From: Lachnospiraceae bacterium
Lineage (GTDB): Bacteria > Bacillota > Clostridia > Lachnospirales > Lachnospiraceae
Direction: 5' to 3'
Length of the DNA stretch: 64,000 nt
NCBI GenBank assembly: GCA_022483465.1
Contig: JAKVNF010000001.1
Span: forward strand, 682,001 to 746,000
The notes under the pieces are model-generated. The model searched no databases and was not told where the DNA came from. It worked only from the letters and a program-made list of their open reading frames with translations. Below are positions 1 to 64,000 of this stretch, piece by piece (positions within the stretch are counted from its first letter, which is position 1; each line of letters begins with the position of its first letter). Both the position numbers and the translations under genes were made by a program.

Positions 1-105
1 AACCTCCTCCTCGGGGAGGGGCGTTCCGCTCTCTGTCAGCTCTTTTTCGAAGGCTTCGAGCTTCTCCTCCGGCACCTTCTCCTTTTCCAGTGTGATCACA
101 TCCAT
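1..105 (-). CDS. N-terminal fragment of an unrecognised acidic protein
   Basis: This is a partial reading frame that runs off the window edge, so only about 35 N-terminal residues are visible. They begin MDVITLEKEK and are rich in Glu and Lys. The ATG at 105 lies inside the last codons of the YolD-like gene upstream and overlaps it by about 10 bases, which points to translational coupling and makes this the third gene of the polymerase operon. No motif is recognisable. The frame could be a small accessory protein of the UvrX/YolD system, but this is inferred from position only. Confidence 0.5.
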   Translation of the reverse strand, partial: MDVITLEKEKVPEEKLEAFEKELTESGTPLPEEEV

Positions 106-626
106 TCCGTATCCTCCCTGTTCTCTTCGCCCTGCACATCGGTTCCGCGCTCCAGATCCAGGATGTCGGCAAGGGGCACCGCACTCCCGTCAGCAAGCAC
201 CAGCGCCCGCTCCGGGGTCCGAATGCGAACGGCGGTCACATCCCGCACCGCAATCTGCCCGCCCTCTTTTCTTGCATCCGGGATGAAATACGTGATGCGG
301 ATGCTCCGATCCTTTGCGGCGAGCACCTCGCGCAGCTTCCGGTCGAGTTCTTCCTTCTGGTCCTCATCGATCTCCGGGCGTTTTTCGGTCCGCCTTGCGG
401 TCTCCTTAATCGCATCCCCGAAGCCGGTGAGGGCCGCAAAGGGGGCAAACTGGGCGGCCCGAAGGTCCATGGAAAGGTGCGGGTGCTTTGTCGACTCGTG
501 GTGCGGCAGGTCGATGATGTCCCCGTACTGCAGAAGGGCCTGCCGCTCTCCCTCCTCCAGGTCCTTCCGGGAGGCACCCCGCACGTTGTGCCAGCTGTTC
601 TGCAGACTCTCGTCCAGATCCTTCAT
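96..626 (-). CDS. YolD-like family protein
   Basis: The 176-residue product carries the YolD core in its first third: YGDIIDLPHH, then RAAQFAPFAALTGFG at about residues 57-71. The C-terminal part is basic and acidic with no further domain. YolD-like proteins are found next to UvrX/DinP-type Y-family polymerases in Firmicutes and are thought to assist translesion synthesis; their biochemistry is not settled. The ATG overlaps the stop of the polymerase gene upstream in an ATGA arrangement, so the two are coupled. A GGAGG sits 9 bases before the start. Family assignment is firm, role is inferred. Confidence 0.85.
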   Translation of the reverse strand: MKDLDESLQNSWHNVRGASRKDLEEGERQALLQYGDIIDLPHHESTKHPHLSMDLRAAQFAPFAALTGFGDAIKETARRTEKRPEIDEDQKEELDRKLREVLAAKDRSIRITYFIPDARKEGGQIAVRDVTAVRIRTPERALVLADGSAVPLADILDLERGTDVQGEENREDTEWM

Positions 627-2131
627 GCCCGGTGTCCTCCGATCTGCTCATTGCGGTCCCGGGCCGTGGCGCCCTCCTCGAGGTCCATTCCCTTGAGCAC
701 CGCATTCTTTCCAAACTTCCTGCGAAGGTCGAGCACCGCGCCCTGGAGGGCCTCCTCCTTTTTGCGCTTTTTTGCTTCCTCCTGCTTTTTCTTTCCCGCC
801 TCGCCAAAGTCTGCGAAGAGGTCCAGCTGGTAGCAGTCCTCCTCCTGCTGCTTCTGTACATGGCCTGCGGTGAGGTAGAGCTTTCGCACCAGAAGGGCCG
901 GGTGCACGATCCGGTCATAGAGGCGTACCGCCGCCTCGTCCAGCAGTCTTGTGGAGGCGGTCAGGCTCCCCAGGCGCTCGGTGCCGTGGGCGTGGCGAGG
1001 CACCACGCGCCCGTACCAGTCCTGCTCCATCTCGCCGTGGTAGGCCGCCGCGGCCTTCGGATCGTCCAGGCTCGTCCTGTCGTAGCAGACCGTGAGGACC
1101 AGCTGGTCGGTCACCTGGTGCTTTGCAGCAAGGTCCAGGGAGAGGGCATCTGCCATCTCCTTCAGGATCAGCCTTGCCTCATCCGGGGCAGTGGCACAAT
1201 GGAGCACCTGCCCCTGGCCGACGCTGGAGGCCTTGGGCTTGTAGTGCTTGATGGCCTCCATCGTGCAGGGCTCCCACCCCCAGGCGTGATCGATCAAAAA
1301 CTCCGCGTTGACCCCGAACAGGTGGTAGAAGAGCTCCTCGTCCGACAGACTCGTCCGCGCGATGTCCCCCATCGTGAAGATCCCGTACTTTGCCAGCTTG
1401 TCCGCGATGCCCCGGCCCACCCGCCAGAAGTCCGTCAGCGGGCGGTGGGTCCACAGCGACCTGCGGTAGCCCGCCTCGTCCAGCGTGGCGATCCGCACCC
1501 CGTTCCCGTCCGCCGGCATGTGCTTGGCGATGATGTCCATCGCGATCTTGGCCAGGTACATGTTGGTGCCGATGCCGCCGGTGGCGGTGATGCCGGTCTT
1601 GTCATAGACGTCCCGGATCATGGTCCGCACCAGCTCCTCGGCGCCCATCCCGTAGGTGCCCAGGTACTCCGTCAGGTCAACAATCACCTCGTCGATGGAG
1701 TAGACGTGGATGTCCTCCGGGGCAAGGTACTTGAGATAAATGTTGTAGATTTCGGTGCTGATCTCCATGTACTTTGCCATCTGCGGCGGCGCGGTGACAA
1801 AGGAGATGGCAAGGCCAGGATCTGCCGAAAGCGCCGCATCGTCATAGGATTCTCCGGTCAGGGACTTTCCCCCGTTGTCGTGGATTCGCTCCCGGTTCAG
1901 CCGCTCCACCTTCTGCAGCACCTCAAACAGGCGGGGCCTGCCGGGAATCCCCCTTGCCTTCAGGGCCGGGGAGACCGCCAGGCAGATCGTCTTCTCGGTG
2001 CGGGAGGCATCCGCCACCACCAGGTTTGTCGTCATGGGGTCAAGCCCTCGCTCCCGGCACTCCACCGAGGCATAGAAGGACTTGAGGTCGATGGCCGCAT
2101 AGGTCCTGCCGCCCTCCCGGTTTTGCTCCAT
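623..2131 (-). CDS. UvrX-like Y-family DNA polymerase
   Basis: This is a translesion DNA polymerase of the ImpB/MucB/SamB family, subgroup UvrX, which works in the cytoplasm on damaged template. The palm begins with YAAIDLKSFYASVECRERG, where the Asp and the following residues form the first metal site. The second metal site is YSIDEVIVD in the middle. A helix-hairpin-helix-like stretch and a little-finger domain follow, for about 502 residues. I prefer the ATG at 2131 (MEQNREGG) over the upstream ones because those lie inside the terminator hairpin of the preceding gene. The gene is coupled to YolD. No LexA box was recognised upstream. Confidence 0.88.
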   Translation of the reverse strand: MEQNREGGRTYAAIDLKSFYASVECRERGLDPMTTNLVVADASRTEKTICLAVSPALKARGIPGRPRLFEVLQKVERLNRERIHDNGGKSLTGESYDDAALSADPGLAISFVTAPPQMAKYMEISTEIYNIYLKYLAPEDIHVYSIDEVIVDLTEYLGTYGMGAEELVRTMIRDVYDKTGITATGGIGTNMYLAKIAMDIIAKHMPADGNGVRIATLDEAGYRRSLWTHRPLTDFWRVGRGIADKLAKYGIFTMGDIARTSLSDEELFYHLFGVNAEFLIDHAWGWEPCTMEAIKHYKPKASSVGQGQVLHCATAPDEARLILKEMADALSLDLAAKHQVTDQLVLTVCYDRTSLDDPKAAAAYHGEMEQDWYGRVVPRHAHGTERLGSLTASTRLLDEAAVRLYDRIVHPALLVRKLYLTAGHVQKQQEEDCYQLDLFADFGEAGKKKQEEAKKRKKEEALQGAVLDLRRKFGKNAVLKGMDLEEGATARDRNEQIGGHRA

Positions 2132-2150
2132 ACTCCTGCCTTTCTGCATC

Positions 2151-2183
2151 AAAAATGACATGGGCCGGATCCCGGTCCATGTC
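2151..2183 (-). terminator. Terminator of the csoR-like operon
   Basis: On the minus strand the arms GACATGGACCGG and CCGGCCCATGTC form a near-perfect hairpin followed by ATTTTTG. It lies 6 bases after the stop of the CsoR-like gene and before the preferred start of the polymerase gene. Confidence 0.75.
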
Positions 2184-2188
2184 CCTGC

Positions 2189-2524
2189 TCATTTCATAAA
2201 CATGTCGATCGCCTTGTTCATCTTTTCGATGGACGCGGTGTCGTTCTGCTCCACAGCCTCCACAATGCAGTGCTCCATGTGCTCCTTCAAGAGGAGCTTG
2301 CCCGCATTGTTGATCTCGGAGCGGACCGCGGAGAGCTGAATCAGCACATCCGCGCAGTCCTTGCCGTCCTCGAGCATCTTTTTCACCGACTCGAGGTGGC
2401 CGATGGACCGGGAGAGCCGGTTGACGATGGCCCGGATCTCCTGGGGATCATGGGTGTGGGAGTGGGGGCTCTGGACACCGTCTTCCCGGGGTGTCCCGCC
2501 CTGCCTGCTGCTAGTCTGCTCCAT
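2189..2524 (-). CDS. CsoR/FrmR-family metal-sensing repressor
   Basis: The 111-residue protein belongs to the DUF156 (CsoR/RcnR/FrmR) family of all-helical repressors that release DNA when they bind a metal or thiol-reactive ligand. Cys57, His82 and Cys86 reproduce the C-x24-H-x3-C spacing of the Cu(I) site of CsoR, and His85 lies beside them. The N-terminal 25 residues are His-rich and not conserved. The start is the ATG at 2524, with AAGGA about 11 bases upstream. It follows the NifX-like gene on the same strand. Copper is the first guess for the ligand, but no copper ATPase is visible nearby. Confidence 0.85.
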   Translation of the reverse strand: MEQTSSRQGGTPREDGVQSPHSHTHDPQEIRAIVNRLSRSIGHLESVKKMLEDGKDCADVLIQLSAVRSEINNAGKLLLKEHMEHCIVEAVEQNDTASIEKMNKAIDMFMK

Positions 2525-2592
2525 GGCAAGTGGTCCTTTCTTTTTGGCTTCGGATCTCTTACCAGTATACCACCCCCGCAAAGTCTCCGGTG

Positions 2593-2982
2593 TTACCTTG
2601 TCCCGTGGCAGTGGCAGCCTTCTGCCGCTTCCCCGTGCCCCTCGTGATGATCGCAGTGCACGTCCGCCTGGAAGTGCAGATTTCCCGCAAGGTAATCCCG
2701 CACCGCGTCGTCCGCGGAGCCGGTGCAGCCGCCGAAGATCTGAATGCCCACCGCTCTGAGGGCATTCTGGGCGCCGTCCCCGATGCCGCCGCAGATCAGG
2801 ATATCGGCCTTCAAATCCTGGAGGACCCCCACAAGGGCGCCGTGCTTTGGCCCCTCGGTGCTCTCCACGTGGGCAGCCATCACCTTGCCGCCTTGCACGT
2901 CATAGAGCTTGAAATAGGCGGTCCTTCCAAAGTGCTGGAAAATCTCCCCTGTCTCCGGATCAATGCTTACCACAATGTTCAT
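2593..2982 (-). CDS. NifX/NifB-associated (dinitrogenase FeMo-cofactor-like) family protein
   Basis: The 129-residue protein has the NifX/NafY-like fold signature: MNIVVSIDPETGEIFQHFGR at the N terminus, then ILICGGIGDGAQNAL and IFGGCTGSADDAV. In nitrogen-fixing bacteria such domains carry FeMo cofactor. In non-fixing Clostridia they are stand-alone proteins of unknown, metal-related role. The last 25 residues are rich in His and Cys (HCDHHEGHGE and CHCHG), which suggests metal binding. The ATG at 2982 has AAGGAG 8 bases upstream. The neighbour is the CsoR-like sensor, consistent with a small metal-handling operon. Confidence 0.82.
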   Translation of the reverse strand: MNIVVSIDPETGEIFQHFGRTAYFKLYDVQGGKVMAAHVESTEGPKHGALVGVLQDLKADILICGGIGDGAQNALRAVGIQIFGGCTGSADDAVRDYLAGNLHFQADVHCDHHEGHGEAAEGCHCHGTR

Positions 2983-3045
2983 GTTGCGCTCCTTCCCCTG
3001 CATTCCGGAAGACGTCCGATGCGCGAAGCGCACGCCGTCATCTGC

Positions 3046-3090
3046 AAAGAGATGCCGCAGCAGGGCAGTGCCAGGCTGTGGCATCTCTTT
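3046..3090 (-). terminator. Hairpin downstream of the metal importer genes
   Basis: Arms AAAGAGATGCC and GGCATCTCTTT can pair around a 23-base loop. It lies 3' of the CbiO-like gene. The T tract is only three bases, so termination is plausible but unproven. Confidence 0.4.
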
Positions 3091-3216
3091 CACGCCTCTG
3101 GCACGGATGTCTCCTTCTGCTTATTTCTAATATATGCTATCTCAACATCTTACACCTATTCTGTTCATATGGCAAGGGCCTTCCTCCATGCAGGCGAAAG
3201 AGAAGCTTCCGGCTTG

Positions 3217-3909
3217 CTATCCGATGTCCACGATCCGGTGGCTGCGGTCCATGCGGATCCGAAGGTCCGCCAGATCCTCTGCCAGCTCCCGGCTGTGGGT
3301 CGCCACCACCAGCGTGGTGCCCGCATCCCGCTTTTTCTTCAAAAGCCCCCGCACGAAGTCCTGTCCCTCCTCATCGAGGCCGGAGAGCGGCTCGTCCAGC
3401 ACGATCACCAACGGTTCCATCGCAAAGACCGCCGCCATCGCGGTGCGCTTCTGCTCCCCGCCGCTGATGTGAAAGGGCGCCCGCTCCCGCACCTTCTCCA
3501 GGTGAAACTCCAAGATCGCCTGCTCAGTCTTTGCTCGCACCTCCTCTTCCGGAAGGCCCAGCTGGTCCAGACCGAAGGCGATCTCGTGCTCCACCGAGTC
3601 GGTGAAGAGTTGGACCTCACTGTTTTGAAAGACGAAGCCGATCTTCTTGTGAAAGGACGCCGCAAAGGCCTCGTCCTTCATGTTCTTTCGGGTGATCTGC
3701 ACGCCGTCAAAGCAGTAGCTCCCCCGGTCCGGAAAGTCCAATCCCAAAAGGATCCGAAACAGCGTGGACTTGCCGCAGCCGTTCGGGCCCTCCAGGACGG
3801 CGCAGCAGCCCCTGGGGATCGCAAGGTTCACCCCGTCCAGGGCCTTCTCCCCGCTCCCGGGGTAGGAAAAACTCACGTCTTGGCAACGGATGATCTCATC
3901 CATCTGCAT
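3217..3909 (-). CDS. cbiO: ECF-type metal transporter ATPase (CbiO/NikO-like)
   Basis: This is the ATP-hydrolysing subunit of a cobalt or nickel energy-coupling-factor importer at the inner face of the membrane. It has a Walker A motif GPNGCGKST, Q-loop VFQNSE, signature HISGGEQKR, Walker B VIVLDEPLSGLD and H-loop ATHSRE, in the expected order over about 230 residues. Two in-frame ATGs (3909 and 3903) follow an AGGAGG; either could be used. It is the last gene of the CbiM-CbiQ-CbiO cluster. Assignment to metal rather than vitamin uptake rests on the CbiM neighbour. Confidence 0.9.
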   Translation of the reverse strand: MQMDEIIRCQDVSFSYPGSGEKALDGVNLAIPRGCCAVLEGPNGCGKSTLFRILLGLDFPDRGSYCFDGVQITRKNMKDEAFAASFHKKIGFVFQNSEVQLFTDSVEHEIAFGLDQLGLPEEEVRAKTEQAILEFHLEKVRERAPFHISGGEQKRTAMAAVFAMEPLVIVLDEPLSGLDEEGQDFVRGLLKKKRDAGTTLVVATHSRELAEDLADLRIRMDRSHRIVDIG

Positions 3910-3963
3910 TCTGCCTCCTGGTTTCGTATCCTGTTCTGCCCGCATCCTGGTGCTTTGCTCCTC

Positions 3964-4725
3964 TCACACCAGACCCTGACTGTAGAAAAAGAAGACAAGC
4001 AGGGCCGGAAGAAGAAGCGCATAGGCAAGGTTTGCAGTAAGCTCCTTTTTCCGGTCTTTCGCCGCCGCAAGATTCGGGCGCTTTTTGTAGACGCCGGCAA
4101 AACAGCGGCAGGTCATCGCCTCCGCGTTGGCCTGCGCCATCTGCTGGGACTTAAGCCACGTGGTGCCAAGGATCCCGCCGGTCGCGGCGTTTTTCCAGTT
4201 TTTTCGCCCGACGCGCCGAAGGGACACCGCCTCCAAAATCCGGTCGCTGTAGCGGCCGAGCAGCACGACAAACCGCACCGTGGTGTCCAGCGTCAGCACC
4301 ACAAGGGGCGGCAGATGCAGGGCCGCAAGGCCCCCTGTCACCTCCCGCCAGGTGAGCTTCTCGTTCAGCACCGCGAGGAGGAGCACCGCACAGAACACCT
4401 TCATCGTGACGGTGAGCATCGAGCGGGGCGAGCCGAGAAAGACGGCGGGGAGCATCAAGAGCGCCGTCATAAGAACCGGGAGCGGAAGCCGCAGCACGAT
4501 CCGGCGGATCCGCTCCGGCGAAAGGAGCGCCATTCGTACCAGCTCCACCGCGATCAAAAGGAGCACAAAGGCGGCGTTCCGGGAGAGGGAGACGAGGAGA
4601 ATGGCGGCAATACAGACGACAAGACGCAGAGCAGGTGCAACCCTGCTCTGCGCTTGTCTGCTGTTTGCTTCCTCAATATCAGCGATGCGGGCGATGGCCC
4701 GCATGATCGGGAAATTTCCGTTCAC
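3964..4725 (-). CDS. cbiQ: ECF transporter transmembrane subunit (CbiQ/EcfT)
   Basis: The 253-residue membrane protein has about five hydrophobic helices and the EcfT coupling motif near residue 205 (AEAMTCRCFAG), which contacts the ATPase. It forms the scaffold between CbiM and CbiO. The start is a GTG at 4725 whose last two bases belong to the TGA of the CbiM gene (GTGA overlap), so translation is coupled. The C terminus is very hydrophobic. Family and context agree well; the metal (Co2+ or Ni2+) cannot be told from this subunit. Confidence 0.9.
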   Translation of the reverse strand: MNGNFPIMRAIARIADIEEANSRQAQSRVAPALRLVVCIAAILLVSLSRNAAFVLLLIAVELVRMALLSPERIRRIVLRLPLPVLMTALLMLPAVFLGSPRSMLTVTMKVFCAVLLLAVLNEKLTWREVTGGLAALHLPPLVVLTLDTTVRFVVLLGRYSDRILEAVSLRRVGRKNWKNAATGGILGTTWLKSQQMAQANAEAMTCRCFAGVYKKRPNLAAAKDRKKELTANLAYALLLPALLVFFFYSQGLV

Positions 4726-5711
4726 GAGACGCTCTCCCCGCGCCGCCCGAGCGGCAGGAGCTTAAACACGATGATCAGGACTGCCACTCCGATCGCCGCG
4801 GACAGGATGTACCCCACCGCATCGGGAAGTCCCGCCACCGAGTAGTCGGGCAGAAGGGACGAGAAGTCAATGCCGTTCGCCATCCCGGCAGGGGTGTAGC
4901 CGGCGCCGGTTGCCGCGATCTCATCGCTCCCCCACTCGCCCCAGGCGGTTCCCTGGGCGAGGAGCCCAAACGGCACCGCAAGGATCAGCGCGCCGAGAAG
5001 AATCCGGACCGGAAGACTCGTCTTTGCCGTCCCGGCATCCTGGTGCTCCATCTCCGGGGAGGTCTTGACCACAAAGGCAAAGATGAGCCCCGTAAAGACC
5101 GCCTCGGCAAGGCCGAAGACGGTGAGATGCCCCGCCATCATCGCCGGGATCGAGACCGACAGGTCATAGGGGCAGTACAGCGCCTGGCCCGCCGCATCCC
5201 GAAAGAGCATGGGCTGAATGCCGAACTCAATCGCAGTGCAGAGTGCCGCCGCATTGATGCCCACGTAGGATCCGCCCGCCGCGCAGAGTGCTCTGCCCCG
5301 GACGGTCTTTGCCTTCACCAGCTTCTGAAGAGCTCTTGCGGTCAGCCAGCCCACAAAGGGAAGGACGAAAGCCATGTTGAAGCAGTTGGCGCCGAAGGAT
5401 AAAATGCCGCCGTCCCCGAACAGAAGCGCCTGCAGAAGGAGCGCCACGCTCACGCAGATGCAGGCGGCGTAGGGTCCCAGGAGCATGGCGATCAGGGTTC
5501 CCCCCACCGCGTGTCCCGTGGTGCCGCCGGGGAGCGGAACATTGAACATCATGCCGAGGAAGGAGAAGGCCGCGCCGACGCCCATCATGGGGATCTCCTT
5601 GGAGGAGAGTTCCCTGCGGACCTTTTTGATGCAAACGCCCCAAACGGGCACCATGGCAGCGGTCATCACCGCGCAGGTCTGGGGGCTTAGGTAATTGTCC
5701 GGGATATGCAT
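4722..5711 (-). CDS. cbiM: Cobalt/nickel ECF substrate-binding subunit (CbiM/NikM) with C-terminal extension
   Basis: This is the metal-binding integral membrane component. The mature N terminus begins MHIPDNYLSP, and the His at position 2 with the N-terminal amine forms the metal site in NikM; the second ligand region GGTTGHAVGG is also present. Six to seven membrane helices follow. The last 90 residues contain GLLAQGTAWGEWGS and LPDYSV, the typical CbiN/NikN-like periplasmic extension fused to some CbiM proteins, so no separate CbiN gene is needed. The start at 5711 is fixed by the essential MHIP motif and by a GGAGGA 6-7 bases upstream. Confidence 0.92.
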   Translation of the reverse strand: MHIPDNYLSPQTCAVMTAAMVPVWGVCIKKVRRELSSKEIPMMGVGAAFSFLGMMFNVPLPGGTTGHAVGGTLIAMLLGPYAACICVSVALLLQALLFGDGGILSFGANCFNMAFVLPFVGWLTARALQKLVKAKTVRGRALCAAGGSYVGINAAALCTAIEFGIQPMLFRDAAGQALYCPYDLSVSIPAMMAGHLTVFGLAEAVFTGLIFAFVVKTSPEMEHQDAGTAKTSLPVRILLGALILAVPFGLLAQGTAWGEWGSDEIAATGAGYTPAGMANGIDFSSLLPDYSVAGLPDAVGYILSAAIGVAVLIIVFKLLPLGRRGESVS

Positions 5712-5846
5712 GAAAGGTTCCTCCATTTCTTCTGGTTGAAAGCATTGTACGACAGCCGTTTTCTGCCCGGAAGCCCACCCGGGGGTTCGGTTTTTCATTG
5801 TGTTGTATTTTCAGAAAACTTTGCTTAAATTTTTTTCGGATTTGGG

Positions 5847-5875
5847 TTGACAGGCACCCCCGCCTCCTGTAGAAT
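5847..5875 (+). promoter_or_regulatory. Promoter of tRNA-Gly
   Basis: TTGACA at 5847-5852 and TAGAAT at 5870-5875 are 17 bases apart, 45 bases before the tRNA. Confidence 0.8.
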
Positions 5876-5919
5876 AGCTTTTGTTCGACGGAGACATCAC
5901 TTCGAAGGACAAGTCAAAT

Positions 5920-5992
5920 GCGATAGTAGCTTAGTTGGTAAAGCGCCACCTTGCCAAGGTGGAGACCACGGGTCCGAGTCCCGCCTGTCGCT
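5920..5992 (+). tRNA. tRNA-Gly (anticodon GCC)
   Basis: The 73-base cloverleaf has acceptor GCGATAG/CTGTCGC, anticodon stem CCACC/GGTGG and loop TTGCCAA. CCA is not encoded. A base-identical copy lies at 10610-10682 in the opposite orientation. Confidence 0.95.
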
Positions 5993-5999
5993 CTCGCAA

Positions 6000-6035
6000 A
6001 GCTCCCAGATTCGCAGGAATCTGGGAGCTTTTTTT
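6000..6035 (+). terminator. Rho-independent terminator after tRNA-Gly
   Basis: A perfect 13-bp stem AGCTCCCAGATTC/GAATCTGGGAGCT with loop GCAG is followed by a T tract. Confidence 0.9.
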
Positions 6036-6195
6036 GCACTCTTGGTTCTTCATTGAACTTTCATAATTGAACCCCCGCCGCTTCGTTGAACGGAACCAGG
6101 GGAAATGTTAAGATAAAATCAATTTTGCAATGACTACAAGATGTTCCAGGCCGTACCGGATCTTCCATTTTCCGGCGGCCGCATGAGGAAATCGG

Positions 6196-7254
6196 ATGAA
6201 ACAACAGAAGAAACAGCTGAAATGGGCTCTGATCACCGCGCTGATCATGGTGCTCACGGTAGCCGCCATGCTCTCACAGAGCAAGGACCTGACACTCTCG
6301 GATCTGACCGCCGCCATCGCAAGTGCCAACAAGGGCTTTCTCTTCCTGATCTTTGCCTGTATGGTGCTGTACATCCTGAGTGAGGGCCTCGCCCTGCAGC
6401 AGCTCCTCAAGGCCAGCAACCACCCCCAAAGCCTGGGGAACTCGGTCATCTACGCCGCTTCGGATATCTACTGCTCCGCGATCACCCCTTCCGCCACAGG
6501 CGGGCAGCCGGTATGCGCCTACTTCATGAAGCGGGACGGCGTGCCGATGGGCTACATCACCGCAGTGCTGACGATGTACCTGGTGCTGCACACCTTCGCC
6601 ACCCTGACGATCGGCGCCTCCGGCATCGTGCTGGGGCGGGACCTGTTCATCAACGCCTCGGTCCTCTCCAAGATCCTAATCGTCCTGGGATACATGGCGG
6701 TCTCCGCCCTGGCCATCCTGTTCGTCCTGCTGCTCGGCTGGCAGAAGACCATCAATAAGGCCGGGAACAAGATCATCGACTGGCTCGCGAAAAAGAAGAT
6801 CGTCAAGCGCCCGGACTACTGGAAAGAGCGCCTCGCCCACTCCCTGGAAGACTACGGCAAGGCGGTCAAGGTCCTGAAGGGAGACGCCAAGGTTCTGCTC
6901 TTCACCTACCTGATGAACCTGCTGCAGCGCTTCTGCCAGACGATCATCTCCACTCTCACCTACCTGGCCCTGGGCGGAGCCGGCAGCAACGTGCGCCAGA
7001 TTTACGCCTCCCAGTGCTTCTCCACGATGGGCAGCGTCTGCACCCCGGTTCCCGGCGGCATGGGCATTGCGGACTACATCCTATACGACGGACTCCGCAC
7101 CCTGATGGACAAGGAGGCCTCCCTCCAGCTCGAGCTTCTCTCCCGGAGCTTCTCCTTCTACCTGATGGTGCTGATCAGCCTGATCATCGTCATCGCGGGA
7201 TATCTCATCAAGAAGACCCACTACTTCACGATTCACACCGAGGGCCGCTGGTAA
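6196..7254 (+). CDS. YbhN/UPF0104-like membrane protein (lysyl-PG synthase TM-domain family)
   Basis: The 352-residue protein has about eight membrane helices and the conserved features of the UPF0104/MprF flippase-like domain: ITPSATGGQP near residue 97 and CTPVPGGMGIADY near residue 288. Members include the flippase half of MprF and the AglD-associated proteins, and probably move lipid intermediates across the membrane. No lysyl-transferase domain is present, so it is not a full MprF. GAGGAAA precedes the ATG at 6196. It is a single-gene unit between two terminators. The substrate is unknown. Confidence 0.85.
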   Translation: MKQQKKQLKWALITALIMVLTVAAMLSQSKDLTLSDLTAAIASANKGFLFLIFACMVLYILSEGLALQQLLKASNHPQSLGNSVIYAASDIYCSAITPSATGGQPVCAYFMKRDGVPMGYITAVLTMYLVLHTFATLTIGASGIVLGRDLFINASVLSKILIVLGYMAVSALAILFVLLLGWQKTINKAGNKIIDWLAKKKIVKRPDYWKERLAHSLEDYGKAVKVLKGDAKVLLFTYLMNLLQRFCQTIISTLTYLALGGAGSNVRQIYASQCFSTMGSVCTPVPGGMGIADYILYDGLRTLMDKEASLQLELLSRSFSFYLMVLISLIIVIAGYLIKKTHYFTIHTEGRW

Positions 7255-7272
7255 GCCCCCGATTTCACAAAG

Positions 7273-7308
7273 AAATTCCTCCCGGTCACCCGGGAGGAAT
7301 TTTTTTGC
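7273..7308 (+). terminator. Rho-independent terminator
   Basis: Stem AAATTCCTCCCGG / CCGGGAGGAATTT with a 4-base loop and seven or more T. It ends the UPF0104 gene and may also act against the convergent DUF4153 gene. Confidence 0.9.
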
Positions 7309-7337
7309 TGCATGATTCTGTTTTCTGCGCCGTTTCC

Positions 7338-8648
7338 TCAGCGGCAGAGTGCCTCGATCGGAACGAGGTTGAGGATGGTAAACGAGATCAGGGCGCCCCA
7401 GATGCCCACCGTGGAGGCAGGGAAGCGCTTTTGCAGCCGCAAAAGGCCCAGCGCGTCCCAGAAGAGCAGCACGCACAGCACCCAGCCCGCAAAGACGCGG
7501 CGGGGCGTCGGCCCGAAGAGGCCGATGTAGAGCACGAAGAGCTTCCAGAAGGCCAGAAATCCAAAGCCCAGGCCAAAGACCAGGAGGGCGGCTGCAAGTT
7601 TTCTGCCTCTCTTCTGCTCCCAGAGCGGGTGCCCGGCAAAGACCGTGGAGGCAAAGAGGATGCCAAAGTTCAGGCACATCACCCGCACCAGCTGCCAGAA
7701 GCCGGACACCGCGCTCCCGCAGGCCTCCCCGGCAGAGAACTGCGCAAGGTCAAAGATCTCGCTCCAGCCCCCTGCCAGGGCAAAGAACAGCGCATAGACC
7801 GCAAGGAGGGCGCCGAGGATCAGGTTCCAGGATGCCTCCGGGAAGATCCGAAGAGGACGTGTCCCCCTCTCCCAGCTTGTTCTTGTCAGCGCTTTGGGGG
7901 ACTCAGTCAGGCATCCCGCCACCAGGCCGTAGAGATAGGCCCCCACCGGGATGGAGAGGATCAGATAGGGGAGAACGTCGGTCAGGAACCGGTCCATCGA
8001 GAAGGTCCCGAAAAAGTCCGAGAGCCGGTCTCCGATCGCCGCAAAGGAGGTGGAAGCGGCAGAAAGCTGCGCCGCCGCAAAGAGGGCAAGGATCACCGCA
8101 ATGACCGCTGTCAGAAGCGGCACCGCCACCGCGGCCGCGCGGGACCGCCTGCCCTCTTGTTTTTCCGGTTCCTTCCGGTCCCAGCGCCCGTACAGGATGC
8201 GGGCCCGCAGAAACAGGTTCCGGAAGGGGATCCGGACCGTGCCGTTTACAGCGTCCGCGGGGAACAAAAGACCCAGCTTGTTTTCCGCCAGCATCCCTGC
8301 CGCTGCCAGGACGGCAAAGACGGCCGTTGCGTGCCACAGAAGGACCTGGAAGACGCCCATCAGGTCATCATGGACCGGAAATACCCCAAACGCCACAGAC
8401 TGCAGAAGAAGGCAGGCGGCAATCCCTGCGCTGGTTCTGCCATCTGCCCGCCGCGCCTCCTCCGGCGCAGCAGGTGCCCTGCGGGTCAGCCAGGCGAGGA
8501 AAGCAAGAAACGCTGCCGCAAAGGCCAGCGGCTGCCAGCTTCCCATCGCCCAATCACTCCCAAACAGAATTGCTTTTGTGTACCAGTATGCCAGCACAAA
8601 CATGACCAGCGCCGCAAGGCGCAGCGCACTCTTCTTACCCGGTTCCAT
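7338..8648 (-). CDS. DUF4153-family membrane protein
   Basis: The 436-residue protein is very hydrophobic, with about eleven membrane segments separated by short basic loops (for example WDRKEPEKQEGRRSR near the middle). Layout and length fit DUF4153, a family of unknown function often placed beside small XRE regulators in Firmicutes. I chose the ATG at 8648 because AAGGAG lies 5-6 bases upstream, rather than the earlier start that would overlap the XRE gene. It is the third gene behind DUF2975 and XRE. No enzymatic motif is visible. Confidence 0.7.
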   Translation of the reverse strand: MEPGKKSALRLAALVMFVLAYWYTKAILFGSDWAMGSWQPLAFAAAFLAFLAWLTRRAPAAPEEARRADGRTSAGIAACLLLQSVAFGVFPVHDDLMGVFQVLLWHATAVFAVLAAAGMLAENKLGLLFPADAVNGTVRIPFRNLFLRARILYGRWDRKEPEKQEGRRSRAAAVAVPLLTAVIAVILALFAAAQLSAASTSFAAIGDRLSDFFGTFSMDRFLTDVLPYLILSIPVGAYLYGLVAGCLTESPKALTRTSWERGTRPLRIFPEASWNLILGALLAVYALFFALAGGWSEIFDLAQFSAGEACGSAVSGFWQLVRVMCLNFGILFASTVFAGHPLWEQKRGRKLAAALLVFGLGFGFLAFWKLFVLYIGLFGPTPRRVFAGWVLCVLLFWDALGLLRLQKRFPASTVGIWGALISFTILNLVPIEALCR

Positions 8649-8673
8649 AACCACTCCTTCGGGCAGGTCCGCG

Positions 8674-8886
8674 CTATCCTTCCTCTTCGGGGACATACTC
8701 CAGGATGTCCCCCGGCTGGCAGTCCAATTCCCTGCACAGCGCTTCCAGCGTGGTAAAGCGGATGGCCTTTGCCCTGTTGTTTTTCAGAATCGAGAGATTT
8801 GCCGGGGTGAGATCGATGCGCTCGGCGAGTTCCTTGGCACCGATGTGTTTCTTTGCCATGACCACATCCAGATTGACCCGAATCAT
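8674..8886 (-). CDS. Small XRE-family (YozG-like) transcriptional regulator
   Basis: The 70-residue protein is almost entirely a Cro/C1 helix-turn-helix. The recognition region is GAKELAERIDLTPANLSILK, followed by the dimer helix FTTLEALCRELDCQPGDILEY. Such proteins are commonly paired with DUF2975 membrane proteins, as here, and probably regulate their own operon. The gap to the upstream DUF2975 gene is 9 bases, so both share one transcript. The target is unknown. Confidence 0.88.
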   Translation of the reverse strand: MIRVNLDVVMAKKHIGAKELAERIDLTPANLSILKNNRAKAIRFTTLEALCRELDCQPGDILEYVPEEEG

Positions 8887-8895
8887 CGTCGCCTC

Positions 8896-9345
8896 CTATA
8901 CCGTGTAGTCCAGCTCATCCTGCATGCGCACCGCCTCCTCAAAGGCGCTGCGCACGACGCGGACGACCAGGGCGGCAAACAGTGCCACCGCCGCAACGGC
9001 AAGCATGAGCAGCAGGCAGGTGATCCCCAAAAACAGGGAGCCGGCGCCCGCCAGGGCGATCTCCTTCTCCACGGTGCGAAGGCTTCTGACATTCTCCCGC
9101 ACAAACACCTTCCCCCGTTCCAACCGGTTCAGCAGAACGTAGAGGCTGTGCAGGCACAGGAAGGCAGCAAGCGCCAGCGCGTACCCCGCAAGCAGGATGG
9201 TCCACCAGCGGAGCGCCCCCTGAAAGACAATCCCGGGGCGCTGCACCACGTAGTTGACCAGTTTCGGGCCAAGAAGGCACAGCACGCCGCAGACCGCGGC
9301 CAGCACCCAGATGGCAGCTTTCGTGATTCTGATGTTGTTTTTCAT
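8896..9345 (-). CDS. DUF2975-family membrane protein
   Basis: The 149-residue protein has four membrane helices and, between the second and third, the DUF2975 hallmark FVRENVRSLRTVEKEI. Its function is unknown. The family is found with a YozG-like XRE regulator, which follows 9 bases downstream. It is the first gene of a three-gene unit with a clear promoter upstream. It may sense or signal at the membrane and control the regulator; this is inference from recurrent pairing. Confidence 0.82.
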   Translation of the reverse strand: MKNNIRITKAAIWVLAAVCGVLCLLGPKLVNYVVQRPGIVFQGALRWWTILLAGYALALAAFLCLHSLYVLLNRLERGKVFVRENVRSLRTVEKEIALAGAGSLFLGITCLLLMLAVAAVALFAALVVRVVRSAFEEAVRMQDELDYTV

Positions 9346-9384
9346 TGTGTTCTCCCGTGCACGGATTCTTGCTTAAGCATCCTC

Positions 9385-9413
9385 ATACTATCCCGGTACA
9401 TATCGAATGTCAA
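9385..9413 (-). promoter_or_regulatory. Promoter of the DUF2975-XRE-DUF4153 operon
   Basis: On the minus strand, TTGACA (9413-9408) and TAGTAT (9390-9385) are 17 bases apart, 40 bases before the DUF2975 start. Confidence 0.8.
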
Positions 9414-9544
9414 TATGCTATTATCGTTTTTCAATAATTTTTAATCGTTTCCCGATCGTCTTGCAGGCACAGGCGGGCGAGAGGCAGGGCAGCTGCTTTC
9501 GCAGCCCGGATGACTCCTGGTACTTCGCAGATTTCAAAGACGCA

Positions 9545-9580
9545 AAGAGGCCGCACGGATTTGCCGCGCGGTCTCCTCTT
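9545..9580 (-). terminator. Terminator-like hairpin, probably of the FeoB-associated gene
   Basis: The minus-strand arms AAGAGG..CCGC and GCGGCCTCTT pair with a 3-base bulge and are followed by TGCGTCTTTG. The hairpin lies beyond a 308-bp insert from the gene it most likely served. Confidence 0.45.
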
Positions 9581-9597
9581 CTTTGTGATATGTTCGT

Positions 9598-9605
9598 TTC
9601 GCTTT
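9598..9605. repeat. 8-bp direct repeat, left copy (target-site duplication)
   Basis: TTCGCTTT immediately precedes the left inverted repeat of the insert. The same octamer follows the right inverted repeat at 9914-9921. Confidence 0.85.
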
Positions 9606-9913
9606 GGCGTTAGTTAAGAAACGGGTTGATAAGCGATCGCCTAGCATGAGACCACTAATACCTCACTTTGAGCTCGAGCTGGGTACACTCCTATCCGTGC
9701 TGTGTTGCATCATGTAACAAAGCATCACCTAGATTGCCTAAACACATACACTCACTTGCCGAGTATGTGACTATAAATAACAAGATAGGCATTATGCGGA
9801 GAAGAAAAGAGCTCCAAATGGGGATTCTATATCTTCATCGGACATTATCGCGTCGAGAGTTCACCATGGAGGTTGTGGTATGGAACCCATCAACCCGGTT
9901 CTTTACTAACGCC
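9606..9913. mobile_element. 308-bp MITE-like element
   Basis: The ends 9606-9630 and 9889-9913 are 25-bp inverted repeats starting GGCGTTAGT and ending CGGGTTGAT, with two mismatches. An exact 8-bp duplication (TTCGCTTT) flanks the element. The interior is clearly A+T-richer than the neighbourhood and holds no open frame that looks coding. Terminal inverted repeats starting GG with an 8-bp duplication fit a non-autonomous relative of an 8-bp-duplicating IS family (ISL3, IS6 and IS256 are possibilities); no matching transposase lies in this window. The insertion is directly behind the stop codon of the FeoB-associated gene. Confidence 0.85.
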
Positions 9914-9921
9914 TTCGCTTT
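9914..9921. repeat. 8-bp direct repeat, right copy (target-site duplication)
   Basis: TTCGCTTT directly follows the right inverted repeat. Its last base is the third base of the stop codon of the FeoB-associated gene. Confidence 0.85.
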
Positions 9922-10100
9922 TACTTCTTCAGCCGAAAGCGCTCCGGTACCTTGCTCATGTCACAGTTGCAGCCAGAAAGGCAGTCGCTGCACCGCTCCC
10001 CGCAGGATCCGATGCCCGCCTTTCTGTCTTTGATGATCTTGCGCAGTGCAAAATACACTGCCACGGCAAGAAGCAGGACGATGATGATGTCTGCAATCAT
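9921..10100 (-). CDS. FeoB-associated Cys-rich membrane protein
   Basis: The 59-residue product has one N-terminal membrane helix (IIIVLLLAVAVYFAL), a basic stretch (RKIIKDRKAG), and then a Cys-rich tail with five cysteines in the pattern SCGERCSDCLSGCNC. This matches the small FeoB-associated protein family (Pfam FeoB_associated), usually encoded behind feoB and thought to help ferrous iron uptake. Here no feoA or feoB lies nearby, so it is an orphan in this window. AAGGAGG is 8 bases before the ATG at 10100. A MITE-like insert sits directly at its 3' end. Confidence 0.88.
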   Translation of the reverse strand: MIADIIIVLLLAVAVYFALRKIIKDRKAGIGSCGERCSDCLSGCNCDMSKVPERFRLKK

Positions 10101-10132
10101 AGCGGACCTCCTTGATCAGAATTCTTTTCCCT

Positions 10133-10152
10133 ACGTTAGCTATCCCTAACGT
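10133..10152. promoter_or_regulatory. Operator-like inverted repeat before the FeoB-associated gene
   Basis: ACGTTAG and CTAACGT are perfect inverted 7-mers separated by 6 bases. The site lies 8 bases downstream of a TATAAT (10166-10161, minus strand) and 32 bases before the start codon, where a repressor would block transcription. The half-site resembles that of DtxR-type iron regulators (GTTAG/CTAAC), but the spacer is longer than in the DtxR box. Confidence 0.5.
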
Positions 10153-10248
10153 TTGAGTTTATTATATCCCCTCCCCGTCCCGGGCGCCACTGGGATTTTG
10201 GCCAAATTCCGGGGATCCGGGGAGGGGGCTTCCCGTCACTCTGCCTGC

Positions 10249-10533
10249 TCAGGTCGCGATCTCCTTCTGCACGGCGCCGCAGGACTCCGGGGTCTCCCCG
10301 GCAAAGAACTCCGCCGTCAGGGTGTGCAGGTGGAGCTTGCTCTGCTCATCCGGGAGGGTGAACTCGAGGCGGGCGGTTCCGCCCTCGAGCATGGCCGTCT
10401 CCGACTGGGTCTCATCAATGGTGAGATAGACAGTGTCTGCCAGGTCCGAGGACAGCGTGACCACGAGCAGCACCTGCTTCGGGTTCAGCCGCTGCGTCTG
10501 GATTTCCATCCGGTTCTTCGCTTGTTGTGCCAT
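10249..10533 (-). CDS. Hypothetical protein, 94 residues
   Basis: I do not recognise this protein. It starts MAQQAKNRMEIQTQRL and is predicted mainly beta-stranded, with alternating hydrophobic and polar residues (QVLLVVTLSSDLADTVYLTI), no membrane segment and no signal peptide. AGGAG lies 8 bases before the ATG, and codon use is like that of its neighbours, so I consider it real. It sits alone between tRNA-Gly and the FeoB-associated gene. Confidence 0.6.
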   Translation of the reverse strand: MAQQAKNRMEIQTQRLNPKQVLLVVTLSSDLADTVYLTIDETQSETAMLEGGTARLEFTLPDEQSKLHLHTLTAEFFAGETPESCGAVQKEIAT

Positions 10534-10574
10534 GTCCAGATCTCCTGTGTGTCGATGAATTGGAAAGTAAACAA

Positions 10575-10606
10575 AACCCTCCGGAACCTTTCGGTTCAGG
10601 AGGGTT
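10575..10606 (-). terminator. Rho-independent terminator after the inverted tRNA-Gly
   Basis: On the minus strand AACCCTCCTGAACC pairs with GGTTCCGGAGGGTT around a GAAA loop, followed by TTGTTT. Confidence 0.85.
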
Positions 10607-10609
10607 CAG

Positions 10610-10682
10610 AGCGACAGGCGGGACTCGGACCCGTGGTCTCCACCTTGGCAAGGTGGCGCTTTACCAACTAAGCTACTATCGC
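10610..10682 (-). tRNA. tRNA-Gly (anticodon GCC), second copy
   Basis: The 73 bases are identical to the tRNA at 5920-5992 but on the opposite strand. Anticodon loop TTGCCAA, CCA not encoded. Confidence 0.95.
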
Positions 10683-10721
10683 ATTCGCATCGCTGCAACA
10701 CTTCGTTCGCGATGCTTAGTT

Positions 10722-10750
10722 ATCATACCCTGAAGAGCCCGGTCTGTCAA
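10722..10750 (-). promoter_or_regulatory. Promoter of the second tRNA-Gly
   Basis: Minus-strand TTGACA (10750-10745) and TATGAT (10727-10722) are 17 bases apart. Confidence 0.8.
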
Positions 10751-10820
10751 ACGAAATTCCGAAATTTTTCAAAGTTCCGCAATTCGCTCTGTTTCGCTCT
10801 GATGCCTGACAAATCTCCGG

Positions 10821-11513
10821 TCAGACCGGGGTGTCTTCCCGGGCATAGCGGCGCACCGACAGAAAGGCCACGATGTCGAGCACCACCACGTAGATGAGAA
10901 ACAGCGTGCACAGCAGCGGATCCTCGCTGCTGGCCGCAAAGTCATAGAAGCCGTGCAGAAGGACCGGCACCACCATCGAGAGCACCCAGTAGAAGTTCTC
11001 CCGCCCCCAGGCGTGGTAGTACTCCGCATACTTGGCCTGGCCGTAGTAGTGTCCCATGAAGATGCCGGTGATGCAGTGCATCGGAATCGCAGTGACGGCC
11101 CGGATCGGCGCCACGCCCAGTCCGAAGTTCAGGATGTACATGACGTTCTCAAAGGCAGCAAAGCCCAGGGACACGACGATCGAGTAGACGATGCCGTCAA
11201 AGCGGAAGTTGAAGTTGGGATCATACCAGGTCTGCCGCCGCAGGGTCAGGTGCTTGAGTCCCTCCTCGGAGACCGCGACCACGACAAAGTACATCAGGAC
11301 GTTGTACCAGGAGGACCTTGCAAGCCCCGGGATATTGACAAGGATCAGCTGTCCCAGCTCCTCCAGAAGCCCCGCCCCGATGGTGCTGAGGCCGCCAAAG
11401 ACAAAGAGTTTGGCCAACAGTCCCATCGGCTCCCGCTCCACCGAGTCCAGGTGATAGATGTAGGCAATGAGGACAATGGCCGGAATCATTCCGATCAGCA
11501 GGATATACAGCAT
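10821..11513 (-). CDS. prsW: PrsW-family intramembrane metalloprotease
   Basis: The 230-residue protein has about eight membrane helices. It carries the family motifs SEEGLKH (the EExxK site) near residue 82 and FAAFENVMY near residue 118, then conserved His residues in MHCITGIFMGHY and LLHGFYDF. In Bacillus subtilis PrsW makes the first cut in the RsiW anti-sigma factor; the substrate here is unknown and no anti-sigma gene is adjacent. AAGGAG is 7 bases upstream of the ATG. It is a single-gene unit between tRNA-Gly and the metNIQ terminator. Confidence 0.88.
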   Translation of the reverse strand: MLYILLIGMIPAIVLIAYIYHLDSVEREPMGLLAKLFVFGGLSTIGAGLLEELGQLILVNIPGLARSSWYNVLMYFVVVAVSEEGLKHLTLRRQTWYDPNFNFRFDGIVYSIVVSLGFAAFENVMYILNFGLGVAPIRAVTAIPMHCITGIFMGHYYGQAKYAEYYHAWGRENFYWVLSMVVPVLLHGFYDFAASSEDPLLCTLFLIYVVVLDIVAFLSVRRYAREDTPV

Positions 11514-11561
11514 AGTTGCTCTCCTTTTTCGTGGTTCACGCTTTCTTCAGTATAGCAAAAC

Positions 11562-11590
11562 CCGGCCGCACGAAACAGCCGTGCAGCCGG
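11562..11590 (-). terminator. Terminator of the metNIQ operon
   Basis: Minus-strand arms CCGGCTGCACG and CGTGCGGCCGG (one mismatch) with GCTGTTT loop, followed by GTTTTG. Confidence 0.7.
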
Positions 11591-11627
11591 ATTTTCCGAT
11601 TCTTGTGTGGAGCTTTGGGATTGCGGA

Positions 11628-12566
11628 TTACTGCTCTCCCTCGTAAGGAACCACGGCACCCTGGTAGGTGTCATTGATGTAGTTCACGATGGTGTCGCTG
11701 TGCAGGGCATCGGTCAGAGCCTTGATCTTGGGCAGATCCTGGTTGCCGTCCTTGACTGCAATGATGTTCACGTACTGCTGGATGGCATCGCCGTCTGCAG
11801 ACTCGGTTGCCAGTGCATCATTCTGCACGGAGAGGCCGTTCTCCAGTGCGTAGTTGCCGTTGATGACGCCGAAGGCGACGGAAGGAAGCTGCTTAGCCAC
11901 CTGGGCTGCCTCCACCTCAACGAGCTGAAGGTTGTGCGGGTTCTCGGTGACATCGTTGACAGTGGCGTTGACGCCGACACCGTCAGCAAGCTTGATCAGG
12001 CCGACCTGCTGGAGCAGGAGCAGGGCTCTTGCCTCATTGGTGGTGTCGTTCGGGATGGCGATCGCATCGCCGTCTGCGACATCGTCCAGAGAGGACTTGG
12101 TGCCGCCGTAGATTCCGAAGGGCTCATAGTGGATCTTGCCGTTGGTGGCGACCACAAGGTGTGTGCCGTTCTCCTCGTTGAAGGAGTTCAGATAGTTGAC
12201 ATGCTGGAAGTAGTTGGCGTCAAAGTCACCGGACTCGACGACGTTGTTGGGCTGGACGTAGTCCTCGAACACCGTCACCTCCAGGTCGTATCCCTCGTCT
12301 GCCAGAAGGCTCTTGGCCTGCTCGAGGATCTCGGAGTGGGGCGTCTGGGAAGCTGCCACGGTGATGACGTTGTCTCCGTCTGCCGCTGCGGTGTCTGCAG
12401 TGGTCTCTGCCTCGGCAGCGGCCTCGGTGGTTGCCGCAGCAGCCTCGGTGGAAGCGGCGGCAGCCTCGGTGGCTGCGGTGTCAGAGCTGCTGGAGCTTCC
12501 GCATCCTGCCAGGAATGCGGTGCCCAGAGCGGCTGCGGTCAGTGCTGCAAGTAACTTCTTCTTCAT
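11628..12566 (-). CDS. metQ: Methionine-binding lipoprotein MetQ
   Basis: This is the extracellular substrate-binding lipoprotein of the D/L-methionine ABC importer. The signal peptide ends in a lipobox (TAFLAGC), and the Cys at about residue 22 would be lipidated. A low-complexity Ala/Thr/Glu-rich linker of about 45 residues follows, then the NlpA domain beginning VITVAASQTPHSEIL and containing YFQHVNYLNSF and the nucleotide-free ligand pocket. Length 312 residues. The ATG at 12566 has AGGAG 8 bases upstream. It is the last gene of the metN-metI-metQ operon. Confidence 0.93.
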   Translation of the reverse strand: MKKKLLAALTAAALGTAFLAGCGSSSSSDTAATEAAAASTEAAAATTEAAAEAETTADTAAADGDNVITVAASQTPHSEILEQAKSLLADEGYDLEVTVFEDYVQPNNVVESGDFDANYFQHVNYLNSFNEENGTHLVVATNGKIHYEPFGIYGGTKSSLDDVADGDAIAIPNDTTNEARALLLLQQVGLIKLADGVGVNATVNDVTENPHNLQLVEVEAAQVAKQLPSVAFGVINGNYALENGLSVQNDALATESADGDAIQQYVNIIAVKDGNQDLPKIKALTDALHSDTIVNYINDTYQGAVVPYEGEQ

Positions 12567-12668
12567 AATGTTCTCCTCTTTTCTGCGCCTACTGCGCGTG
12601 CGGGGAAGTTCCCCATGAAATTTGATAACCCGGGCCCTTGGGCCGGAGGTTAGGCATTGTGCCGGCAC

Positions 12669-13328
12669 TCAGATGTGCCGCTTGTCCATGCGCACCGAGA
12701 TCAGGGTGCCGATGGCCTGGAAGAGCTGGACCAGAAGGACCAGCAGGATGACGGTCGTCCAGAGGATGTCCGCCTGGTAGCGGTAGTAGCCGTAGCGGAT
12801 GGCGATGTCGCCGAGGCCGCCGCCTCCGATCGTGCCCGCCATTGCGGAGTACCCGAGGACCGTGCCGATCGTGATCGTCGCGCCGGAGACCAGGGACACC
12901 CTGGCCTCGCCGATGAGGACCCGGGTCACGATCTGGAAGTTCGTGGCGCCGACGGACTGGGCCGCCTCGATGACGCCGTGGTCCACCTCATTGAGGGAGG
13001 ACTCCACCATTCTGGCGATGAGCGGTGCCGCGGAGATCACCAGGGGCACCACCGTCGCGGTGGATCCGTAGGTCTTGCCCACGATCAGCATCGTCAGGGG
13101 CATCACCAGGATCAGCATGATCAGGAACGGGACGGAGCGCATGATGTTGGCCGCGATGTCCAGGATCCGGTACACCACCTTGTTGGGGTGGAGGCCCTCC
13201 TTTGCGGTCACCGTCAGGGCGATCCCCCAGGGAAGACCCAGGACATATCCGAAGAGCGTGGAGACCAGAGTCATGTACACGGTCTGCCAGACGCCGGTGA
13301 GTATCATATTGATTTCATTTGCGGTCAT
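12669..13328 (-). CDS. metI: Methionine ABC transporter permease MetI
   Basis: The 219-residue permease has five membrane helices and the EAA coupling loop (VIEAAQSVGATNFQIVTRV). The preferred start is the ATG at 13328, which shares one base with the TGA of metN and has GAGGAGG 8 bases upstream; a GTG one codon earlier is also possible. It forms the membrane channel of the MetNI importer. Confidence 0.93.
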   Translation of the reverse strand: MTANEINMILTGVWQTVYMTLVSTLFGYVLGLPWGIALTVTAKEGLHPNKVVYRILDIAANIMRSVPFLIMLILVMPLTMLIVGKTYGSTATVVPLVISAAPLIARMVESSLNEVDHGVIEAAQSVGATNFQIVTRVLIGEARVSLVSGATITIGTVLGYSAMAGTIGGGGLGDIAIRYGYYRYQADILWTTVILLVLLVQLFQAIGTLISVRMDKRHI

Positions 13329-14362
13329 CACTGCACCTCCTCGACTGCGAGTCCTCTCTCCTTCAGATAGGAGATGATCTTCTCCTGGGATGCGGGATCC
13401 GCCGGAAGTCCCAGGATCATGTCGCCCCGGGCGGTGCCGCCCACATCCATGGTGCTCGCCCGCAGGATGTTGACGGGGACGCCCACGGTCAGGATCATGT
13501 TTGCAATGACCGGTTCAAAGGAGGACTGGGTGCCGAACACAATGCGGATCTTGCGCGACTCGTGGAGGATCGGCACTGCCTTGCTCTTGGCCTCCTGCTC
13601 CTTTGCGAACTCGTCCGGGTCCTTGCCCTCGATGACGAGCTGCTTGGCTGCCCGGGACTGGGGATGGGTGAAGATGTCCTCCACCAGGCCCCGCTCGACG
13701 ATCTCACCGCTCTGCACAATGGCCACGTTGTGGCAGATCTCCCGGACAACGGACATCTGGTGGGTGATGATCACGATCGTGATCCCGGTCTCCCGGTTGA
13801 TCTTCTTGAGCAGCTGCAGGATGGACTGGGTCGTCTGGGGATCCAGGGCGCTGGTTGCCTCATCGCACAGCAGGATCTTGGGATCCATGGCAAGCGCTCT
13901 TGCGATGGCGACTCTCTGCCGCTGTCCGCCGGAGAGCTGTGCGGGATAGGCCTGCGCCTTGTCGGACAGCCCCACGGTATCCAGGAGCTGCTCCGCCTTC
14001 TTTTTGGCCTCCGCCTTCGTCACCTTGTGGATCAGAAGTGGAAACATCACGTTGTCGATGACCTTGCTCTGCATCAGCAGGTTAAAGCCCTGGAAGATCA
14101 TCCCGATGGAGGACCGAAGGCTCCGAAGCTCTGCCCCGGAGAGTTTGGAAAGATCGTGGCCCTCCACGATGACCGTGCCCTGTGTGGGCACCTCCAGGTA
14201 GTTCAAACATCGCACCAGTGTGGACTTGCCGGCGCCCGACATGCCGATGATGCCGTAGATGTCGCCCTCCTCCACCTCAAAGTTGATTTCCTTGAGGGCC
14301 TGCACCGTCGCATCCTTTGTCACAAAGGTCTTGGACAGGTTCCTCACTTCAATGATAGGCAT
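13328..14362 (-). CDS. metN: Methionine ABC transporter ATPase MetN
   Basis: This ATPase drives methionine import. It has Walker A GMSGAGKST, signature AQLSGGQRQR, Walker B ILLCDEATSALD and H-loop VIITHQM, followed by a C-terminal NIL domain of about 90 residues (from IRIVFGTQSSFEPV), which binds methionine and inhibits transport when the cell is replete. Length 344 residues. The ATG at 14362 follows a purine-rich GAGAGGGAAA. It is the first structural gene behind a leader peptide and an internal terminator, so expression is probably attenuated. Confidence 0.93.
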   Translation of the reverse strand: MPIIEVRNLSKTFVTKDATVQALKEINFEVEEGDIYGIIGMSGAGKSTLVRCLNYLEVPTQGTVIVEGHDLSKLSGAELRSLRSSIGMIFQGFNLLMQSKVIDNVMFPLLIHKVTKAEAKKKAEQLLDTVGLSDKAQAYPAQLSGGQRQRVAIARALAMDPKILLCDEATSALDPQTTQSILQLLKKINRETGITIVIITHQMSVVREICHNVAIVQSGEIVERGLVEDIFTHPQSRAAKQLVIEGKDPDEFAKEQEAKSKAVPILHESRKIRIVFGTQSSFEPVIANMILTVGVPVNILRASTMDVGGTARGDMILGLPADPASQEKIISYLKERGLAVEEVQ

Positions 14363-14400
14363 AACTGTTTCCCTCTCGTTTCCATCCTGCGGCGGGCACA

Positions 14401-14437
14401 GAAAAAGACAGGTGCCTGCCGCGCAAAGCACCTGTCT
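14401..14437 (-). terminator. Attenuator terminator in the metN leader
   Basis: Minus-strand AGACAGGTGC and GCACCTGTCT form a perfect 10-bp stem around a 12-base loop, followed directly by TTTTTC. It lies 39 bases before the metN start and 20 bases after the stop of a Met-rich leader frame, the layout of a ribosome-controlled attenuator. Confidence 0.82.
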
Positions 14438-14457
14438 CCCATCATGCTCTCACAATG

Positions 14458-14574
14458 TTATGGAAACAAATGCATCGCCCGCTGCGGAATCTCCCACATG
14501 CACATCGCACACTGGGACATTCGTGTGTCACTCATTCGCATCTGTGTGAACTTGTTGACCGCTGCGCTTCTCAC
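14458..14574 (-). CDS. Met-rich leader peptide of the metNIQ operon (candidate)
   Basis: From a GTG at 14574 the frame encodes 38 residues; AAGAGG lies 8 bases upstream. Counting from the GTG, Met occurs at positions 12, 14, 19, 24, 26 and 34, and Cys at 22 and 25. An internal ATG at 14541 would give 27 residues with six Met including the initiator, but it has no Shine-Dalgarno. The stop codon is 20 bases before the attenuator stem. A hairpin (14487-14522; GAAT-TCCCA with TGGGA-ATTC) lies inside the coding part. The high Met content in front of a methionine importer is the key evidence. Translation is not proven. Confidence 0.65.
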   Translation of the reverse strand: MRSAAVNKFTQMRMSDTRMSQCAMCMWEIPQRAMHLFP

Positions 14575-14619
14575 GATGGTTACCTCTTGTTTGTTCGCAT
14601 TTCCTACTTGTTGCCTAGG

Positions 14620-14648
14620 AATTTACACCACCGCGTCGCCGCTGTCAA
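14620..14648 (-). promoter_or_regulatory. Promoter of the metNIQ operon
   Basis: Minus-strand TTGACA (14648-14643) and TAAATT (14625-14620) are 17 bases apart. A TATAAT at 14672-14667 is an alternative -10 but has no good -35. Confidence 0.6.
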
Positions 14649-14733
14649 TCGCAATCCGCAAGTTCCATTATACGCATTCTCGATGACTGGTTATAAGTTT
14701 TTCCGATCACAGCCGGGCCTTTTTGTGATTTTC

Positions 14734-16044
14734 TTATCGCTCGCACTTCCAGAGTGCCGCACTGCAGGGCGCCAGATGGGAGCCGCCGCCGAAGTCGTGG
14801 AGCTTCCCGGTGATCAGGTCCACCGCCTGGCCGCAGCCCGCGTCGAAGTGGGCCACGTACTCGTTCTCATCCGCGTTGATCGCCACCAGCACCCGCTCGT
14901 GCTCGCTCTTTCTCTCAAAGATGTACTGGCGGTTGGTGAGGAGGACCTTTCGGAAGCCGCCGTAGCACAGGGCCTCGCTCCCGGTCTTTGCCTTGAGGCA
15001 GGCCGCGACATAGTCGGTGAGCCCGTTCCAGACCGGCTTGTCCACCGCGGGGCGCAGCGCCTGGTCTCCGTCCTCCTTTCTCCCCTCGATGCCCCACTCG
15101 CTTCCATAATACACACAGGGATAGCCCGGCATGCCGCACATCAGGGCAAAGGCAAGGGGCAGGTGCTTCTTGTTGGTCAGGATGCTGGCAATTCTCGTCA
15201 CGTCATGGTTGTCCACAAAGCTCATCAGGTGCATGCCCGGGTACAGATCCCAGGGATCCGTGCCGAACTGCCGCTCCAGGGAGGAGTTGATCTCAAACAG
15301 ATTCATGCTGTTGAAGCTCGAGTAGATTCCCTTGTAGCACTCGTAGTTCGTGACGGAGTGGCACATCTCGGGATTCATGATCTGTCGGTAGTCGCCGCCC
15401 AGGATCTCTCCGATGAGATAGAAGGCAGGCTTCATCTGGTCGGTCTCCCAGCGAAGGCGCTTTAAGAAGTTGCGGTTCACCATGTAGGCCACATCCAGCC
15501 GCAGGCCGTCGATGTCGTAATCCCGCACCCAGCTCTTGACGCTGTCGATCAGGTAGTCGCAGACCGCCGGGTTGTCGAGATTGAGCTTGACGAGATCGTA
15601 GTTGCCCTCCCAGCCCTCGTACCAGAGGCCGTCGTTCCAGGCGTCGTTCCCGCCGAAATTCAGATAGAACCAATCCTTGTACTGGGAGTTCTCCCGGTTC
15701 TTCAGAACATCCTGAAAGCCGAAGAATCCCCGGCCCACATGGTTGAAGACGCCGTCCAAAAAGATCCGGATGCCGTTCTCGTGCAGGGCGGCGCAGACCT
15801 TCGCAAAGTCCTCATTCGTCCCGAGGCGGGGGTCGATCTTCTGGTAGTCCCGGGTGTTGTAGCCGTGGGTGTCCGAATCAAAGACCGGTCCGAAGTAGAC
15901 CGAGGTGATGCCGAGCTTTTTGAGGTGGGGGATCCAGTCCAAAACCTTCAAAATCCGGTGTTCCAGGACGCCGTCATTGGCAAACGGCGCGCCGCACATC
16001 CCCAGGGGATAGATCTGATACATTGCCATTTCTTCTGCCCACAT
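14734..16044 (-). CDS. GH13 alpha-amylase family glycosidase (cytoplasmic)
   Basis: The 436-residue enzyme should hydrolyse or transglycosylate alpha-glucans or maltodextrins. It has the four GH13 regions: DGVFNHV near residue 97, GLRLD with nucleophile Asp184, the acid/base Glu213 in YLIGE, and FVDNHD with Asp278. There is no signal peptide, so it acts inside the cell on imported oligosaccharides. The size and the N-terminal MYQIYPLGMCG resemble cyclomaltodextrinase/neopullulanase-like enzymes lacking the N-terminal beta domain. The ATG at 16044 has AAAGGAGG 9 bases upstream. It is a single-gene unit; substrate specificity cannot be told. Confidence 0.88.
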   Translation of the reverse strand: MWAEEMAMYQIYPLGMCGAPFANDGVLEHRILKVLDWIPHLKKLGITSVYFGPVFDSDTHGYNTRDYQKIDPRLGTNEDFAKVCAALHENGIRIFLDGVFNHVGRGFFGFQDVLKNRENSQYKDWFYLNFGGNDAWNDGLWYEGWEGNYDLVKLNLDNPAVCDYLIDSVKSWVRDYDIDGLRLDVAYMVNRNFLKRLRWETDQMKPAFYLIGEILGGDYRQIMNPEMCHSVTNYECYKGIYSSFNSMNLFEINSSLERQFGTDPWDLYPGMHLMSFVDNHDVTRIASILTNKKHLPLAFALMCGMPGYPCVYYGSEWGIEGRKEDGDQALRPAVDKPVWNGLTDYVAACLKAKTGSEALCYGGFRKVLLTNRQYIFERKSEHERVLVAINADENEYVAHFDAGCGQAVDLITGKLHDFGGGSHLAPCSAALWKCER

Positions 16045-16468
16045 GAGTTTGCCTCCTTTGTTTTTGTACTGTTTGTTCGAATTTGTCATCCTATTTTCTC
16101 CCGGGCCGGCCGGTTTGTAAACCACAGCGTCCGGGACGGGCCCGCTTTTTTCAGAATTGCGGCTCTCATTGGGTGACATATCGTTTTTGACTGTTTTGGT
16201 CAATCCGTTCCCGGAACCTTGGAAATGCGCACTTTGTGGATTATTCGAATTTCCGTTCTATTTTCAGTCTTTTTTCATCCCCAACTTGCCAGAAATCCCC
16301 AGATTCCACAGAGTTATCCACATTGACACGTGTGTCATATTTTCGTTTTTCAGCCGTTTCGAGGCGGAAATTCCGGGTTGTTTTCTGATAACTCTGAGCA
16401 TTTTTGGTTACCATATCAGACACGATTTTTCCTCCACATCGATCTTGCGTTTGTCCACATCGGGGAGG
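16045..16468. other. 424-bp intergenic region with DnaA-box-like 9-mers and a palindrome
   Basis: No gene is supported here. The stretch is A+T-rich. It contains one consensus DnaA box (TTATCCACA, 16314-16322) and two one-mismatch versions (16235-16243 on the minus strand; TTGTCCACA at 16451-16459). A perfect palindrome TGACAC-GT-GTGTCA lies at 16324-16337. A minus-strand TTGACC/TATGTC pair near 16172-16200 could be the promoter of the GH13 gene. Confidence 0.4.
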
Positions 16469-18967
16469 TCACAGCCAGCTGTCCCAGAAGCGGCAGACCC
16501 GAAGGGAGACCTCTTTGGTGTTCGTCTCCTCCAGATCCGCCCACTCCGCGGGGAAGAGCTTTCGGTAGGCGGGCGTCAGGAACCGGTCGTCCAAAAGGGC
16601 CACAATTCCCACATCCTCCCGGGTGCGGATCACCCGGCCCGCCGCCTGCAGCACCTTATTCATCCCCGGATACCGGTAGGCATAGGCGTAGCCGTCCTCG
16701 CCCCGGCCGTCGAAGTAGTCCTTCACAATGCGCCGCTCGGCGCAGACCTGGGGGATGCCGGTGCCAACGATGATGGCGCCGATCAGCCGGTCACTCGTGA
16801 GATCGATCCCCTCAGAGAAGATCCCGCCGAGGATGCACAGGCCCAGCTGGCTCCGGTCCTGGTAGACCGTCTGGAAGTTTTCAAGGAACTGCTCCCGCTC
16901 CTTCTCCCCCATTCCGGGCGTCTGGGTCAGAATTCTCGTTGACCCCTCCGGTAAATCGGCCCCGGGATCCGTGATTACGCCGGGGTTTGGTGCGATCCGG
17001 TCCGCCACCTCCTGCAGAAAGGCGTAGGAGGGGAAAAAGGCCAGATAGTTGCCGTGCCGCTGGCCGGTGATGGCGAGGATGCAGTCCGCGATCTTCCGGT
17101 ACTGCTGTTCGCCCCGGCGGGCATAGCGGCTCGTCACGTCCCGCACGAGAAACCGCCCCTCCCGGTCCGCGTCAAAGACCGAGTGGGCGTAGATCTCATA
17201 GTCCTCCTTCGTGCCCCCGAGGAGCTCCTTGTAGTACTGGATCGGCAGGAAGGTGGCAGAGAAGAGGATGGCGGAGCGCCCCCGGTCCATGCAGCGCCGC
17301 AGGTTCCCGGAAGGGTCCACGTTGAAGAGGTGCAGGCTAAGGTCGTCTTTGCCCGCAGGCTCCGCATAGAGGATGTAGCGCTCGTCCAAAAATCCCGCCA
17401 CCATGCCAAAGTGGCTCAGGCGGAAGTAAAAATCCAGGAACTCCTGCCGGATTGCCTTTTTCTCGGCAAGATGCGGATCTCTTTGACTTTTTGAGTCAAG
17501 GTCCCGTTCCCTCGCGAGGATGTCCTCCATCTCCCTGCCGGCTTCCTGCACCCTCTCACTGATCCGGTCAACATCCTCGAGAATCCAGTAATTTTCTTCG
17601 CGCTTTGCGTTTGCAGTAAGTGGCGCTGTCTTTTCCTGCCCCCGCCGGAGTTTTAGGAGCTCCCGCTGCAGGGACAGAAGGCGCTTTGCAAGCTCCGGGT
17701 ACAGGGTCCGGATCTTTTTGCGGAAGGTCCCGATCTCACTTCTTGTGAGGTCTGCGCTGTACATGGCGCGGCCCCGGTCCAGGAGGTTATGGGCCTCATC
17801 AATGAGAAAGACCGCGTCGGTGCGCGGCGTCCCATCCGCAAAGAAGCGCTGGAGCCTCGCGTGGGGGTCGAACAGATAGTTGTAGTCCCCGATGATGACG
17901 TCCGAGAAGAGGGCAAGGTCCAGGCTCATCTCGAAGGGGCAGACAAAGTACTTTGCCGCATATGCCTCGATGTTCTCCCTGGTCAGGGCCTCCTCATGGG
18001 TCAGCATGTCGAAGAGGGCGTCGTTAATCCGGTCGAAGTGTCCCGCCGCCCGGTAGCAGTCCTCCGGGTTGCAGGAGGGCTTGTCCAAAACGCAGATTTT
18101 CTCCTTGGCGGTCAGCGTGCAGGAGCGGAGCTTTGCCCCCTTCTCCCGGAACAATCCGATGGTCTCCTCCGCCGCGGTCCGGGTGATGGTCTTGGCCGTC
18201 AGGTAGAAGATCCGGCTCGTCAGGCCTTCCCCCATGGCCTTTGCGGCGGGGAAGAGGGTGGTGAGGGTCTTTCCGGTCCCGGTGGGCGCCTCCAAAAACA
18301 GGAGCTTTTCCCGGGCGATCGTCCGGTACACGGCGCCCGCCAGCTCCTTCTGCCCCGGCCGGTAGGAAAACGGGAAGACCAGCTGCTGGAGGGAGGCGGT
18401 CCGCTCCGCCTTCCAGCGACGGCAGAGGTCTGCCCAGCGGGCGTACTCTGCCATTACCCCGTCAAACCAGGTGCGCAGTTCTTCCGTATCATATTGAAAA
18501 TAGAAGTAACGGATCTTCTGGGTGATGCGGCTGCAGTAGGTCATCCGCACGCCGATTCTGGGAAGGCCCTCCCCCAGGGCATGCATCACGGCATAGCACT
18601 TGGCCTGGGCGAGGTGCACCGGCTCGGGGCGGCGCACCCGGTCCAGGCGCCTTGCGGTGGTCTTGATCTCATCGATATAGATGCCCGTCTCGCCGCCCTT
18701 GGGGTCGCTCCCGGTGAAGATCCCGTCTGCCCGACCCTCGATGGTGATGTCTGACGGTGCCTCCCCCTCTGCCTCCGGGAACGAATAGCGCAGCGTGAGC
18801 CAGACCTCGGGGGCATAGTCCTCCCCCGCGGATTCCTGAATCATGCGGTGCAGGCGGGAGCCCTCCAGCATGTCGCCGACGCTGCCGCCGGTTCGGTTGT
18901 CCAGGTCCCCGGAGCGCAGCAGAAACTCCACGAGCTCCCGGACCGATACCACATCTTCTGTAAACAT
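16469..18967 (-). CDS. Rad3/DinG-like ATP-dependent DNA helicase with N-terminal nuclease-like domain
   Basis: The 832-residue protein is an XPD/Rad3-type superfamily 2 helicase. Residues 1-190 resemble a Cas4-like PD-(D/E)xK domain, with IEGRADGIF and IYIDEIKTT. The helicase core starts at about 205 with Walker A APTGTGKT and continues with the DEAH box FLIDEAHN. Four Cys that would hold a [4Fe-4S] cluster occur in KICVLDKPSCNPEDCY and YFVCPFE. Motifs V and VI (GIDLTSDRL, QAAGRVIR) are intact. It is common in Clostridia and probably acts in repair or resolution of DNA structures; the exact role is unknown. No clear Shine-Dalgarno precedes the ATG at 18967. Confidence 0.88.
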   Translation of the reverse strand: MFTEDVVSVRELVEFLLRSGDLDNRTGGSVGDMLEGSRLHRMIQESAGEDYAPEVWLTLRYSFPEAEGEAPSDITIEGRADGIFTGSDPKGGETGIYIDEIKTTARRLDRVRRPEPVHLAQAKCYAVMHALGEGLPRIGVRMTYCSRITQKIRYFYFQYDTEELRTWFDGVMAEYARWADLCRRWKAERTASLQQLVFPFSYRPGQKELAGAVYRTIAREKLLFLEAPTGTGKTLTTLFPAAKAMGEGLTSRIFYLTAKTITRTAAEETIGLFREKGAKLRSCTLTAKEKICVLDKPSCNPEDCYRAAGHFDRINDALFDMLTHEEALTRENIEAYAAKYFVCPFEMSLDLALFSDVIIGDYNYLFDPHARLQRFFADGTPRTDAVFLIDEAHNLLDRGRAMYSADLTRSEIGTFRKKIRTLYPELAKRLLSLQRELLKLRRGQEKTAPLTANAKREENYWILEDVDRISERVQEAGREMEDILARERDLDSKSQRDPHLAEKKAIRQEFLDFYFRLSHFGMVAGFLDERYILYAEPAGKDDLSLHLFNVDPSGNLRRCMDRGRSAILFSATFLPIQYYKELLGGTKEDYEIYAHSVFDADREGRFLVRDVTSRYARRGEQQYRKIADCILAITGQRHGNYLAFFPSYAFLQEVADRIAPNPGVITDPGADLPEGSTRILTQTPGMGEKEREQFLENFQTVYQDRSQLGLCILGGIFSEGIDLTSDRLIGAIIVGTGIPQVCAERRIVKDYFDGRGEDGYAYAYRYPGMNKVLQAAGRVIRTREDVGIVALLDDRFLTPAYRKLFPAEWADLEETNTKEVSLRVCRFWDSWL

Positions 18968-18998
18968 AGCAGCCGTATTGTCTCACGAATCCGCGCGC

Positions 18999-19040
18999 AA
19001 AAAAAGCCGGCTTCCGGAGTAAATGCTCCGAAAGCCGGCT
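18999..19040 (-). terminator. Terminator of the HPr-like gene
   Basis: Minus-strand AGCCGGCTTTCGGAG pairs with CTCCGGAAGCCGGCT (one mismatch) and is followed by seven T. Confidence 0.9.
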
Positions 19041-19059
19041 CGTCTGTTCACCCGACTGC

Positions 19060-19299
19060 TCAGCCTGCAGGCGCCAGACGGTTGAGTTCCTCCTCGAACT
19101 GCTTATCATACCCGTTGTAGGTCACTTCCAGCTGATCCATCAGATTCAGTGCCAATACGCCAAGGATTGACTTGGCATCCACAGTGATATGATTGCGGCT
19201 CTTGCTGGCCACATCGATGTCAAAATCGCAATGCGACGCCGCGTTGACGAACTCTCTCACCTGACCGGTGGTGAGTCTGATATCTCTCTTTTTCATCAT
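19060..19299 (-). CDS. HPr-like protein lacking the active-site histidine (Crh-like)
   Basis: The 79-residue protein has the HPr fold signature around DAKSILGVLALNL, which matches the region of the regulatory Ser46 of HPr (KSIMGVMSL). The segment that should hold the phosphorylated His15 (GIHARPA in HPr) reads LTTGQVREF, so the phosphotransfer residue is missing. This recalls Crh of Bacillus subtilis, which also lacks His15 but keeps Ser46 and serves catabolite control. Here no CcpA or HPr kinase is adjacent. The start ATG-ATG at 19299 follows AAGGAG by 6 bases. It is a single-gene unit. Confidence 0.8.
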   Translation of the reverse strand: MMKKRDIRLTTGQVREFVNAASHCDFDIDVASKSRNHITVDAKSILGVLALNLMDQLEVTYNGYDKQFEEELNRLAPAG

Positions 19300-19415
19300 A
19301 TCGTTCTCCTTTCCCACAGACCAGACAGACCTGTGAAGTGAGGCGCGCCTCAGAGGCCGGGTGAAACACCGAGATGTAAACGATTCCAATGCTTGTTTCA
19401 TCCAACCTTTGCCCC

Positions 19416-19443
19416 ATTATACGCGCTGGCTGGGATTTGTAAA
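19416..19443 (-). promoter_or_regulatory. Promoter of the HPr-like gene
   Basis: Minus-strand TTTACA (19443-19438) and TATAAT (19421-19416) are 16 bases apart. A 115-base leader follows, with the palindrome GAGGCGCGCCTC. Confidence 0.65.
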
Positions 19444-19624
19444 TGGAAGGGATGAACAAGATTTCGAGTGTTCCGGGGCCAGATTTTGTACAGATCATTC
19501 ATACTTTACGCGAATTTATCGGATAATTGTGGATATCTTTGCTGCATTTGTCGGCATTTGCAGTCACTTTGGGTCTTATGACCGGGCTGCCGATCGCATG
19601 GAGAGGCAGCCTTCAATCCTTCTC

Positions 19625-19653
19625 TTGAAAATCGACTGTGCATGTTATTTAAT
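19625..19653 (+). promoter_or_regulatory. Promoter of asnA
   Basis: TTGAAA (19625-19630) and TTTAAT (19648-19653) are 17 bases apart. A 7-bp hairpin GCCCGGT/ACCGGGC follows at 19666-19686 in the leader; no T-box motif was found. Confidence 0.65.
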
Positions 19654-19720
19654 AGGATAGAACTCGCCCGGTGTGAAAGACCGGGCCATTTGTGGAATGA
19701 GGAAAAGGACAGGGTAAAAC

Positions 19721-20728
19721 ATGGAACATCTCAAAATACCGCAAGGCTATCAATCGTCCCTCAACCTGCACGAGACGCAGGTCGCCATCAAGGTCGTGAA
19801 GGACTTCTTCCAGAACCTCCTGGCAGAGCGGATGAACCTGCTGCGTGTCTCCGCCCCGCTGATCGTGGATCCGGCCTCCGGACTCAACGACAACTTGAAC
19901 GGTGTGGAGCGCCCGGTGCGCTTCGACATCAAGGAGACCGGCCGCGACGCCGAGGTGGTGCAGTCGCTGGCAAAGTGGAAGCGCTATGCCCTCCAGAAGT
20001 ACGGCTTCCGGGTGGGCGAGGGCCTCTACACCGACATGAGCGCCATCCGCCGGGATGAGATCACCGACAACATTCACTCAATCTACGTGGACCAGTGGGA
20101 CTGGGAGAAGATCATCCGGAAGGAAGACCGCAACCTGGATACCCTGAAAGAGACCGTCCGCACCGTGTACCGGGTGCTGCGCAAGACCGAGAAGTACATG
20201 TCGATCCGCTACGACTACATCGAGGATCTTCTGCCCCACGACATCAGTTTTGTGACGAGCTCCGAGCTCGAGGCCATGTATCCGGACAAGACCCCCAAGG
20301 AGCGGGAGTACCTGCTCACGAAGGAGAAGGGCGCCCTCTGCGTCATGCAGATCGGGGACAAGCTGGCAAACGGCGAGCCCCACGACGGAAGAGCCCCGGA
20401 CTACGATGACTGGCAGCTCAATGCCGACATCCTGGTCTACTATCCGCTCCTCGACATCGCCTTGGAGCTCTCCTCCATGGGCATCCGCGTGGATGAGAAG
20501 TCCCTGGCGGAACAGCTGAAGAAGGCAGGCTGTGAGGACCGGGCGGAGCTCCCGTTCCAGAAAGCCGTATTAAACGGGGAACTTCCCTATACCATCGGCG
20601 GCGGCATCGGCCAGTCCCGAATCTGCATGTTCTTCCTGCGCAAGGCCCACATCGGCGAGGTACAGGCATCCCTCTGGCCGGAGGACGTGACGAGAACCTG
20701 TGAGGAGAACGGCATCCACCTGCTGTGA
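19721..20728 (+). CDS. asnA: Aspartate-ammonia ligase
   Basis: AsnA makes asparagine from aspartate, ammonia and ATP in the cytoplasm. The 335-residue sequence matches the family from end to end: YQSSLNLHETQVAIK at the start, RVSAPLIVDPASGLNDNL for the Asp site, KWKRYALQKYG, VYVDQWDWEK-like SIYVDQWDWEK, and the class-II-synthetase-like end GGGIGQSRICMFFL. Fold and catalytic residues resemble those of aspartyl-tRNA synthetase. A purine-rich GAGGAAAAGGA precedes the ATG. It is monocistronic, with its own promoter and terminator. Confidence 0.95.
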   Translation: MEHLKIPQGYQSSLNLHETQVAIKVVKDFFQNLLAERMNLLRVSAPLIVDPASGLNDNLNGVERPVRFDIKETGRDAEVVQSLAKWKRYALQKYGFRVGEGLYTDMSAIRRDEITDNIHSIYVDQWDWEKIIRKEDRNLDTLKETVRTVYRVLRKTEKYMSIRYDYIEDLLPHDISFVTSSELEAMYPDKTPKEREYLLTKEKGALCVMQIGDKLANGEPHDGRAPDYDDWQLNADILVYYPLLDIALELSSMGIRVDEKSLAEQLKKAGCEDRAELPFQKAVLNGELPYTIGGGIGQSRICMFFLRKAHIGEVQASLWPEDVTRTCEENGIHLL

Positions 20729-20787
20729 GGCGGGAACGCCATACCAAATATCTTCGTATTACGATATCTTTTTTGTATCATAGAATT

Positions 20788-20828
20788 CCCCTGTCTGGCC
20801 GCGCATTGCGTCCAGGCAGGGGTATTTT
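20788..20828 (+). terminator. Terminator of asnA
   Basis: CCCCTGTCTGG pairs with CCAGGCAGGGG around a 13-base loop and is followed by TATTTTC. Confidence 0.75.
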
Positions 20829-20903
20829 CAGTCTCTTTCTGTTCTATCCGGCTAATATTATTAGGTTTTCCACATCTTTTTACGCATTGCATCGGTAAAG
20901 TGC

Positions 20904-22332
<1,429 letters not shown>

Positions 22333-22364
22333 TCCAGCTTCCCATAAGACAGACTGAACCACAC

Positions 22365-22407
22365 ATGCCGATTTCGGGGATTTTCCCCCGGAATCGGCAT
22401 TTTTTTG
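22365..22407 (+). terminator. Terminator of gdhA
   Basis: ATGCCGATTTCGGGG pairs with CCCCGGAATCGGCAT (one mismatch) and is followed by seven T. Confidence 0.9.
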
Positions 22408-22439
22408 GGGTCTTTCATTTTTCTTGTGTGATGCACCAG

Positions 22440-22673
22440 AAGGAGATAATCCATAGAGGATACCTTCTAAAAAGTACTACCACTTCAAGTGGTAGTCTGG
22501 ACTGGCAGAGACAGCTCCGAGACCGTGGGCCCCTCGGCGATGCTCCCACGGTCCGACAAAGGTTACAGTAAACCAAAAGGCTTATTGGGCACCAGAGGAG
22601 AAGCCGGATCCAGGGCTCTGAGCGGAGGTCAGGAGGGGCCCATCCCACAAAAAAAGTGAAAGGGCCTTTTTTT
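22440..22673 (+). ncRNA. Structured non-coding element of unknown class
   Basis: No gene fits this 230-base stretch, but it is full of paired arms. There is a perfect 10-bp palindrome ACTACCACTT-C-AAGTGGTAGT (22476-22496) and a 9-bp stem GACCGTGGG/CCCACGGTC (22521-22553). Smaller hairpins are GGTT..AACC (22561-22574) and GGCTT/AAGCC (22579-22605). It ends in a terminator-like GGCCC/GGGCC stem followed by seven T (22637-22673). This could be a regulatory or guide-like RNA, or the remnant ends of an IS200/IS605-type element, whose ends carry such palindromes. Known SRP, 6S, tmRNA and riboswitch motifs were not recognised. Confidence 0.5.
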
Positions 22674-22759
22674 GTCTGGGAAATGGCCGCCTGCCGCGTT
22701 ACAATCTTTACGATATGAACATTGCAGATCCACGGAATGCCTGCAGAAAGGACCCGTCT

Positions 22760-24013
22760 ATGAAACAGTTTGAACTGATTGCCCCCTGTCACTTCGGCCT
22801 CGAGAGCGTATGCAAGCAGGAAATCTACGACATCGGATACGAGATCTCCGAGGTGGATGACGGCAGAGTCACCTTTTTCGGGGATCCGGAGGCAATTGTG
22901 CGGGCCAATATCTGCCTGCGGACCGCAGAGCGGGTGCTGCTCAAGGTCGGATCCTTCCATGCGGAGTCCTTCGAGGATCTCTTCCAGGGAACCCGGGCCC
23001 TGCCCTGGGAGGAGTTTCTTCCCCGGGATGCGAAGTTCTGGGTGACCAAGGCCTCCAGCGTCCGGAGCAAGGTCTTCTCCCCCTCCGACATCCAGTCGGT
23101 CATGAAGAAGGCCATGGTGGAGCGGATGAAGGAGCGATACCACATCGACCACTTCCCGGAGGACGGCGCCTCCTATCCGGTGCGCGTCTTCATCAAGAAG
23201 GATGAGGTGACCGTCGGCATCGACACCACCGGGGAGAGTCTCCACAAGCGGGGATACCGCCTCGCCCAGGTCAAGGCGCCGATTGCGGAGAACCTGGCGG
23301 CAGGCCTTCTGCAGCTGACTCCCTGGAAGCCCGGCCGGATCCTGGTGGACCCCTTCTGCGGCTCCGGAACCTTTCTCATCGAGGCGGCCATGATGGCGGC
23401 CAACATCGCCCCAGGCATGAGCCGGCACTTCACTGCGGAAAGCTGGACCAACCTGATCCCCTCCTCCTACTGGAAGGACGGCCAGACCGAGGCCGCCGAT
23501 GCCATCGACCTCTCCGTGGAAACCGATCTGCAGGGATACGACATCGATCCCGCTGCTGTGGCAGCGGCCCGGGAGAATGCGCGCAATGCCGGTGTGGCGG
23601 ACCTCATCCACTTCCAGGTGCGCCCGGTGTCCGCCCTCTCCCATCCCAAGAAATACGGCTTCATTGTGACCAACCCGCCCTACGGTGAGCGGCTGACCGA
23701 CCAGGAACACGGCGGAGACTTCTACCTGCGGGGCATGCACCCGGGGCGGGAGGCAAGACAGGAGCGGACGCCCTCCCTCGCCTCCGAGCGGGAGATTGCA
23801 TCGCTCTACCGGGAGCTCGGGGAGCGGTTCCGGGCCCTGGACTCCTGGTCTTTGTACCTCATCACCTCCTATGCCGACGCGGAGAAGGAACTTGGCATGA
23901 AGGCGGCAAAGAACCGCAAGATCTACAACGGCATGATCAAGACCTACTTCTACATGTTCCCCGGGCCAAAGCCCGCACCGCGCAAGAAGAAAGAAGAAGA
24001 GCTGTCCGAGTGA
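22760..24013 (+). CDS. THUMP-domain class I SAM-dependent RNA methyltransferase (RlmL/YpsC-like)
   Basis: The 417-residue enzyme should methylate a base in rRNA or tRNA. Residues 1-150 form the ferredoxin-like/THUMP part that grips RNA (CHFGLESVCKQEIYDIGYEI). A Rossmann methyltransferase follows, with the SAM motif LVDPFCGSGTFLIEA near residue 195 and the catalytic N6/N2 motif TNPPYGERL near 310. It matches the Gram-positive YpsC/RlmL-N family (m2G or m6A formation). I start at the ATG at 22760, with AAAGGA 9 bases upstream. It begins an operon with rdgB and yfcE. Confidence 0.88.
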   Translation: MKQFELIAPCHFGLESVCKQEIYDIGYEISEVDDGRVTFFGDPEAIVRANICLRTAERVLLKVGSFHAESFEDLFQGTRALPWEEFLPRDAKFWVTKASSVRSKVFSPSDIQSVMKKAMVERMKERYHIDHFPEDGASYPVRVFIKKDEVTVGIDTTGESLHKRGYRLAQVKAPIAENLAAGLLQLTPWKPGRILVDPFCGSGTFLIEAAMMAANIAPGMSRHFTAESWTNLIPSSYWKDGQTEAADAIDLSVETDLQGYDIDPAAVAAARENARNAGVADLIHFQVRPVSALSHPKKYGFIVTNPPYGERLTDQEHGGDFYLRGMHPGREARQERTPSLASEREIASLYRELGERFRALDSWSLYLITSYADAEKELGMKAAKNRKIYNGMIKTYFYMFPGPKPAPRKKKEEELSE

Positions 24014-24035
24014 GGCTCGGAGGAAGGAGACTACC

Positions 24036-24698
24036 GTGAAACTGACCATGATACTGGCCAGCGGGAACGCCAACAAAGTCCGGGAGGTCCGGGAGATCGT
24101 GGCGGATCCGGAGGTTGTCGTGCGCTCCATGAAGGAGGCCGGGGTGTTCGCCGAGGCGGACGAGACCGGCACCACCTTTGCAGAGAATGCCCTGCTCAAG
24201 GCTAAGGCTGTGGCAAAACTGGCAGAGCAGGCAGATATCGAAGCGCCCTACTGCATCGTGAGCGACGACTCAGGGCTTGTCATCGATGCCCTGGGCGGTG
24301 CCCCGGGCATCTACTCGGCGCGCTTTATGGGACATGACACGGACTACCGCGTCAAGATGAATGCTCTTCTGGAGCAGCTCCGGGACGTGCCGGACGAAAA
24401 GCGCACCGCCCGCTTTGTGGCGGCGGTTTCCTGTATCTTCCCCAAGGGGCAGAAGGGCGTCCGCTATCCCAAGGAGGGAGAGGATCTCGTTCTTGCCAGT
24501 GAGGGGACCATGGAGGGGCGGATCGCCCACGGCATTGCCGGGGCCAATGGCTTTGGCTACGATCCCTTCTTCTATCTTCCCGAATACGGGAAGACCAGCG
24601 CAGAGCTTGCTCCCATGGAAAAGGATGCCATCTCCCACCGTGGGAAGGCGGTGCGGGAGATTCTGCGCCAGATCCGGGAGGTGTTGGAGCCCGCATGA
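24036..24698 (+). CDS. rdgB: XTP/dITP diphosphatase (RdgB/HAM1)
   Basis: RdgB removes deaminated purine nucleotides by hydrolysing dITP, XTP and similar to monophosphates. The N-terminal ILASGNANKVREVREI gives the phosphate site, GTTFAENALLKA and VSDDSGLVIDALGGAPGIYSA the metal and base sites, and NGFGYDPFF and AISHRGKA the C-terminal signatures. Length 220 residues. The start is a GTG at 24036 with GGAGGAAGGAG 7 bases upstream; an ATG four codons later is possible. Its stop overlaps the next start (ATGA). Confidence 0.93.
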   Translation: MKLTMILASGNANKVREVREIVADPEVVVRSMKEAGVFAEADETGTTFAENALLKAKAVAKLAEQADIEAPYCIVSDDSGLVIDALGGAPGIYSARFMGHDTDYRVKMNALLEQLRDVPDEKRTARFVAAVSCIFPKGQKGVRYPKEGEDLVLASEGTMEGRIAHGIAGANGFGYDPFFYLPEYGKTSAELAPMEKDAISHRGKAVREILRQIREVLEPA

Positions 24699-25207
24699 AA
24701 ATTCTGGTGATTTCCGATACCCACAGGCGGGACCGCCTGGTCGAAGCCATCTGGCGGCGGGAAGCTCCCTGCGATCTGGTGCTATGCGCCGGGGACGCGG
24801 AGGGGTCCGAGGCGGATTTTGCCGCGCTGGTTGCCCCGGCTCCCTTCCTCAGCGTGCGGGGCAACAACGACTTCTTTGCGGACCTCCCCGAGGAGCGGGA
24901 GATCCCCCTGGGGCCCTTTCGGTGTCTTCTGACTCACGGCCACCGCTATCACGTCTCCCTCTCCGAGGACCTGTTGGTGGAGGAGGCCAGAGCCCGGGGA
25001 GATGACATCGTGATCTACGGCCACACCCACCGCCCGGTCCTGCACCGGGAGCAGGGTATCCTTGTGTGCAACCCCGGAAGTGTCGGCTGGCCGAGGCAGG
25101 AGGGGCGCCTGTCCTCCTACCTCATCCTGGACCTTGCCCCGGACGGCATGCTCTCCGCCAGGATCCACTACCTGGAAGACGGAGGGCAGAATGCACAGGG
25201 CGCCTGA
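24695..25207 (+). CDS. YfcE/MJ0936-type metallophosphoesterase
   Basis: The 170-residue protein has the complete calcineurin-like metal-site set: ILVISDTHRR (Asp, His), CAGDAEG (Asp), VRGNND (Asn), LTHGHRY (His), YGHTHRPV (His, His). The family cleaves phosphodiesters in vitro and its physiological substrate is unsettled. It overlaps rdgB by four bases, so both are co-translated; rdgB-yfcE pairing is common in Firmicutes. The IS30-like element inserted 21 bases after its stop. Confidence 0.9.
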   Translation: MKILVISDTHRRDRLVEAIWRREAPCDLVLCAGDAEGSEADFAALVAPAPFLSVRGNNDFFADLPEEREIPLGPFRCLLTHGHRYHVSLSEDLLVEEARARGDDIVIYGHTHRPVLHREQGILVCNPGSVGWPRQEGRLSSYLILDLAPDGMLSARIHYLEDGGQNAQGA

Positions 25208-25212
25208 GTCAG

Positions 25213-25228
25213 GGCGTGAGATTTTTGG
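25213..25228. repeat. Direct repeat flanking IS30-like element 1, left copy
   Basis: GGCGTGAGATTTTTGG occurs here and again at 28147-28162, one copy at each end of the element. Depending on how the ends are drawn, the duplication is 15 or 16 bp. Confidence 0.8.
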
Positions 25229-25241
25229 CTGAAGTGAAAAG

Positions 25242-25400
25242 TTGATTTCCACTTTTAAGCACTCTCCGGCGACAGTGGAAATTACTCCTGCGATGAAGGC
25301 AGTAAAGGGGTGGATTGAGGCTGATTTCGTGGACCGGAGTCTTACAAAGGCCCTGAATTCATGGAAGATATTCACTTCGGAGTATAAAAACCAGAGGTGA
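25242..25400 (+). pseudogene. Possible gene remnant at the left end of the IS30-like element
   Basis: An open frame on the plus strand (from a TTG at 25242; first ATG at 25293) ends at 25400 and reads like a protein C terminus (GWIEADFVDRSLTKALNSW). A terminator hairpin begins at its last codons. There is no convincing Shine-Dalgarno and I do not recognise the family, so it may be a truncated gene carried by the element or chance. Confidence 0.25.
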
Positions 25401-25452
25401 ATTCAACGAACAGGATGTTTCCTGAAGATTGATTTCTGCCTCTGGATTTTTT
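25391..25452 (+). terminator. Terminator-like hairpin inside the IS30-like element
   Basis: CCAGAGG (25391-25397) pairs with CCTCTGG (25439-25445) around an inner CAGGA/TCCTG hairpin, then ATTTTTTC. It faces the plus direction, i.e. would stop transcription entering from yfcE. Confidence 0.6.
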
Positions 25453-25516
25453 CTTTGTAGTGAAGGCCCTGCAGGCGTTTTCTGTAGTTCAGATTTCTCA
25501 GCTTTGCGGTGCCGTT

Positions 25517-25663
25517 TTAATTCTGTGGTTTCCGTTTTCCGACTCTTGCATGCCAGATCCAGTCGGTAATGATCTGGCTCACGCTGGAGTGTTTTTCCTC
25601 CGCGTAAGCCTTCAGGCGTTTGGATGTATCCTCGGAGATGTAGATGTTAACCCGTTTCTTCAT
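25517..25663 (-). CDS. Ribbon-helix-helix (CopG-like) DNA-binding protein,48 residues
   Basis: The product begins with the beta-strand KKRVNIYIS and continues with two helices (EDTSKRLKAYAEEKHSS, VSQIITDWIWHAR), the classic MetJ/Arc/CopG layout. Such proteins dimerise and repress nearby promoters. AAAGGAGG lies 16 bases upstream of this ATG but only 9 bases before another ATG at 25670, which opens a 7-codon frame overlapping this start; the short frame may deliver ribosomes to it. A perfect 8-bp inverted repeat lies upstream at 25690-25714. It is the last gene of the element's operon. Confidence 0.8.
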   Translation of the reverse strand: MKKRVNIYISEDTSKRLKAYAEEKHSSVSQIITDWIWHARVGKRKPQN

Positions 25664-25689
25664 GGAGCATCTCGTCTGACCTCCTTTCT

Positions 25690-25714
25690 CCGTGTGTGTA
25701 TACTCTACACACGG
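25690..25714. promoter_or_regulatory. Operator-like inverted repeat before the RHH gene
   Basis: CCGTGTGT and ACACACGG are perfect 8-bp inverted arms 9 bases apart, between the stop of the 127-residue protein gene and the RHH gene. TATAC sequences in the spacer could be part of a promoter. It is a plausible autoregulatory site. Confidence 0.6.
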
Positions 25715-25726
25715 TAATCGTTGATC

Positions 25727-26110
25727 TCAGAAGGCTTCCCACCCCTGCTTGTCAGCGGCTGCTTTCTTCCTTCTGAAATAGGTGGATCGGCTGATCCGGA
25801 TCAGATCCGTGATGACGGAAGTGGTCATACCGGTGCTCTCCATCTTCCGGACATCATCGACGGTACAGATGCGTTTTCCGATCCTGGAGGAGGTATCCGG
25901 CAGGTAGATATCCTGCCTGCGCTTGCCTGCATGCCGCTTCAGCGTTCCGGGATTCGCCATGACCAGGAGCTTTCGATATCCTTCCTTGTCGTGCAGGAGA
26001 TTAAACCAGACGCCATGCCGATTGAGAATCTTGTTCAGAAACCGGATTCGGTCCTCTAGATCTGCTTCCGGTTCGGAGCTGTCAAGATTAAAAAAGGCTT
26101 TTTCGTTCAT
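25727..26110 (-). CDS. Accessory protein of IS30-like element 1 with C-terminal HTH-like region
   Basis: I do not recognise this 127-residue protein as a family. The first 60 residues are charged and helical (RIRFLNKILNRHGVWFNLLH). The last 35 contain a helix-turn-helix-like stretch (TTSVITDLIRISRSTYFRRK) similar to the recognition region of resolvases or Cro-type proteins, followed by a basic tail. The ATG overlaps the stop of the transposase gene (ATGA), so it is co-translated with the transposase. It may regulate or assist transposition; this is inference from position. Confidence 0.65.
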   Translation of the reverse strand: MNEKAFFNLDSSEPEADLEDRIRFLNKILNRHGVWFNLLHDKEGYRKLLVMANPGTLKRHAGKRRQDIYLPDTSSRIGKRICTVDDVRKMESTGMTTSVITDLIRISRSTYFRRKKAAADKQGWEAF

Positions 26111-27417
26111 GCCTGACTCCCTTCTCCTGGATTCTTTTTAAACCTTTCCAGGCAGTGCTTCGTGAGATCGATGTCATCTCTGGGAATCTCCTGGATTCCG
26201 AAAGCCTGAAGCTTTTCCCACAGTTCCGGTTTCATGAATCGGGTGTACTCGATGGGAGACTTCCCGCCTATCGCCGGATGAGCGGAGCTTGCGATATTGG
26301 AGATCGCAAAGTTCAATGCGGTCTGGTTCACAAGGCCGAGGTCTCTTAAGTTGTCCCTGTGCGGGCAGATGTAGCGAAGCTCTTCGTGATTGACTTCCAG
26401 CGAACCTTTTTGTCCTGACTGCATGGGATCGCAGTAAAAAACGTGACACCGCTGACTGCCGTCTGCGCCGGTTTCCATCGCCCTGGCGAGGGTGAATTCA
26501 TCGCCGCGGTCTGTCAGCAGTACTTCAAAGAGCTCTTTGAAGAGAGCATCACCAAGGACCTGATTCAGCAGGCTGACACCGTCCAGCATGTCCTGGGCGG
26601 TCTTGGTATCGTGATAAACAGCGACCATCAGGTAATAGTTGAGAAACTTGAAGGTCTGCATGAAAGGCCCGTGTGACACGTCGTTGTAGACGGTGTCCAT
26701 TTCAACAACGGAAGCGTTTGGGAAGTTCTCTATGTACGCTTTGTAGTCCGCATAACTGCGGCCACGCAGATATGATCGTTCCTGCCGCTTCCGGTAGTTG
26801 TGCGCTAGCTTCCTGGGAATCTTTCTGGAGACCTTGCGGCGAAGGTCGATGTTGGCAATGCCGACGACACTGAAGACCTTTTCGTCGATGTAGTTGTAGA
26901 GGGTCTTCTCTGAGATGTTCAGCTCCGGATGATCCTGCAGAATCCGATAGGGAGAGTGCCCTTTCTGAAGTGCAGGCTTAATGATGGCAGCCATCCGTTT
27001 TGCTTCCTCCTCCGTGAGGTTGGCCCCGGTCCTGGAATTAACAAGGAGCTCCCGGTATTCCATATCTGCCTTTGCAGCGGAGTAGTAGTACTTTGAAAAA
27101 CGGCACCTTGCGTAATTCTCACAGCCATTGCAGGCACCCGGGGAGCGATCCCTCCTGCCGCAGGTGAACTGGACAAAGTCCGGACAGTCATCCGGGCATT
27201 CACGCCCCCAGTTGCAGCTCTTATAGGCCCCACACTCTCGCCTCAGCCGGCACTTGTACTTCAGGGTTCTGTGCAGCTTGATCTCTTTGCCGATGGTAGA
27301 CTTGTCCCTGCCCAGAACGGAAGCAATCGCTGCCTTGGAGGATCCGCTGCCGATCCCCTGCTCAATGAACCTCCGCTCGTCCAGTGAGAGTGCCTTATTC
27401 TTGTTCAAACCTGCCAT
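26107..27417 (-). CDS. IS30-family transposase (element 1)
   Basis: The 436-residue DDE transposase has the N-terminal IS30 helix-turn-helix (LSLDERRFIEQGI, IASVLGRDKSTIGKEI), then a Cys-rich, probably zinc-binding insert with ten Cys between residues 56 and 105. The catalytic core has Asp241 (VVEMDTV), Asp303 (LLTDRGDEF) and Glu341 (QKGSLEVNHEELR). All three catalytic residues are present, so it may be active. The start at 27417 has AGGAGG 7 bases upstream. It is coupled to the 127-residue gene. It is related to, but distinct from, the transposase at 43.4 kb. Confidence 0.93.
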   Translation of the reverse strand: MAGLNKNKALSLDERRFIEQGIGSGSSKAAIASVLGRDKSTIGKEIKLHRTLKYKCRLRRECGAYKSCNWGRECPDDCPDFVQFTCGRRDRSPGACNGCENYARCRFSKYYYSAAKADMEYRELLVNSRTGANLTEEEAKRMAAIIKPALQKGHSPYRILQDHPELNISEKTLYNYIDEKVFSVVGIANIDLRRKVSRKIPRKLAHNYRKRQERSYLRGRSYADYKAYIENFPNASVVEMDTVYNDVSHGPFMQTFKFLNYYLMVAVYHDTKTAQDMLDGVSLLNQVLGDALFKELFEVLLTDRGDEFTLARAMETGADGSQRCHVFYCDPMQSGQKGSLEVNHEELRYICPHRDNLRDLGLVNQTALNFAISNIASSAHPAIGGKSPIEYTRFMKPELWEKLQAFGIQEIPRDDIDLTKHCLERFKKNPGEGSQA

Positions 27418-27493
27418 GATCACGCCTCCTTGGGCATTTTTGCCCTTATGGGGCCAGTATGAATCGTCCGGAGGGGGAGGAGGTAGCGTTCAT

Positions 27494-27916
27494 CTATGCT
27501 CCCAGGAAATCGGCTGAAACACGGACCTTTTCGGGGACGCTGACGAAGGAGGCCCAGCGCTTTTCCACGTCCCGGGAGAGGTTGGCAGGCCGGCTGCCGA
27601 TCCACTTCCTGAGGAGGTGGAAGGCGTAATGCGTGCGGCGCAGAAGGAGCGTCCCGTAGAAGGTGAAGGTTTGGGAAGTGTGCGCGTAGACAAAACGGAC
27701 CACCTGGATCACAACGGAGACATCCTCTGACTCGTACAGGACGGTGATCCTTCGTTTGGCGATGATGTGACGCCAGATGTGCTGCAAGGGGTGCTTCTCA
27801 TTGTAGCTGTGCTGGAACTGACTGACCTCGGCATCGTAACGCTCTTGTGCTTCTTCCGTAGCTCTCTGGATAAAGTTCAATTGACTCTTGTCTGATGTAC
27901 TCTTCATGGCTATCAT
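27494..27916 (-). CDS. Unrecognised 140-residue protein of IS30-like element 1
   Basis: The product starts MIAMKSTSDK; an ATG at 27907 is an alternative start, and neither has a clear Shine-Dalgarno. It is basic and helical at the N terminus, then has a beta-rich core (RRITVLYESEDVSVVIQVVRF, TFTFYGTLLLRR) and ends with an acidic stretch. There is no known motif. It lies upstream of the transposase on the same strand with a 76-base gap, inside the direct repeats, so it probably belongs to the element. Confidence 0.55.
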   Translation of the reverse strand: MIAMKSTSDKSQLNFIQRATEEAQERYDAEVSQFQHSYNEKHPLQHIWRHIIAKRRITVLYESEDVSVVIQVVRFVYAHTSQTFTFYGTLLLRRTHYAFHLLRKWIGSRPANLSRDVEKRWASFVSVPEKVRVSADFLGA

Positions 27917-27959
27917 TACAGGCAGACGGGTAGCAATACTCGCCTGCCTATAGTGATGA

Positions 27960-28008
27960 GACGGAAGGTACTTTCTTGCAGGGAGGTTGGCCTTCTGTCT
28001 CTTTTTTT
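27960..28008 (+). terminator. Terminator-like hairpin near the right end of IS30-like element 1
   Basis: GACGGAAGG (27960-27968) pairs with CCTTCTGTC (27991-27999) with one G-U pair, followed by TCTTTTTTT. It would stop plus-strand transcription leaving the element towards the tRNA genes. A second hairpin AGGCAG/CTGCCT lies at 27920-27949. Confidence 0.6.
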
Positions 28009-28146
28009 AATTCGCAACGGGAAACAGTATAGTACAGTCAGGGAAAAGTAGGGCAGCTTTTGGTAGAGATAGTGTAAGACTTATATCAATGTAGAACTAA
28101 GTGAAAGATTAATATCCACTTCAGTGGAGTTTTGAATTACACTTCA

Positions 28147-28162
28147 GGCGTGAGATTTTTGG
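28147..28162. repeat. Direct repeat flanking IS30-like element 1, right copy
   Basis: Same 16-mer as at 25213-25228. It lies 22 bases before the -35 box of the tRNA operon. Confidence 0.8.
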
Positions 28163-28184
28163 GCAGTCTGATTTTAAAAAAAGT

Positions 28185-28213
28185 TTGACAGAGGTGGAGG
28201 GTAGCCCTATAAT
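28185..28213 (+). promoter_or_regulatory. Promoter of the seven-gene tRNA operon
   Basis: Consensus TTGACA (28185-28190) and TATAAT (28208-28213) with a 17-base spacer, 28 bases before tRNA-Pro. Confidence 0.92.
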
Positions 28214-28241
28214 TGTACTTGCGTCACGGATATGGTACCGC

Positions 28242-28316
28242 CGGGGTGTGGCTCAGCTTGGCTAGAGCGCCTGGTTTGGGACCAGGAAGTCGCAGGTTCG
28301 AATCCTGTCACCCCGA
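28242..28316 (+). tRNA. tRNA-Pro (anticodon TGG)
   Basis: Acceptor CGGGGTG/CACCCCG, anticodon stem CCTGG/CCAGG, loop TTTGGGA, T-arm GGTTCGAATCC. CCA not encoded. Confidence 0.95.
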
Positions 28317-28346
28317 CTTCTTAAACTAAATGCGTTTCGCTCCGAT

Positions 28347-28417
28347 GCGGGTGTAGTTCAGTGGTAGAACACCAGCCTTCCAAGCTGGATATGTGGGTTC
28401 GATTCCCATCACCCGCT
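28347..28417 (+). tRNA. tRNA-Gly (anticodon TCC)
   Basis: Acceptor GCGGGTG/CACCCGC, anticodon stem CCAGC/GCTGG, loop CTTCCAA; 71 bases. It complements the two GCC copies. Confidence 0.95.
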
Positions 28418-28422
28418 TTCAT

Positions 28423-28496
<74 letters not shown>

Positions 28497-28527
28497 TTTG
28501 GGAAGAATCGTGAGATTACCCCTATAT

Positions 28528-28602
28528 GGTGGGTATGGCGTAGTTGGCTAACGCGCCAGATTGTGGTTCTGGAGACCCAGGGTTCGAGTCCCTGTACCCA
28601 CC
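28528..28602 (+). tRNA. tRNA-His (anticodon GTG)
   Basis: Acceptor GTGGGTA/TACCCAC with the extra G-1 opposite C73, anticodon stem CCAGA/TCTGG, loop TTGTGGT. Confidence 0.95.
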
Positions 28603-28632
28603 CTCTTTTAAGAAAGGCAGCGGCAATATCAT

Positions 28633-28705
28633 TGGGCTATCGCCAAGCGGCTAAGGCACAGCACTTTGACTGCTGCATTCGCCAGTTCGAATCTGGCTAG
28701 CCCAG
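28633..28705 (+). tRNA. tRNA-Gln (anticodon TTG)
   Basis: Acceptor TGGGCTA/TAGCCCA, anticodon stem CAGCA/TGCTG, loop CTTTGAC. Confidence 0.95.
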
Positions 28706-28710
28706 TTAAC

Positions 28711-28783
28711 GGGCGATTAGCTCAGGTGGTAGAGCACTTGACTTTTAATCAAGTTGTCGTGGGTTCGAGTCCCATATCGCTCA
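28711..28783 (+). tRNA. tRNA-Lys (anticodon TTT)
   Basis: Acceptor GGGCGAT/ATCGCTC (one G-U), anticodon stem CTTGA/TCAAG, loop CTTTTAA. Confidence 0.95.
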
Positions 28784-28795
28784 TGAAATTTCTGC

Positions 28796-28824
28796 AACGC
28801 CTTGGTTTTGCCGGGCGTTTTTTT
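28796..28824 (+). terminator. Terminator between tRNA-Lys and tRNA-Leu
   Basis: AACGCC/GGCGTT stem with 12-base loop and T tract. It must be leaky, or tRNA-Leu has its own promoter, because tRNA-Leu follows 22 bases later. Confidence 0.65.
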
Positions 28825-28846
28825 CGTGCCAAGGGGATCTGTCTAT

Positions 28847-28926
<80 letters not shown>

Positions 28927-28937
28927 TTTGGAGAAAA

Positions 28938-28978
28938 CCCGTAAAATCAAGGAGTGCCTTGGTTTTACGGGATTTTTT
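28938..28978 (+). terminator. Terminator of the tRNA operon
   Basis: CCCGTAAAA..AAGG pairs with CCTT..TTTTACGGG and is followed by ATTTTTT. Confidence 0.85.
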
Positions 28979-29295
28979 GCATCTCATCGGTCGAATCGAT
29001 ATCCACGGTTTGATATGATTTTCTTCGTTTTTGGCCAGAAGAGGTTCACGAAAAGGCAGAAACGTTGTTCTGTAAACTTCAGGGATCGATGATGTTCCTC
29101 CCACGAAGTGCGGAAATTGGACCTGCCTTGAGACGTGCTCCATCCCCTGCTGCAGTAGAACCTCCCTTCCCGTCCCTGTAATAGCGTGCTATATTGTCCG
29201 CAGGGGTATCGACGGGGGCTGGCGTGCTGAACACAGCATGAACCAATCCCGCCAAGAACGAAATCTCCGATCGCGGTTCACAAGTTTCCAGGAGC
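28979..29295. other. 317-bp region without a supported gene
   Basis: The only sizeable frame (29079-29297, minus strand, 72 codons from TTG) has no Shine-Dalgarno and no recognisable family, although its codon pattern (VHAVFSTPAPVDTPADNIAR) is not obviously random. It may be a decayed gene or chance. Confidence 0.3.
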
Positions 29296-29333
29296 AAAAA
29301 GTCCGCGGCAGCCGTCTGAGCGGTTGCCGCGGA
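29296..29333 (-). terminator. Terminator of the VOC gene
   Basis: Minus-strand TCCGCGGCA/TGCCGCGGA stem, then ACTTTTTGC. Confidence 0.7.
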
Positions 29334-29373
29334 TAATTGTTTTTCTCTCTGCGCTCTGCACAGTCTCGTGTGT

Positions 29374-29754
29374 TCAGCTCCTCTTCTCTCCCACCGCGAA
29401 GTAATTGCCCTCGTCGTCGCAGAAGTGGAAGGTCATCTGACCGGCAAGTTCCTGGATCTCCGATGCCGATACGCCGTGTGACAGCATGTCCTCTCTGGTC
29501 TGTTCCAGATCAGATACCCGGAGCGTCAGGGAGGGAATCCCCAGGAAGACCTCCGGGGAGAAGCGCTCTACAAGAGCCCTGTCCAAAAGGACAAGGGCTG
29601 TGCCGGAGTCCGTTCCCACTAATGCATAGGAAGCACTGTTCTCCGGGCCTTTGCGCTCTTCCTGGACCCGAAAGCCTATCTATTCGGTGCAGAAGCGTTT
29701 CGCGCCTTCCATGTCCTTCACATACAGCATGATCTCAGTCTGGATCAGGTTCAT
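29374..29754 (-). pseudogene. VOC-family (glyoxalase/bleomycin-resistance-like) gene with an in-frame TAG
   Basis: Read through, the frame encodes 126 residues of a vicinal-oxygen-chelate protein: MNLIQTEIMLYVKDMEGAKR at the start, then RVQEERKGP, LVGTDSGTALVLLDR, and the C-terminal half with MTFHFCDDEGNYFAVG. Codon 25, directly after RFCTE, is TAG (29682-29680), where relatives continue with a helix end before GFRV. The frame is otherwise intact on both sides. It is either a young pseudogene, a read-through case, or a sequencing error. The upstream LacI gene is on the same strand, 16 bases away. Confidence 0.75.
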
Positions 29755-29770
29755 TTTGTTTTCTTTTCTC

Positions 29771-30823
29771 TCATGATTCCGGCTGAATCCGGCGCACCGT
29801 CTCTCCTTTGTAGAGGCTTCCCTCCACCATCACCTGCTGGATCAGCGTGGTCTTCGGGTGCTCGATCAGGGTGATGAGAAGTTCCGCCGCCTTGGAGCCC
29901 AGCTGCTTGGTGTCCTGCCGGAGTGTGGTGAGATGGGGCGTGATGTGCCGCGTGATGCGGATCCCATCGTAGCCGCAGATCGAGATGTCATCCGGTATGG
30001 AAAGGCCCCGGTCGTGGATTGCATTGATTCCGCCAAAGGCGGCAAAGTCATCCGGGTACAGGATGCAGGTCGGCGGATCCGGAAGGTTCAGAAGGCGGAT
30101 CGTCTCCCGGTAGGTCTCGTCGGTGTTCCGGTAGGCCGCCTCACTGACGTACTCATCGGGTATCGTGATGCCCCGCTCATAGGTGGTCTTGTAGAAACTC
30201 GAGAGTCTCGCCTGGGTGACGGCGGAATCCGCGCCGTGGATGTAGGCGATCTTTCGATGTCCCATGTCGCAGCAGTAATCCACAAGGTCTGCCATGCCCC
30301 GCACGTTGTCGGAGATCACCACCATCCGGTTGTTGAAGACATGGTCGATCGTCACGATCGGGATGTCCGACCTCGCGAGCTCGATTACCTCCGGGTCGTA
30401 GAAATCCACGCAGGCGATGCAGATGCCGTCAAACCCCCGATACTTGGCATGGTCCAGATAGGACATGCTGTTCTTCTCGCCCCGGTTGCTGTTGATGAAG
30501 GTCAGGTCATATCCTCTGGCCTCTGCCTCCCGCTTGAAACTGTCCAGGAGTGCTGCGTAGTAGTCGTGCGTCAGCCCGCTCTGGGCCTCATCCACGAAGA
30601 GAATACCCAGGTCATATGTCCGGTTGGTCTTTAATGCCTTGGCTGCGGAATTGGGCCGATATCCCAGCTCCTTCGCCGCCTTGCGGATCTTCCGGATTGT
30701 CTCCTCGCTCACATCCTTGTGGCCGTTTAATGCCTTGCTGACGGTGGCGATCGAGACACCACAGTATGCAGAGATATCCTTTAAGGATGTTTCTTTTGCT
30801 CTACCCGTTGTTCTGTCTGCCAT
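29771..30823 (-). CDS. LacI-family transcriptional regulator
   Basis: The 350-residue repressor has the LacI helix-turn-helix with hinge (TSLKDISAYCGVSIATVSKA, RPNSAAKALKTNRT), then a periplasmic-binding-protein-like sugar domain (DLGILFVDEAQSGL, ISICGYDGIRIT). It most likely controls the divergent cellobiose phosphorylase gene and itself, since LacI-type palindromes lie in the shared intergenic region. The ligand is probably cellobiose or a phosphorylated sugar; not testable from sequence. Its start follows an AGGCGCAGG. Confidence 0.9.
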   Translation of the reverse strand: MADRTTGRAKETSLKDISAYCGVSIATVSKALNGHKDVSEETIRKIRKAAKELGYRPNSAAKALKTNRTYDLGILFVDEAQSGLTHDYYAALLDSFKREAEARGYDLTFINSNRGEKNSMSYLDHAKYRGFDGICIACVDFYDPEVIELARSDIPIVTIDHVFNNRMVVISDNVRGMADLVDYCCDMGHRKIAYIHGADSAVTQARLSSFYKTTYERGITIPDEYVSEAAYRNTDETYRETIRLLNLPDPPTCILYPDDFAAFGGINAIHDRGLSIPDDISICGYDGIRITRHITPHLTTLRQDTKQLGSKAAELLITLIEHPKTTLIQQVMVEGSLYKGETVRRIQPES

Positions 30824-30919
30824 GCCTGCGCCTCACATTCTTGATTTCTGCTTGCTTCCCATCGATTATATAGCCGATCCCGTCCGTTCCGGAAGTGCCG
30901 ATTTCATTACTAAATCGTT

Positions 30920-30957
30920 TACGATACTATCGTAGAATAATTCACGTTTTTTCGCAA
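30920..30957 (-). promoter_or_regulatory. Promoter of the LacI gene with overlapping 15-bp palindrome
   Basis: Minus-strand TTGCGA (30957-30952) and TACGAT (30934-30929) are 17 bases apart. The perfect palindrome TACGATA-C-TATCGTA (30920-30934) covers the -10 box, as expected for autorepression. A TAAATCGTTTAC stretch adjoins it. Confidence 0.65.
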
Positions 30958-31017
30958 GCAATTTCAAAAATATTTGTTGATTATGCCGGATATTCCCGGG
31001 CTTTTCCGATATTTCTG

Positions 31018-31047
31018 TTGCATGTGCGGGACAGATGAGGTTATAAT
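31018..31047 (+). promoter_or_regulatory. Promoter of the cellobiose phosphorylase gene
   Basis: TTGCAT (31018-31023) and TATAAT (31042-31047) are 18 bases apart. Confidence 0.6.
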
Positions 31048-31074
31048 ACAAACAGATCGATGTAAAAACTTACT

Positions 31075-31084
31075 TAAACGTTTA
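31075..31084. promoter_or_regulatory. LacI-type operator
   Basis: TAAACGTTTA is a perfect palindrome with the central CG typical of LacI/CcpA-family operators, 27 bases downstream of the -10 box and 37 bases before the start codon. Confidence 0.65.
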
Positions 31085-31121
31085 CTTTACCGTAATCGTT
31101 ATCGTTCAGGAAAGGGGAACC

Positions 31122-33572
31122 ATGAAATTCGGATACTTTGATGATGCCCACAGGGAGTACGTGATCACCACACCCAGGACGCCGCTGCCCTGGATCAACT
31201 ACCTGGGAAACCAGGACTTCTTCTCCCTGATCTCCAACACCTGCGGCGGCTACTCCTTCTATAAGGATGCCAAACTCCTGCGCCTGACCCGGTACCGTTA
31301 CAACAACGTGCCCTATGACAGCAACGGCAAGTACTTCTATCTCAAAGACGGGGACACCATCTGGAACCCGGCCTGGCAGCCCACGAAGACGGATCTCGAC
31401 TTCTACGAGTGCCGCCACGGCATGGGATACTCCCGGTTCACGGCGAGGAAAAACGGCGTGAGCTCAAACCTGCTCTGCTTTGTTCCCCTCTCCGATGCCT
31501 GCGAGATCCAGCAGCTGAAGCTCACCAACGCCACCGACGCACCGAAGCACCTCCAGCTCTTCTCCTACGTGGAGTGGTGCCTGTGGAACGCCTCCGACGA
31601 CTGCGAGAACTTCCAGCGCAATCTCTCCACCGGTGAGGTGGAGGTGGAGGGCAGCACGATCTACCACAAGACCGAGTACCGGGAGCGCCGGAACCACTAT
31701 GCGGTCTACTCCGTCAACAGCCCCATCGACGGCTTTGACACGATCCGCTCCGAGTTCATGGGCTTCTACAACGGGCCGGACCGTCCCCAGGCGGTCCTGG
31801 ACGGCGCCTGCAAGGGATCCGTTGCCTCCGGCTGGTCTCCGATTGCATCGCAGCAGATCAATCTGACCCTGCAGCCCGGCGAGACCCGGTCCTTCGTCTT
31901 TGTCCTTGCCTACATCGAAAATCCCGAGGACGAGAAGTGGGAAGCCGGCACCACGGCCCGGGACAACATCATCAACAAGACCCGCGCCCACGCACTGCTT
32001 GCCAGGTATCAGACCGATGAACAGGTGGATGCCGCTTTCTCGAAGCTCTGCAGCTACTGGAGCCAACTCCTCTCCCGCTACACGCTCCACTCCGGCAACG
32101 ACAAGGTCAACCGGATGGTCAACATCTGGAATCAGTACCAGTGCATGATCACCTTCAACATGTCCCGCTCCGCCTCCTACTATGAGTCCGGCATTGGCAG
32201 AGGCATGGGTTTCCGTGATTCCTGCCAGGATCTTCTTGGATTTGTTCACCTGATCCCGGAGCGGGCACGGCAGCGGATCATCGACATCGCCTCCACTCAG
32301 TTCCAGAACGGCTCTGCGTACCACCAGTACCAGCCGCTGACCAAGAAGGGCAACGCAGGTATCGGCTCCGGATTCAATGATGATCCGCTCTGGCTGATTG
32401 CTGCGGTCTCTGCTTACATCCGCGAGACCGGTGATGAATCCATCCTGGACGAGAAGGTGCCCTACGACAACGATGAGTCTGTTGCCACCTCGCTCATGGA
32501 GCACTTAAAGCGTTCACTGAACTTCACGATCACCCACAAAGGTCTCCACGGTCTGCCCCTCATCGGTCGGGCCGACTGGAACGACTGCCTGAACCTCAAT
32601 TGCTTCTCGAAGCATCCCGGAGAGTCCTTCCAGACCTTCGGTCCCTCTGAAGGACCGGTTGCGGAATCTGTCTTCATCGGCGGCATGTTTGTGAAGTACG
32701 GCGAGGAATATGCCCAGCTTGCCGAGCTGCGCGGCGATGAGAAGGAAGCTGCCCGCGCCCGGGCGGAAGTGAAAAAGATGGACGAGGCGGTCTGCACCGC
32801 CGGCTGGGACGGCAAGTGGTTCGTGCGCGCCTATGATGCGTTCGGACACAAGGTGGGCTCCCACGAGTGTACGGATGGACAGATCTATATCGAGCCCCAG
32901 GGCTTCTGCGTGCTGGCAGGGTGCGGTGTCAAGTCCGGACAGGCCGAAGAAGCGCTGAAGTCGGTTGAGGAAAAGCTCGATACGAAGTATGGCATCTGCA
33001 TTCTCTCCCCCGCCTATAAGGAGTACCATCTCGAACTCGGTGAGATCTCCTCTTACCCGCCGGGATACAAGGAAAACGGCGGCATCTTCTGCCACAACAA
33101 CCCCTGGATTTCCATCGCAGAGACCGTGTTGGGCCACGGAAACCGCGCCTTCGAGATCTACCGGAAGACCTGCCCGGCCTACACCGAGGAGATCTCCGAG
33201 ATTCACCGCACCGAGCCCTATGTCTACTGCCAGATGGTGGCCGGAAAGGAAGCAAAATACTTTGGTGAGGGCAAGAACAGCTGGCTCACCGGCACCGCTG
33301 CCTGGACCTTCTGTGACATCTCCCAGTACATCCTGGGCATCCGTCCGACGCATCAGGGCCTGTGCGTGGACCCCTGCGTTCCCGGCGATTTCGGGGACTA
33401 CACGGTGGACCGGCTCTTCCGCGGGGTCCGGTATCACATCCATGTGACCAACCCGAACCACGTCGAAAAGGGTCTGAAATCCCTGACCGTAGACGGAACC
33501 CCGGTGGCCGGAAATGTGATTCCCTTGGACAGCTCCAAGAAGGAGGTCTTTGTCGAGGCCGTCATGGGCTGA
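31122..33572 (+). CDS. Cellobiose phosphorylase (GH94)
   Basis: The 816-residue enzyme should split cellobiose with phosphate into glucose 1-phosphate and glucose in the cytoplasm, saving one ATP. The N-terminal beta-sandwich starts [20 protein letters not shown]. The (alpha/alpha)6 barrel holds the catalytic Asp in [12 protein letters not shown] near residue 487. [20 protein letters not shown] and the length match cellobiose phosphorylases (about 810 residues) better than chitobiose phosphorylases. It is monocistronic and divergent from a LacI regulator. No cellobiose transporter is in the window. Confidence 0.88.
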
Positions 33573-33649
33573 GAGGATCCGCTTTTTAAGTGGGCTGTAT
33601 TGTCTGACACCTGCTGACATTCACAGACACAAAATTTGCAATTCATGCC

Positions 33650-33678
33650 TTGACAATGAAGCCCCTGCCAGCTAAAAT
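33650..33678 (+). promoter_or_regulatory. Promoter of tRNA-Arg(ACG)
   Basis: TTGACA (33650-33655), 17-base spacer, TAAAAT (33673-33678). Confidence 0.85.
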
Positions 33679-33709
33679 ATCTCTTGTTGCTGATGAAGCA
33701 ACAAGAAAT

Positions 33710-33783
33710 GCGTGCGTAGCTCAGCTGGATAGAGCGTCTGGCTACGGACCAGAAGGTCGCGAGTTCGAATCTTGTCGCACGCA
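33710..33783 (+). tRNA. tRNA-Arg (anticodon ACG)
   Basis: Acceptor GCGTGCG/CGCACGC, anticodon stem TCTGG/CCAGA, loop CTACGGA; A34 would be edited to inosine. CCA not encoded. Confidence 0.95.
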
Positions 33784-33789
33784 GAAGAG

Positions 33790-33818
33790 GCACTCAGGGT
33801 TATCCTGAGTGCTTTTTT
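33790..33818 (+). terminator. Terminator of tRNA-Arg
   Basis: GCACTCAGG/CCTGAGTGC with GTTAT loop and six T. Confidence 0.9.
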
Positions 33819-33874
33819 GTTGCCCCGACAGCATTGCTATGGAGGGCCATTTCTGCGCGTTTTTAAGCGTTAAT

Positions 33875-33914
33875 AAAGGAGGAGGGCAGATCCTTGGATC
33901 TGTCCTCCTCCTTT
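33875..33914 (-). terminator. Terminator of the orphan thiolase gene
   Basis: Minus-strand AAAGGAGGAGGACAGATCC pairs with GGATCTGCCCTCCTCCTTT (one mismatch) around AA. Long stem, short T tract; could also act on the other strand. Confidence 0.75.
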
Positions 33915-33941
33915 GCTGTTTTACGCCGTTTTGGCTGTTTT

Positions 33942-35126
33942 TCAGTCTCTCTTGACGATGCAGGCGCAGCCCATGCCGCCGCCCACACAGAGGGTTGCCA
34001 GGCCCTTCTTCGCATCTCTCTTCTGCATCTCATACAGAAGGGTGACCAGAATTCTGGTGCCGGAGCATCCGACGGGATGGCCGAGTGCGATGGCGCCGCC
34101 GTTGACGTTGAGCTTGTCGGGATCAAAGCCGAGCTCCTTCTTCACCGCCACGGACTGTGCCGCAAATGCCTCGTTAGCCTCGTACAGATCGAAATCGGAG
34201 ACCTTGTAACCGGTTCTCGCGCAGACCTTCTTGGTGGCTGCAACCGGGCCGATGCCCATGATTCTGGGCTCCACGCCGGCCAGCTCGCCGCCGACCCACT
34301 CTGCCATCGGGGTCACGCCCAGTTCCTTAGCCTTCTCCTCGCTCATCACGACGATGGCTGCTGCAGCATCGTTGATGCCGGAGGAGTTGCCGGCGGTGAC
34401 CACACCGCCCTCCTTGAAGGCAGGACGAAGCTTTGCCAGTGCCTCCATGGTGGTGCCGGGTCTGGGTCCCTCATCGGTATCGAAGACGATCGTTCCCTTC
34501 TTGGTCTTGATCTCGACCGGAACGATCTCATCCTTGAAGCGGCCGGTCTCGATGGCCTTGGCTGCCTTTGCCTGGGAGTTGACGGAGAACTCATCGAGTT
34601 CCTCACGGGTCAGATGCCACTGCTCTGCGATGTTCTCAGCGGTGATGCCCATGTGGTAGCCGCCGAACGCATCAGTCAGAGCATCGCGGATCATCGCATC
34701 GTCGAGCTTGCCGGCGTTCATGCGATAGCCGAATCTTGCCTTATAGAGAAGATACGGTGCAGCGTCCATGTTCTCCATGCCGCCTGCCACAATAATGTCT
34801 GCATCGCCGTTCTGGATCAGTTTCGCAGCCAGGTTGACGCAGTGCAGGCCAGAGCCGCAGAGCACGTTGATGGTGATGGCAGGAACCTCAACCGGGATAC
34901 CCGCATTGACAGCGGACTGTCTTGCCGGGTTCTGTCCAAGGCCCGCCTGGATGACGTTGCCCATGTACACTTCATCGACCTGCTCCGGCTTCACCCCAGC
35001 CCTCTTCAGGGCTTCCTTGATGACGATGGTGCCGAGTTCGGTCGCCGGAACGTCCTTCAGAGTTCCATTGAATTTGCCGATTGCGGTTCTGCACGCGCCG
35101 GCGAGGACTACCTTACGTTTCTCCAT
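33942..35126 (-). CDS. thl: Acetyl-CoA acetyltransferase (thiolase), stand-alone copy
   Basis: The 394-residue enzyme condenses two acetyl-CoA to acetoacetyl-CoA. It has the nucleophile Cys90 in INVLCGSGL, the His of [12 protein letters not shown] and the second catalytic Cys in CVGGGMGCA. It is a paralogue of the operon copy at 41896-43083, clearly similar but not identical. The ATG at 35126 has GGAGG 8 bases upstream. It stands alone behind its own promoter with a Rex-like motif. It may serve a different flux (for example reverse direction or growth phase). Confidence 0.93.
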
Positions 35127-35183
35127 ATGTACACCTCCATACCAGTTTTGACTGCTGTGTGTGCTTTCCAAACTATCAGTATC

Positions 35184-35213
35184 CTGTTAATTTTTTGTCA
35201 CAGTGCTATTATA
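35184..35213 (-). promoter_or_regulatory. -10 box and Rex-like motif of the stand-alone thiolase gene
   Basis: Minus-strand TATAAT is at 35213-35208. On the plus strand CTGTTAATTTTTTGTCACAG occupies 35184-35203, near the expected transcription start. It resembles the motif at the operon thiolase and, less closely, the clostridial Rex consensus TTGTTAA-N4-TTAACAA. Confidence 0.5.
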
Positions 35214-35342
35214 CCCCTTCTGCTTTGTTTCGCATTAACGAATTTCACAGATTGTCTCTTTTTTTGGCCTCAAATCGCGCCGTTTTTGCCACTATGCATG
35301 AATGCCGGGGAAATGTCCGTCCGACGCTTTGGCATCCACGAG

Positions 35343-35372
35343 AAAGGGCCAGGGCGCCCGCCCTGACCCTTT
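35343..35372 (-). terminator. Terminator of the pdxY-ybaK unit
   Basis: Minus-strand AAAGGGTCAGGGCG pairs with CGCCCTGGCCCTTT (one mismatch), then CTCG. The T tract is only three bases. Confidence 0.6.
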
Positions 35373-35384
35373 CCTATGGTCTTA

Positions 35385-35873
35385 TTATTCCTCCACGAGA
35401 TCCGCGAACTCTGCGCGCGTGACCTTTGCCAGGTCCTTCGGCGCCAACTTGATCTGGCATCCGATCTTGCCCGCGGAGACGTAGATCTTCTCCAGCGGCG
35501 CGGCAGAGGCATCGATCCGCGTCACGAACTGCTTTTTCATGCCGATGGAGGTGCAGCCGCCCCGGACGTACCCTGTGAGGCCGAAGAGGTCCTTCACGTG
35601 AATCATCTCCACGTTCTTGACCCCCACGCTCTTTGCGCACTTCTTCAGATCCAGCTCCTTCTCGATCGGGAGCACAAACACGTAGTGGTTCTTGTCATTT
35701 CCCACCGTCACAAGGGTCTTGTAGACCAGCTCATGGGGCAGGCCCAGCTTGTCCGCGGTCTCAACGCCGTCCACGAAGTCCCCGGCCTCATAGGAGAAGT
35801 GCTCATAGGGGATCTTCTCCCGGTCGAGAATCCGCATCGCGTTGGTCTTGACTTCTTTTTCCTTCTTTGCCAT
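35385..35873 (-). CDS. ybaK: Cys-tRNA(Pro)/Ala-tRNA(Pro) deacylase, YbaK family
   Basis: The 162-residue editing enzyme hydrolyses mischarged Cys-tRNA(Pro). It has the family's KTLVTVGNDKNHYVFVLPIE, VEMIHVKDLFGLTGYVRGG and the invariant Lys in the first third. The ATG at 35873 follows AAGGAAGAG, and the gene lies 19 bases after the pdxY-like gene on the same strand. Function is well established for the family; pairing with a pyridoxal kinase has no clear logic. Confidence 0.9.
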   Translation of the reverse strand: MAKKEKEVKTNAMRILDREKIPYEHFSYEAGDFVDGVETADKLGLPHELVYKTLVTVGNDKNHYVFVLPIEKELDLKKCAKSVGVKNVEMIHVKDLFGLTGYVRGGCTSIGMKKQFVTRIDASAAPLEKIYVSAGKIGCQIKLAPKDLAKVTRAEFADLVEE

Positions 35874-35892
35874 AGCGGCTCTTCCTTCTTTC

Positions 35893-36732
35893 TCAATCCC
35901 GCTCCTGCATTTGCTGGCAGAGCCAGGGCAGGACGCGCTCAAAGTCCGTACCGTACCATCTCGCCTCGGGGTCCTCCAGGGTCTTCTCTATGCTGCGGGA
36001 GGTGAATTCCACCGCAAGGCGCACCGCCTCGCTCATGCTTCTCCCCTGCACCAGGGCACCCGTCACCACTGCGCTGAACAGATCTCCGGTGCCGTAATAG
36101 CACCCGGGGAGCTGCCGGCCGCAGAAGGCGTAGAACCGGTTTTCCTGCCTGTCATAGCAGGCAGCGCCGAGGCCGCTCTCTCCCTGCCGGTAGCCCGTCA
36201 TGATGACGGAGCCCCGGATCTTGTCTGCCAGGGCAAGGACTAGATGCTGCTCCTGTTCCTCGGTGAAATTCTCCCGCCAGGGCTCTCCCAGAAGGAGGCA
36301 CACCTCGGTCACGTTTGGCAGCACGACGTCCGCCTCCTTCACGAGCTCCCGCACGGCGGCCACATGGGACGCATCAAAGCCCCGGTAGAGCTCTCCTGCA
36401 TCCCCCATGGCGGGGTCGCAGAGGCGCAGGCAGTTCTTCCTGCCAAAGTGCTCCCAGAGATCCCGGACCAGAAGGATCTGCTCCTTTGCCCCGAGATACC
36501 CGCTGGAGATCGCATCGAACTGCAGGCCCTCCGCGCTCCAGGCGGACAGGACGCCGGGGAGCCGATCTGTCAGGTCCACCCGGGTGATATTCGAAAAGGC
36601 GGTGTGGGCGGAGAGCACTGCCGTCGGCAGGGCGCAGGCCTCCACGCCCATGGCTGAGAGCACGGGAAGGGCTTCCCCCAGGGAGCACTTGCCCACGCAG
36701 GAGAGGTCCTGCACCGAGAGTACGCGCTTCAT
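35893..36732 (-). CDS. Pyridoxal/pyridoxamine kinase (PdxY/PdxK type)
   Basis: The 279-residue ribokinase-fold kinase should phosphorylate pyridoxal or pyridoxamine for PLP salvage. It begins RVLSVQDLSCVGKCSL, a pyridoxal-kinase signature, and ends the active site with YYGTGDLFSAVVTGAL, whose Asp is the catalytic base. VICDPAMGD-like CDPAMGD is present. It heads a two-gene unit with ybaK behind a promoter with a strong palindrome. A ThiD-like specificity is less likely. Confidence 0.88.
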   Translation of the reverse strand: MKRVLSVQDLSCVGKCSLGEALPVLSAMGVEACALPTAVLSAHTAFSNITRVDLTDRLPGVLSAWSAEGLQFDAISSGYLGAKEQILLVRDLWEHFGRKNCLRLCDPAMGDAGELYRGFDASHVAAVRELVKEADVVLPNVTEVCLLLGEPWRENFTEEQEQHLVLALADKIRGSVIMTGYRQGESGLGAACYDRQENRFYAFCGRQLPGCYYGTGDLFSAVVTGALVQGRSMSEAVRLAVEFTSRSIEKTLEDPEARWYGTDFERVLPWLCQQMQERD

Positions 36733-36752
36733 ACAAAAAACCTCCAGGAAAT

Positions 36753-36777
36753 GGTGATCGGAACGGTTCCGAACACC
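36753..36777. promoter_or_regulatory. 25-bp palindromic operator before the pyridoxal kinase gene
   Basis: GGTGATCGGAAC and GTTCCGAACACC are inverted arms around a single G; 11 of 12 positions pair. The site adjoins the -10 box on its downstream side, where a bound repressor would block initiation. No regulator gene is adjacent. Confidence 0.65.
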
Positions 36778-36805
36778 ATTATACCTGAAGGTCTTGTGAA
36801 ATCAA
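36778..36805 (-). promoter_or_regulatory. Promoter of the pyridoxal kinase gene
   Basis: Minus-strand TTGATT (36805-36800) and TATAAT (36783-36778), 16 bases apart, between etfA and the kinase. Confidence 0.7.
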
Positions 36806-36838
36806 TTTTTCAGAAAAAGCAGGCGCCGCTTAACGAGC

Positions 36839-37909
36839 TCAGGAAGCGTTCTTCTTTGCCAGCTCTTCCTTGAGTCTTGCAGTCAGGAGCGGGACAACCT
36901 TGTTCAGATCGCCGACAACACCGTAGTCTGCGACGTCGAAGATCGGAGCGTTCTCATCCTTGTTGATCGCAATGATGATGTCGGACTCCTCCATGCCGGC
37001 CACGTGCTGGATGGCACCAGAGATGCCGATGGCGAAGTAGACATGAGGGCGAACGGTCTTACCGGTCTGGCCGACCTGCAGATCCTTCGGCTTCCAGCCT
37101 GCATCCACAACTGCACGGCTGCAGGAGACGGTTCCGTGGAGCACCTCTGCAAGGTCATCCAGGATCTTGAAGTTCTCGGGGCTGCCGACACCACGGCCGC
37201 CGGAGACAAGGATCTTGGCTGCCTGGATATCTGCGACCTGGCTGACTTCCTTGACGATCTTCTCGATCTCGGTGTAGCAGCTGTTGGTCTCAAATCCGGG
37301 ATTGAACTCGACAACCTCTGCCTTGCGGCTGGTGTCGGGCGCAATCTTCTGCATCACGCCGGGACGGACAGTTGCCATCTGAGGGCGATAGTCCGGGCAA
37401 GCGATGGTAGCGATGGTGTTGCCGCCGAATGCAGGACGGGTCATGAGCAGCTGCTTGTGCTTCTGCTCTGCCTCATGTCCGGGAACAGCGATCAGCGGGA
37501 AGTCGCCGATGTCGAGCTTGGTGCAGTCTGCAGTCAGTCCGGTGTGGATTCTCGCGGAGACTCTGGGGCCGAGGTCACGGCCGATTGCCGTTGCGCCGAC
37601 AAGAAGGATCTCGGGCTTGAACTCCTTTACGACAGATGCGAGTGCGTGTGCATAGGGCTCAGTGCGATAGTCCTTGCAGGCAGGATCATCGACCACGATG
37701 ACGCGGTCTGCGCCGTAAGCAGCCAGCTCGTCGACCAGACCCTTGACGTCGGAGCCGATCAGAACAGCTGTGACCTGCTTGTTGTCCAGATCCTCAGCGA
37801 GGGATCTTGCCTTGCCAAGGAGCTCCAGGGCGATGGGGCTGATCTTGTTGTCGACCTGCTGCGCGAAGATGAATACCCCTTTGTAATCCTCGATATGTTC
37901 AGTAGCCAT
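36839..37909 (-). CDS. etfA: Electron transfer flavoprotein alpha subunit
   Basis: The 356-residue subunit binds FAD with EtfB and passes electrons to butyryl-CoA dehydrogenase. The C-terminal FAD domain carries [53 protein letters not shown] and [16 protein letters not shown]. The ATG at 37909 follows GGAGGA. It is the last gene of the butyrate operon, 52 bases after etfB. Confidence 0.95.
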
Positions 37910-37961
37910 TTTAAAACTTCCTCCAATCAATCAAATGAAATGGGCTGCGTCATCTGAGTGC

Positions 37962-38753
37962 TCAGATCACGTGCTTCTCCTGCAGCTTTCCAACGATGTA
38001 GTCCACGGCCTCTTCAGCAGAATCCGGGACAACCTTCTCGCCGGCACCCTTTGCGACCTTGTCGGAAGCTTTGGCGATGACGGTGGGAGAACCCACCTTT
38101 CCGATATCGGAATCCAGGACATCCTTCAGATCTTTTCTGCCCCAAACGGTGACATCCTTCTTGAAGGCATCGAAGATTCCGCCGGGCGTCATGTATCTGG
38201 GGGTATTCAGCTCAGACAGGCAGGTGACCAGGCAGGGAAGCTTTGCCTTCACGATGTGATATCTGTCCTCAAACTGTCTCTTGACCTCGACGGTCTTCTC
38301 CTCCGGGTTCACCTTGATGCCCTCGGCATAGGAGATGACCGGAATGTGCAGATGCTCGGAGATCTGGGGTCCGACCTGTGCGGTATCGCCATCGATTGCC
38401 TGGCGGCCAGTCAGGATCAGGTCATAATCCAGGTTGCGGAGAGCGCCTGCGATGGTGGTAGAAGTTGCCCAGGTATCAGCACCGCCGAGAACGCGGTCCG
38501 TGACCAGGATGCCATTGTCAGCGCCCATAGCAAATGCCTCACGAAGGACAGCGTCAGCCTTGGGAAGACCCATGGTGAGCACGGTCACCTCTGCGCCGAA
38601 CTCATCCTTGAGCTCCAGGGCTGCCTCAAGTGCAGCCTTGTCATCCGGATTCATGATGGCGAGCATGGCGCTTCTGTCCAGAGTTCCATCCGGCTTAAAC
38701 TTCACGCCGCCCTTGGTATCCGGAACCTGTTTCACACAAACTACAACTTTCAT
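37962..38753 (-). CDS. etfB: Electron transfer flavoprotein beta subunit
   Basis: The 263-residue beta subunit begins MKVVVCVKQVPDT. It carries LILTGRQAIDGDTAQVGPQI and the EtfB signature VEVKRQFEDRYHIVKAKLPC. In anaerobes the Bcd-EtfAB complex couples NADH oxidation to crotonyl-CoA and ferredoxin reduction (electron bifurcation). AAGGAG precedes the ATG. It lies between bcd and etfA. Confidence 0.95.
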   Translation of the reverse strand: MKVVVCVKQVPDTKGGVKFKPDGTLDRSAMLAIMNPDDKAALEAALELKDEFGAEVTVLTMGLPKADAVLREAFAMGADNGILVTDRVLGGADTWATSTTIAGALRNLDYDLILTGRQAIDGDTAQVGPQISEHLHIPVISYAEGIKVNPEEKTVEVKRQFEDRYHIVKAKLPCLVTCLSELNTPRYMTPGGIFDAFKKDVTVWGRKDLKDVLDSDIGKVGSPTVIAKASDKVAKGAGEKVVPDSAEEAVDYIVGKLQEKHVI

Positions 38754-38809
38754 CTTTTTCTCCTTGTGATATCCGCTTCAAAAATAGAACTTACAACCTG
38801 CTGCAGCAA

Positions 38810-39970
38810 TTACTTCAGGAGTGCCCCGGAGATGACCATGCGCTGCACTTCGGAAGTGCCCTCGTAGATCTCGGTGATCTTCGCGTCGCGCATCATGCGC
38901 TCCACTTCATACTCTCTGATGTAGCCGTAGCCGCCGAACAGCTGGACGCACTTTGTGGTGACATCCATTGCGGTCTCTGCAGCAAAGAGCTTTGCCTTTG
39001 CCGCTTCGACGGAGTATCTGTCCTTCGTGGCCTTTGCCTCAGCAGCCTTGTAGACAAGGAGCTGTGCTGCCTCCACCTCGGTGGCGAGGTTGGCGAGCTG
39101 GAACTGGGTGTTCTGGAACTGTGCAAGGCTGCGACCGAACTGCTTTCTCTCCTTCACATAGGCGATGGTGCGGTCGAGTGCGCCCTCTGCAAGGCCCAGT
39201 GCCTGGGCGGCAATGCCGATACGGCCGCCGTCAAGGGTGTGCATGGCGATCGGGAAGCCCTTTCCTCTGGGGCCAAGCAGGTTCTCTGCCGGGATGTGCA
39301 TATCCTGGAAGATCAGCTCATAGGTGGAAGATCCGCGGATACCCATCTTGTTCTCCTTGGTTCCGAAGGTGAAGCCCGGAGTTCCCTTCTCCACGATGAA
39401 GGCGGAGAACTTCTTCTGCTTTCTGCCCTTCTTGTCCAGGACGATGTCGGTGTAGGCGATGATGATGTAGATATCAGCCTCTTTGCCGTTGGTGATGAAG
39501 CACTTGGAGCCGTTCAGGATCCACTCCTTGCCGTCCTCGGAGAGGACTGCCTTGGTCTGGACGCCCTGGGCATCGGTGCCGGCGCCGGGCTCGGTCAGAC
39601 CGAATGCGCCGAGCTTCTCGCCCTTTGCAAGGGGAACGAGGTACTTCTGCTTCTGCTCCTCGGTACCGAAGGTCAGGATCGGATCGCAGCACAGGGAAGA
39701 ATGTGCGGAGACGATGACGGAGGTGGTGCCGCAGACCTTTGCGAGCTCCTCAACGCACATCACATAGGTGAGGGGATCGCAGCCCTGTCCGCCGTACTCC
39801 TTCGGGATTGCAATGCCCATGAAACCGTACTTCTGCATCTTCTCGACGGTCTCTCTCGGGAACTTCTCGGTCTCATCGGTCTCGATTGCGAGGGGCTTTA
39901 CTTCCTTCTCCGCGAAATCCCTGAAGAGGGATCTTGCCATTTCATGTTCTTTGTCCAACTGAAAGTCCAT
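38810..39970 (-). CDS. bcd: Butyryl-CoA dehydrogenase (short-chain acyl-CoA dehydrogenase)
   Basis: The 386-residue FAD enzyme reduces crotonyl-CoA to butyryl-CoA with EtfAB. It has AFGLTEPGAGTD and WILNGSKCFITNG at the FAD and substrate sites, the signature QLFGGYGYIREY, and the catalytic Glu370 in IYEGTSEVQRM. Position between hbd and etfB is canonical. AAAGGAG lies 8 bases upstream of the ATG. Confidence 0.95.
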   Translation of the reverse strand: MDFQLDKEHEMARSLFRDFAEKEVKPLAIETDETEKFPRETVEKMQKYGFMGIAIPKEYGGQGCDPLTYVMCVEELAKVCGTTSVIVSAHSSLCCDPILTFGTEEQKQKYLVPLAKGEKLGAFGLTEPGAGTDAQGVQTKAVLSEDGKEWILNGSKCFITNGKEADIYIIIAYTDIVLDKKGRKQKKFSAFIVEKGTPGFTFGTKENKMGIRGSSTYELIFQDMHIPAENLLGPRGKGFPIAMHTLDGGRIGIAAQALGLAEGALDRTIAYVKERKQFGRSLAQFQNTQFQLANLATEVEAAQLLVYKAAEAKATKDRYSVEAAKAKLFAAETAMDVTTKCVQLFGGYGYIREYEVERMMRDAKITEIYEGTSEVQRMVISGALLK

Positions 39971-40059
39971 GTTTCATTCTCCTTTGTTGAGATAAATCGG
40001 AGGGCGCACCGCCATGGGTGCGCCTTCCGTAGCTAAACCTGATTCGGGGCTTTTCGGGA

Positions 40060-40938
40060 TCAGAGCTGATCCACCGGAGTCTTGGTGCGGTCTGCGTTGT
40101 ACTTGTAGAAGCCAATGCCGGTCTTCACGCCCAGGTGCTTTGCACGGACCATCTTGCGAAGGAGCGGGCTGGCAGCGTACTTGTTGTCGTGGGTGTCTGC
40201 GAAGAGCACATCCATTATGGCCAGGACGACATCGAGTCCGATGTAGTCGCCGAGCTCAAGCGGTCCCATGGGATGGTTGCAGCCGAGCTTCATAGCCGTA
40301 TCGATGCCGGCGATGTCGGAAGTGCCGGTGTAGTAGACGTTGATGGCCTCGTTGATCATCGGAACCAGGATGCGGTTGACGACGAAGCCTGCAGCCTCGT
40401 TGACCTGAACGGGGGTCTTGCCGATGGTCTCGGAGATCTCCTTGACCTTGGCAACGGTCTCATCGGGGGTGTTGGCGCCCTGGATGACCTCAACCAGCTT
40501 CATGACAGGAGCCGGATTGAAGAAGTGCATGCCGACGACGGGCTTGGAGAGGCCGGTTCCGATCTCGGTGATGGAGAGGGAAGAGGTGTTGGATGCATAG
40601 ATGCAGTCCGGATTCTTGACGATGTTGTCCTGCAGGTTCTTGAAGGTGGACTGCTTCAGATCCATCTTCTCGAGGACAGCCTCGACCACGAGGTCGGGAT
40701 CCACAGCGATGTCTGCAAGTCCGGTCACAACCTTGCCCAGGATGGCATCGGCCTTAGCCTGATCCATCTTTCCCTTGGCAACCTGACGGTCCAGATTCTT
40801 CTTGATCTTGGCCTTGCCGCCGTCTGCGAACTCCTGCTTGATATCGCAGAGATAAACCTTCTCCACTGCATCACTCTGTGCGAATGCCTGTCCGATTCCG
40901 GATCCCATGGTGCCGGCGCCGATGACTGCTACCTTCAT
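40060..40938 (-). CDS. hbd: 3-hydroxybutyryl-CoA dehydrogenase
   Basis: The 292-residue enzyme reduces acetoacetyl-CoA to 3-hydroxybutyryl-CoA. The N-terminal NAD(P)-binding motif is VAVIGAGTMGSGIGQAFA. The catalytic His lies in GMHFFNPAPVMKLVEV and the dimer domain has NEAAGFVVNRILVPMINEA. The start at 40938 follows GGAGG and excludes a long unrelated N-terminal extension. Confidence 0.95.
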   Translation of the reverse strand: MKVAVIGAGTMGSGIGQAFAQSDAVEKVYLCDIKQEFADGGKAKIKKNLDRQVAKGKMDQAKADAILGKVVTGLADIAVDPDLVVEAVLEKMDLKQSTFKNLQDNIVKNPDCIYASNTSSLSITEIGTGLSKPVVGMHFFNPAPVMKLVEVIQGANTPDETVAKVKEISETIGKTPVQVNEAAGFVVNRILVPMINEAINVYYTGTSDIAGIDTAMKLGCNHPMGPLELGDYIGLDVVLAIMDVLFADTHDNKYAASPLLRKMVRAKHLGVKTGIGFYKYNADRTKTPVDQL

Positions 40939-41008
40939 GATATGTTTTCCTCCATTTATGTTTTTGGCCCGCGCCGCGCTGTCGGCGCGGGGTGAAACCA
41001 GGTTCGAC

Positions 41009-41803
41009 TTACTTGTTCTGGAATGCAACGTGCTTGACCTTGGTGGGGTCATCCTTCTTCTTTAAGAAGTTGCCCATGCCGGCACGCTGATCCTCTGTCT
41101 CAAAGCAGCTGCCGAAGAGCTTCTCCTCGGTCACAATGGCATCGTCCATGTTCTGCTCGAGGCCCTCGTTGATGGCCTTCTTGCAGGCGCGGACTGCGAT
41201 CGGTGCGTTGCCGGCGATCGTAGCGGCGAGCTTCTTGGCTGCAGGAAGGAGCTCCTCCTGCGGATAAACTGCATTCACGAGACCGACGCGAAGCGCCTCA
41301 TCCGCCTTGATGTTTCTTGCGGAGTAGATGAGCTGCTTTGCATAGCCGGGTCCGATGAGTCTTGCCAGTCTCTGGGTGCCGCCAAAGCCGGGGGTGATGC
41401 CAAGGCCGGTCTCGGGCTGTCCGAAGACGGCGTTCTCTGCTGCCAGGCGGATGTCGCAGCTCATGGAGAGCTCATTGCCGCCGCCGAGTGCAAAGCCGTT
41501 GACTGCTGCGATCGTGGGGATCGGAAGCGTCTCGATCTTGCGGAACAGGTCATTTCCCTTCTTGCCGAATGCCTCGCCCTCTGCCTTGGAGAGGGTGCTC
41601 ATCTCTCCGATGTCTGCGCCGGCCACAAAGGACTTGTCTCCGGCACCGGTGATGACAAGGCAGCGGACTGCCTCCAGATCCAGGCCGTCGATGGCTGCGG
41701 AAAGATCGTCCAGCACCTCGGAGTTGAGCGCGTTGAGTGCCTTCGGGCGGTCGATGGTGAGCACCGCGACGGCGCCCTCAGTCTCTACCTTCACATATCC
41801 CAT
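41009..41803 (-). CDS. crt: 3-hydroxybutyryl-CoA dehydratase (crotonase)
   Basis: The 264-residue enoyl-CoA hydratase makes crotonyl-CoA. It has the oxyanion-hole segments SFVAGADIGEM and NGFALGGGNELSMSCD with the catalytic Glu, then FGQPETGLGITPGFGGTQRL with the second Glu. The ATG at 41803 has GGAGGGA 8 bases upstream. It is the second gene of the operon. Confidence 0.95.
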   Translation of the reverse strand: MGYVKVETEGAVAVLTIDRPKALNALNSEVLDDLSAAIDGLDLEAVRCLVITGAGDKSFVAGADIGEMSTLSKAEGEAFGKKGNDLFRKIETLPIPTIAAVNGFALGGGNELSMSCDIRLAAENAVFGQPETGLGITPGFGGTQRLARLIGPGYAKQLIYSARNIKADEALRVGLVNAVYPQEELLPAAKKLAATIAGNAPIAVRACKKAINEGLEQNMDDAIVTEEKLFGSCFETEDQRAGMGNFLKKKDDPTKVKHVAFQNK

Positions 41804-41895
41804 GGTTTCTTCCCTCCAAATGAATTCTGTTTGATGCATGGCACATCAATATCCTGCAGGGCTTACTTGCTCCCTGCAGGATACTGCTCATGCTG

Positions 41896-43083
41896 TTATG
41901 CTTCGTATCTCTCGACAACCGTTGCGCAGCCCATGCCGCCGCCGATGCAGAGCGTTGCAAGACCTCTCTTGCTGTTTCTCTTCTGCATCTCATAGAGCAG
42001 GGTGGTCAGAATGCGCGCGCCGGATGCTCCAACGGGGTGGCCGATGGCGATGGCGCCGCCGTTGACGTTGAGCTTGTCCATGTCGAAGTGGAGCTCCTTG
42101 CCGACTGCGACGGACTGTGCTGCGAATGCCTCATTGGCCTCATACAGATCGAAGTCGTCGATGGTCAGGCCGGTCTTTGCCAGAACCTTCTTGGTTGCGA
42201 CAACCGGGCCGACGCCCATGATCGCGGGATCCACGCCGCCGAGTGCGCCGGCAACCCAGACAGCCATCGGCTTGACGCCGAGCTCCTTGGCCTTCTTCTC
42301 GCTCATGACAACCAGGGCGGAAGCGCCGTCGTTGATGCCGGAAGCATTGCCAGCGGTGGTCACGCCGTCCGGATTGATGGTCTTGAGTTTTGCGATGTCC
42401 GCAGCGGTCTGTCTACCTCTGGGGCCCTCATCCTTGTCGAAGACAACGGTCTGCTTCTTCATCTTGACCTCGACGGGGACGATCTCATCCTTGAACTTTC
42501 CAGCTTCCTGTGCCTCAGCGCACTTGGTCTGGCTCCATGCGGAGAACTCATCGAGCTCCTCACGGGTCAGGTTCCACTTTGCAGCGACATTGTCTGCCGT
42601 GCGGATCATGTGGTAGTTGTTGAATGCATCCCAGAGGGCATCGTTGACCATGGTATCGACCATGGTGGCGTTGTTCATACGATAGCCGAAACGGGCCTTG
42701 GTCAGCGCATAGGGAGCCATGGACATGTTCTCCATGCCGCCTGCGACGACCACATCCGCCTCACCGGCCTTGATGATGTCGGCTGCAAGGTTGACAGCGT
42801 ACAGACCGGAGCCGCAGACCACGTTCAGGGTGACGGCGGGGGTGGTCACCGGAAGGCCTGCATTGATGGAAGCCTGTCTGGCAACGTTCTGTCCCTGGGC
42901 AGCCTGGATGACGCAGCCCATGAATACCTGGTCCACATCCTCAGGCTTGATGCCGGCGCGGTTGACTGCCTCGCGGATGACGATCTCACCGAGCTTGGCA
43001 GCGGGGGTGGTGGAGAGGGCTCCGCCCATCTTTCCAACTGCGGTACGGCACGCACTGGCAATTACGATACGATCTTCTGACAT
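41896..43083 (-). CDS. thl: Acetyl-CoA acetyltransferase (thiolase), butyrate operon
   Basis: The 395-residue thiolase is the first gene of thl-crt-hbd-bcd-etfBA. It has Cys90 in LNVVCGSGL, His in [12 protein letters not shown] and the second catalytic Cys in [15 protein letters not shown] precedes the ATG. The two thiolases in the window share layout and most motifs but differ throughout, so the duplication is old. Its promoter has a Rex-like motif. Confidence 0.95.
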
Positions 43084-43148
43084 GATAGCCTCCCTAACCT
43101 TTCATCTTGGTTTTCTGGAATTGTTGTTGTGTGCTTTGCCAATCAAGT

Positions 43149-43167
43149 TTGTTAAATTTTTATCACA
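43149..43167. promoter_or_regulatory. Rex-like operator of the butyrate operon
   Basis: TTGTTAAATTTTTATCACA matches one half-site of the clostridial Rex consensus exactly (TTGTTAA) and the other in five of seven positions. It lies 9 bases downstream of the -10 box, in the start region. Confidence 0.55.
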
Positions 43168-43176
43168 CTGTGGAGT

Positions 43177-43205
43177 ATTATAGCATAAGGCTACAGTGTT
43201 TTCAA
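43177..43205 (-). promoter_or_regulatory. Promoter of the butyrate operon
   Basis: Minus-strand TTGAAA (43205-43200) and TATAAT (43182-43177), 17 bases apart. Confidence 0.85.
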
Positions 43206-43229
43206 TCGCCGATCCCCTGTTTTCCGTGA

Positions 43230-43242
43230 AATTTTACAGAAA
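43230..43242. repeat. 13-bp direct repeat flanking IS30-like element 2, left copy
   Basis: AATTTTACAGAAA occurs here and at 44959-44971. Confidence 0.75.
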
Positions 43243-43284
43243 TGTGAATTGCTAAACGAAGTTCCGCCAGCAAATTTTAAAACC

Positions 43285-43330
43285 GGAAGTTAATCCTTCT
43301 GAAGGATGGCTGGAACTTAATCCTTCCGAA
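43285..43330. repeat. Tandem 19-bp motif in the left end of IS30-like element 2
   Basis: Two copies of GGAASTTAATCCTTCYGAA, 27 bases apart, just upstream of a TATAAT (43336-43341) that would serve the transposase. They may be transposase-binding sites overlapping the promoter. Confidence 0.7.
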
Positions 43331-43390
43331 AAGTCTATAATAGCCCACGTTGGTCTCCACCTGTTGCTCCGACCAGAACAGGAGGACCAT

Positions 43391-44692
43391 ATGGACAAGT
43401 ATAAGCATATGAGCAGTGAAGACCGGTTCAGCATAGAGGCCGGGCTTAACAACGGGCAGAAATTCAAAGAGATCGGTGAAGCTCTTGGCAAGGACTGCAC
43501 CACTATCTCCAAAGAGGTACGCTCTCACCTGGTATATAAAAAGACCGGTGCTTACGGGCGCCCCTTCAATGACTGTGCCAAACGCAGGAGCTGTCAGTTG
43601 TCCGCGGTGTGTGACAGCTGCCCGCAGACCAGACAGCGCTTCCGTTTCTGCTCGGTCTGCAGCAGATGTGTTGATCACTGCATCATGTACGAAAAAGAAA
43701 CATGCCCCAGGCTTTCCAAACCGCCTTACGTCTGCAACGGCTGTAAGGACAAGCGTACCTGTACACTGGAAAAGCGCCTTTACGACGCTGCCGCAGCCCA
43801 GACAGAATACACCAGTGTTCTGCAGGAAGCCCGCCAGGGTATTGCTCTTTCTGACGATGAGAAGAAGCGGCTGGATGACATCATTTCGCCGCTGCTGAGG
43901 CAGGGACAGTCACTCCACCATATCTGCCTGAATCACAAGGCAGAGCTCATGGTCAGTGAAAGGACGCTCTACACATACATGGATGCCGGGATCTTCTCTG
44001 CCAGAAACATTGATATGCCCCGTAAAGTGAGGATGAGGCCCCGCCGTAAACGTCCGGATACCATCAAGGTCGATCCGAAATGCCGTCAGGGACGCACTCT
44101 GGAGGATTACAAGCGGTACCTGGCAGAACACCCGGATACTCCTGTGGTCCAGCTTGATTCTGTAGAAGGCGTTAAAGGCGGAGCTGTGCTGCTCACCATT
44201 ACCTTCACAGCATGCGGCCTTCAGCTGGCCATTCGCCGTGACCACAACGATGCCCAATCAGTAGACGATATCTTCGACAAGCTCTATCTCGAGCTGCTGC
44301 CGGAGACCTTTATGAAACTGTTTCCCATACTGCTGGCAGATAACGGAAGCGAGTTCTCGGACCCTCATCATATCGAGTTTGATGCCAACGGGAACCAGCG
44401 CACGCATATGTTTTACTGTAATGCTTCTGCACCCTATCAGAAAGGAAGCTGTGAGGTGCGTCACGAAATGATCCGCCGCGTTATCCATAAGGGAGTCGAT
44501 ATAACTCCTTATACGCAGGAACAGATCTCGATGATGATGTCACACATCAATTCTTACAAGAGACTGACTTTGGGGAACAAAAGTCCCTACGAAGTCTTTG
44601 AATTCATGTATGGGAAAGATGTACTGAACAAACTCGGGCTCAGGCAGATTCCTTCTGATGAAATCAACCTGAGCCCTGAGCTGTTGAAGTAA
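43391..44692 (+). CDS. IS30-family transposase (element 2)
   Basis: The 433-residue DDE transposase has the IS30 N-terminal helix-turn-helix (MSSEDRFSIEAGL, FKEIGEALGKDCTTISKEV), then a Cys-rich insert with about a dozen Cys (residues 60-125) as in element 1. The core has the three acidic residues in VVQLDSVEG, LLADNGSEF and QKGSCEVRHEMIR. It looks intact. AGGAGG lies 5-6 bases before the ATG at 43391. Relatedness to the element 1 transposase is clear in domain order but not in close identity. Confidence 0.93.
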   Translation: MDKYKHMSSEDRFSIEAGLNNGQKFKEIGEALGKDCTTISKEVRSHLVYKKTGAYGRPFNDCAKRRSCQLSAVCDSCPQTRQRFRFCSVCSRCVDHCIMYEKETCPRLSKPPYVCNGCKDKRTCTLEKRLYDAAAAQTEYTSVLQEARQGIALSDDEKKRLDDIISPLLRQGQSLHHICLNHKAELMVSERTLYTYMDAGIFSARNIDMPRKVRMRPRRKRPDTIKVDPKCRQGRTLEDYKRYLAEHPDTPVVQLDSVEGVKGGAVLLTITFTACGLQLAIRRDHNDAQSVDDIFDKLYLELLPETFMKLFPILLADNGSEFSDPHHIEFDANGNQRTHMFYCNASAPYQKGSCEVRHEMIRRVIHKGVDITPYTQEQISMMMSHINSYKRLTLGNKSPYEVFEFMYGKDVLNKLGLRQIPSDEINLSPELLK

Positions 44693-44958
44693 TACGTATC
44701 GGTCGGAGCATCAGCCTGAAAGACCACTCCATGCACCAGAAGCAGGGGTGGAACTTAAAAGTTCCGAATTTCGGATTTCAGGTTCGACCTCTTTGGAAGA
44801 TACGCATTTTTTTAGAAACGGTCGTTTCTATGCCCCAGTTATAGCCGTTTTCAGGTTTGCTGTACAGGGGCAGGCAGCAAAAATCTGAGGTTCCGGCTGC
44901 AAATCAGGAAAAAGCGGAAGTTACCTCTTCAAACTGGAACATCGGATTTCAATCGACC

Positions 44959-44971
44959 AATTTTACAGAAA
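44959..44971. repeat. 13-bp direct repeat flanking IS30-like element 2, right copy
   Basis: Same 13-mer as at 43230-43242, 20 bases from the stop of hpf. Confidence 0.75.
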
Positions 44972-44991
44972 CGGGGACCGGCCGCAGCCCC

Positions 44992-45519
44992 TCAGTTTTC
45001 CGGCTCAATCAGCCCGTAGGTGCCGCCCTTTCTCTTGTAGACCACGTTGATCTGCTCGGTCTCCGCATTGCAGAACATATAGAAGCTGTGCCCCAACAGC
45101 TCCATCTGCACGCAGGCGTCCTCCGGGTACATGGGCTTCATGTCGAACTGCTTCTTGCGCACGATCCGAATGCCCTCGTCGTCCAGGTAGTCCCGCTCCA
45201 GATACTCCTTGCGGAAGGACTCCCTCGCGGTGTTCCGGTCCGCGATCTTGTTCTTGTACTTCTTGAGCTGCCGCTCGATCACCTCCTCCACCAGGTCGAT
45301 GGACACATACATGTCGTTGGAGGCCTGCTCGCTCCGGATCACCCCGTCCCGGACCGGGATCGTGACCTCAATCCGGTGGCGGTCCTTCTCCACGCTCATC
45401 GTCACATGGACCGTGGTCCCACTGGAAAAGAACCGGTCCAGCCTCCCCAGTTTCTCCCGGACTGCTGCATCCAGCGCCGGGGTCACCTCCATATTTTTGC
45501 CCACAATGGTAAATTCCAT
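44992..45519 (-). CDS. hpf: Ribosome hibernation promoting factor, long form
   Basis: The 175-residue protein has the N-terminal RaiA/HPF domain that sits in the 30S decoding site (MEFTIVGKNMEVTPALDAAV), a linker, and the C-terminal dimerisation domain of long HPF (IVRKKQFDMKPMYPEDA, LGHSFYMFCNAETEQINVVY). It forms 100S dimers in stationary phase. The ATG at 45519 follows AAGGAG. It is monocistronic; element 2 has inserted downstream. Confidence 0.93.
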   Translation of the reverse strand: MEFTIVGKNMEVTPALDAAVREKLGRLDRFFSSGTTVHVTMSVEKDRHRIEVTIPVRDGVIRSEQASNDMYVSIDLVEEVIERQLKKYKNKIADRNTARESFRKEYLERDYLDDEGIRIVRKKQFDMKPMYPEDACVQMELLGHSFYMFCNAETEQINVVYKRKGGTYGLIEPEN

Positions 45520-45679
45520 ACCTGCTCCTTTCCGCAGTCCGCGGGGTCTGTTTTGTGCAGACTGCCCGCGAATTCCCCTCTCAGGCCTGCATTTCGAGTA
45601 TAACACACCAAATTCTCGGGGGCGCTCCCTTTGCTTCCGTTCACAAAATGTTTACATCTCTCCCCTGTCTTGGCGCAAT

Positions 45680-45713
45680 AAAAGCGGGCTCCTCCCGAAG
45701 GGAGAGGGCCCGC
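45680..45713 (-). terminator. Terminator of the NlpC/P60 gene
   Basis: Minus-strand GCGGGCCCTCTCCC pairs with GGGAGGAGCCCGC around TTC, then TTTTATTG. Confidence 0.85.
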
Positions 45714-45740
45714 CAAAAGTCAGATTCTGTTTTCTCTTCT

Positions 45741-47384
45741 TCAGTTGAAGATCCGGCGGATCGCCGCGATCTGCCGGTAGGTGGCAGAGCTGATCTTGAT
45801 ACCGCTTCTCGGGTTGGAGGCGCTGACGATCTGTCCGTTTCCGATGTAGATGCCCACATGTCCGTAGTAGCAGATCAGGTCTCCGGGCTGTGCCGCAGAC
45901 AGGCTCGACACCGCGGTGCCGCAGCTTCTCTGGGAGGCGTCATAGTGGGGAAGGGATACGCCGAAGTGGGCGTACACCGCCATCGTAAAGCCGGAGCAGT
46001 CCGTGCCGTTGGTCAGAGAGCTGCCGCCCCAGACATAGGGGTTGCCCAAAAACTGCATCGCATAGTCGACGACCTGCTGGCCCTTCGACGCGCTCTGGGC
46101 TTTGGCTGCCTGCTCGGCCTCGCTCTGCTTCTGTGCTTCCTCCGCCTTCTTGGCTGCCTCCTGCGCCTTCTCCTCGGCGATGGAGACCGCTTCCGGATAC
46201 TGGACCTCCACATCCGCGAAGTCCGCGCTGATGTAGCCCTCGCCGTCGTCGGTGTTCACCTTGTACCAGCCGTTCTCCTCGCCCAGGATCTCATAGGTCT
46301 GGCCCTGGCCGATCAGGGAGATGACATCCGAGTCCTCGGAGGCCGCCGCGCGCACCCGGAGGGTCTCGGTGGTGACCACCGCATTCTGGGTGACCACCGC
46401 ATCCGCCAGCTCCTTTGCGGTGGAGCCGGTGGCCACGTAATCCGTGTTCACATAGCCCGTCACGCTCCCGGAGGTGATCTCCACCCAGCCGTTTTCATCG
46501 GCCGGGGCGATCACGGTACCCACGCTCTTGGCGTAGAGCTTGCCCACGATCTCCGCATCCTCCGAGGGCTCCTTGCGGATGTTCACATAGTCCGCCGCCG
46601 TGGAGACCACCAAAGAGGTGTCTTCCGTGTCCGTACTCGTATCTGCACTGGCAGCTGCGTCCGTCTCCGTAGCGGCCGTATCCGCTGCTGCAGCAGTGTC
46701 CTGCGCATCCTGGGTCGAAGCAGCTGTCGAGGCATCGGCCTGCTGCCCTGCCGCCGCGGCAAGCTCCGTGGCGCGGGAAGCGTCCACCTCGGCCACCGCG
46801 CCCTCGGTGAGGACGAGGTCCTGCTCCTTCTGCTGGGTGGGGGTGAGGCTTGTATCGAGGATCACGTCTGCGCTCTCTGCGGGCTGGACCGAGACGGCGC
46901 TCTGCGTTGCCGTGTCAGCAGCCGCCTCCGGTGCGCTTTCTGTGGAAGCGGCAGTGTCCGTCGTCTCCTGTGCTGCTTCGGTCGAAGCGGTGTCGGTGGT
47001 CTCTGCTGCCTGTGCCTGCGTGGTCTTTGCAGAAGATGCGGTGTAGAGCACCGCAGCGCCCACCGTGGCGGGTGCAGCTGTGGTCTCTGCCGAAGCGGAG
47101 GAAGTGCTCTCCGCAGCCGCCGCGTCCTCGGAGGTCTCTCCAGCCGCGCTCTTCACATCGCGCAGGGAGACCTTCTTTGCCGCCAGCGCGTACTGCACGC
47201 CGCAGGAAGGGAGCAAGAGCCGTCCCGTCTCCGGGATGTCGCTGACCAGGCCCGAGGCCGCCCCTGCCGCAGTGAGCTTCGAGAGGGCCGAGGAGTTCTC
47301 CCCGAAGACCGGTCCCGATACCAGCATCGCCGCGACGGTGCCCGCCAGCACCGCCCCTGCTGTTTTGCGCTTCCAATGGTTCAT
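45741..47384 (-). CDS. Secreted SH3/NlpC-P60 cell-wall hydrolase
   Basis: The 547-residue protein has a signal peptide (KRKTAGAVLAGTVAAMLVSG), a long low-complexity Ala/Thr/Ser/Glu region (about residues 75-245), two bacterial SH3 domains (VNIRKEPSEDAEIVG near 265 and LRVRAAASEDSDVISL near 340), an Ala/Glu/Lys-rich coiled coil (about 400-430), and a C-terminal NlpC/P60 domain. The catalytic Cys is in GTDCSGF and the His in GHVGIYIG. It should cut peptide stems of peptidoglycan outside the cell. Ala/Thr/Glu runs also occur in the lipoprotein linkers of this genome. Confidence 0.93.
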   Translation of the reverse strand: MNHWKRKTAGAVLAGTVAAMLVSGPVFGENSSALSKLTAAGAASGLVSDIPETGRLLLPSCGVQYALAAKKVSLRDVKSAAGETSEDAAAAESTSSASAETTAAPATVGAAVLYTASSAKTTQAQAAETTDTASTEAAQETTDTAASTESAPEAAADTATQSAVSVQPAESADVILDTSLTPTQQKEQDLVLTEGAVAEVDASRATELAAAAGQQADASTAASTQDAQDTAAAADTAATETDAAASADTSTDTEDTSLVVSTAADYVNIRKEPSEDAEIVGKLYAKSVGTVIAPADENGWVEITSGSVTGYVNTDYVATGSTAKELADAVVTQNAVVTTETLRVRAAASEDSDVISLIGQGQTYEILGEENGWYKVNTDDGEGYISADFADVEVQYPEAVSIAEEKAQEAAKKAEEAQKQSEAEQAAKAQSASKGQQVVDYAMQFLGNPYVWGGSSLTNGTDCSGFTMAVYAHFGVSLPHYDASQRSCGTAVSSLSAAQPGDLICYYGHVGIYIGNGQIVSASNPRSGIKISSATYRQIAAIRRIFN

Positions 47385-47477
47385 CGAATATCCACCCCGC
47401 TGTGATACGATAGGGAGGCGGGAGGTCCCGCGCTCCGCAAAGATTTTGCGAAATTATTACGAAGATATTTCTTGTCC

Positions 47478-47506
47478 ACTATAGCAGTCAATGAAGTGCC
47501 CGTCAA
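47478..47506 (-). promoter_or_regulatory. Promoter of the NlpC/P60 gene
   Basis: Minus-strand TTGACG (47506-47501) and TATAGT (47483-47478), 17 bases apart. Confidence 0.75.
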
Positions 47507-47556
47507 CCGCAAGATATGCCGGGATTGCGGGTCGAAGGAACAAGAGGGAAGGCACC

Positions 47557-48159
47557 ATGAACCGAGAAAAATTTGGATTTTTGCCGATGCCGGGGAGTAA
47601 AACCCGGGGCACCGGCATGCTCTTTGCCCGGGACGGCGCGGTCACCGCGGACTTTTCGGACCTTGCCAAAAACCACTGCTGCGCCACGATGCTGCTCAAC
47701 TACTGCCGCCTTCTGGAGGATCGGGGAAGGCTCCCCAAAGAGCTCTCCGCTCTCTCCGACCGGGAGCTCTTTTCCAGGATTCATCGCTTTGTCCCCAACG
47801 GGCCGATCCTGACTCTGCGGCGCCGGGCGCCGCGCCTCTTTGCCCGCCTTGCCATCCCCGCCAAAGCTGTGCGCCTGCCCCTCTTTTTCGGGACGCCTGC
47901 CCATGAGAAGGCGGAGGTTCTTGCCCAGTGCGTTCAGGTACGAAAAAACCCTGCGGCGCTTCTTGTCGCCGCAGGGCCCCTCTCCTGGCACTGGATCCTC
48001 GCTGTGGGATCCGGCCGCACGAGAGATAAATCCTTGTTATATGTGGTCACCGGCTGGCACCGGAAGGTCATGTGCTATGTCCCGGATGCCGGCTGTCACA
48101 TCCTCGCCGCCTGGGAACTGTCTTCCAGCGCCTCTTTCACCAGCGCAAGTTCCTCATAG
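47557..48159 (+). CDS. Putative C39-like cysteine peptidase fold protein
   Basis: I recognise no named family, but the 200-residue protein has a Cys-rich helix start, FSDLAKNHCCATMLLNY, like the nucleophile helix of C39 peptidases, and later PLSWHWILAVGSG, like their His segment, followed by YVVTGWHRKVMCYV. There is no signal peptide or membrane segment. AGAGGGAAGG precedes the ATG at 47557. The last 64 bases overlap the convergent NUDIX gene. It may process a peptide or bind one inactively; function is open. Confidence 0.6.
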   Translation: MNREKFGFLPMPGSKTRGTGMLFARDGAVTADFSDLAKNHCCATMLLNYCRLLEDRGRLPKELSALSDRELFSRIHRFVPNGPILTLRRRAPRLFARLAIPAKAVRLPLFFGTPAHEKAEVLAQCVQVRKNPAALLVAAGPLSWHWILAVGSGRTRDKSLLYVVTGWHRKVMCYVPDAGCHILAAWELSSSASFTSASSS

Positions 48160-49157
48160 ACGAGGCAGTTGGAGAGAAGGCTCCGGTCCCGGGACATCCG
48201 AAAGCACTCCTCCATCGGAAACCAGCGGACCTCTGTGATCTCGTCGGCCTCCAGGGTGAGCGCTTTGGGATCCAGATCCTTCTCCCAGACGTAGAGCTGT
48301 GCGATCTCCCGGTCGCAGAAGGGCTGGCCGTGGAACACATCGTCAAAGGCGATCCGAAACTGCCCCGCCGGGCGGATGCCCTGCTGCTCCTTTTTCGGAA
48401 TGCCAAGCTCTTCGGAGAGTTCCCTTGTGAGGGCTTCCTCCGTGGTCTCCCCGGCGGAGACATGCCCCGCCGAGGAGATGTCCCAGCAGCCGGGGTAGCA
48501 GTCCTTGGACAGGGAGCGCTTTTGCAGAAGGAGCGAGAACTCTCCGTCCGCATCCCGCCTTGCGATCCAGAGATGGACCGTCTGGTGCAGGCTCCCATCC
48601 CGGTGGGCAACGCCCCGCTCCCGGACGATGCCGCTTTTGGTCCCGTCCTCGTTCAGGATGTCAAAGAGCTCCAGGGGTCTTCCGTTAAGCACGGCCCCCT
48701 TCAGCCGATCCTTGGCATCATAGGAGAGCTTCAGGCTGAAAAAGGGTGCACCCTCCTCCAAAAGGCGAAAGAAGATCCGATCCCCCTCCCAGAGGTTCTT
48801 CGAAAAGACCTCCCGCTTCGGAAGCCAGGCGAGCTCCCCCTCGCTGCAGGGGTGGGGCGTCCCGGAGAAATGATCCGCCGTGAACAAAAACATCAGCTCA
48901 TAGTCGCCCCGGTCCGAGAGAAAGGTCACCACGCCCCGCAGTTTCGGGCCATGCAGCGAAAGCCCCGTCTCCTCTTTCGTCTCCCGCAGGATGCACTCCT
49001 CCGGGCTCTCCCCGTACTCGATATGGCCGCCGACGCCAATCCACTTGCCCTCATTGACGTCGTTTTTCTTTTTCAACCGGTGGAGCATCAGGTACTGATC
49101 CTGCTGCTCCAGATAGCAGAGGGTTGTGAGGACCGGGGATTGGGATGTCTCGTTCAT
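48096..49157 (-). CDS. Tandem NUDIX hydrolase (two domains fused)
   Basis: The 353-residue protein has two complete NUDIX domains. The first (residues 1-150) resembles MutT/8-oxo-dGTP diphosphatases, with box GHIEYGESPEECILRETKEE. The second (about 160-340) resembles the isopentenyl-isomerase-like/YfcD group, with box GHVSAGETTEEALTRELSEE and HLWIARRDADGEFSLLLQKR. Both boxes keep the Glu residues that hold metal. Substrates are unknown. Its ATG overlaps the stop of plsY (four bases), so both are co-translated. Confidence 0.88.
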   Translation of the reverse strand: MNETSQSPVLTTLCYLEQQDQYLMLHRLKKKNDVNEGKWIGVGGHIEYGESPEECILRETKEETGLSLHGPKLRGVVTFLSDRGDYELMFLFTADHFSGTPHPCSEGELAWLPKREVFSKNLWEGDRIFFRLLEEGAPFFSLKLSYDAKDRLKGAVLNGRPLELFDILNEDGTKSGIVRERGVAHRDGSLHQTVHLWIARRDADGEFSLLLQKRSLSKDCYPGCWDISSAGHVSAGETTEEALTRELSEELGIPKKEQQGIRPAGQFRIAFDDVFHGQPFCDREIAQLYVWEKDLDPKALTLEADEITEVRWFPMEECFRMSRDRSLLSNCLVYEELALVKEALEDSSQAARM

Positions 49158-49810
49158 TTCTCTGATTTCCTCTTCGATGCCACGAATTTCTGCAGGGCGG
49201 CCAAAACGTCCGTCTTCTCACAGGTGCCTGCGGGGATGGTCCGGATGGCCGGCCAGTGCTTCCAAAAGCACAGGACCGCAACCAGGATCGAGATCACCCC
49301 CGCCTCTCTTCCGTAGAACAGGAAGGCAAAGGGCACGAAGCTCGCGGGCAGCACCGCGCCGCCGATGCAGAGGTACTTTGTCGCAAAGGTGACCAGCATT
49401 CCGATCACGTTGGCGGCCAGCCCCCAGAGGGGCGAAAAGAGAAACATGGCAAAACAGGAGGTGGCAACGCCCTTGCCGCCCTTTCCCGGCGGAAGCCACA
49501 CCGGGAAGTCGTGGCCGAGCGTCGCGCCGACACCGCCGAAGAGCACCGCGATGTGCCCGATGGAGGGGCCGGCGATCAGCCAGGCAAGGAGGCAGGCAAG
49601 ACCGCACTTGGCAAGGTCTCCTATCAGGACCAGAATCCCCGGGACAAAGCCCAGGTTTGCCATCACGTTGGCCATGCCGGGATTTCCGGTCTTTCCCAGA
49701 TCCCGGCAGGGCTTTCCGGTGAGGGCTCTCGTCACCACCTCCGCCGTCATGAAATTGCCCAGGGCGTAGCCCACAAGAAGGCAGAGCGCCCGCGCACCCA
49801 CTTCTGACAT
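49154..49810 (-). CDS. plsY: Glycerol-3-phosphate acyltransferase PlsY
   Basis: The 218-residue membrane enzyme acylates glycerol 3-phosphate from acyl-phosphate, the first step of phospholipid synthesis. It has the three conserved loops: GKTGNPGMANVM (residues about 40-51), GHDFPVWLPPGKGGKGVAT (about 99-117) and a later GREAG turn, over five to six membrane helices. It lies between the GDPD-like gene (9 bases away) and the NUDIX gene, forming a short operon. Confidence 0.9.
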   Translation of the reverse strand: MSEVGARALCLLVGYALGNFMTAEVVTRALTGKPCRDLGKTGNPGMANVMANLGFVPGILVLIGDLAKCGLACLLAWLIAGPSIGHIAVLFGGVGATLGHDFPVWLPPGKGGKGVATSCFAMFLFSPLWGLAANVIGMLVTFATKYLCIGGAVLPASFVPFAFLFYGREAGVISILVAVLCFWKHWPAIRTIPAGTCEKTDVLAALQKFVASKRKSEK

Positions 49811-49819
49811 GGTATCCTC

Positions 49820-50554
49820 CTACACCGCGTCCGCGATGACGATGCGGCAGAGGTCCGGCCGAGCCGACATGATGATATCCACCTTCTCCCGAAGGCAGGC
49901 GAGGATCTCTTCGGAGCTCTCCGCATCCTGCACCGCAACCGAAAAGCCAGCCTCCTGTGCTGACGCCACAAACCCCTCCCTCCGAAGATCCTCGAAGGGG
50001 ATGCAGAGGATGGAGGCGCCGATCGTGTTTTTTGCGTAGTCAAAGAGGCGGTACCAGCCGTCGGAGAACAAAAGCGCAAGCTTTGCTCCGGGCTCGATTT
50101 CCCGGATCTTCATCAGGCTCTCATGGCAGAAGGAGGAGTAGACCACCCGGTCCGTGATGCCGTACGCCCTTGCGAGCGCCACCACCTTCTCCTCCAGCCC
50201 CGGGTACGGGTCAAACCGGGTCATCAGCTCGATGTTGACGGTCATCCCCGAGGGGGCGAGGATCTTGAGCGCCTCCTCCAGGGTCGGGATCTGCATGAAG
50301 TCGATGGAATCCGTGCGGCCCACGTCCAGGCGCTTGAGTTCTGAGAGTGTCCGCTCCGCCACATACCCCTTCCCGTTGGGGACGTGCTCCAGGCAGGCAT
50401 CATGGATGACCACCGGGACCCCGTCCTTCGACAGGTGTACGTTCAGCACCGCGCCGTCGGAGGCCAGCAGGACCGCCTTCCGGAAGGCCGCCGTGGTGTT
50501 CTCCGGCTCATAGGCCGCCGCACCGCGCCTTGCCCAGATCCTGATCTTTCCCAT
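49820..50554 (-). CDS. GDPD-like protein with lost catalytic residues
   Basis: The 244-residue sequence is plainly a glycerophosphodiester phosphodiesterase relative (PENTTAAFRKA, SKDGVPVVIHD, NGKGYV, TLEEALKIL). Compared with active members, the first catalytic His (A-H-R-G) is Arg (WARRGAAAYEPENT). The metal-binding E-x-D (GIELDV) reads AVLNVH, so both acidic ligands are gone; the second His (VIHD) remains. It is therefore probably not an active diesterase and may bind a lipid headgroup or regulate PlsY. It lies in the same unit as plsY. Confidence 0.8.
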   Translation of the reverse strand: MGKIRIWARRGAAAYEPENTTAAFRKAVLLASDGAVLNVHLSKDGVPVVIHDACLEHVPNGKGYVAERTLSELKRLDVGRTDSIDFMQIPTLEEALKILAPSGMTVNIELMTRFDPYPGLEEKVVALARAYGITDRVVYSSFCHESLMKIREIEPGAKLALLFSDGWYRLFDYAKNTIGASILCIPFEDLRREGFVASAQEAGFSVAVQDAESSEEILACLREKVDIIMSARPDLCRIVIADAV

Positions 50555-50584
50555 CCTGTTCTCCCTTCTCGGGGCCGTTCCCCG

Positions 50585-51493
50585 TCAGCCCAGGTATGCC
50601 GCTGCCGCAAGGGCCGCCACGGCGCCGTCCGCCGCCGCGGTGGTCAGCTGGCGGACCTTCTTCGTCCGACAGTCGCCGGCGGCAAAGATCCCGGGATGGG
50701 AGGTCTTGCAGTCCTCCCCCGCCTTGATGTATCCGGCCTCATCCAGCTCCACGAGATCCGCAAAGGCCTCGTTCTCCGGCGCCTGGCCGATGGCGACGAA
50801 CAGTGCGGAGACGGGAAGGACCTTCTTCTCGCCGGTGATCTTGTCGGTGACCTCCACCCCGGAGAGCTTTCCGTCCCCCGTAAGATCCGTCACCGTCGCG
50901 TTCATCACCGGAACCACATTTTCCATTCCCCGGATCTTCTCCACCTCTGCGGGATCGGCCCGGAAGGCGTCCCGCCGGTGAATCAGGTAGACCTTGTTGG
51001 CAATCCTGGACAGGTACTGGGCATCCTCCAGGGCCGTGTTGCCGCCCCCGTTCACCGCCACGTCCTTGCCGCGGAAGAACGCCCCGTCGCAGGTTGCGCA
51101 GTAGGAGACACCCTTCCCGGCAAAGGTCTCCTCCTTGGCAAGGCCGAGCTTTCTGCGCCGCACGCCGGTGGCCAGGATCAAAGCCTTTGCCGCATAATCT
51201 CCGCCCTCGGTGTGGACGATCTTGAGGCCGTCCTTCTCCTCGACGCCGGTGACCTTTGCGAATTCCACCTCTGCACCCAGCTTTGTCGCCTGCTCATAGA
51301 GGCCGGTGGCAAAGTCAAAGCCCGAGATGTGGGCAATGCCCGGGTAGTTCTCCACATCCAGCGTGTTGATGATCTGGCCGCCGTAGGCCTCCTGCTCCAG
51401 AACCAGGGCGGACTTTCCCGCCCGCTGGGCATAGATGGCGGCGGAGAGTCCCGCCGTGCCGGCACCGACAATAATGATATCCTTTTCTGTCAT
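50585..51493 (-). CDS. trxB: Thioredoxin reductase
   Basis: The 302-residue flavoprotein reduces thioredoxin with NADPH. It has the FAD motif DIIIVGAGTAGLSAAIYA, the redox-active CATC (YCATCDGAFF) near residue 133, the NAD(P) motif VNGGGNTALEDA and the C-terminal FAD motif GIFAAGDCR. The ATG at 51493 has GGAGGAGG 6 bases upstream. No thioredoxin gene is adjacent. Confidence 0.93.
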   Translation of the reverse strand: MTEKDIIIVGAGTAGLSAAIYAQRAGKSALVLEQEAYGGQIINTLDVENYPGIAHISGFDFATGLYEQATKLGAEVEFAKVTGVEEKDGLKIVHTEGGDYAAKALILATGVRRRKLGLAKEETFAGKGVSYCATCDGAFFRGKDVAVNGGGNTALEDAQYLSRIANKVYLIHRRDAFRADPAEVEKIRGMENVVPVMNATVTDLTGDGKLSGVEVTDKITGEKKVLPVSALFVAIGQAPENEAFADLVELDEAGYIKAGEDCKTSHPGIFAAGDCRTKKVRQLTTAAADGAVAALAAAAYLG

Positions 51494-51623
51494 GATTTCC
51501 TCCTCCATTGAGGGTTTGTTTGGAACGGAGCTTCGACTCCGTATGTTTGTCTCGTAACAATTAGATTGTACGCAATTTATTTCCCGCTGTCAACTGCCGG
51601 CCGCCGGGGGCGCTGCGCCCACG

Positions 51624-51656
51624 AAAAAAGAGCTCCCGGCACCTGCCGAAAGCTCT
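51624..51656 (-). terminator. Terminator of the ABC importer operon
   Basis: Minus-strand AGAGCT..CGGCA/TGCCG..AGCTCT stem followed by six T. Confidence 0.85.
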
Positions 51657-51677
51657 GGTACGCGTTTTCTCTGTCAT

Positions 51678-52466
51678 TCAGGAGAGGGCCATGCGGTCGC
51701 TGACCTCGCCGCCCGCCTCCTCAAACTTGCGCAGCAGATCTTCCACGTGGAGTTTCTTCTTGTCCTCGCCCCGCACGTCGTAGATGATCTGGCCGTTGCT
51801 CATCATGATGAGCCGGTTGCCGTGGGCGATGGCATCGCGCATGTTGTGGGTGACCATCAGGGTGGTCAGGTGTCCCTCGGACACGATGCGGTCCGTGGCC
51901 GCCAGGACCTTAGCTGCGGTCTTGGGGTCGAGGGCGGCGGTGTGCTCATCGAGAAGCAGAAGGTGCGGCTTCTGGAGCGTTGCCATGAGCAGGGTCAGCG
52001 CCTGGCGCTGTCCGCCGGAGAGAAGGCCCACCTTGGCGGTCAGCCGGTTCTCCAGTCCCAGGTCGAGCTTTGCCAGCTCCTCCCGGTACTTCTGCCGCTC
52101 CGCCTTCGTGACGCCCCAGCGGAGCCCGCGGGGTTTTCCGCGGCGGGCGGCCAGGGCCATGTTCTCATCGATCTGCATGTCGCCGGCGGTACCGGTCATC
52201 GGGTCCTGGAAGACGCGGCCTAAGTAGGCGGCCCGCTTGTGCTCCGGGAGCGTCGTCACGTCGACGCCGTCGATCCAGATGGAGCCGGAGTCCACCGGCC
52301 ACACGCCGGAGACCGCGTTCATGATCGTGGACTTGCCGGCGCCGTTGCCGCCGATGACGGTGCAGAAGTCGCCGTCGTTTAAGGTAAAGGAGACATCGAC
52401 CAGTGCCTTTTTCTCATTGATCGTGCCCGGATTGAAGGTCTTGGAAATATGTCGGATCTCAAGCAT
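51678..52466 (-). CDS. ABC transporter ATPase (TrpX-type, branched/aromatic-like importer)
   Basis: The 262-residue ATPase has Walker A GGNGAGKST, Q-loop RVFQDPMTG, signature GLLSGGQRQ, Walker B LLLLDEHTAALD and H-loop MVTHNM. The two partner genes define a family of Gram-positive importers of the TrpXYZ type (often annotated tryptophan/tyrosine or uncharacterised). The ATG at 52466 overlaps the permease stop by 8 bases. Substrate is unproven. Confidence 0.9.
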   Translation of the reverse strand: MLEIRHISKTFNPGTINEKKALVDVSFTLNDGDFCTVIGGNGAGKSTIMNAVSGVWPVDSGSIWIDGVDVTTLPEHKRAAYLGRVFQDPMTGTAGDMQIDENMALAARRGKPRGLRWGVTKAERQKYREELAKLDLGLENRLTAKVGLLSGGQRQALTLLMATLQKPHLLLLDEHTAALDPKTAAKVLAATDRIVSEGHLTTLMVTHNMRDAIAHGNRLIMMSNGQIIYDVRGEDKKKLHVEDLLRKFEEAGGEVSDRMALS

Positions 52467-53439
52467 GGTGTTCCTCCTTCTGCTGCTGCTTTGCCGCCTT
52501 GGCATTGCGGCGTGCCAGCGCACGGAAGGAATTGCTCCCGGCGCTCTGAAAGTGCGGCACGGCCAGGAAGATGGCGACCACGATGGCGGTCAGCAGCTTC
52601 ATGTCATCTGCCGGGAACTTCAGCCACAGCACGAACACGTACACGAAGTAGTACACCACGGCGCCGATGATCGTGAAGGCCAGCCGCAGCATGAAGGTCA
52701 GGCGCTTGCCGCAGATCGCCTCGGAGAGGACCTCGCCGATGATCACGGCGGCCAGGCCGATGACGATGGAGCCCTGGCCCATCTTGACGTCGGCAAAGCC
52801 CTGGTACTCGGCGATGATTGCGCCGCAGAGGGCGATCAGCCCGTTGGAGAGGGAGATCGTCAGCACCTTCATCTTGCCGGTGGGAATGCCCTGTGCCCGG
52901 GACATGTGCTCATTGATGCCGGTGGCGCGGATCGCGCTGCCGACCTCTGTGCCCAGAAACCAGTACAGGATCAGGATGATCACCACGTCGCAGACCAGCG
53001 TCAGGGCGATGGTCTGGCCCAGGTACCGGATGTTGGAGGTGAAGGGCATTGTGCTCTGCCCCACCGGGATCGCCTGGTTGGCCTTGCCCATGATGTTCAG
53101 GTTGATCGAGTACAGGGAGATCTGCACCAGAATTCCGGCCAGGATGTCCGGGATGCCCAGCACCGTGTGCAGGATGCCGGTCGCAAAGCCGGCAAGCAGG
53201 CCCACGGCAAAGGCCGCCAGGATCGCCAGCCAGGGGTTGGCGCCTCCCAGGATCAGCATCACGGCCACCGCCCCGCCCAGCGCAAAGGAGCCGTCGCAGG
53301 TCATATCCGCGAAGTTCAGGATCCGAAACGTAAAGTAAACGCCCAGTGCCATGATGCCCCAGATGAGGCCCTGCGCCAGACCGCCGGGTGCCGCATTCCA
53401 CAGGGCAACCGGATTCAGTGAAGCAAAGTATGCTGCCAT
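52459..53439 (-). CDS. ABC transporter permease (TrpX-type importer)
   Basis: The 326-residue protein has eight to nine membrane helices and the ABC-2-like permease features of this family: LNFADMTCDGSFALGGA, SLYSINLNIMGKAN, and SLSNGLIALCGAIIAEYQGFADV. It has no coupling EAA loop of the MetI type. It is downstream of the binding-protein gene, separated by a strong hairpin and a TATAAT. Confidence 0.88.
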   Translation of the reverse strand: MAAYFASLNPVALWNAAPGGLAQGLIWGIMALGVYFTFRILNFADMTCDGSFALGGAVAVMLILGGANPWLAILAAFAVGLLAGFATGILHTVLGIPDILAGILVQISLYSINLNIMGKANQAIPVGQSTMPFTSNIRYLGQTIALTLVCDVVIILILYWFLGTEVGSAIRATGINEHMSRAQGIPTGKMKVLTISLSNGLIALCGAIIAEYQGFADVKMGQGSIVIGLAAVIIGEVLSEAICGKRLTFMLRLAFTIIGAVVYYFVYVFVLWLKFPADDMKLLTAIVVAIFLAVPHFQSAGSNSFRALARRNAKAAKQQQKEEHHA

Positions 53440-53485
53440 AAACGATCCTCCGTCTCTCCAGAAATTTTTACTATTATAGCAGATA

Positions 53486-53518
53486 CAAAGGAGCCTGTGT
53501 TGCAGACAGGCTCCTTTG
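53486..53518 (-). terminator. Hairpin between binding protein and permease genes
   Basis: A perfect 13-bp stem CAAAGGAGCCTGT/ACAGGCTCCTTTG, ending in only TTTG, then TATAAT (53477-53472). It would act as a partial terminator and 3' stabiliser giving more binding protein than permease. Confidence 0.65.
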
Positions 53519-53561
53519 CGTAAGGTCTTGTTGGATTTCCGGATGATTCCGGCTGCTGTTA

Positions 53562-54623
53562 TTAATCTGCGATGGGGGTGTAATCGTCGGGCATCGTGAA
53601 GCCGATGGCATCGGCGTACTCCTGGTTGTACTCCTTGGTGGTTGCGGAGGCGTACTGCACTTCCATCGTGGAGATGTCTGCGCCATTCTGCAGGATATCC
53701 AGGGCCATGTTGCCGGTTGCCGTGCCGAGGTCATAGTAGCTGATGGAGAGGGTTGCCAGTGCGCCGGACTTGCACATGTTCTCCTCACCGCAGATGATCG
53801 GGATCTTGGCGGGCTCCGTCACGTTGGAGATGACCGTCATGTTGGAGGCAGCGGTGTTGTCGGTGGGGATGTAGATCGCATCGCTGGAGCCGGCCGCGCT
53901 GGTCACCACGGACTGCAGGTCGTTGGAATCGGAGAAGGTGTACTCGGTGTAGGCGACGCCGTCCTCATCCAGGTACTTCTCGATCTGTGTCGCCTGGAAC
54001 TTGGAGTTGGGCTCCGCAGAACAATACAGGATGCCCACGTTCTTGACATCGGGGACGAGCTCGAGGATCATGTCCTCCTGCTGATCCAGCGGTGCCAGAT
54101 CCGAGGTTCCGGAGACGTTGATGCCGGTGGTGCCGGAGAAGTCGGACATGTTCAGGGCGGTGCCGTAGTCGGTGATGGAGGTGCCCAGGATCGGGATGTC
54201 CGTTGTCGCGGCAACGGCTGCCTGCAGGGCAGGGGTGGCGTTGGCCAGGATCAGATCGTACTCGTTGGAGACGAAGCCGTTGACGATGGTCGCGCAGGTG
54301 GTGGAGTCGCCCTGGGCGTTCTGCACGTCGATGGTGACATTGTCGCCGAGTGCCTTGGTCAGCACATCCTCAAAGCCCTGGGTGGCTGCATCGAGTGCCT
54401 CGTGCTGCACGAGCTGGCAGACACCGACCTTGTAGGTCTTGCCATCTGCCGAAGCGGTGGCAGAAGCGGTGGTCTCGGCAGCGGCTGCCTCGGTCGCTGC
54501 GGTGGTGGCGGCCTCAGTGGACGCGGTGGTGGTTGTGGTGGTGGAAGAACTGCTGCTTCCGCAGGCAGCCAGGGACGCGGCCATGGCCGCGGCGATCACG
54601 CCGGTTACCAGTTTCTTTTTCAT
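53562..54623 (-). CDS. ABC substrate-binding lipoprotein (TrpX-type importer)
   Basis: The 353-residue protein has a signal peptide with lipobox (AASLAACGS), then a Ser/Thr/Ala-rich linker of about 40 residues, and a periplasmic-binding domain of the ABC_sub_bind (DUF534) family: YKVGVCQLVQHEALDAA, GSDAIYIPTDNTAAS, SISYYDLGTATGNMA. Such proteins bind aromatic amino acids in streptococci (TrpX). The ATG at 54623 follows GGAGG. Confidence 0.9.
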   Translation of the reverse strand: MKKKLVTGVIAAAMAASLAACGSSSSSTTTTTTASTEAATTAATEAAAAETTASATASADGKTYKVGVCQLVQHEALDAATQGFEDVLTKALGDNVTIDVQNAQGDSTTCATIVNGFVSNEYDLILANATPALQAAVAATTDIPILGTSITDYGTALNMSDFSGTTGINVSGTSDLAPLDQQEDMILELVPDVKNVGILYCSAEPNSKFQATQIEKYLDEDGVAYTEYTFSDSNDLQSVVTSAAGSSDAIYIPTDNTAASNMTVISNVTEPAKIPIICGEENMCKSGALATLSISYYDLGTATGNMALDILQNGADISTMEVQYASATTKEYNQEYADAIGFTMPDDYTPIAD

Positions 54624-54656
54624 AAGTCATCCTCCTTCATGCAAAAGCTTTATTAC

Positions 54657-54685
54657 ATTAAAGCGCAGGCGCATTGCTGTGTCAA
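54657..54685 (-). promoter_or_regulatory. Promoter of the ABC importer operon
   Basis: Minus-strand TTGACA (54685-54680) and TTTAAT (54662-54657), 17 bases apart, 33 bases before the start codon. Confidence 0.8.
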
Positions 54686-54716
54686 ATTATTTTTGCATCC
54701 GGATCGGATTTTTGGA

Positions 54717-54747
54717 CAAAAAAAGATTCCGACGGCCGCCGGAATCT
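54717..54747 (-). terminator. Terminator of the LysR gene
   Basis: Minus-strand AGATTCCG/CGGAATCT stem with an 8-base loop and seven T. Confidence 0.9.
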
Positions 54748-54750
54748 CTC

Positions 54751-55704
54751 TCACAGTATGTCTGCATCCTCCGGGACCAGGAACTCCTCCTCCCGCACCC
54801 GGTAGCGGTCCTCGTGCATCCTGTCCTCCTCCAGGAAGTCCTGCACGAAGTTGATGAACTCCTGTACCAGAGGGCTGCGCCTCTGCTCCTTGGGCCAGAC
54901 CAGGGCGTACTCCACGATCTTCGCGGGATTGGTGATCATCTTGGAGACCACGTGCTGGTTCGGGGTGTAGGTCGTCTGCGGGAAGATGCTGATGCCCACG
55001 TTCTGCTCCGAGAGCGCCACCGCGTCGATGTAGTTCGACATCTCGCAGATGATGTCCGGCTCCCGCCCGATGGAGGAAAACCACCGGCGGATTGCCTCGA
55101 TCCGGGAGGCCCGTCGGGGCACGATGACGGGATAGTCCGCAACGCTCGCAAGAGACACCGTATTGCCCTCCTGCTTTGCCAGCGGGTGGTTTCTGGGGAT
55201 GATGGCGATCCAGGGCTGGCGGCTGATGATAATGCTGTCAAAGTGTTCCGTATCAAAGGGGACGGCGATCAGCGCCAGGTCGCAGAGGCCCCGCTGCAGC
55301 CGCTCCAGCACGTCGTCCGAGGAGCCGTTCCACATCTGGTAGCGGACCATTGGGTACTCCTCATGAAAGCCCGCGATCCACCGGGACGCGATGTAGGGGG
55401 CCCGGCCCTCCACCATGCCGAGGGAGATATTCCCCGTGAGGCCGCTCTCCAAGTGGGCGAGGTCGCTCCTTGTCTGATCCGCCAGGGACAGGAGCTGGTT
55501 CGTGCGGTGGAGCAGAAGGCTCCCCGCCTCCGTCAGCTGCAGGTGACGCTTGCCCCGGACAAAGAGCTGCACCCTCAAATCCTGCTCCAGCTGCTTGATC
55601 GCGTTGGAGAGGGGCGGCTGGCTCATGCCCAGCTTCTGGGCCGCCCGGGTGAAGTTCAGCTCATCTGCCACTACGGAAAAGTACTGTAACGTTCTGAAAT
55701 CCAT
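54751..55704 (-). CDS. LysR-family transcriptional regulator
   Basis: The 317-residue regulator has the N-terminal helix-turn-helix (YFSVVADELNFTRAAQKLG, SQPPLSNAIKQLE) and a periplasmic-like effector domain (NISLGMVEG, LIAVPFDTE, FPQTTYTP). It lies directly upstream of the ABC importer on the same strand, separated by its own terminator, and may regulate it. Target and ligand are unknown. Confidence 0.92.
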   Translation of the reverse strand: MDFRTLQYFSVVADELNFTRAAQKLGMSQPPLSNAIKQLEQDLRVQLFVRGKRHLQLTEAGSLLLHRTNQLLSLADQTRSDLAHLESGLTGNISLGMVEGRAPYIASRWIAGFHEEYPMVRYQMWNGSSDDVLERLQRGLCDLALIAVPFDTEHFDSIIISRQPWIAIIPRNHPLAKQEGNTVSLASVADYPVIVPRRASRIEAIRRWFSSIGREPDIICEMSNYIDAVALSEQNVGISIFPQTTYTPNQHVVSKMITNPAKIVEYALVWPKEQRRSPLVQEFINFVQDFLEEDRMHEDRYRVREEEFLVPEDADIL

Positions 55705-55796
55705 ATCGAAAGCCTCCCATTTCGATCTCTCCGATACGAATAAAATATTAACACAGGTGAAAAGATTCGAAAAGGCGAATGATTCGACCGGTGTCC

Positions 55797-57038
55797 TCAG
55801 AACCGGCCGCGGGGGTCCTTCCAGCTCTTTGGCCCAAGGCCCGCTGCGCCCCGGCCGTACTTTGCCCGGATCTCGTCCAGGGCCTGCTCGGCGCGCTGCT
55901 CCTTGCGGCGCTTCTCCTGGGTCCCAAAGAGATCCAGCTGCACCGCATCCTCCCTTGTGAGGTCAAAGAGACGGACACCGAGGAGCCGCAGGCCCGTCTT
56001 TCCGTCCCAGAGATCGTCAAAGAGGGCAAGCGCGCTCTCCCGGATCTCCCGCGTCAGGTCGGTGGGCACCTCCAGCTTTTTCTGGTGGGAGCGGTCGACC
56101 CGGGTGCTGTAGTTTCCCGAGCGGATCCGAACGCCGATTCCCTGGCACTTCCAGCCCTCCCTGCGCATCCGGAAGCAGACGCTCTCCGAGAGGCCCAAAA
56201 GGATCCCGTGGGCGGCCTCCCGGGTGGTCACATCCTCCTCCAGAGTGGTGACGATGGAGTACCCCTTCGCCTCCTCCGGGTGGGCGAGCACCTTCGAATC
56301 GTCGATGCCGCGCGCCGCCTGCTGGTACTGGTCCGCGGCCCGCGCCCCCACAAGGCCCACCAGAAAGGAGCGGTCCGCCCGGGCCAGGTCCCCGATGGTT
56401 GCGATGCCGTTTCGGACAAAGAGGTCTGAGGCAGCATGCCCCACAAACAGAAGATCCGAGACGGAAAGCGGCCACATCTTCTCCGGCACCTCGCTTCGAA
56501 AGAGCGTATGCACCTTGTCGGGCTTTTCAAAGTCCGAGGCCATCTTGGCAAGGAGCTTCGAGTCCCCGATCCCCACGTTGACGGTAAAGCCGAGCGTATC
56601 CCGGATCTCGTCCTTGATCTGCCTCGCGGTGGCCAGAGGATCCGGGTAGAGAAGGTCCGTCCCCGTCATATCCAGGAAGCACTCGTCGATGGAGAACTGC
56701 TCCACCACCGGGGCATACCGGCGGCAGATCTCCACAAAGCGGTGGGAGCAGGTCTCATACCAGGCAAAGTCCGAGGGCGCCACATATAGATCCGGGCACT
56801 TCTGCAGTGCCATCGACACCGGCTCCCCGGTGCGGATCCCGAGGCGCTTTGCCGGGATGGAGGCCGCGGTGACGACGCTGGTGCGCTTTGCGGGGTCCCC
56901 GCCGATGACGGCGGGGATGCTGCGCAGGTCGCTCTCCCCTTCCTGCAGGCGCTTCACCGAGGTCCAGGACAGGAAGGCGCTGTTCACGTCCACGTGAAAG
57001 ACAAGGCGCGGGATCTGGCGGCCCTCCTTCTTTTCCAC
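55797..57038 (-). CDS. dinB: DinB/UmuC-type Y-family DNA polymerase (Pol IV)
   Basis: The 413-residue translesion polymerase has both metal sites (VFHVDVNSAFLSW near residue 15; FSIDECFLD near 116), the YTC-type fingers and the thumb helix-hairpin-helix (GIATIGDLARA). The start is a GTG at 57038, five bases after the stop of the GH42 gene, with GGAGGAGG 10 bases upstream. It differs from the UvrX-type polymerase at 0.6 kb and has no YolD partner. Coupling to a beta-galactosidase is odd and probably accidental. Confidence 0.9.
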   Translation of the reverse strand: MEKKEGRQIPRLVFHVDVNSAFLSWTSVKRLQEGESDLRSIPAVIGGDPAKRTSVVTAASIPAKRLGIRTGEPVSMALQKCPDLYVAPSDFAWYETCSHRFVEICRRYAPVVEQFSIDECFLDMTGTDLLYPDPLATARQIKDEIRDTLGFTVNVGIGDSKLLAKMASDFEKPDKVHTLFRSEVPEKMWPLSVSDLLFVGHAASDLFVRNGIATIGDLARADRSFLVGLVGARAADQYQQAARGIDDSKVLAHPEEAKGYSIVTTLEEDVTTREAAHGILLGLSESVCFRMRREGWKCQGIGVRIRSGNYSTRVDRSHQKKLEVPTDLTREIRESALALFDDLWDGKTGLRLLGVRLFDLTREDAVQLDLFGTQEKRRKEQRAEQALDEIRAKYGRGAAGLGPKSWKDPRGRF

Positions 57039-57043
57039 AGCGC

Positions 57044-59047
57044 CTAGTCCTCCTCCAGGATCCGAAGGTCCCAGGGCCCGACACAAAGGGCCTGCCCGGT
57101 GGCAGCCTTCTCCCTGGTGAGCACATCACTCCCCGGGGCGCCGTGCCAGACGATCTGCTGCGCCTTGTCGGAATAGTTCAGAAGATAGTGGATCGTCTTT
57201 CCCAGCTGGTTGGTGCCGCTTCGCAGGATGAGCGGGAAGGAAAGCGCAGGATCAGGTGTATCTCCTGCCCCTCTTGCAATCCCGTCCAGGAGTTCCTCCA
57301 GTGCCTTGTCCGAAAGTCCGCAGCCGATATACCAGGCTTTTCCCTTTCCCCGGGCATTTTCGGTGACGGCCGCCGCCTCGCCAAACGGGGAGTCCTTGAC
57401 GGAGGCGAGGACCTTGGCCCCCTCCGGGTGAAGAAGTTCAAGAAAGGTCTCGATCCTCTCTCCGGAGAGCGCGGGGTCGTCGGAGGCGAGGGTCAGATCC
57501 TCCGGCACCGTGAAGTGGGAATAGGAGATACCAAAGGTCCGATCCAGAAGGTGCGGCGCACTGTCGTCGTACACCTTCAGGTTGTCATCCGCAAAGCCGG
57601 TGCGGAAGGAAGCCGCGACACACCCACCGTTTTGCACGTAGTTGTCGATGGCAGACAGGAGTTCCTCCGGTGCCGCATAGAGCGCCGGGATGACCACCAG
57701 GTCGTAGTCTCCCATCTTCTGCGCAGCATTCTGGGGAAACAGGATGTCACACTCGTGGTTTCTGCGGTACAGGGCGCCGTAATACTGCATCAGGATGTCG
57801 TTGTAGGCGGCGTTCCCTGCCGCCATCGGGAACCAGGCAAGGCCGGTCAGGGACGCGTTGCTGACGAGAACCGCCACCTTGTTGTGCTTTTTCAGGTGGA
57901 GCAGGTGCTCCCCCGCCTGTTCCCACTCTGCCCCCACCTGGCAGGCCGCCCGGTAGGTCTCGTTCTCCTTGAAGTCGTGGGAGAGGACGCCCTTCCAGTA
58001 GGTCTCCGCCGCGTTGTGAATGGAGTGCCAGTGCCAGTACTCCACCATGTCCGCCCCGGAGGCGAGATGGCTGTAGGCCTGCAGGCGAAGCTGCCCTTTG
58101 TACGGGAGCCACTGGGGGAAACCCTGGGCCTCGGTCTCCAGGACGAGGTAGTTGTCCCCCTTTGCGCTGCGCGACACATCGCCGCCGAAGGCGATCTCCA
58201 TCCCGGTCAGGTGCTTCTGGGTGGGGTGGTAGATGTCGGTGCCGACAAGGGTGAAGGCCTTCGCGTTCTCATAGACATCCGTCTCGCCGTTTAAGCCGTA
58301 GGAATAGCCCCGCCAGTCGTAGTCCGTGTTGTGGGTCACGAACTGGTCCGGGCGCCGGTACTCGTCCACGATATCCCGCTGCCACTGCAGAAACTCCGCC
58401 ACCAGTTTTCTCTGGTAGCGCTGGAACTCGGCGCCGAGGCTGGCGTTGATCGTGTTCCGCACGTCCGGGAAGTCCTCCCAGGCGTTGACCCGGTTGCTCC
58501 AGTAGTCCAGGCCGAAGGCCCGGTTCATCTCCTCGCAGCTGCCGTGGAACTTCTCCTTCAGGTACTTCACAAAGCCCACCTGGACGTTCTTCCCGGCGGT
58601 GCCGTAGGACTTCGTCTCGTTGTCGAGCTGGATGCCGATGACGTTCTCATAGGGAAGGCAGGTTTCCATCATCTTCCGGATCACCCGCTCCGCGTAGAAC
58701 AGGTAGGTCTTGTTGGTGATGTCCATGATCTGCCGCGGGCCGTAGAGCCCCCGCCCGGTCTTTGTGGTCGCAAGGACATCCGGGTCGAGTTCCACCAGCC
58801 AGGAGGGCACCGCATAGGTGGGGGTGCCCAGAATCACATCGATCCCGGCCTTTCCCATCGCCTCGATGACCCGGGTCACGTGGGAGAAGTCAAAGACCCC
58901 GTCCTGGGGCTCGCAGGTGGCCCAGGTGCTCTCCCCGATCCGCACCACGTTCATGTGGGCCTTTTTCAGGAGGGCGACGTCCTGTGAGAGCCGCTCCCTG
59001 GGCATGTATTCGTCATAGTAGGCTGCGCCGTATAATAGCCGATCCAT
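57044..59047 (-). CDS. GH42 beta-galactosidase
   Basis: The 667-residue enzyme should cleave beta-galactosides (lactose or galacto-oligosaccharides) in the cytoplasm. The TIM barrel starts YGAAYYDEYMP. The acid/base Glu144 lies in IGIQLDNETKSYG and the likely nucleophile Glu304 in YLVLETEAQGF. A trimerisation domain (VVIPALYAAPEE, NGGCVAASFRTG) and a small C-terminal beta domain follow. There is no signal peptide. No lactose transporter is nearby. Confidence 0.92.
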   Translation of the reverse strand: MDRLLYGAAYYDEYMPRERLSQDVALLKKAHMNVVRIGESTWATCEPQDGVFDFSHVTRVIEAMGKAGIDVILGTPTYAVPSWLVELDPDVLATTKTGRGLYGPRQIMDITNKTYLFYAERVIRKMMETCLPYENVIGIQLDNETKSYGTAGKNVQVGFVKYLKEKFHGSCEEMNRAFGLDYWSNRVNAWEDFPDVRNTINASLGAEFQRYQRKLVAEFLQWQRDIVDEYRRPDQFVTHNTDYDWRGYSYGLNGETDVYENAKAFTLVGTDIYHPTQKHLTGMEIAFGGDVSRSAKGDNYLVLETEAQGFPQWLPYKGQLRLQAYSHLASGADMVEYWHWHSIHNAAETYWKGVLSHDFKENETYRAACQVGAEWEQAGEHLLHLKKHNKVAVLVSNASLTGLAWFPMAAGNAAYNDILMQYYGALYRRNHECDILFPQNAAQKMGDYDLVVIPALYAAPEELLSAIDNYVQNGGCVAASFRTGFADDNLKVYDDSAPHLLDRTFGISYSHFTVPEDLTLASDDPALSGERIETFLELLHPEGAKVLASVKDSPFGEAAAVTENARGKGKAWYIGCGLSDKALEELLDGIARGAGDTPDPALSFPLILRSGTNQLGKTIHYLLNYSDKAQQIVWHGAPGSDVLTREKAATGQALCVGPWDLRILEED

Positions 59048-59077
59048 CGTTTCCTTCCCCTTTCTTGTCTCGCTCTT

Positions 59078-60217
59078 TCATGAATTGGTCTCGGTCAGTT
59101 CCATCCCGCTGGTCTTGACGATCGAGTTGTCCCGCAGGATAAAGGCCGCCTCGTACCCGTCCAGGCTCTCGATGAGCTTTGCACCCGCCTCGGAGCCCAG
59201 GATCAGGCATGTGGTGGAGAGGGCATCGCAGTCGGCGCTGGTGCCGTCCGCCCCGATGATCGTCACGCCCAGGGTGTCGGTGTCGACCGGGTAACCGGTC
59301 TTCACGTCCAGGATGTGATGGTACTCCTTGCCCTCGTAGGTGAAGTACCGCTCATAGACCCCGGAGGTCACCGCGGTGCCGTCGGTCAGCTGGACGGTGC
59401 CCACGATCCGGCTCATGTCGGAGTAGGGGGTCTCGATGCCGATGGTGAAGGGCTTCTGGGACCCGGCATCGGTGGGCTTTCCGCCGACGCACTCGATGTT
59501 GCCCCCGAGGCTGATGATCGCGGAGGTCACCCCCTGGTCCCGGAGGACCTCGGCGGTGCGGTCGGCGATGTAGCCCTTGGCGATGCCGCCCAGGTCGATC
59601 TCGCAGTCCGGATCCAGCATGGTCACGGTGTCCCCGTCCACCTGGATGTTCTTGTAGTTGACGTGGCTGACCGCCTCCGCCAGCTCATCCGCGTCCGGTA
59701 CCTTGGGATTGTCCGAGTGGAAGTCCCAGAGGTCCTCGCAGGCGCCAATCGTGATGTCGAACTTCCCGTCCGTCAGGTCCCCGTAGGAGATGCCCTTCTC
59801 GATGATCGAGATCGTCTCCGGATCGCAGGTGACAGGCTTCCCCTGCGCATGGTTGATGTTCCAGATGTCGGAACCCTCCTTGGTCTTGGAGAGGAGTTTC
59901 TCGTAGTGGGCGCACTTGTCAAAGGCCGCCTGGATCGCGTCGGCGGCATTCTCCTCCGACATGTCTTTCATGTCGTAGATCGTGATCTGGCAGATCGTGT
60001 CAAAGTAGTAGCTCTGCTTGGTGACAGGGTCGGTGGAGGCAGAGGCGGTCGTCGTCTCTGCGGACGTGGCGGTTTCCGTGTCCGAAGTTCCCGCACCGGC
60101 TCCCCCGCAGGCCGCCAGGGTTCCCGAGAGGGCGGCGGCAAGAAGTAATGCTTCGATTCTGACTCGTAAGATGTTCTGATGTTTCAACGGCTGATGCTTC
60201 CTTTCCTTTTTGATCAT
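59078..60217 (-). CDS. apbE: FMN transferase ApbE (lipoprotein)
   Basis: The 379-residue protein has a lipobox (LAACG at about residue 38), a short Ala/Thr/Glu linker, and the ApbE domain: YFDTICQITIYD, KFDITIGACEDLWDFH, EIDLGGIAKGYIADR and ISLGGNIECVGGKP, which hold FAD and Mg2+. It attaches FMN covalently to Thr or Ser in target proteins outside the cell. No flavoprotein target (Rnf, Nqr, FMN-bind) lies in the window. The ATG overlaps the stop of the EEP gene (ATGA). Confidence 0.92.
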   Translation of the reverse strand: MIKKERKHQPLKHQNILRVRIEALLLAAALSGTLAACGGAGAGTSDTETATSAETTTASASTDPVTKQSYYFDTICQITIYDMKDMSEENAADAIQAAFDKCAHYEKLLSKTKEGSDIWNINHAQGKPVTCDPETISIIEKGISYGDLTDGKFDITIGACEDLWDFHSDNPKVPDADELAEAVSHVNYKNIQVDGDTVTMLDPDCEIDLGGIAKGYIADRTAEVLRDQGVTSAIISLGGNIECVGGKPTDAGSQKPFTIGIETPYSDMSRIVGTVQLTDGTAVTSGVYERYFTYEGKEYHHILDVKTGYPVDTDTLGVTIIGADGTSADCDALSTTCLILGSEAGAKLIESLDGYEAAFILRDNSIVKTSGMELTETNS

Positions 60218-61299
60218 TTCGTCTGCTCCGCCCGAAGGCGGCAGGTCAGCTGGACCGGGTTGTGGTCCGAGGCGGCAAAGTGAAGGTCCTTCGTCTCGAC
60301 GGAGAGGATCTCCACGTTGCGGGAGACGAGATACCCGTCGATGAGGTAGTACTGGAAGTTCTTCGGGTCCGCGCCGCGGTAGGGCCGATCCAGCGAGCGG
60401 CAGGAGGGGACCCGCGGGTCCTCGGCGGGCGTAAACGCCGGCAAAAAGGCCTCCACGTCCAGTTTCCCCGCGCGCCACAGGGACGGATCCCGCTGGGGAT
60501 ACCGGGTCTCGTCCGCGGTGGAAAAGCTCTGGTTGAAGTCCCCGCCCGCAATCACGTAGTTGCCGCGGGCGGCCTCTGCAAACAAAACTTCCCGCAGCGC
60601 CCTTGTCTGGGCGGCCTTCCCCGCCCCGCTGTCATAGGCCTCCAGGTGGAGGTTGACAAGGACCAGCTCCTTCGTGCTCCCCTCCAGCGGGATCCGAGTG
60701 ATGAGAAGACACCGCTTTAAGTTGCAGGTGCGCACCGGCCAGGGGAAGGGGCAGGGGAGGGAAACCCGCGTCCCGCTCTTTGGCCTTAGGGCCGTCAGCG
60801 TGGCGATGCCGCTCTCCACGTGGCCGATGGGCGGGATGGGATAGGGCACAAACAGGACCTTGAAGTTCCAGGCAAGGGCCGAGAATACGGTGCCCGCGGT
60901 TTCTGCCATGCGGCTGCAGAGCTTTCCGTACTCGTCCACCCCGTGGGAGCGGGCGCTTTTCTGGTCCACCTCCTGAATCAAGACGACATCCGGGCACATG
61001 CCCGCAAGGACCGCCCCGATGGACCGGATGTTCTGCTCCACCTGCGCGCGGGAGGCGGGGTTGACCTTTTTGCCGCCGTCGTGGAAGAAGTCCGCCCCCG
61101 CGTCAAAACAGCCAAAGCCGATGTTCCAGGTAAGGAGAGAGAGCTTCTCTCCCGCCCGCAGGGTTCTCCCCGCGCCCGTCCCCGTCTTCGTCTCGGGGAG
61201 TGCCTCGATTTTGTTTGGCCGGTACTCCGCCGCGGTAAAAAGCGCCAGTGCGCCGCCTGCTGCCAGGGCAGCCGCTTTCCACACCGTTCCCACCCGCAT
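60214..61299 (-). CDS. Endonuclease/exonuclease/phosphatase (EEP) family hydrolase
   Basis: The 361-residue protein has the metal and catalytic motifs of the EEP fold: LLTWNIGFG near residue 56, DVVLIQEVDQ near 104, VNLHLEAYD near 214, GGDFNQSF near 249 and ASDHNPV near 347. An N-terminal hydrophobic stretch (residues 7-24) suggests a membrane anchor. Relatives include sphingomyelinase-like and inositol-phosphate phosphatases. It is co-translated with apbE. Substrate unknown. Confidence 0.85.
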   Translation of the reverse strand: MRVGTVWKAAALAAGGALALFTAAEYRPNKIEALPETKTGTGAGRTLRAGEKLSLLTWNIGFGCFDAGADFFHDGGKKVNPASRAQVEQNIRSIGAVLAGMCPDVVLIQEVDQKSARSHGVDEYGKLCSRMAETAGTVFSALAWNFKVLFVPYPIPPIGHVESGIATLTALRPKSGTRVSLPCPFPWPVRTCNLKRCLLITRIPLEGSTKELVLVNLHLEAYDSGAGKAAQTRALREVLFAEAARGNYVIAGGDFNQSFSTADETRYPQRDPSLWRAGKLDVEAFLPAFTPAEDPRVPSCRSLDRPYRGADPKNFQYYLIDGYLVSRNVEILSVETKDLHFAASDHNPVQLTCRLRAEQTK

Positions 61300-61330
61300 G
61301 TTCTCCTCCTTGTTTCTGCACAGCCAAAAC

Positions 61331-61354
61331 GGGGCACGGCCATTGCCGTGTCCC
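61331..61354 (-). terminator. Terminator-like hairpin after the HtrA gene
   Basis: Minus-strand GGGACACGGC/GCCGTGCCCC stem (one mismatch) with loop AATG, then GTTTTG. Confidence 0.5.
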
Positions 61355-61403
61355 GTGGCTGCAACCAGTATAGCAGACGAAATTTCCTTTTGGGAGCCCC
61401 GCC

Positions 61404-62477
61404 TTACAGGTTTCCCTGCTGACCTGCCGCGCCCTGCTGTGCAGAGGCAGAGGAGGCAGCGGATGCGGAAGAGGTCGAAGGGCTGTAGGAGCCCTCGAGC
61501 ATCTCCTCCACGATCTCCAGCACCTTGTTGGAAGGGATCGCGTATCCCATGCCCTCCACATCAGTGGAGCTGTACTTGGCGACGTTGATGCCGATCAGGT
61601 TCCCGTTGGCATCCAGGAGTGCACCGCCGGAGTTGCCGGGGTTGATGGCCGCATCGGTCTGCAGCAGACCCTCCATGGTCTCACGCTCGGAGGTGATGGC
61701 CCGATCCTTTGCGGAGACGATGCCGGTGGTCACCGACTGGCCGTAGCCGAGGGCATTGCCGATGGCGATGGCCGTGCTGCCGATCTTCACGTTGTCGGAG
61801 TCGGCAAAGGTGATGGCCTTGATCTGGGAGAGCGTGTCGGAGGAGAGATCCGACACCGCCACCTTGATCAGGGCGATGTCATCGGTGCTGTCATCCCCGA
61901 CCACCTGGGCGTCAGCGCTGGTGCCGTCGTTGAACTCCGCCGAGAGCTCCGAGGCATCTGCAATCACGTGGTGGTTGGTGACGATGTAGACGTAGTCGTC
62001 ATCGATCCTGACAATGACACCAGAGCCGCTGGCCGCGGCCTCGGCCGTCTGATCCTGACCCTGTCCGAACTGGGAATAGCCGTACTGCTGGTAGCGGATC
62101 GTGTTCGTGATGGACACGACAGAGGGCATTGCCGCCTCCACGACGCTGGAGAAGTCAGTGGATGAGGACGCCGCCTCCTCCGAGGTGGTGGAGAGCTGGG
62201 TGCTCGAGGTGGTGTCTGCGGAACTGCTTGTCATGTTTGTGGCGGGGTAGGAATCCGAACTGCTGGAGGCGGTGTTGGTCGCCGTGCTGCCGGCAGAGGA
62301 GGTATCACTGCTCTGCGGGATGGCCTCCCAGTAGGAACTCTGGGTGGCGGTGCCGCCGGAGAGAAGCCGTGCGGTCACGACTCCCGTGGCGGCACCCAGG
62401 GCGGCAACGAGGAGCACCGTCCCGACCATTCTCTTTGTCCCTCTATTCTTCTCATGATATCCGTTTGTTCTTCTCAT
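61404..62477 (-). CDS. HtrA/DegP-type serine protease without PDZ domain
   Basis: The protein of about 357 residues has an N-terminal membrane anchor (VGTVLLVAALGAATGVVTA), a Ser/Thr-rich linker of about 80 residues, and a trypsin-like domain. The catalytic triad is His in VTNHHVI, Asp in STDDIALIKV and Ser in INPGNSGGALLD. After GYAIPSNKVLEIVEEML the sequence ends in a Ser/Ala/Gln tail, so the PDZ domain normally present in HtrA is absent. Starts at 62486 (GTG) and 62477 (ATG) are both possible; neither has an ideal Shine-Dalgarno. Confidence 0.85.
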   Translation of the reverse strand: MRRTNGYHEKNRGTKRMVGTVLLVAALGAATGVVTARLLSGGTATQSSYWEAIPQSSDTSSAGSTATNTASSSSDSYPATNMTSSSADTTSSTQLSTTSEEAASSSTDFSSVVEAAMPSVVSITNTIRYQQYGYSQFGQGQDQTAEAAASGSGVIVRIDDDYVYIVTNHHVIADASELSAEFNDGTSADAQVVGDDSTDDIALIKVAVSDLSSDTLSQIKAITFADSDNVKIGSTAIAIGNALGYGQSVTTGIVSAKDRAITSERETMEGLLQTDAAINPGNSGGALLDANGNLIGINVAKYSSTDVEGMGYAIPSNKVLEIVEEMLEGSYSPSTSSASAASSASAQQGAAGQQGNL

Positions 62478-62611
62478 ATCTGTCACGGGCCCCTTGAATC
62501 CGGGGCGCCTCCTTTCCGTTTCGATGCTTCTATCCTAGCGGGAAAGAAGGTCGCTTCTGTGTTCAAATCGTATCGGACCTGTGATCATTTGATGAGAAAT
62601 CTGTGTTCTTG

Positions 62612-64000
62612 TCAGGGCTCCACTTTTTCGAGTTTTGCCCGGAAGGAGACCGCCCGCTCCGTGTCCAGTCGGTCGAAGCGAATCACATAGGCCCCGGCGT
62701 CCTGGTCGATCTTTGTGATCTTTCCCTCCCCAAAGACCTTGTGGCGGACCCTGGTGCCCACGGCAAAGGCCGCGTTCCTCTCCTCTCCCGCCTCCTCCTG
62801 CAGGCGGATGTACTGCTTTGCCTCCCTGATGAGGTTCTCATCCGGGGGCGCGGTGAAGCGAAGGTGCTCCGGGCCGATGTCAAAGAGAAACCGGGAGGGA
62901 TAGCGGGGCGAGCCGTCAAAGTTCCGGCCCCTTGCCTCCGTCAGATAGAGCCGGTCTTTTGCCCGGGTGAGGGCGACAAAGGCAAGGCGCCGCTCCTCCT
63001 CCATTCCCTTCTTGTCCCGGACCTTCCTGGAGGGGAAGACCCCCTCGTTCATCCCGATGAGGAAGACCGTGGGAAACTCCAGACCCTTGGCGGTGTGGAC
63101 CGTCATCAGCTTGACCTTGTCCCCCGGCACCTCCGCGTCCTGATTTGTGAACAGTGCCACATGGCGCAGGTAGTCGGCAAGGTGGGCCTCCTCGCCGCAG
63201 CTCGTCTCGTACTCGTAGATCGACTGCTTGAGCTCCGCCAGGTTGTCGAGGCGGTCCTGGGCGCCCTCGGTGCGCAGCATAGCCTCGTACCCGGAGCGAT
63301 TCATCAGGGCGGAGAAGAGGTCCGAGATCGGCATCCCCTCGTAGGTGGATGCAAACTCCTCCACCAGGGCCACAAAGTCCGCCGCCCCGGTCCCCGCAAA
63401 GATCGGGTCCTCCAGGTTCTCCCGGAGCGTGTCGTAGAGGGTCTTCCCGGAGGAGGCCGCCTTCCCCTCGAGGAAGGCGAGGCGCTTCTCGCCGATGTTG
63501 CGCTTTGGCTTGTTGGCGATGCGGCGGAAGGAGAGGTCGTCCTTCATCGCGATCATGCGCAGGTACGACAGGGCGTCCTTGATCTCCATGCGGTCGAAGA
63601 ACTGCACGCCGCTGTAGATCGTGTAGGGGATCTTCTTTTTCAGAAAGGTCTCCTCGATGGGCCGGGTCACGTAGTGGGCGCGGTAGAGAAGGGTGATGTC
63701 CGAGTACTTCGTGCCGCCAGCGACCAGACGCCCGATCTCGTCCGCGATCCAGGCCGCCTCCCCCTGGGTGCTCTCCGCGTGGTGGCACAGGGGCACCTCC
63801 CCGCCCTCCCGCACCGGGATCAGGTTCTTCGGAATCCGGTAGGTATTCTTTGCGATCAGGGCATTGGCACAGGCAAGGATCTCGGGCGTCGAGCGGTAGT
63901 TCTCCATCATCATGACGGTCTTCGTGCCGGGGAAGACCTTGTCGAACTCCATCAGAAACCGGATCTCGGCGCCCCGCCAGGTGTAGATCGTCTGGTCCGG
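62612..64000 (-). CDS. pcrA: UvrD/PcrA-type ATP-dependent DNA helicase, C-terminal part
   Basis: The frame is cut by the window edge, so only about 462 C-terminal residues are seen. They begin in the motif III region (QTIYTWRGAEIRF). Then come motif IV (ENYRSTPEIL, TLLYRAHYVTR), motif V (MTVHTAKGLEFPTVFLIGM) and motif VI (RRLAFVALTRAKDRLYL). A C-terminal HKVFGEGKITKID segment typical of PcrA follows. PcrA unwinds DNA in repair and removes RecA. N-terminal Walker A lies outside the window. Confidence 0.92.
   Translation of the reverse strand, partial: PDQTIYTWRGAEIRFLMEFDKVFPGTKTVMMMENYRSTPEILACANALIAKNTYRIPKNLIPVREGGEVPLCHHAESTQGEAAWIADEIGRLVAGGTKYSDITLLYRAHYVTRPIEETFLKKKIPYTIYSGVQFFDRMEIKDALSYLRMIAMKDDLSFRRIANKPKRNIGEKRLAFLEGKAASSGKTLYDTLRENLEDPIFAGTGAADFVALVEEFASTYEGMPISDLFSALMNRSGYEAMLRTEGAQDRLDNLAELKQSIYEYETSCGEEAHLADYLRHVALFTNQDAEVPGDKVKLMTVHTAKGLEFPTVFLIGMNEGVFPSRKVRDKKGMEEERRLAFVALTRAKDRLYLTEARGRNFDGSPRYPSRFLFDIGPEHLRFTAPPDENLIREAKQYIRLQEEAGEERNAAFAVGTRVRHKVFGEGKITKIDQDAGAYVIRFDRLDTERAVSFRAKLEKVEP

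Follow-up and report, generated by a model that had tools for sequence, protein, structure and literature searches.

The sequence analysed is a window of 64,000 nt, the whole stretch of DNA under study, and all coordinates are positions within it. The leader and metNIQ lie on the minus strand, along which the order is an alpha-amylase-family gene, a promoter, an inverted repeat, a Shine-Dalgarno sequence, a short leader open reading frame (ORF), a terminator and metN (14362). The individual features are:

ORF end 14734, minus strand: alpha-amylase-family gene, the upstream neighbour (PF00128)
14643-14648, minus strand: -35 hexamer TTGACA of the leader promoter (sequence and promoter scan)
14620-14625, minus strand: -10 hexamer TAAATT of the leader promoter, spacer 17 nt (sequence and promoter scan)
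14601-14621, minus strand: inverted repeat TTCCTA-N9-TAGGAA at the expected transcription start, a candidate operator (repeat searches)
14583-14588, minus strand: Shine-Dalgarno AAGAGG of the leader ORF (sequence)
14458-14574, minus strand: leader ORF of 38 codons, GTG start at 14574, TAA at 14460-14458 (sequence and upstream scan)
14487-14522, minus strand: hairpin within the leader ORF, probable 1:2 protector (predicted folds)
14494-14511, minus strand: Cys22-Ala-Met-Cys-Met-Trp27, where stalling would free the antiterminator (codon-by-codon folding model)
14462-14481, minus strand: predicted antiterminator 5' strand, 12-bp core GCATTTGTTTCC at 14473-14462, within the last ORF codons (duplex energy)
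14420-14439, minus strand: predicted antiterminator 3' strand, core at 14439-14428, overlapping the terminator 5' arm (duplex and folding)
14402-14437, minus strand: intrinsic terminator, 10-bp stem 14437-14428/14415-14406 and T tract (sequence, terminator scan and duplex work)
13328-14362, minus strand: metN, ABC ATPase with NIL domain (PF00005, 128.7 bits; PF09383, 66.8 bits)
12669-13331, minus strand: metI permease (NF008049, 215 bits, cut-off 212)
11628-12566, minus strand: metQ lipoprotein, NlpA/MetQ (PF03180, 267.8 bits)

The promoter, Shine-Dalgarno sequence and GTG at 14574 of the original prediction are all present in the sequence, and a promoter scan of 14300-14760 returns a single promoter-like site, with 0.4 expected in shuffles. 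Translation of the ORF gives the leader peptide MRSAAVNKFTQMRMSDTRMSQCAMCMWEIPQRAMHLFP and confirms the reported six Met and two Cys in its last 27 codons. The terminator is also as described: a perfect 10-bp stem (AGACAGGTGC/GCACCTGTCT) followed by a T tract starts 20 bases past the stop codon, and the terminator scan finds one such site against 0.4 expected. The second hairpin that had been noticed (14522-14487) appears in the predicted fold, where it looks like a '1:2' protector. The stability of the whole-leader fold is unremarkable (z -1.46; 14 of 200 shuffles as stable).

Judged by sequence, the downstream genes are predicted to be metNIQ and to serve the amino acid sensed by the leader. 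MetN scores 351.4 bits on TIGR02314, below the cut-off of 499.7, and the metQ product stays below the cut-offs of the NCBIfam MetQ models; because of these shortfalls, assignment of methionine as the substrate rests on MetI, the NlpA family and the operon.

Regions upstream of metN were taken from relatives (61 genomes), from the genus (62 genomes, 35 strong matches), from a named genome collection (80 loci) and from a family sample of 299 genomes, nearly one per genus, 90 of which have a strong metN match. After removal of duplicates, 175 regions were scanned; the scan picks the ORF start that gives the top score, so composition figures are biased upward. When the 500 nt preceding metN in the window are dinucleotide-shuffled 100 times, no shuffle gives an equally Met/Cys-rich ORF. 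A Met/Cys-rich short ORF is listed in 31 of the 175 unique upstream regions and, by that list, there is none in the other 144. The list carries some judgement, as 31 regions had 0/100 shuffles, from which L175 (2.43) and L101 (2.06) were dropped for their low score, while L129 and L005 (1/100 shuffles each) were added by hand, restoring the number to 31. At a Met-plus-Cys ORF score of at least 3.7, sense strands of 29 of the 175 regions qualify, against 0 antisense and 0 reversed sequences; at a score of at least 5, the sense count is 21, again with 0 antisense and 0 reversed. The family sample has 83 unique loci, of which 17 pass (0/100 shuffles and a score of at least 3.7). Examples are L150 (MNMMMCCCETMCMCNMCFTAF), L107 of Sporofaciens musculi (MKATFHQNMNQNMMMTGCVDMCMMCMMNMAY), L122 of Anaerocolumna aminovalerica (MNMMMCCGHMCGSMYMAYCCACYDT), L033 (MKMMCSPMCCMMYRYLTE) and L031, the nearest relative of the window leader (MRRADVNNFIEMRIADMRMSMCAMCRQDIR). 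Leader-like ORFs beyond the window's family come from a class-wide search of 29 loci, which includes two from that family (L247 and L252), and are found at L254 (1/100 shuffles), L260 and L275. On the MetN tree, leaders are clustered yet patchy: they need 16 changes where shuffles need 29.1, and none of 500 shuffles gets by with as few.

Comparison of all 190 residue pairs shows that Cys plus Met tops the sense counts at a score of at least 5, with 19 sense and 0 antisense. For single residues at the same score, Met yields 19 sense ORFs versus 0 antisense and Cys 0 versus 0, so that the statistical signal comes from Met, with Cys as its companion. Cys is present in all 19 ORFs selected by Met alone, where it makes up 62 of 630 residues of ORFs that are not independent, compared with a background of 3.6%; the leader signal is therefore probably Met plus Cys. 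A purely Met signal was rejected because Cys accompanies Met, although no ORF passed the threshold on Cys alone, and the earlier view of the leader as a reader of methionine is right as to its richness in Met but has to be widened to Cys. Of the 886 internal residues in the 31 listed ORFs, 213 are Met and 95 are Cys, and every one of the ORFs (31/31) contains Cys; they had been selected on Met plus Cys.

The leader appears to be a short, putatively translated ORF, enriched in the relevant codons, whose frame is kept in relatives. In columns 19-82 of the group E alignment, where Met/Cys are concentrated, every gap is a multiple of three, which does not hold for the tail that follows. Group D gives a leader pN/pS of 0.28 over 5 pairs and group E one of 0.42 over 21 pairs that are not independent; L004/L033 stand at 0.17, based on two changes, and the window and L031 at 0.73. 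Conservation of Met codons in relatives, proposed at the outset as a check, is seen for Met/Cys in group D (identical at 63/65, against 62/85 for other residues) and in group E (184/268 against 116/253). It does not extend to the window and L031, between which Met/Cys are kept no better than other residues (5/9 against 11/20); counted from the peptides, both carry five Met and two Cys where they align.

A terminator lies downstream of the leader in 30/30 leader loci examined; shuffled downstream regions give any terminator call in 20/150 cases, and none of the 150 matches the real terminator in stability. The competing duplex was evaluated in 30 of the 31 leader loci (L125, a near copy of L124, was omitted), over a span that opens 25 nt upstream of the stop codon and closes 35 nt downstream of it. 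The window has a 12-bp pairing between GCAUUUGUUUCC (14473-14462) and GGAGACAGGUGC (14439-14428) in the terminator 5' arm, and the extended antiterminator duplex reaches -27.3 kcal/mol (z -5.28; 0/200 shuffles). The terminator flank thus has a competing leader strand, as had been claimed, but the partner first named for it is a different one: TGTCCC/GGGAGACA, with TGTCCC outside the span searched, is probably not the main antiterminator, since the printed stalled folds show the 14473-14462/14439-14428 helix instead. Over the 30 loci, the antiterminator has a mean z of -2.04, with p <=0.05 in 17 and p >0.05 in 13, and there is no signal at L107, L124 and L188 (z 0.07, 0.24 and 0.14). A competing antiterminator is present in the window and weak in several other loci. 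When terminator arms were permuted among 19 clade representatives, hand-picked after the single duplex results were known, 0 of 20000 permutations reached the observed sum of -292.0 (mean -232.2, sd 12.4). That own arms beat permuted arms implies that the match between the two segments is maintained despite sequence divergence between clades; own-arm ranks among the 19 are poor for L188 (18), L192 (17), L129 (12) and L107 (10). Group E preserves the antiterminator helix in 91.1% of cells, compared with at most 54.5% when it is slid, with zero two-sided changes and a result not above column shuffles; the group E terminator covaries.

Folding was computed with a model ribosome of 13-nt footprint moved codon by codon, footprints of 10 and 16 shifting the result by one codon. 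In the window, P(terminator) is 0.84-0.92 without a ribosome, falls to 0.02-0.42 while the A site holds any of codons 21-28 and is 0.92 from codon 29 through the stop codon, with a further dip at codons 8-14. Folding the leader with and without a stalled ribosome, as had been suggested, thus gives the terminator in the ribosome-free state and the antiterminator upon stalling at codons 21-28. Leader shuffles are equally low at Met/Cys codons in 1/400 cases and, in a second set, in 0/600, altogether 1/1000; requiring both other states to reach at least 0.8 as well also gives 0/600 in the second set. Equilibrium folding produces a clear switch (change >0.3) in 4 of 30 loci and none in the other 26, where co-transcriptional folding must therefore be assumed. 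Classical attenuators also depend on co-transcriptional kinetics.

Taken together, the locus very probably encodes a ribosome-mediated transcription attenuator of metNIQ that reads the charging of tRNA-Met and, probably, of tRNA-Cys. Attenuation, the mechanism originally put forward, is the best explanation because Met/Cys leaders, terminators and matched antiterminators recur in relatives while the DNA diverges. With ample Met and Cys, folding predicts, and we infer for the cell, that a ribosome reaching the end of the 38-codon leader would cover 14481-14462 and that the terminator 14437-14402 would then form. When Met or Cys is scarce, the ribosome would stall in the Cys22-Trp27 cluster and free the antiterminator strand, which, according to the computed pairing, would bind the terminator 5' arm, and RNA polymerase would continue into metNIQ. 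An untranslated leader is predicted to fold so that the hairpin blocks the antiterminator strand and the terminator forms. Against the attenuator stands the consideration that the start of translation should itself be slower when Met is short, and in the model slow initiation favours termination.

The same downstream switch could be operated by nascent-peptide arrest, in which the Met/Cys peptide would itself sense a ligand such as Met, SAM or a metal, for example Cu(I). Met/Cys motifs can bind Cu(I), and similar peptide blocks are kept within groups (AMQMNM..MN.M..MMCRM in group E, MCMMCMM.MAY in group D). Between clades, however, no common residue order is visible by eye beyond richness in Met/Cys, and Met codons vary in number and place, which makes arrest by the peptide quite improbable.

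Covariance-model searches gave no match at the leader, so that S-box, T-box and other Rfam RNAs were rejected for it, in agreement with the earlier remark that no S-box or T-box was recognised. At the gathering threshold, the whole window returns nothing besides 10 tRNAs, and a permissive search of 14300-14760 yields two microRNA-family matches (E 3 and 5.9). Seven tRNA genes form a cluster at 28242-28926 of the window. There is likewise no Rfam match in 40 metN loci of the family sample, with the leader locus L129 among them, and no riboswitch in 20 loci chosen as leader-bearing (three tRNAs only). S-boxes are found in 52 of 62 genus genomes; the window's own genome has one, before a gene that we take from its sequence to be metK, and six T-box matches elsewhere, none above the cut-off. 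S-boxes do precede metN at L025, L027 and L029, in other families of the order, and a T-box does so at L024.

Five of the 62 genus genomes have one match each to a conserved RNA block, CGTTCCG...GGRCAATGGYAACGGG, that precedes the metN terminator (L004:1757-1885, L033:2567-2695, L011:2588-2721, L017:2626-2758 and L041:2588-2722). The block has no plausible Rfam match, is absent from the window's genome in the search of genus genomes and is possibly a small cis-regulatory RNA. L017 and L041 keep the block and the terminator without a visible Met-rich ORF; these two answer in part to the relatives named beforehand as contrary evidence, in which an RNA is kept but the Met codons are not. An RNA element, either a riboswitch or a protein site, that governs the terminator and leaves the Met-rich frame incidental would find its best case in these five same-genus genomes, two of them leaderless. 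It is very unlikely here, given that the search showed no copy of the block in the window's genome, that the window leader is without an Rfam match, that Met/Cys enrichment is confined to the sense strand and that the frame is conserved in relatives.

The perfect form of the inverted repeat TTCCTA-N9-TAGGAA is unique in its own genome. With up to two mismatches, it occurs in 29 of 175 metN upstream regions, both with and without a leader, versus 3.75 expected from shuffles; genome-wide, it is not enriched at this tolerance (78 sites, versus 311 for a backward-read control). A protein acting at the TAGGAA repeat may provide a further level of control. CymR (Rrf2) was considered as the regulator; the excerpts consulted on CymR print no site sequence with which the repeat could be compared. 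At L002, L005, L036, L107 and L124, a second promoter-like sequence is seen by eye between the leader stop and the terminator; that of L036 is TTGACA-17-TATAAT, from which a transcript would start at the terminator hairpin. Could such sequences, recognised by eye, be a leader-independent bypass? A chance Met-rich frame before an ordinary terminator, with metNIQ driven by promoter and operator only, is hardly credible in view of the window shuffles (0/100), the sense/antisense ratio of 29:0 and the matched antiterminators, even if the inverted repeat is found also at leaderless metN promoters and the 16 changes on the MetN tree make the leaders patchy.

For the attenuator itself, a broader reading is evenly poised: that it represents a widespread Clostridia class, repeatedly gained and lost, which senses both sulphur amino acids, supplants S-box and T-box in Met import and works despite Met-dependent initiation. 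If true, a Met/Cys leader family across many Lachnospiraceae genera would be an added way of sensing for Met import in common gut and rumen bacteria. It also raises the question of how a Met-codon attenuator copes when Met starvation hits initiation too; the many Met codons, together with Cys codons, may be the answer.

Classical attenuators are those of the trp, his, leu and ilv operons. The window shares with them control codons, a terminator, a competing antiterminator, a protector hairpin and three predicted states; it differs in the use of two sulphur amino acids, in that Met doubles as the initiator residue and in the position of the antiterminator strand within the last leader ORF codons. 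In Staphylococcus aureus, a leucine-rich attenuator peptide has reportedly been recorded. Discussion of sulphur genes in Firmicutes mostly centres on S-boxes, T-boxes and regulators that bind DNA. Both S-box (RF00162) and T-box (RF00230) resemble the window in controlling Firmicutes sulphur genes by premature termination, but neither matches the window leader.

The closest precedent lies in Streptomyces lividans TK24, for which a Met leader (MetL) of metNIQ is proposed in the available part of PMC8079986. As in the window, a short leader (MSTTSDRTPATEATTTPGARCMCRRMCAF) stands before metNIQ, and its Met and Cys gather towards the end; unlike the window, the transcript is described there as leaderless and without a typical intrinsic terminator (PMC8079986), and in the same part the authors point to methionines and threonines (PMC8079986). 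The original remark that no described Met-rich leader for MetNIQ in Lachnospiraceae was known to its author holds for that family as far as the matches listed go, and has to be read beside this S. lividans case. Among the matches listed, which cover open-licence literature and few subscription papers, there is no Met-codon leader from Lachnospiraceae or other Firmicutes. In the excerpt of their work, Naville and Gautheret describe a His leader in bacilli and consider that leader peptides had until then gone unreported outside Proteobacteria and Actinobacteria. Campylobacter jejuni has a proposed Met leader peptide, MetL, preceding metBA (PMC3847290), and a second proposed one, the Met-rich CJsORF19, MMYQMR, preceding Cj0772c, a D-methionine transport binding protein (PMC11955535). 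According to the excerpts, a short RNA ends behind the MetL stop codon, its translation start is seen by initiation-site profiling, and MetL orthologs are confined to C. jejuni, C. coli and C. doylei. In contrast to the window, the Campylobacter leaders have few Met codons (3 in MetL), and the excerpts mention no Cys. Two further systems, each seen in extracts of the respective paper, read one side of the signal at other genes: the Rhodobacterales cysS attenuator uORFC-8-2 has Cys codons in its uORF (PMC8632094) and reads Cys only, and at Streptococcus fthC uORFC-39-1 (PMC11109978) uORF initiation, rather than Met codons, is proposed to reflect Met supply via tRNA-fMet. The pair of Met and Cys as a signal is not named in the accessible portions of these related papers; the mechanism is known, and the lineage is broad and new.
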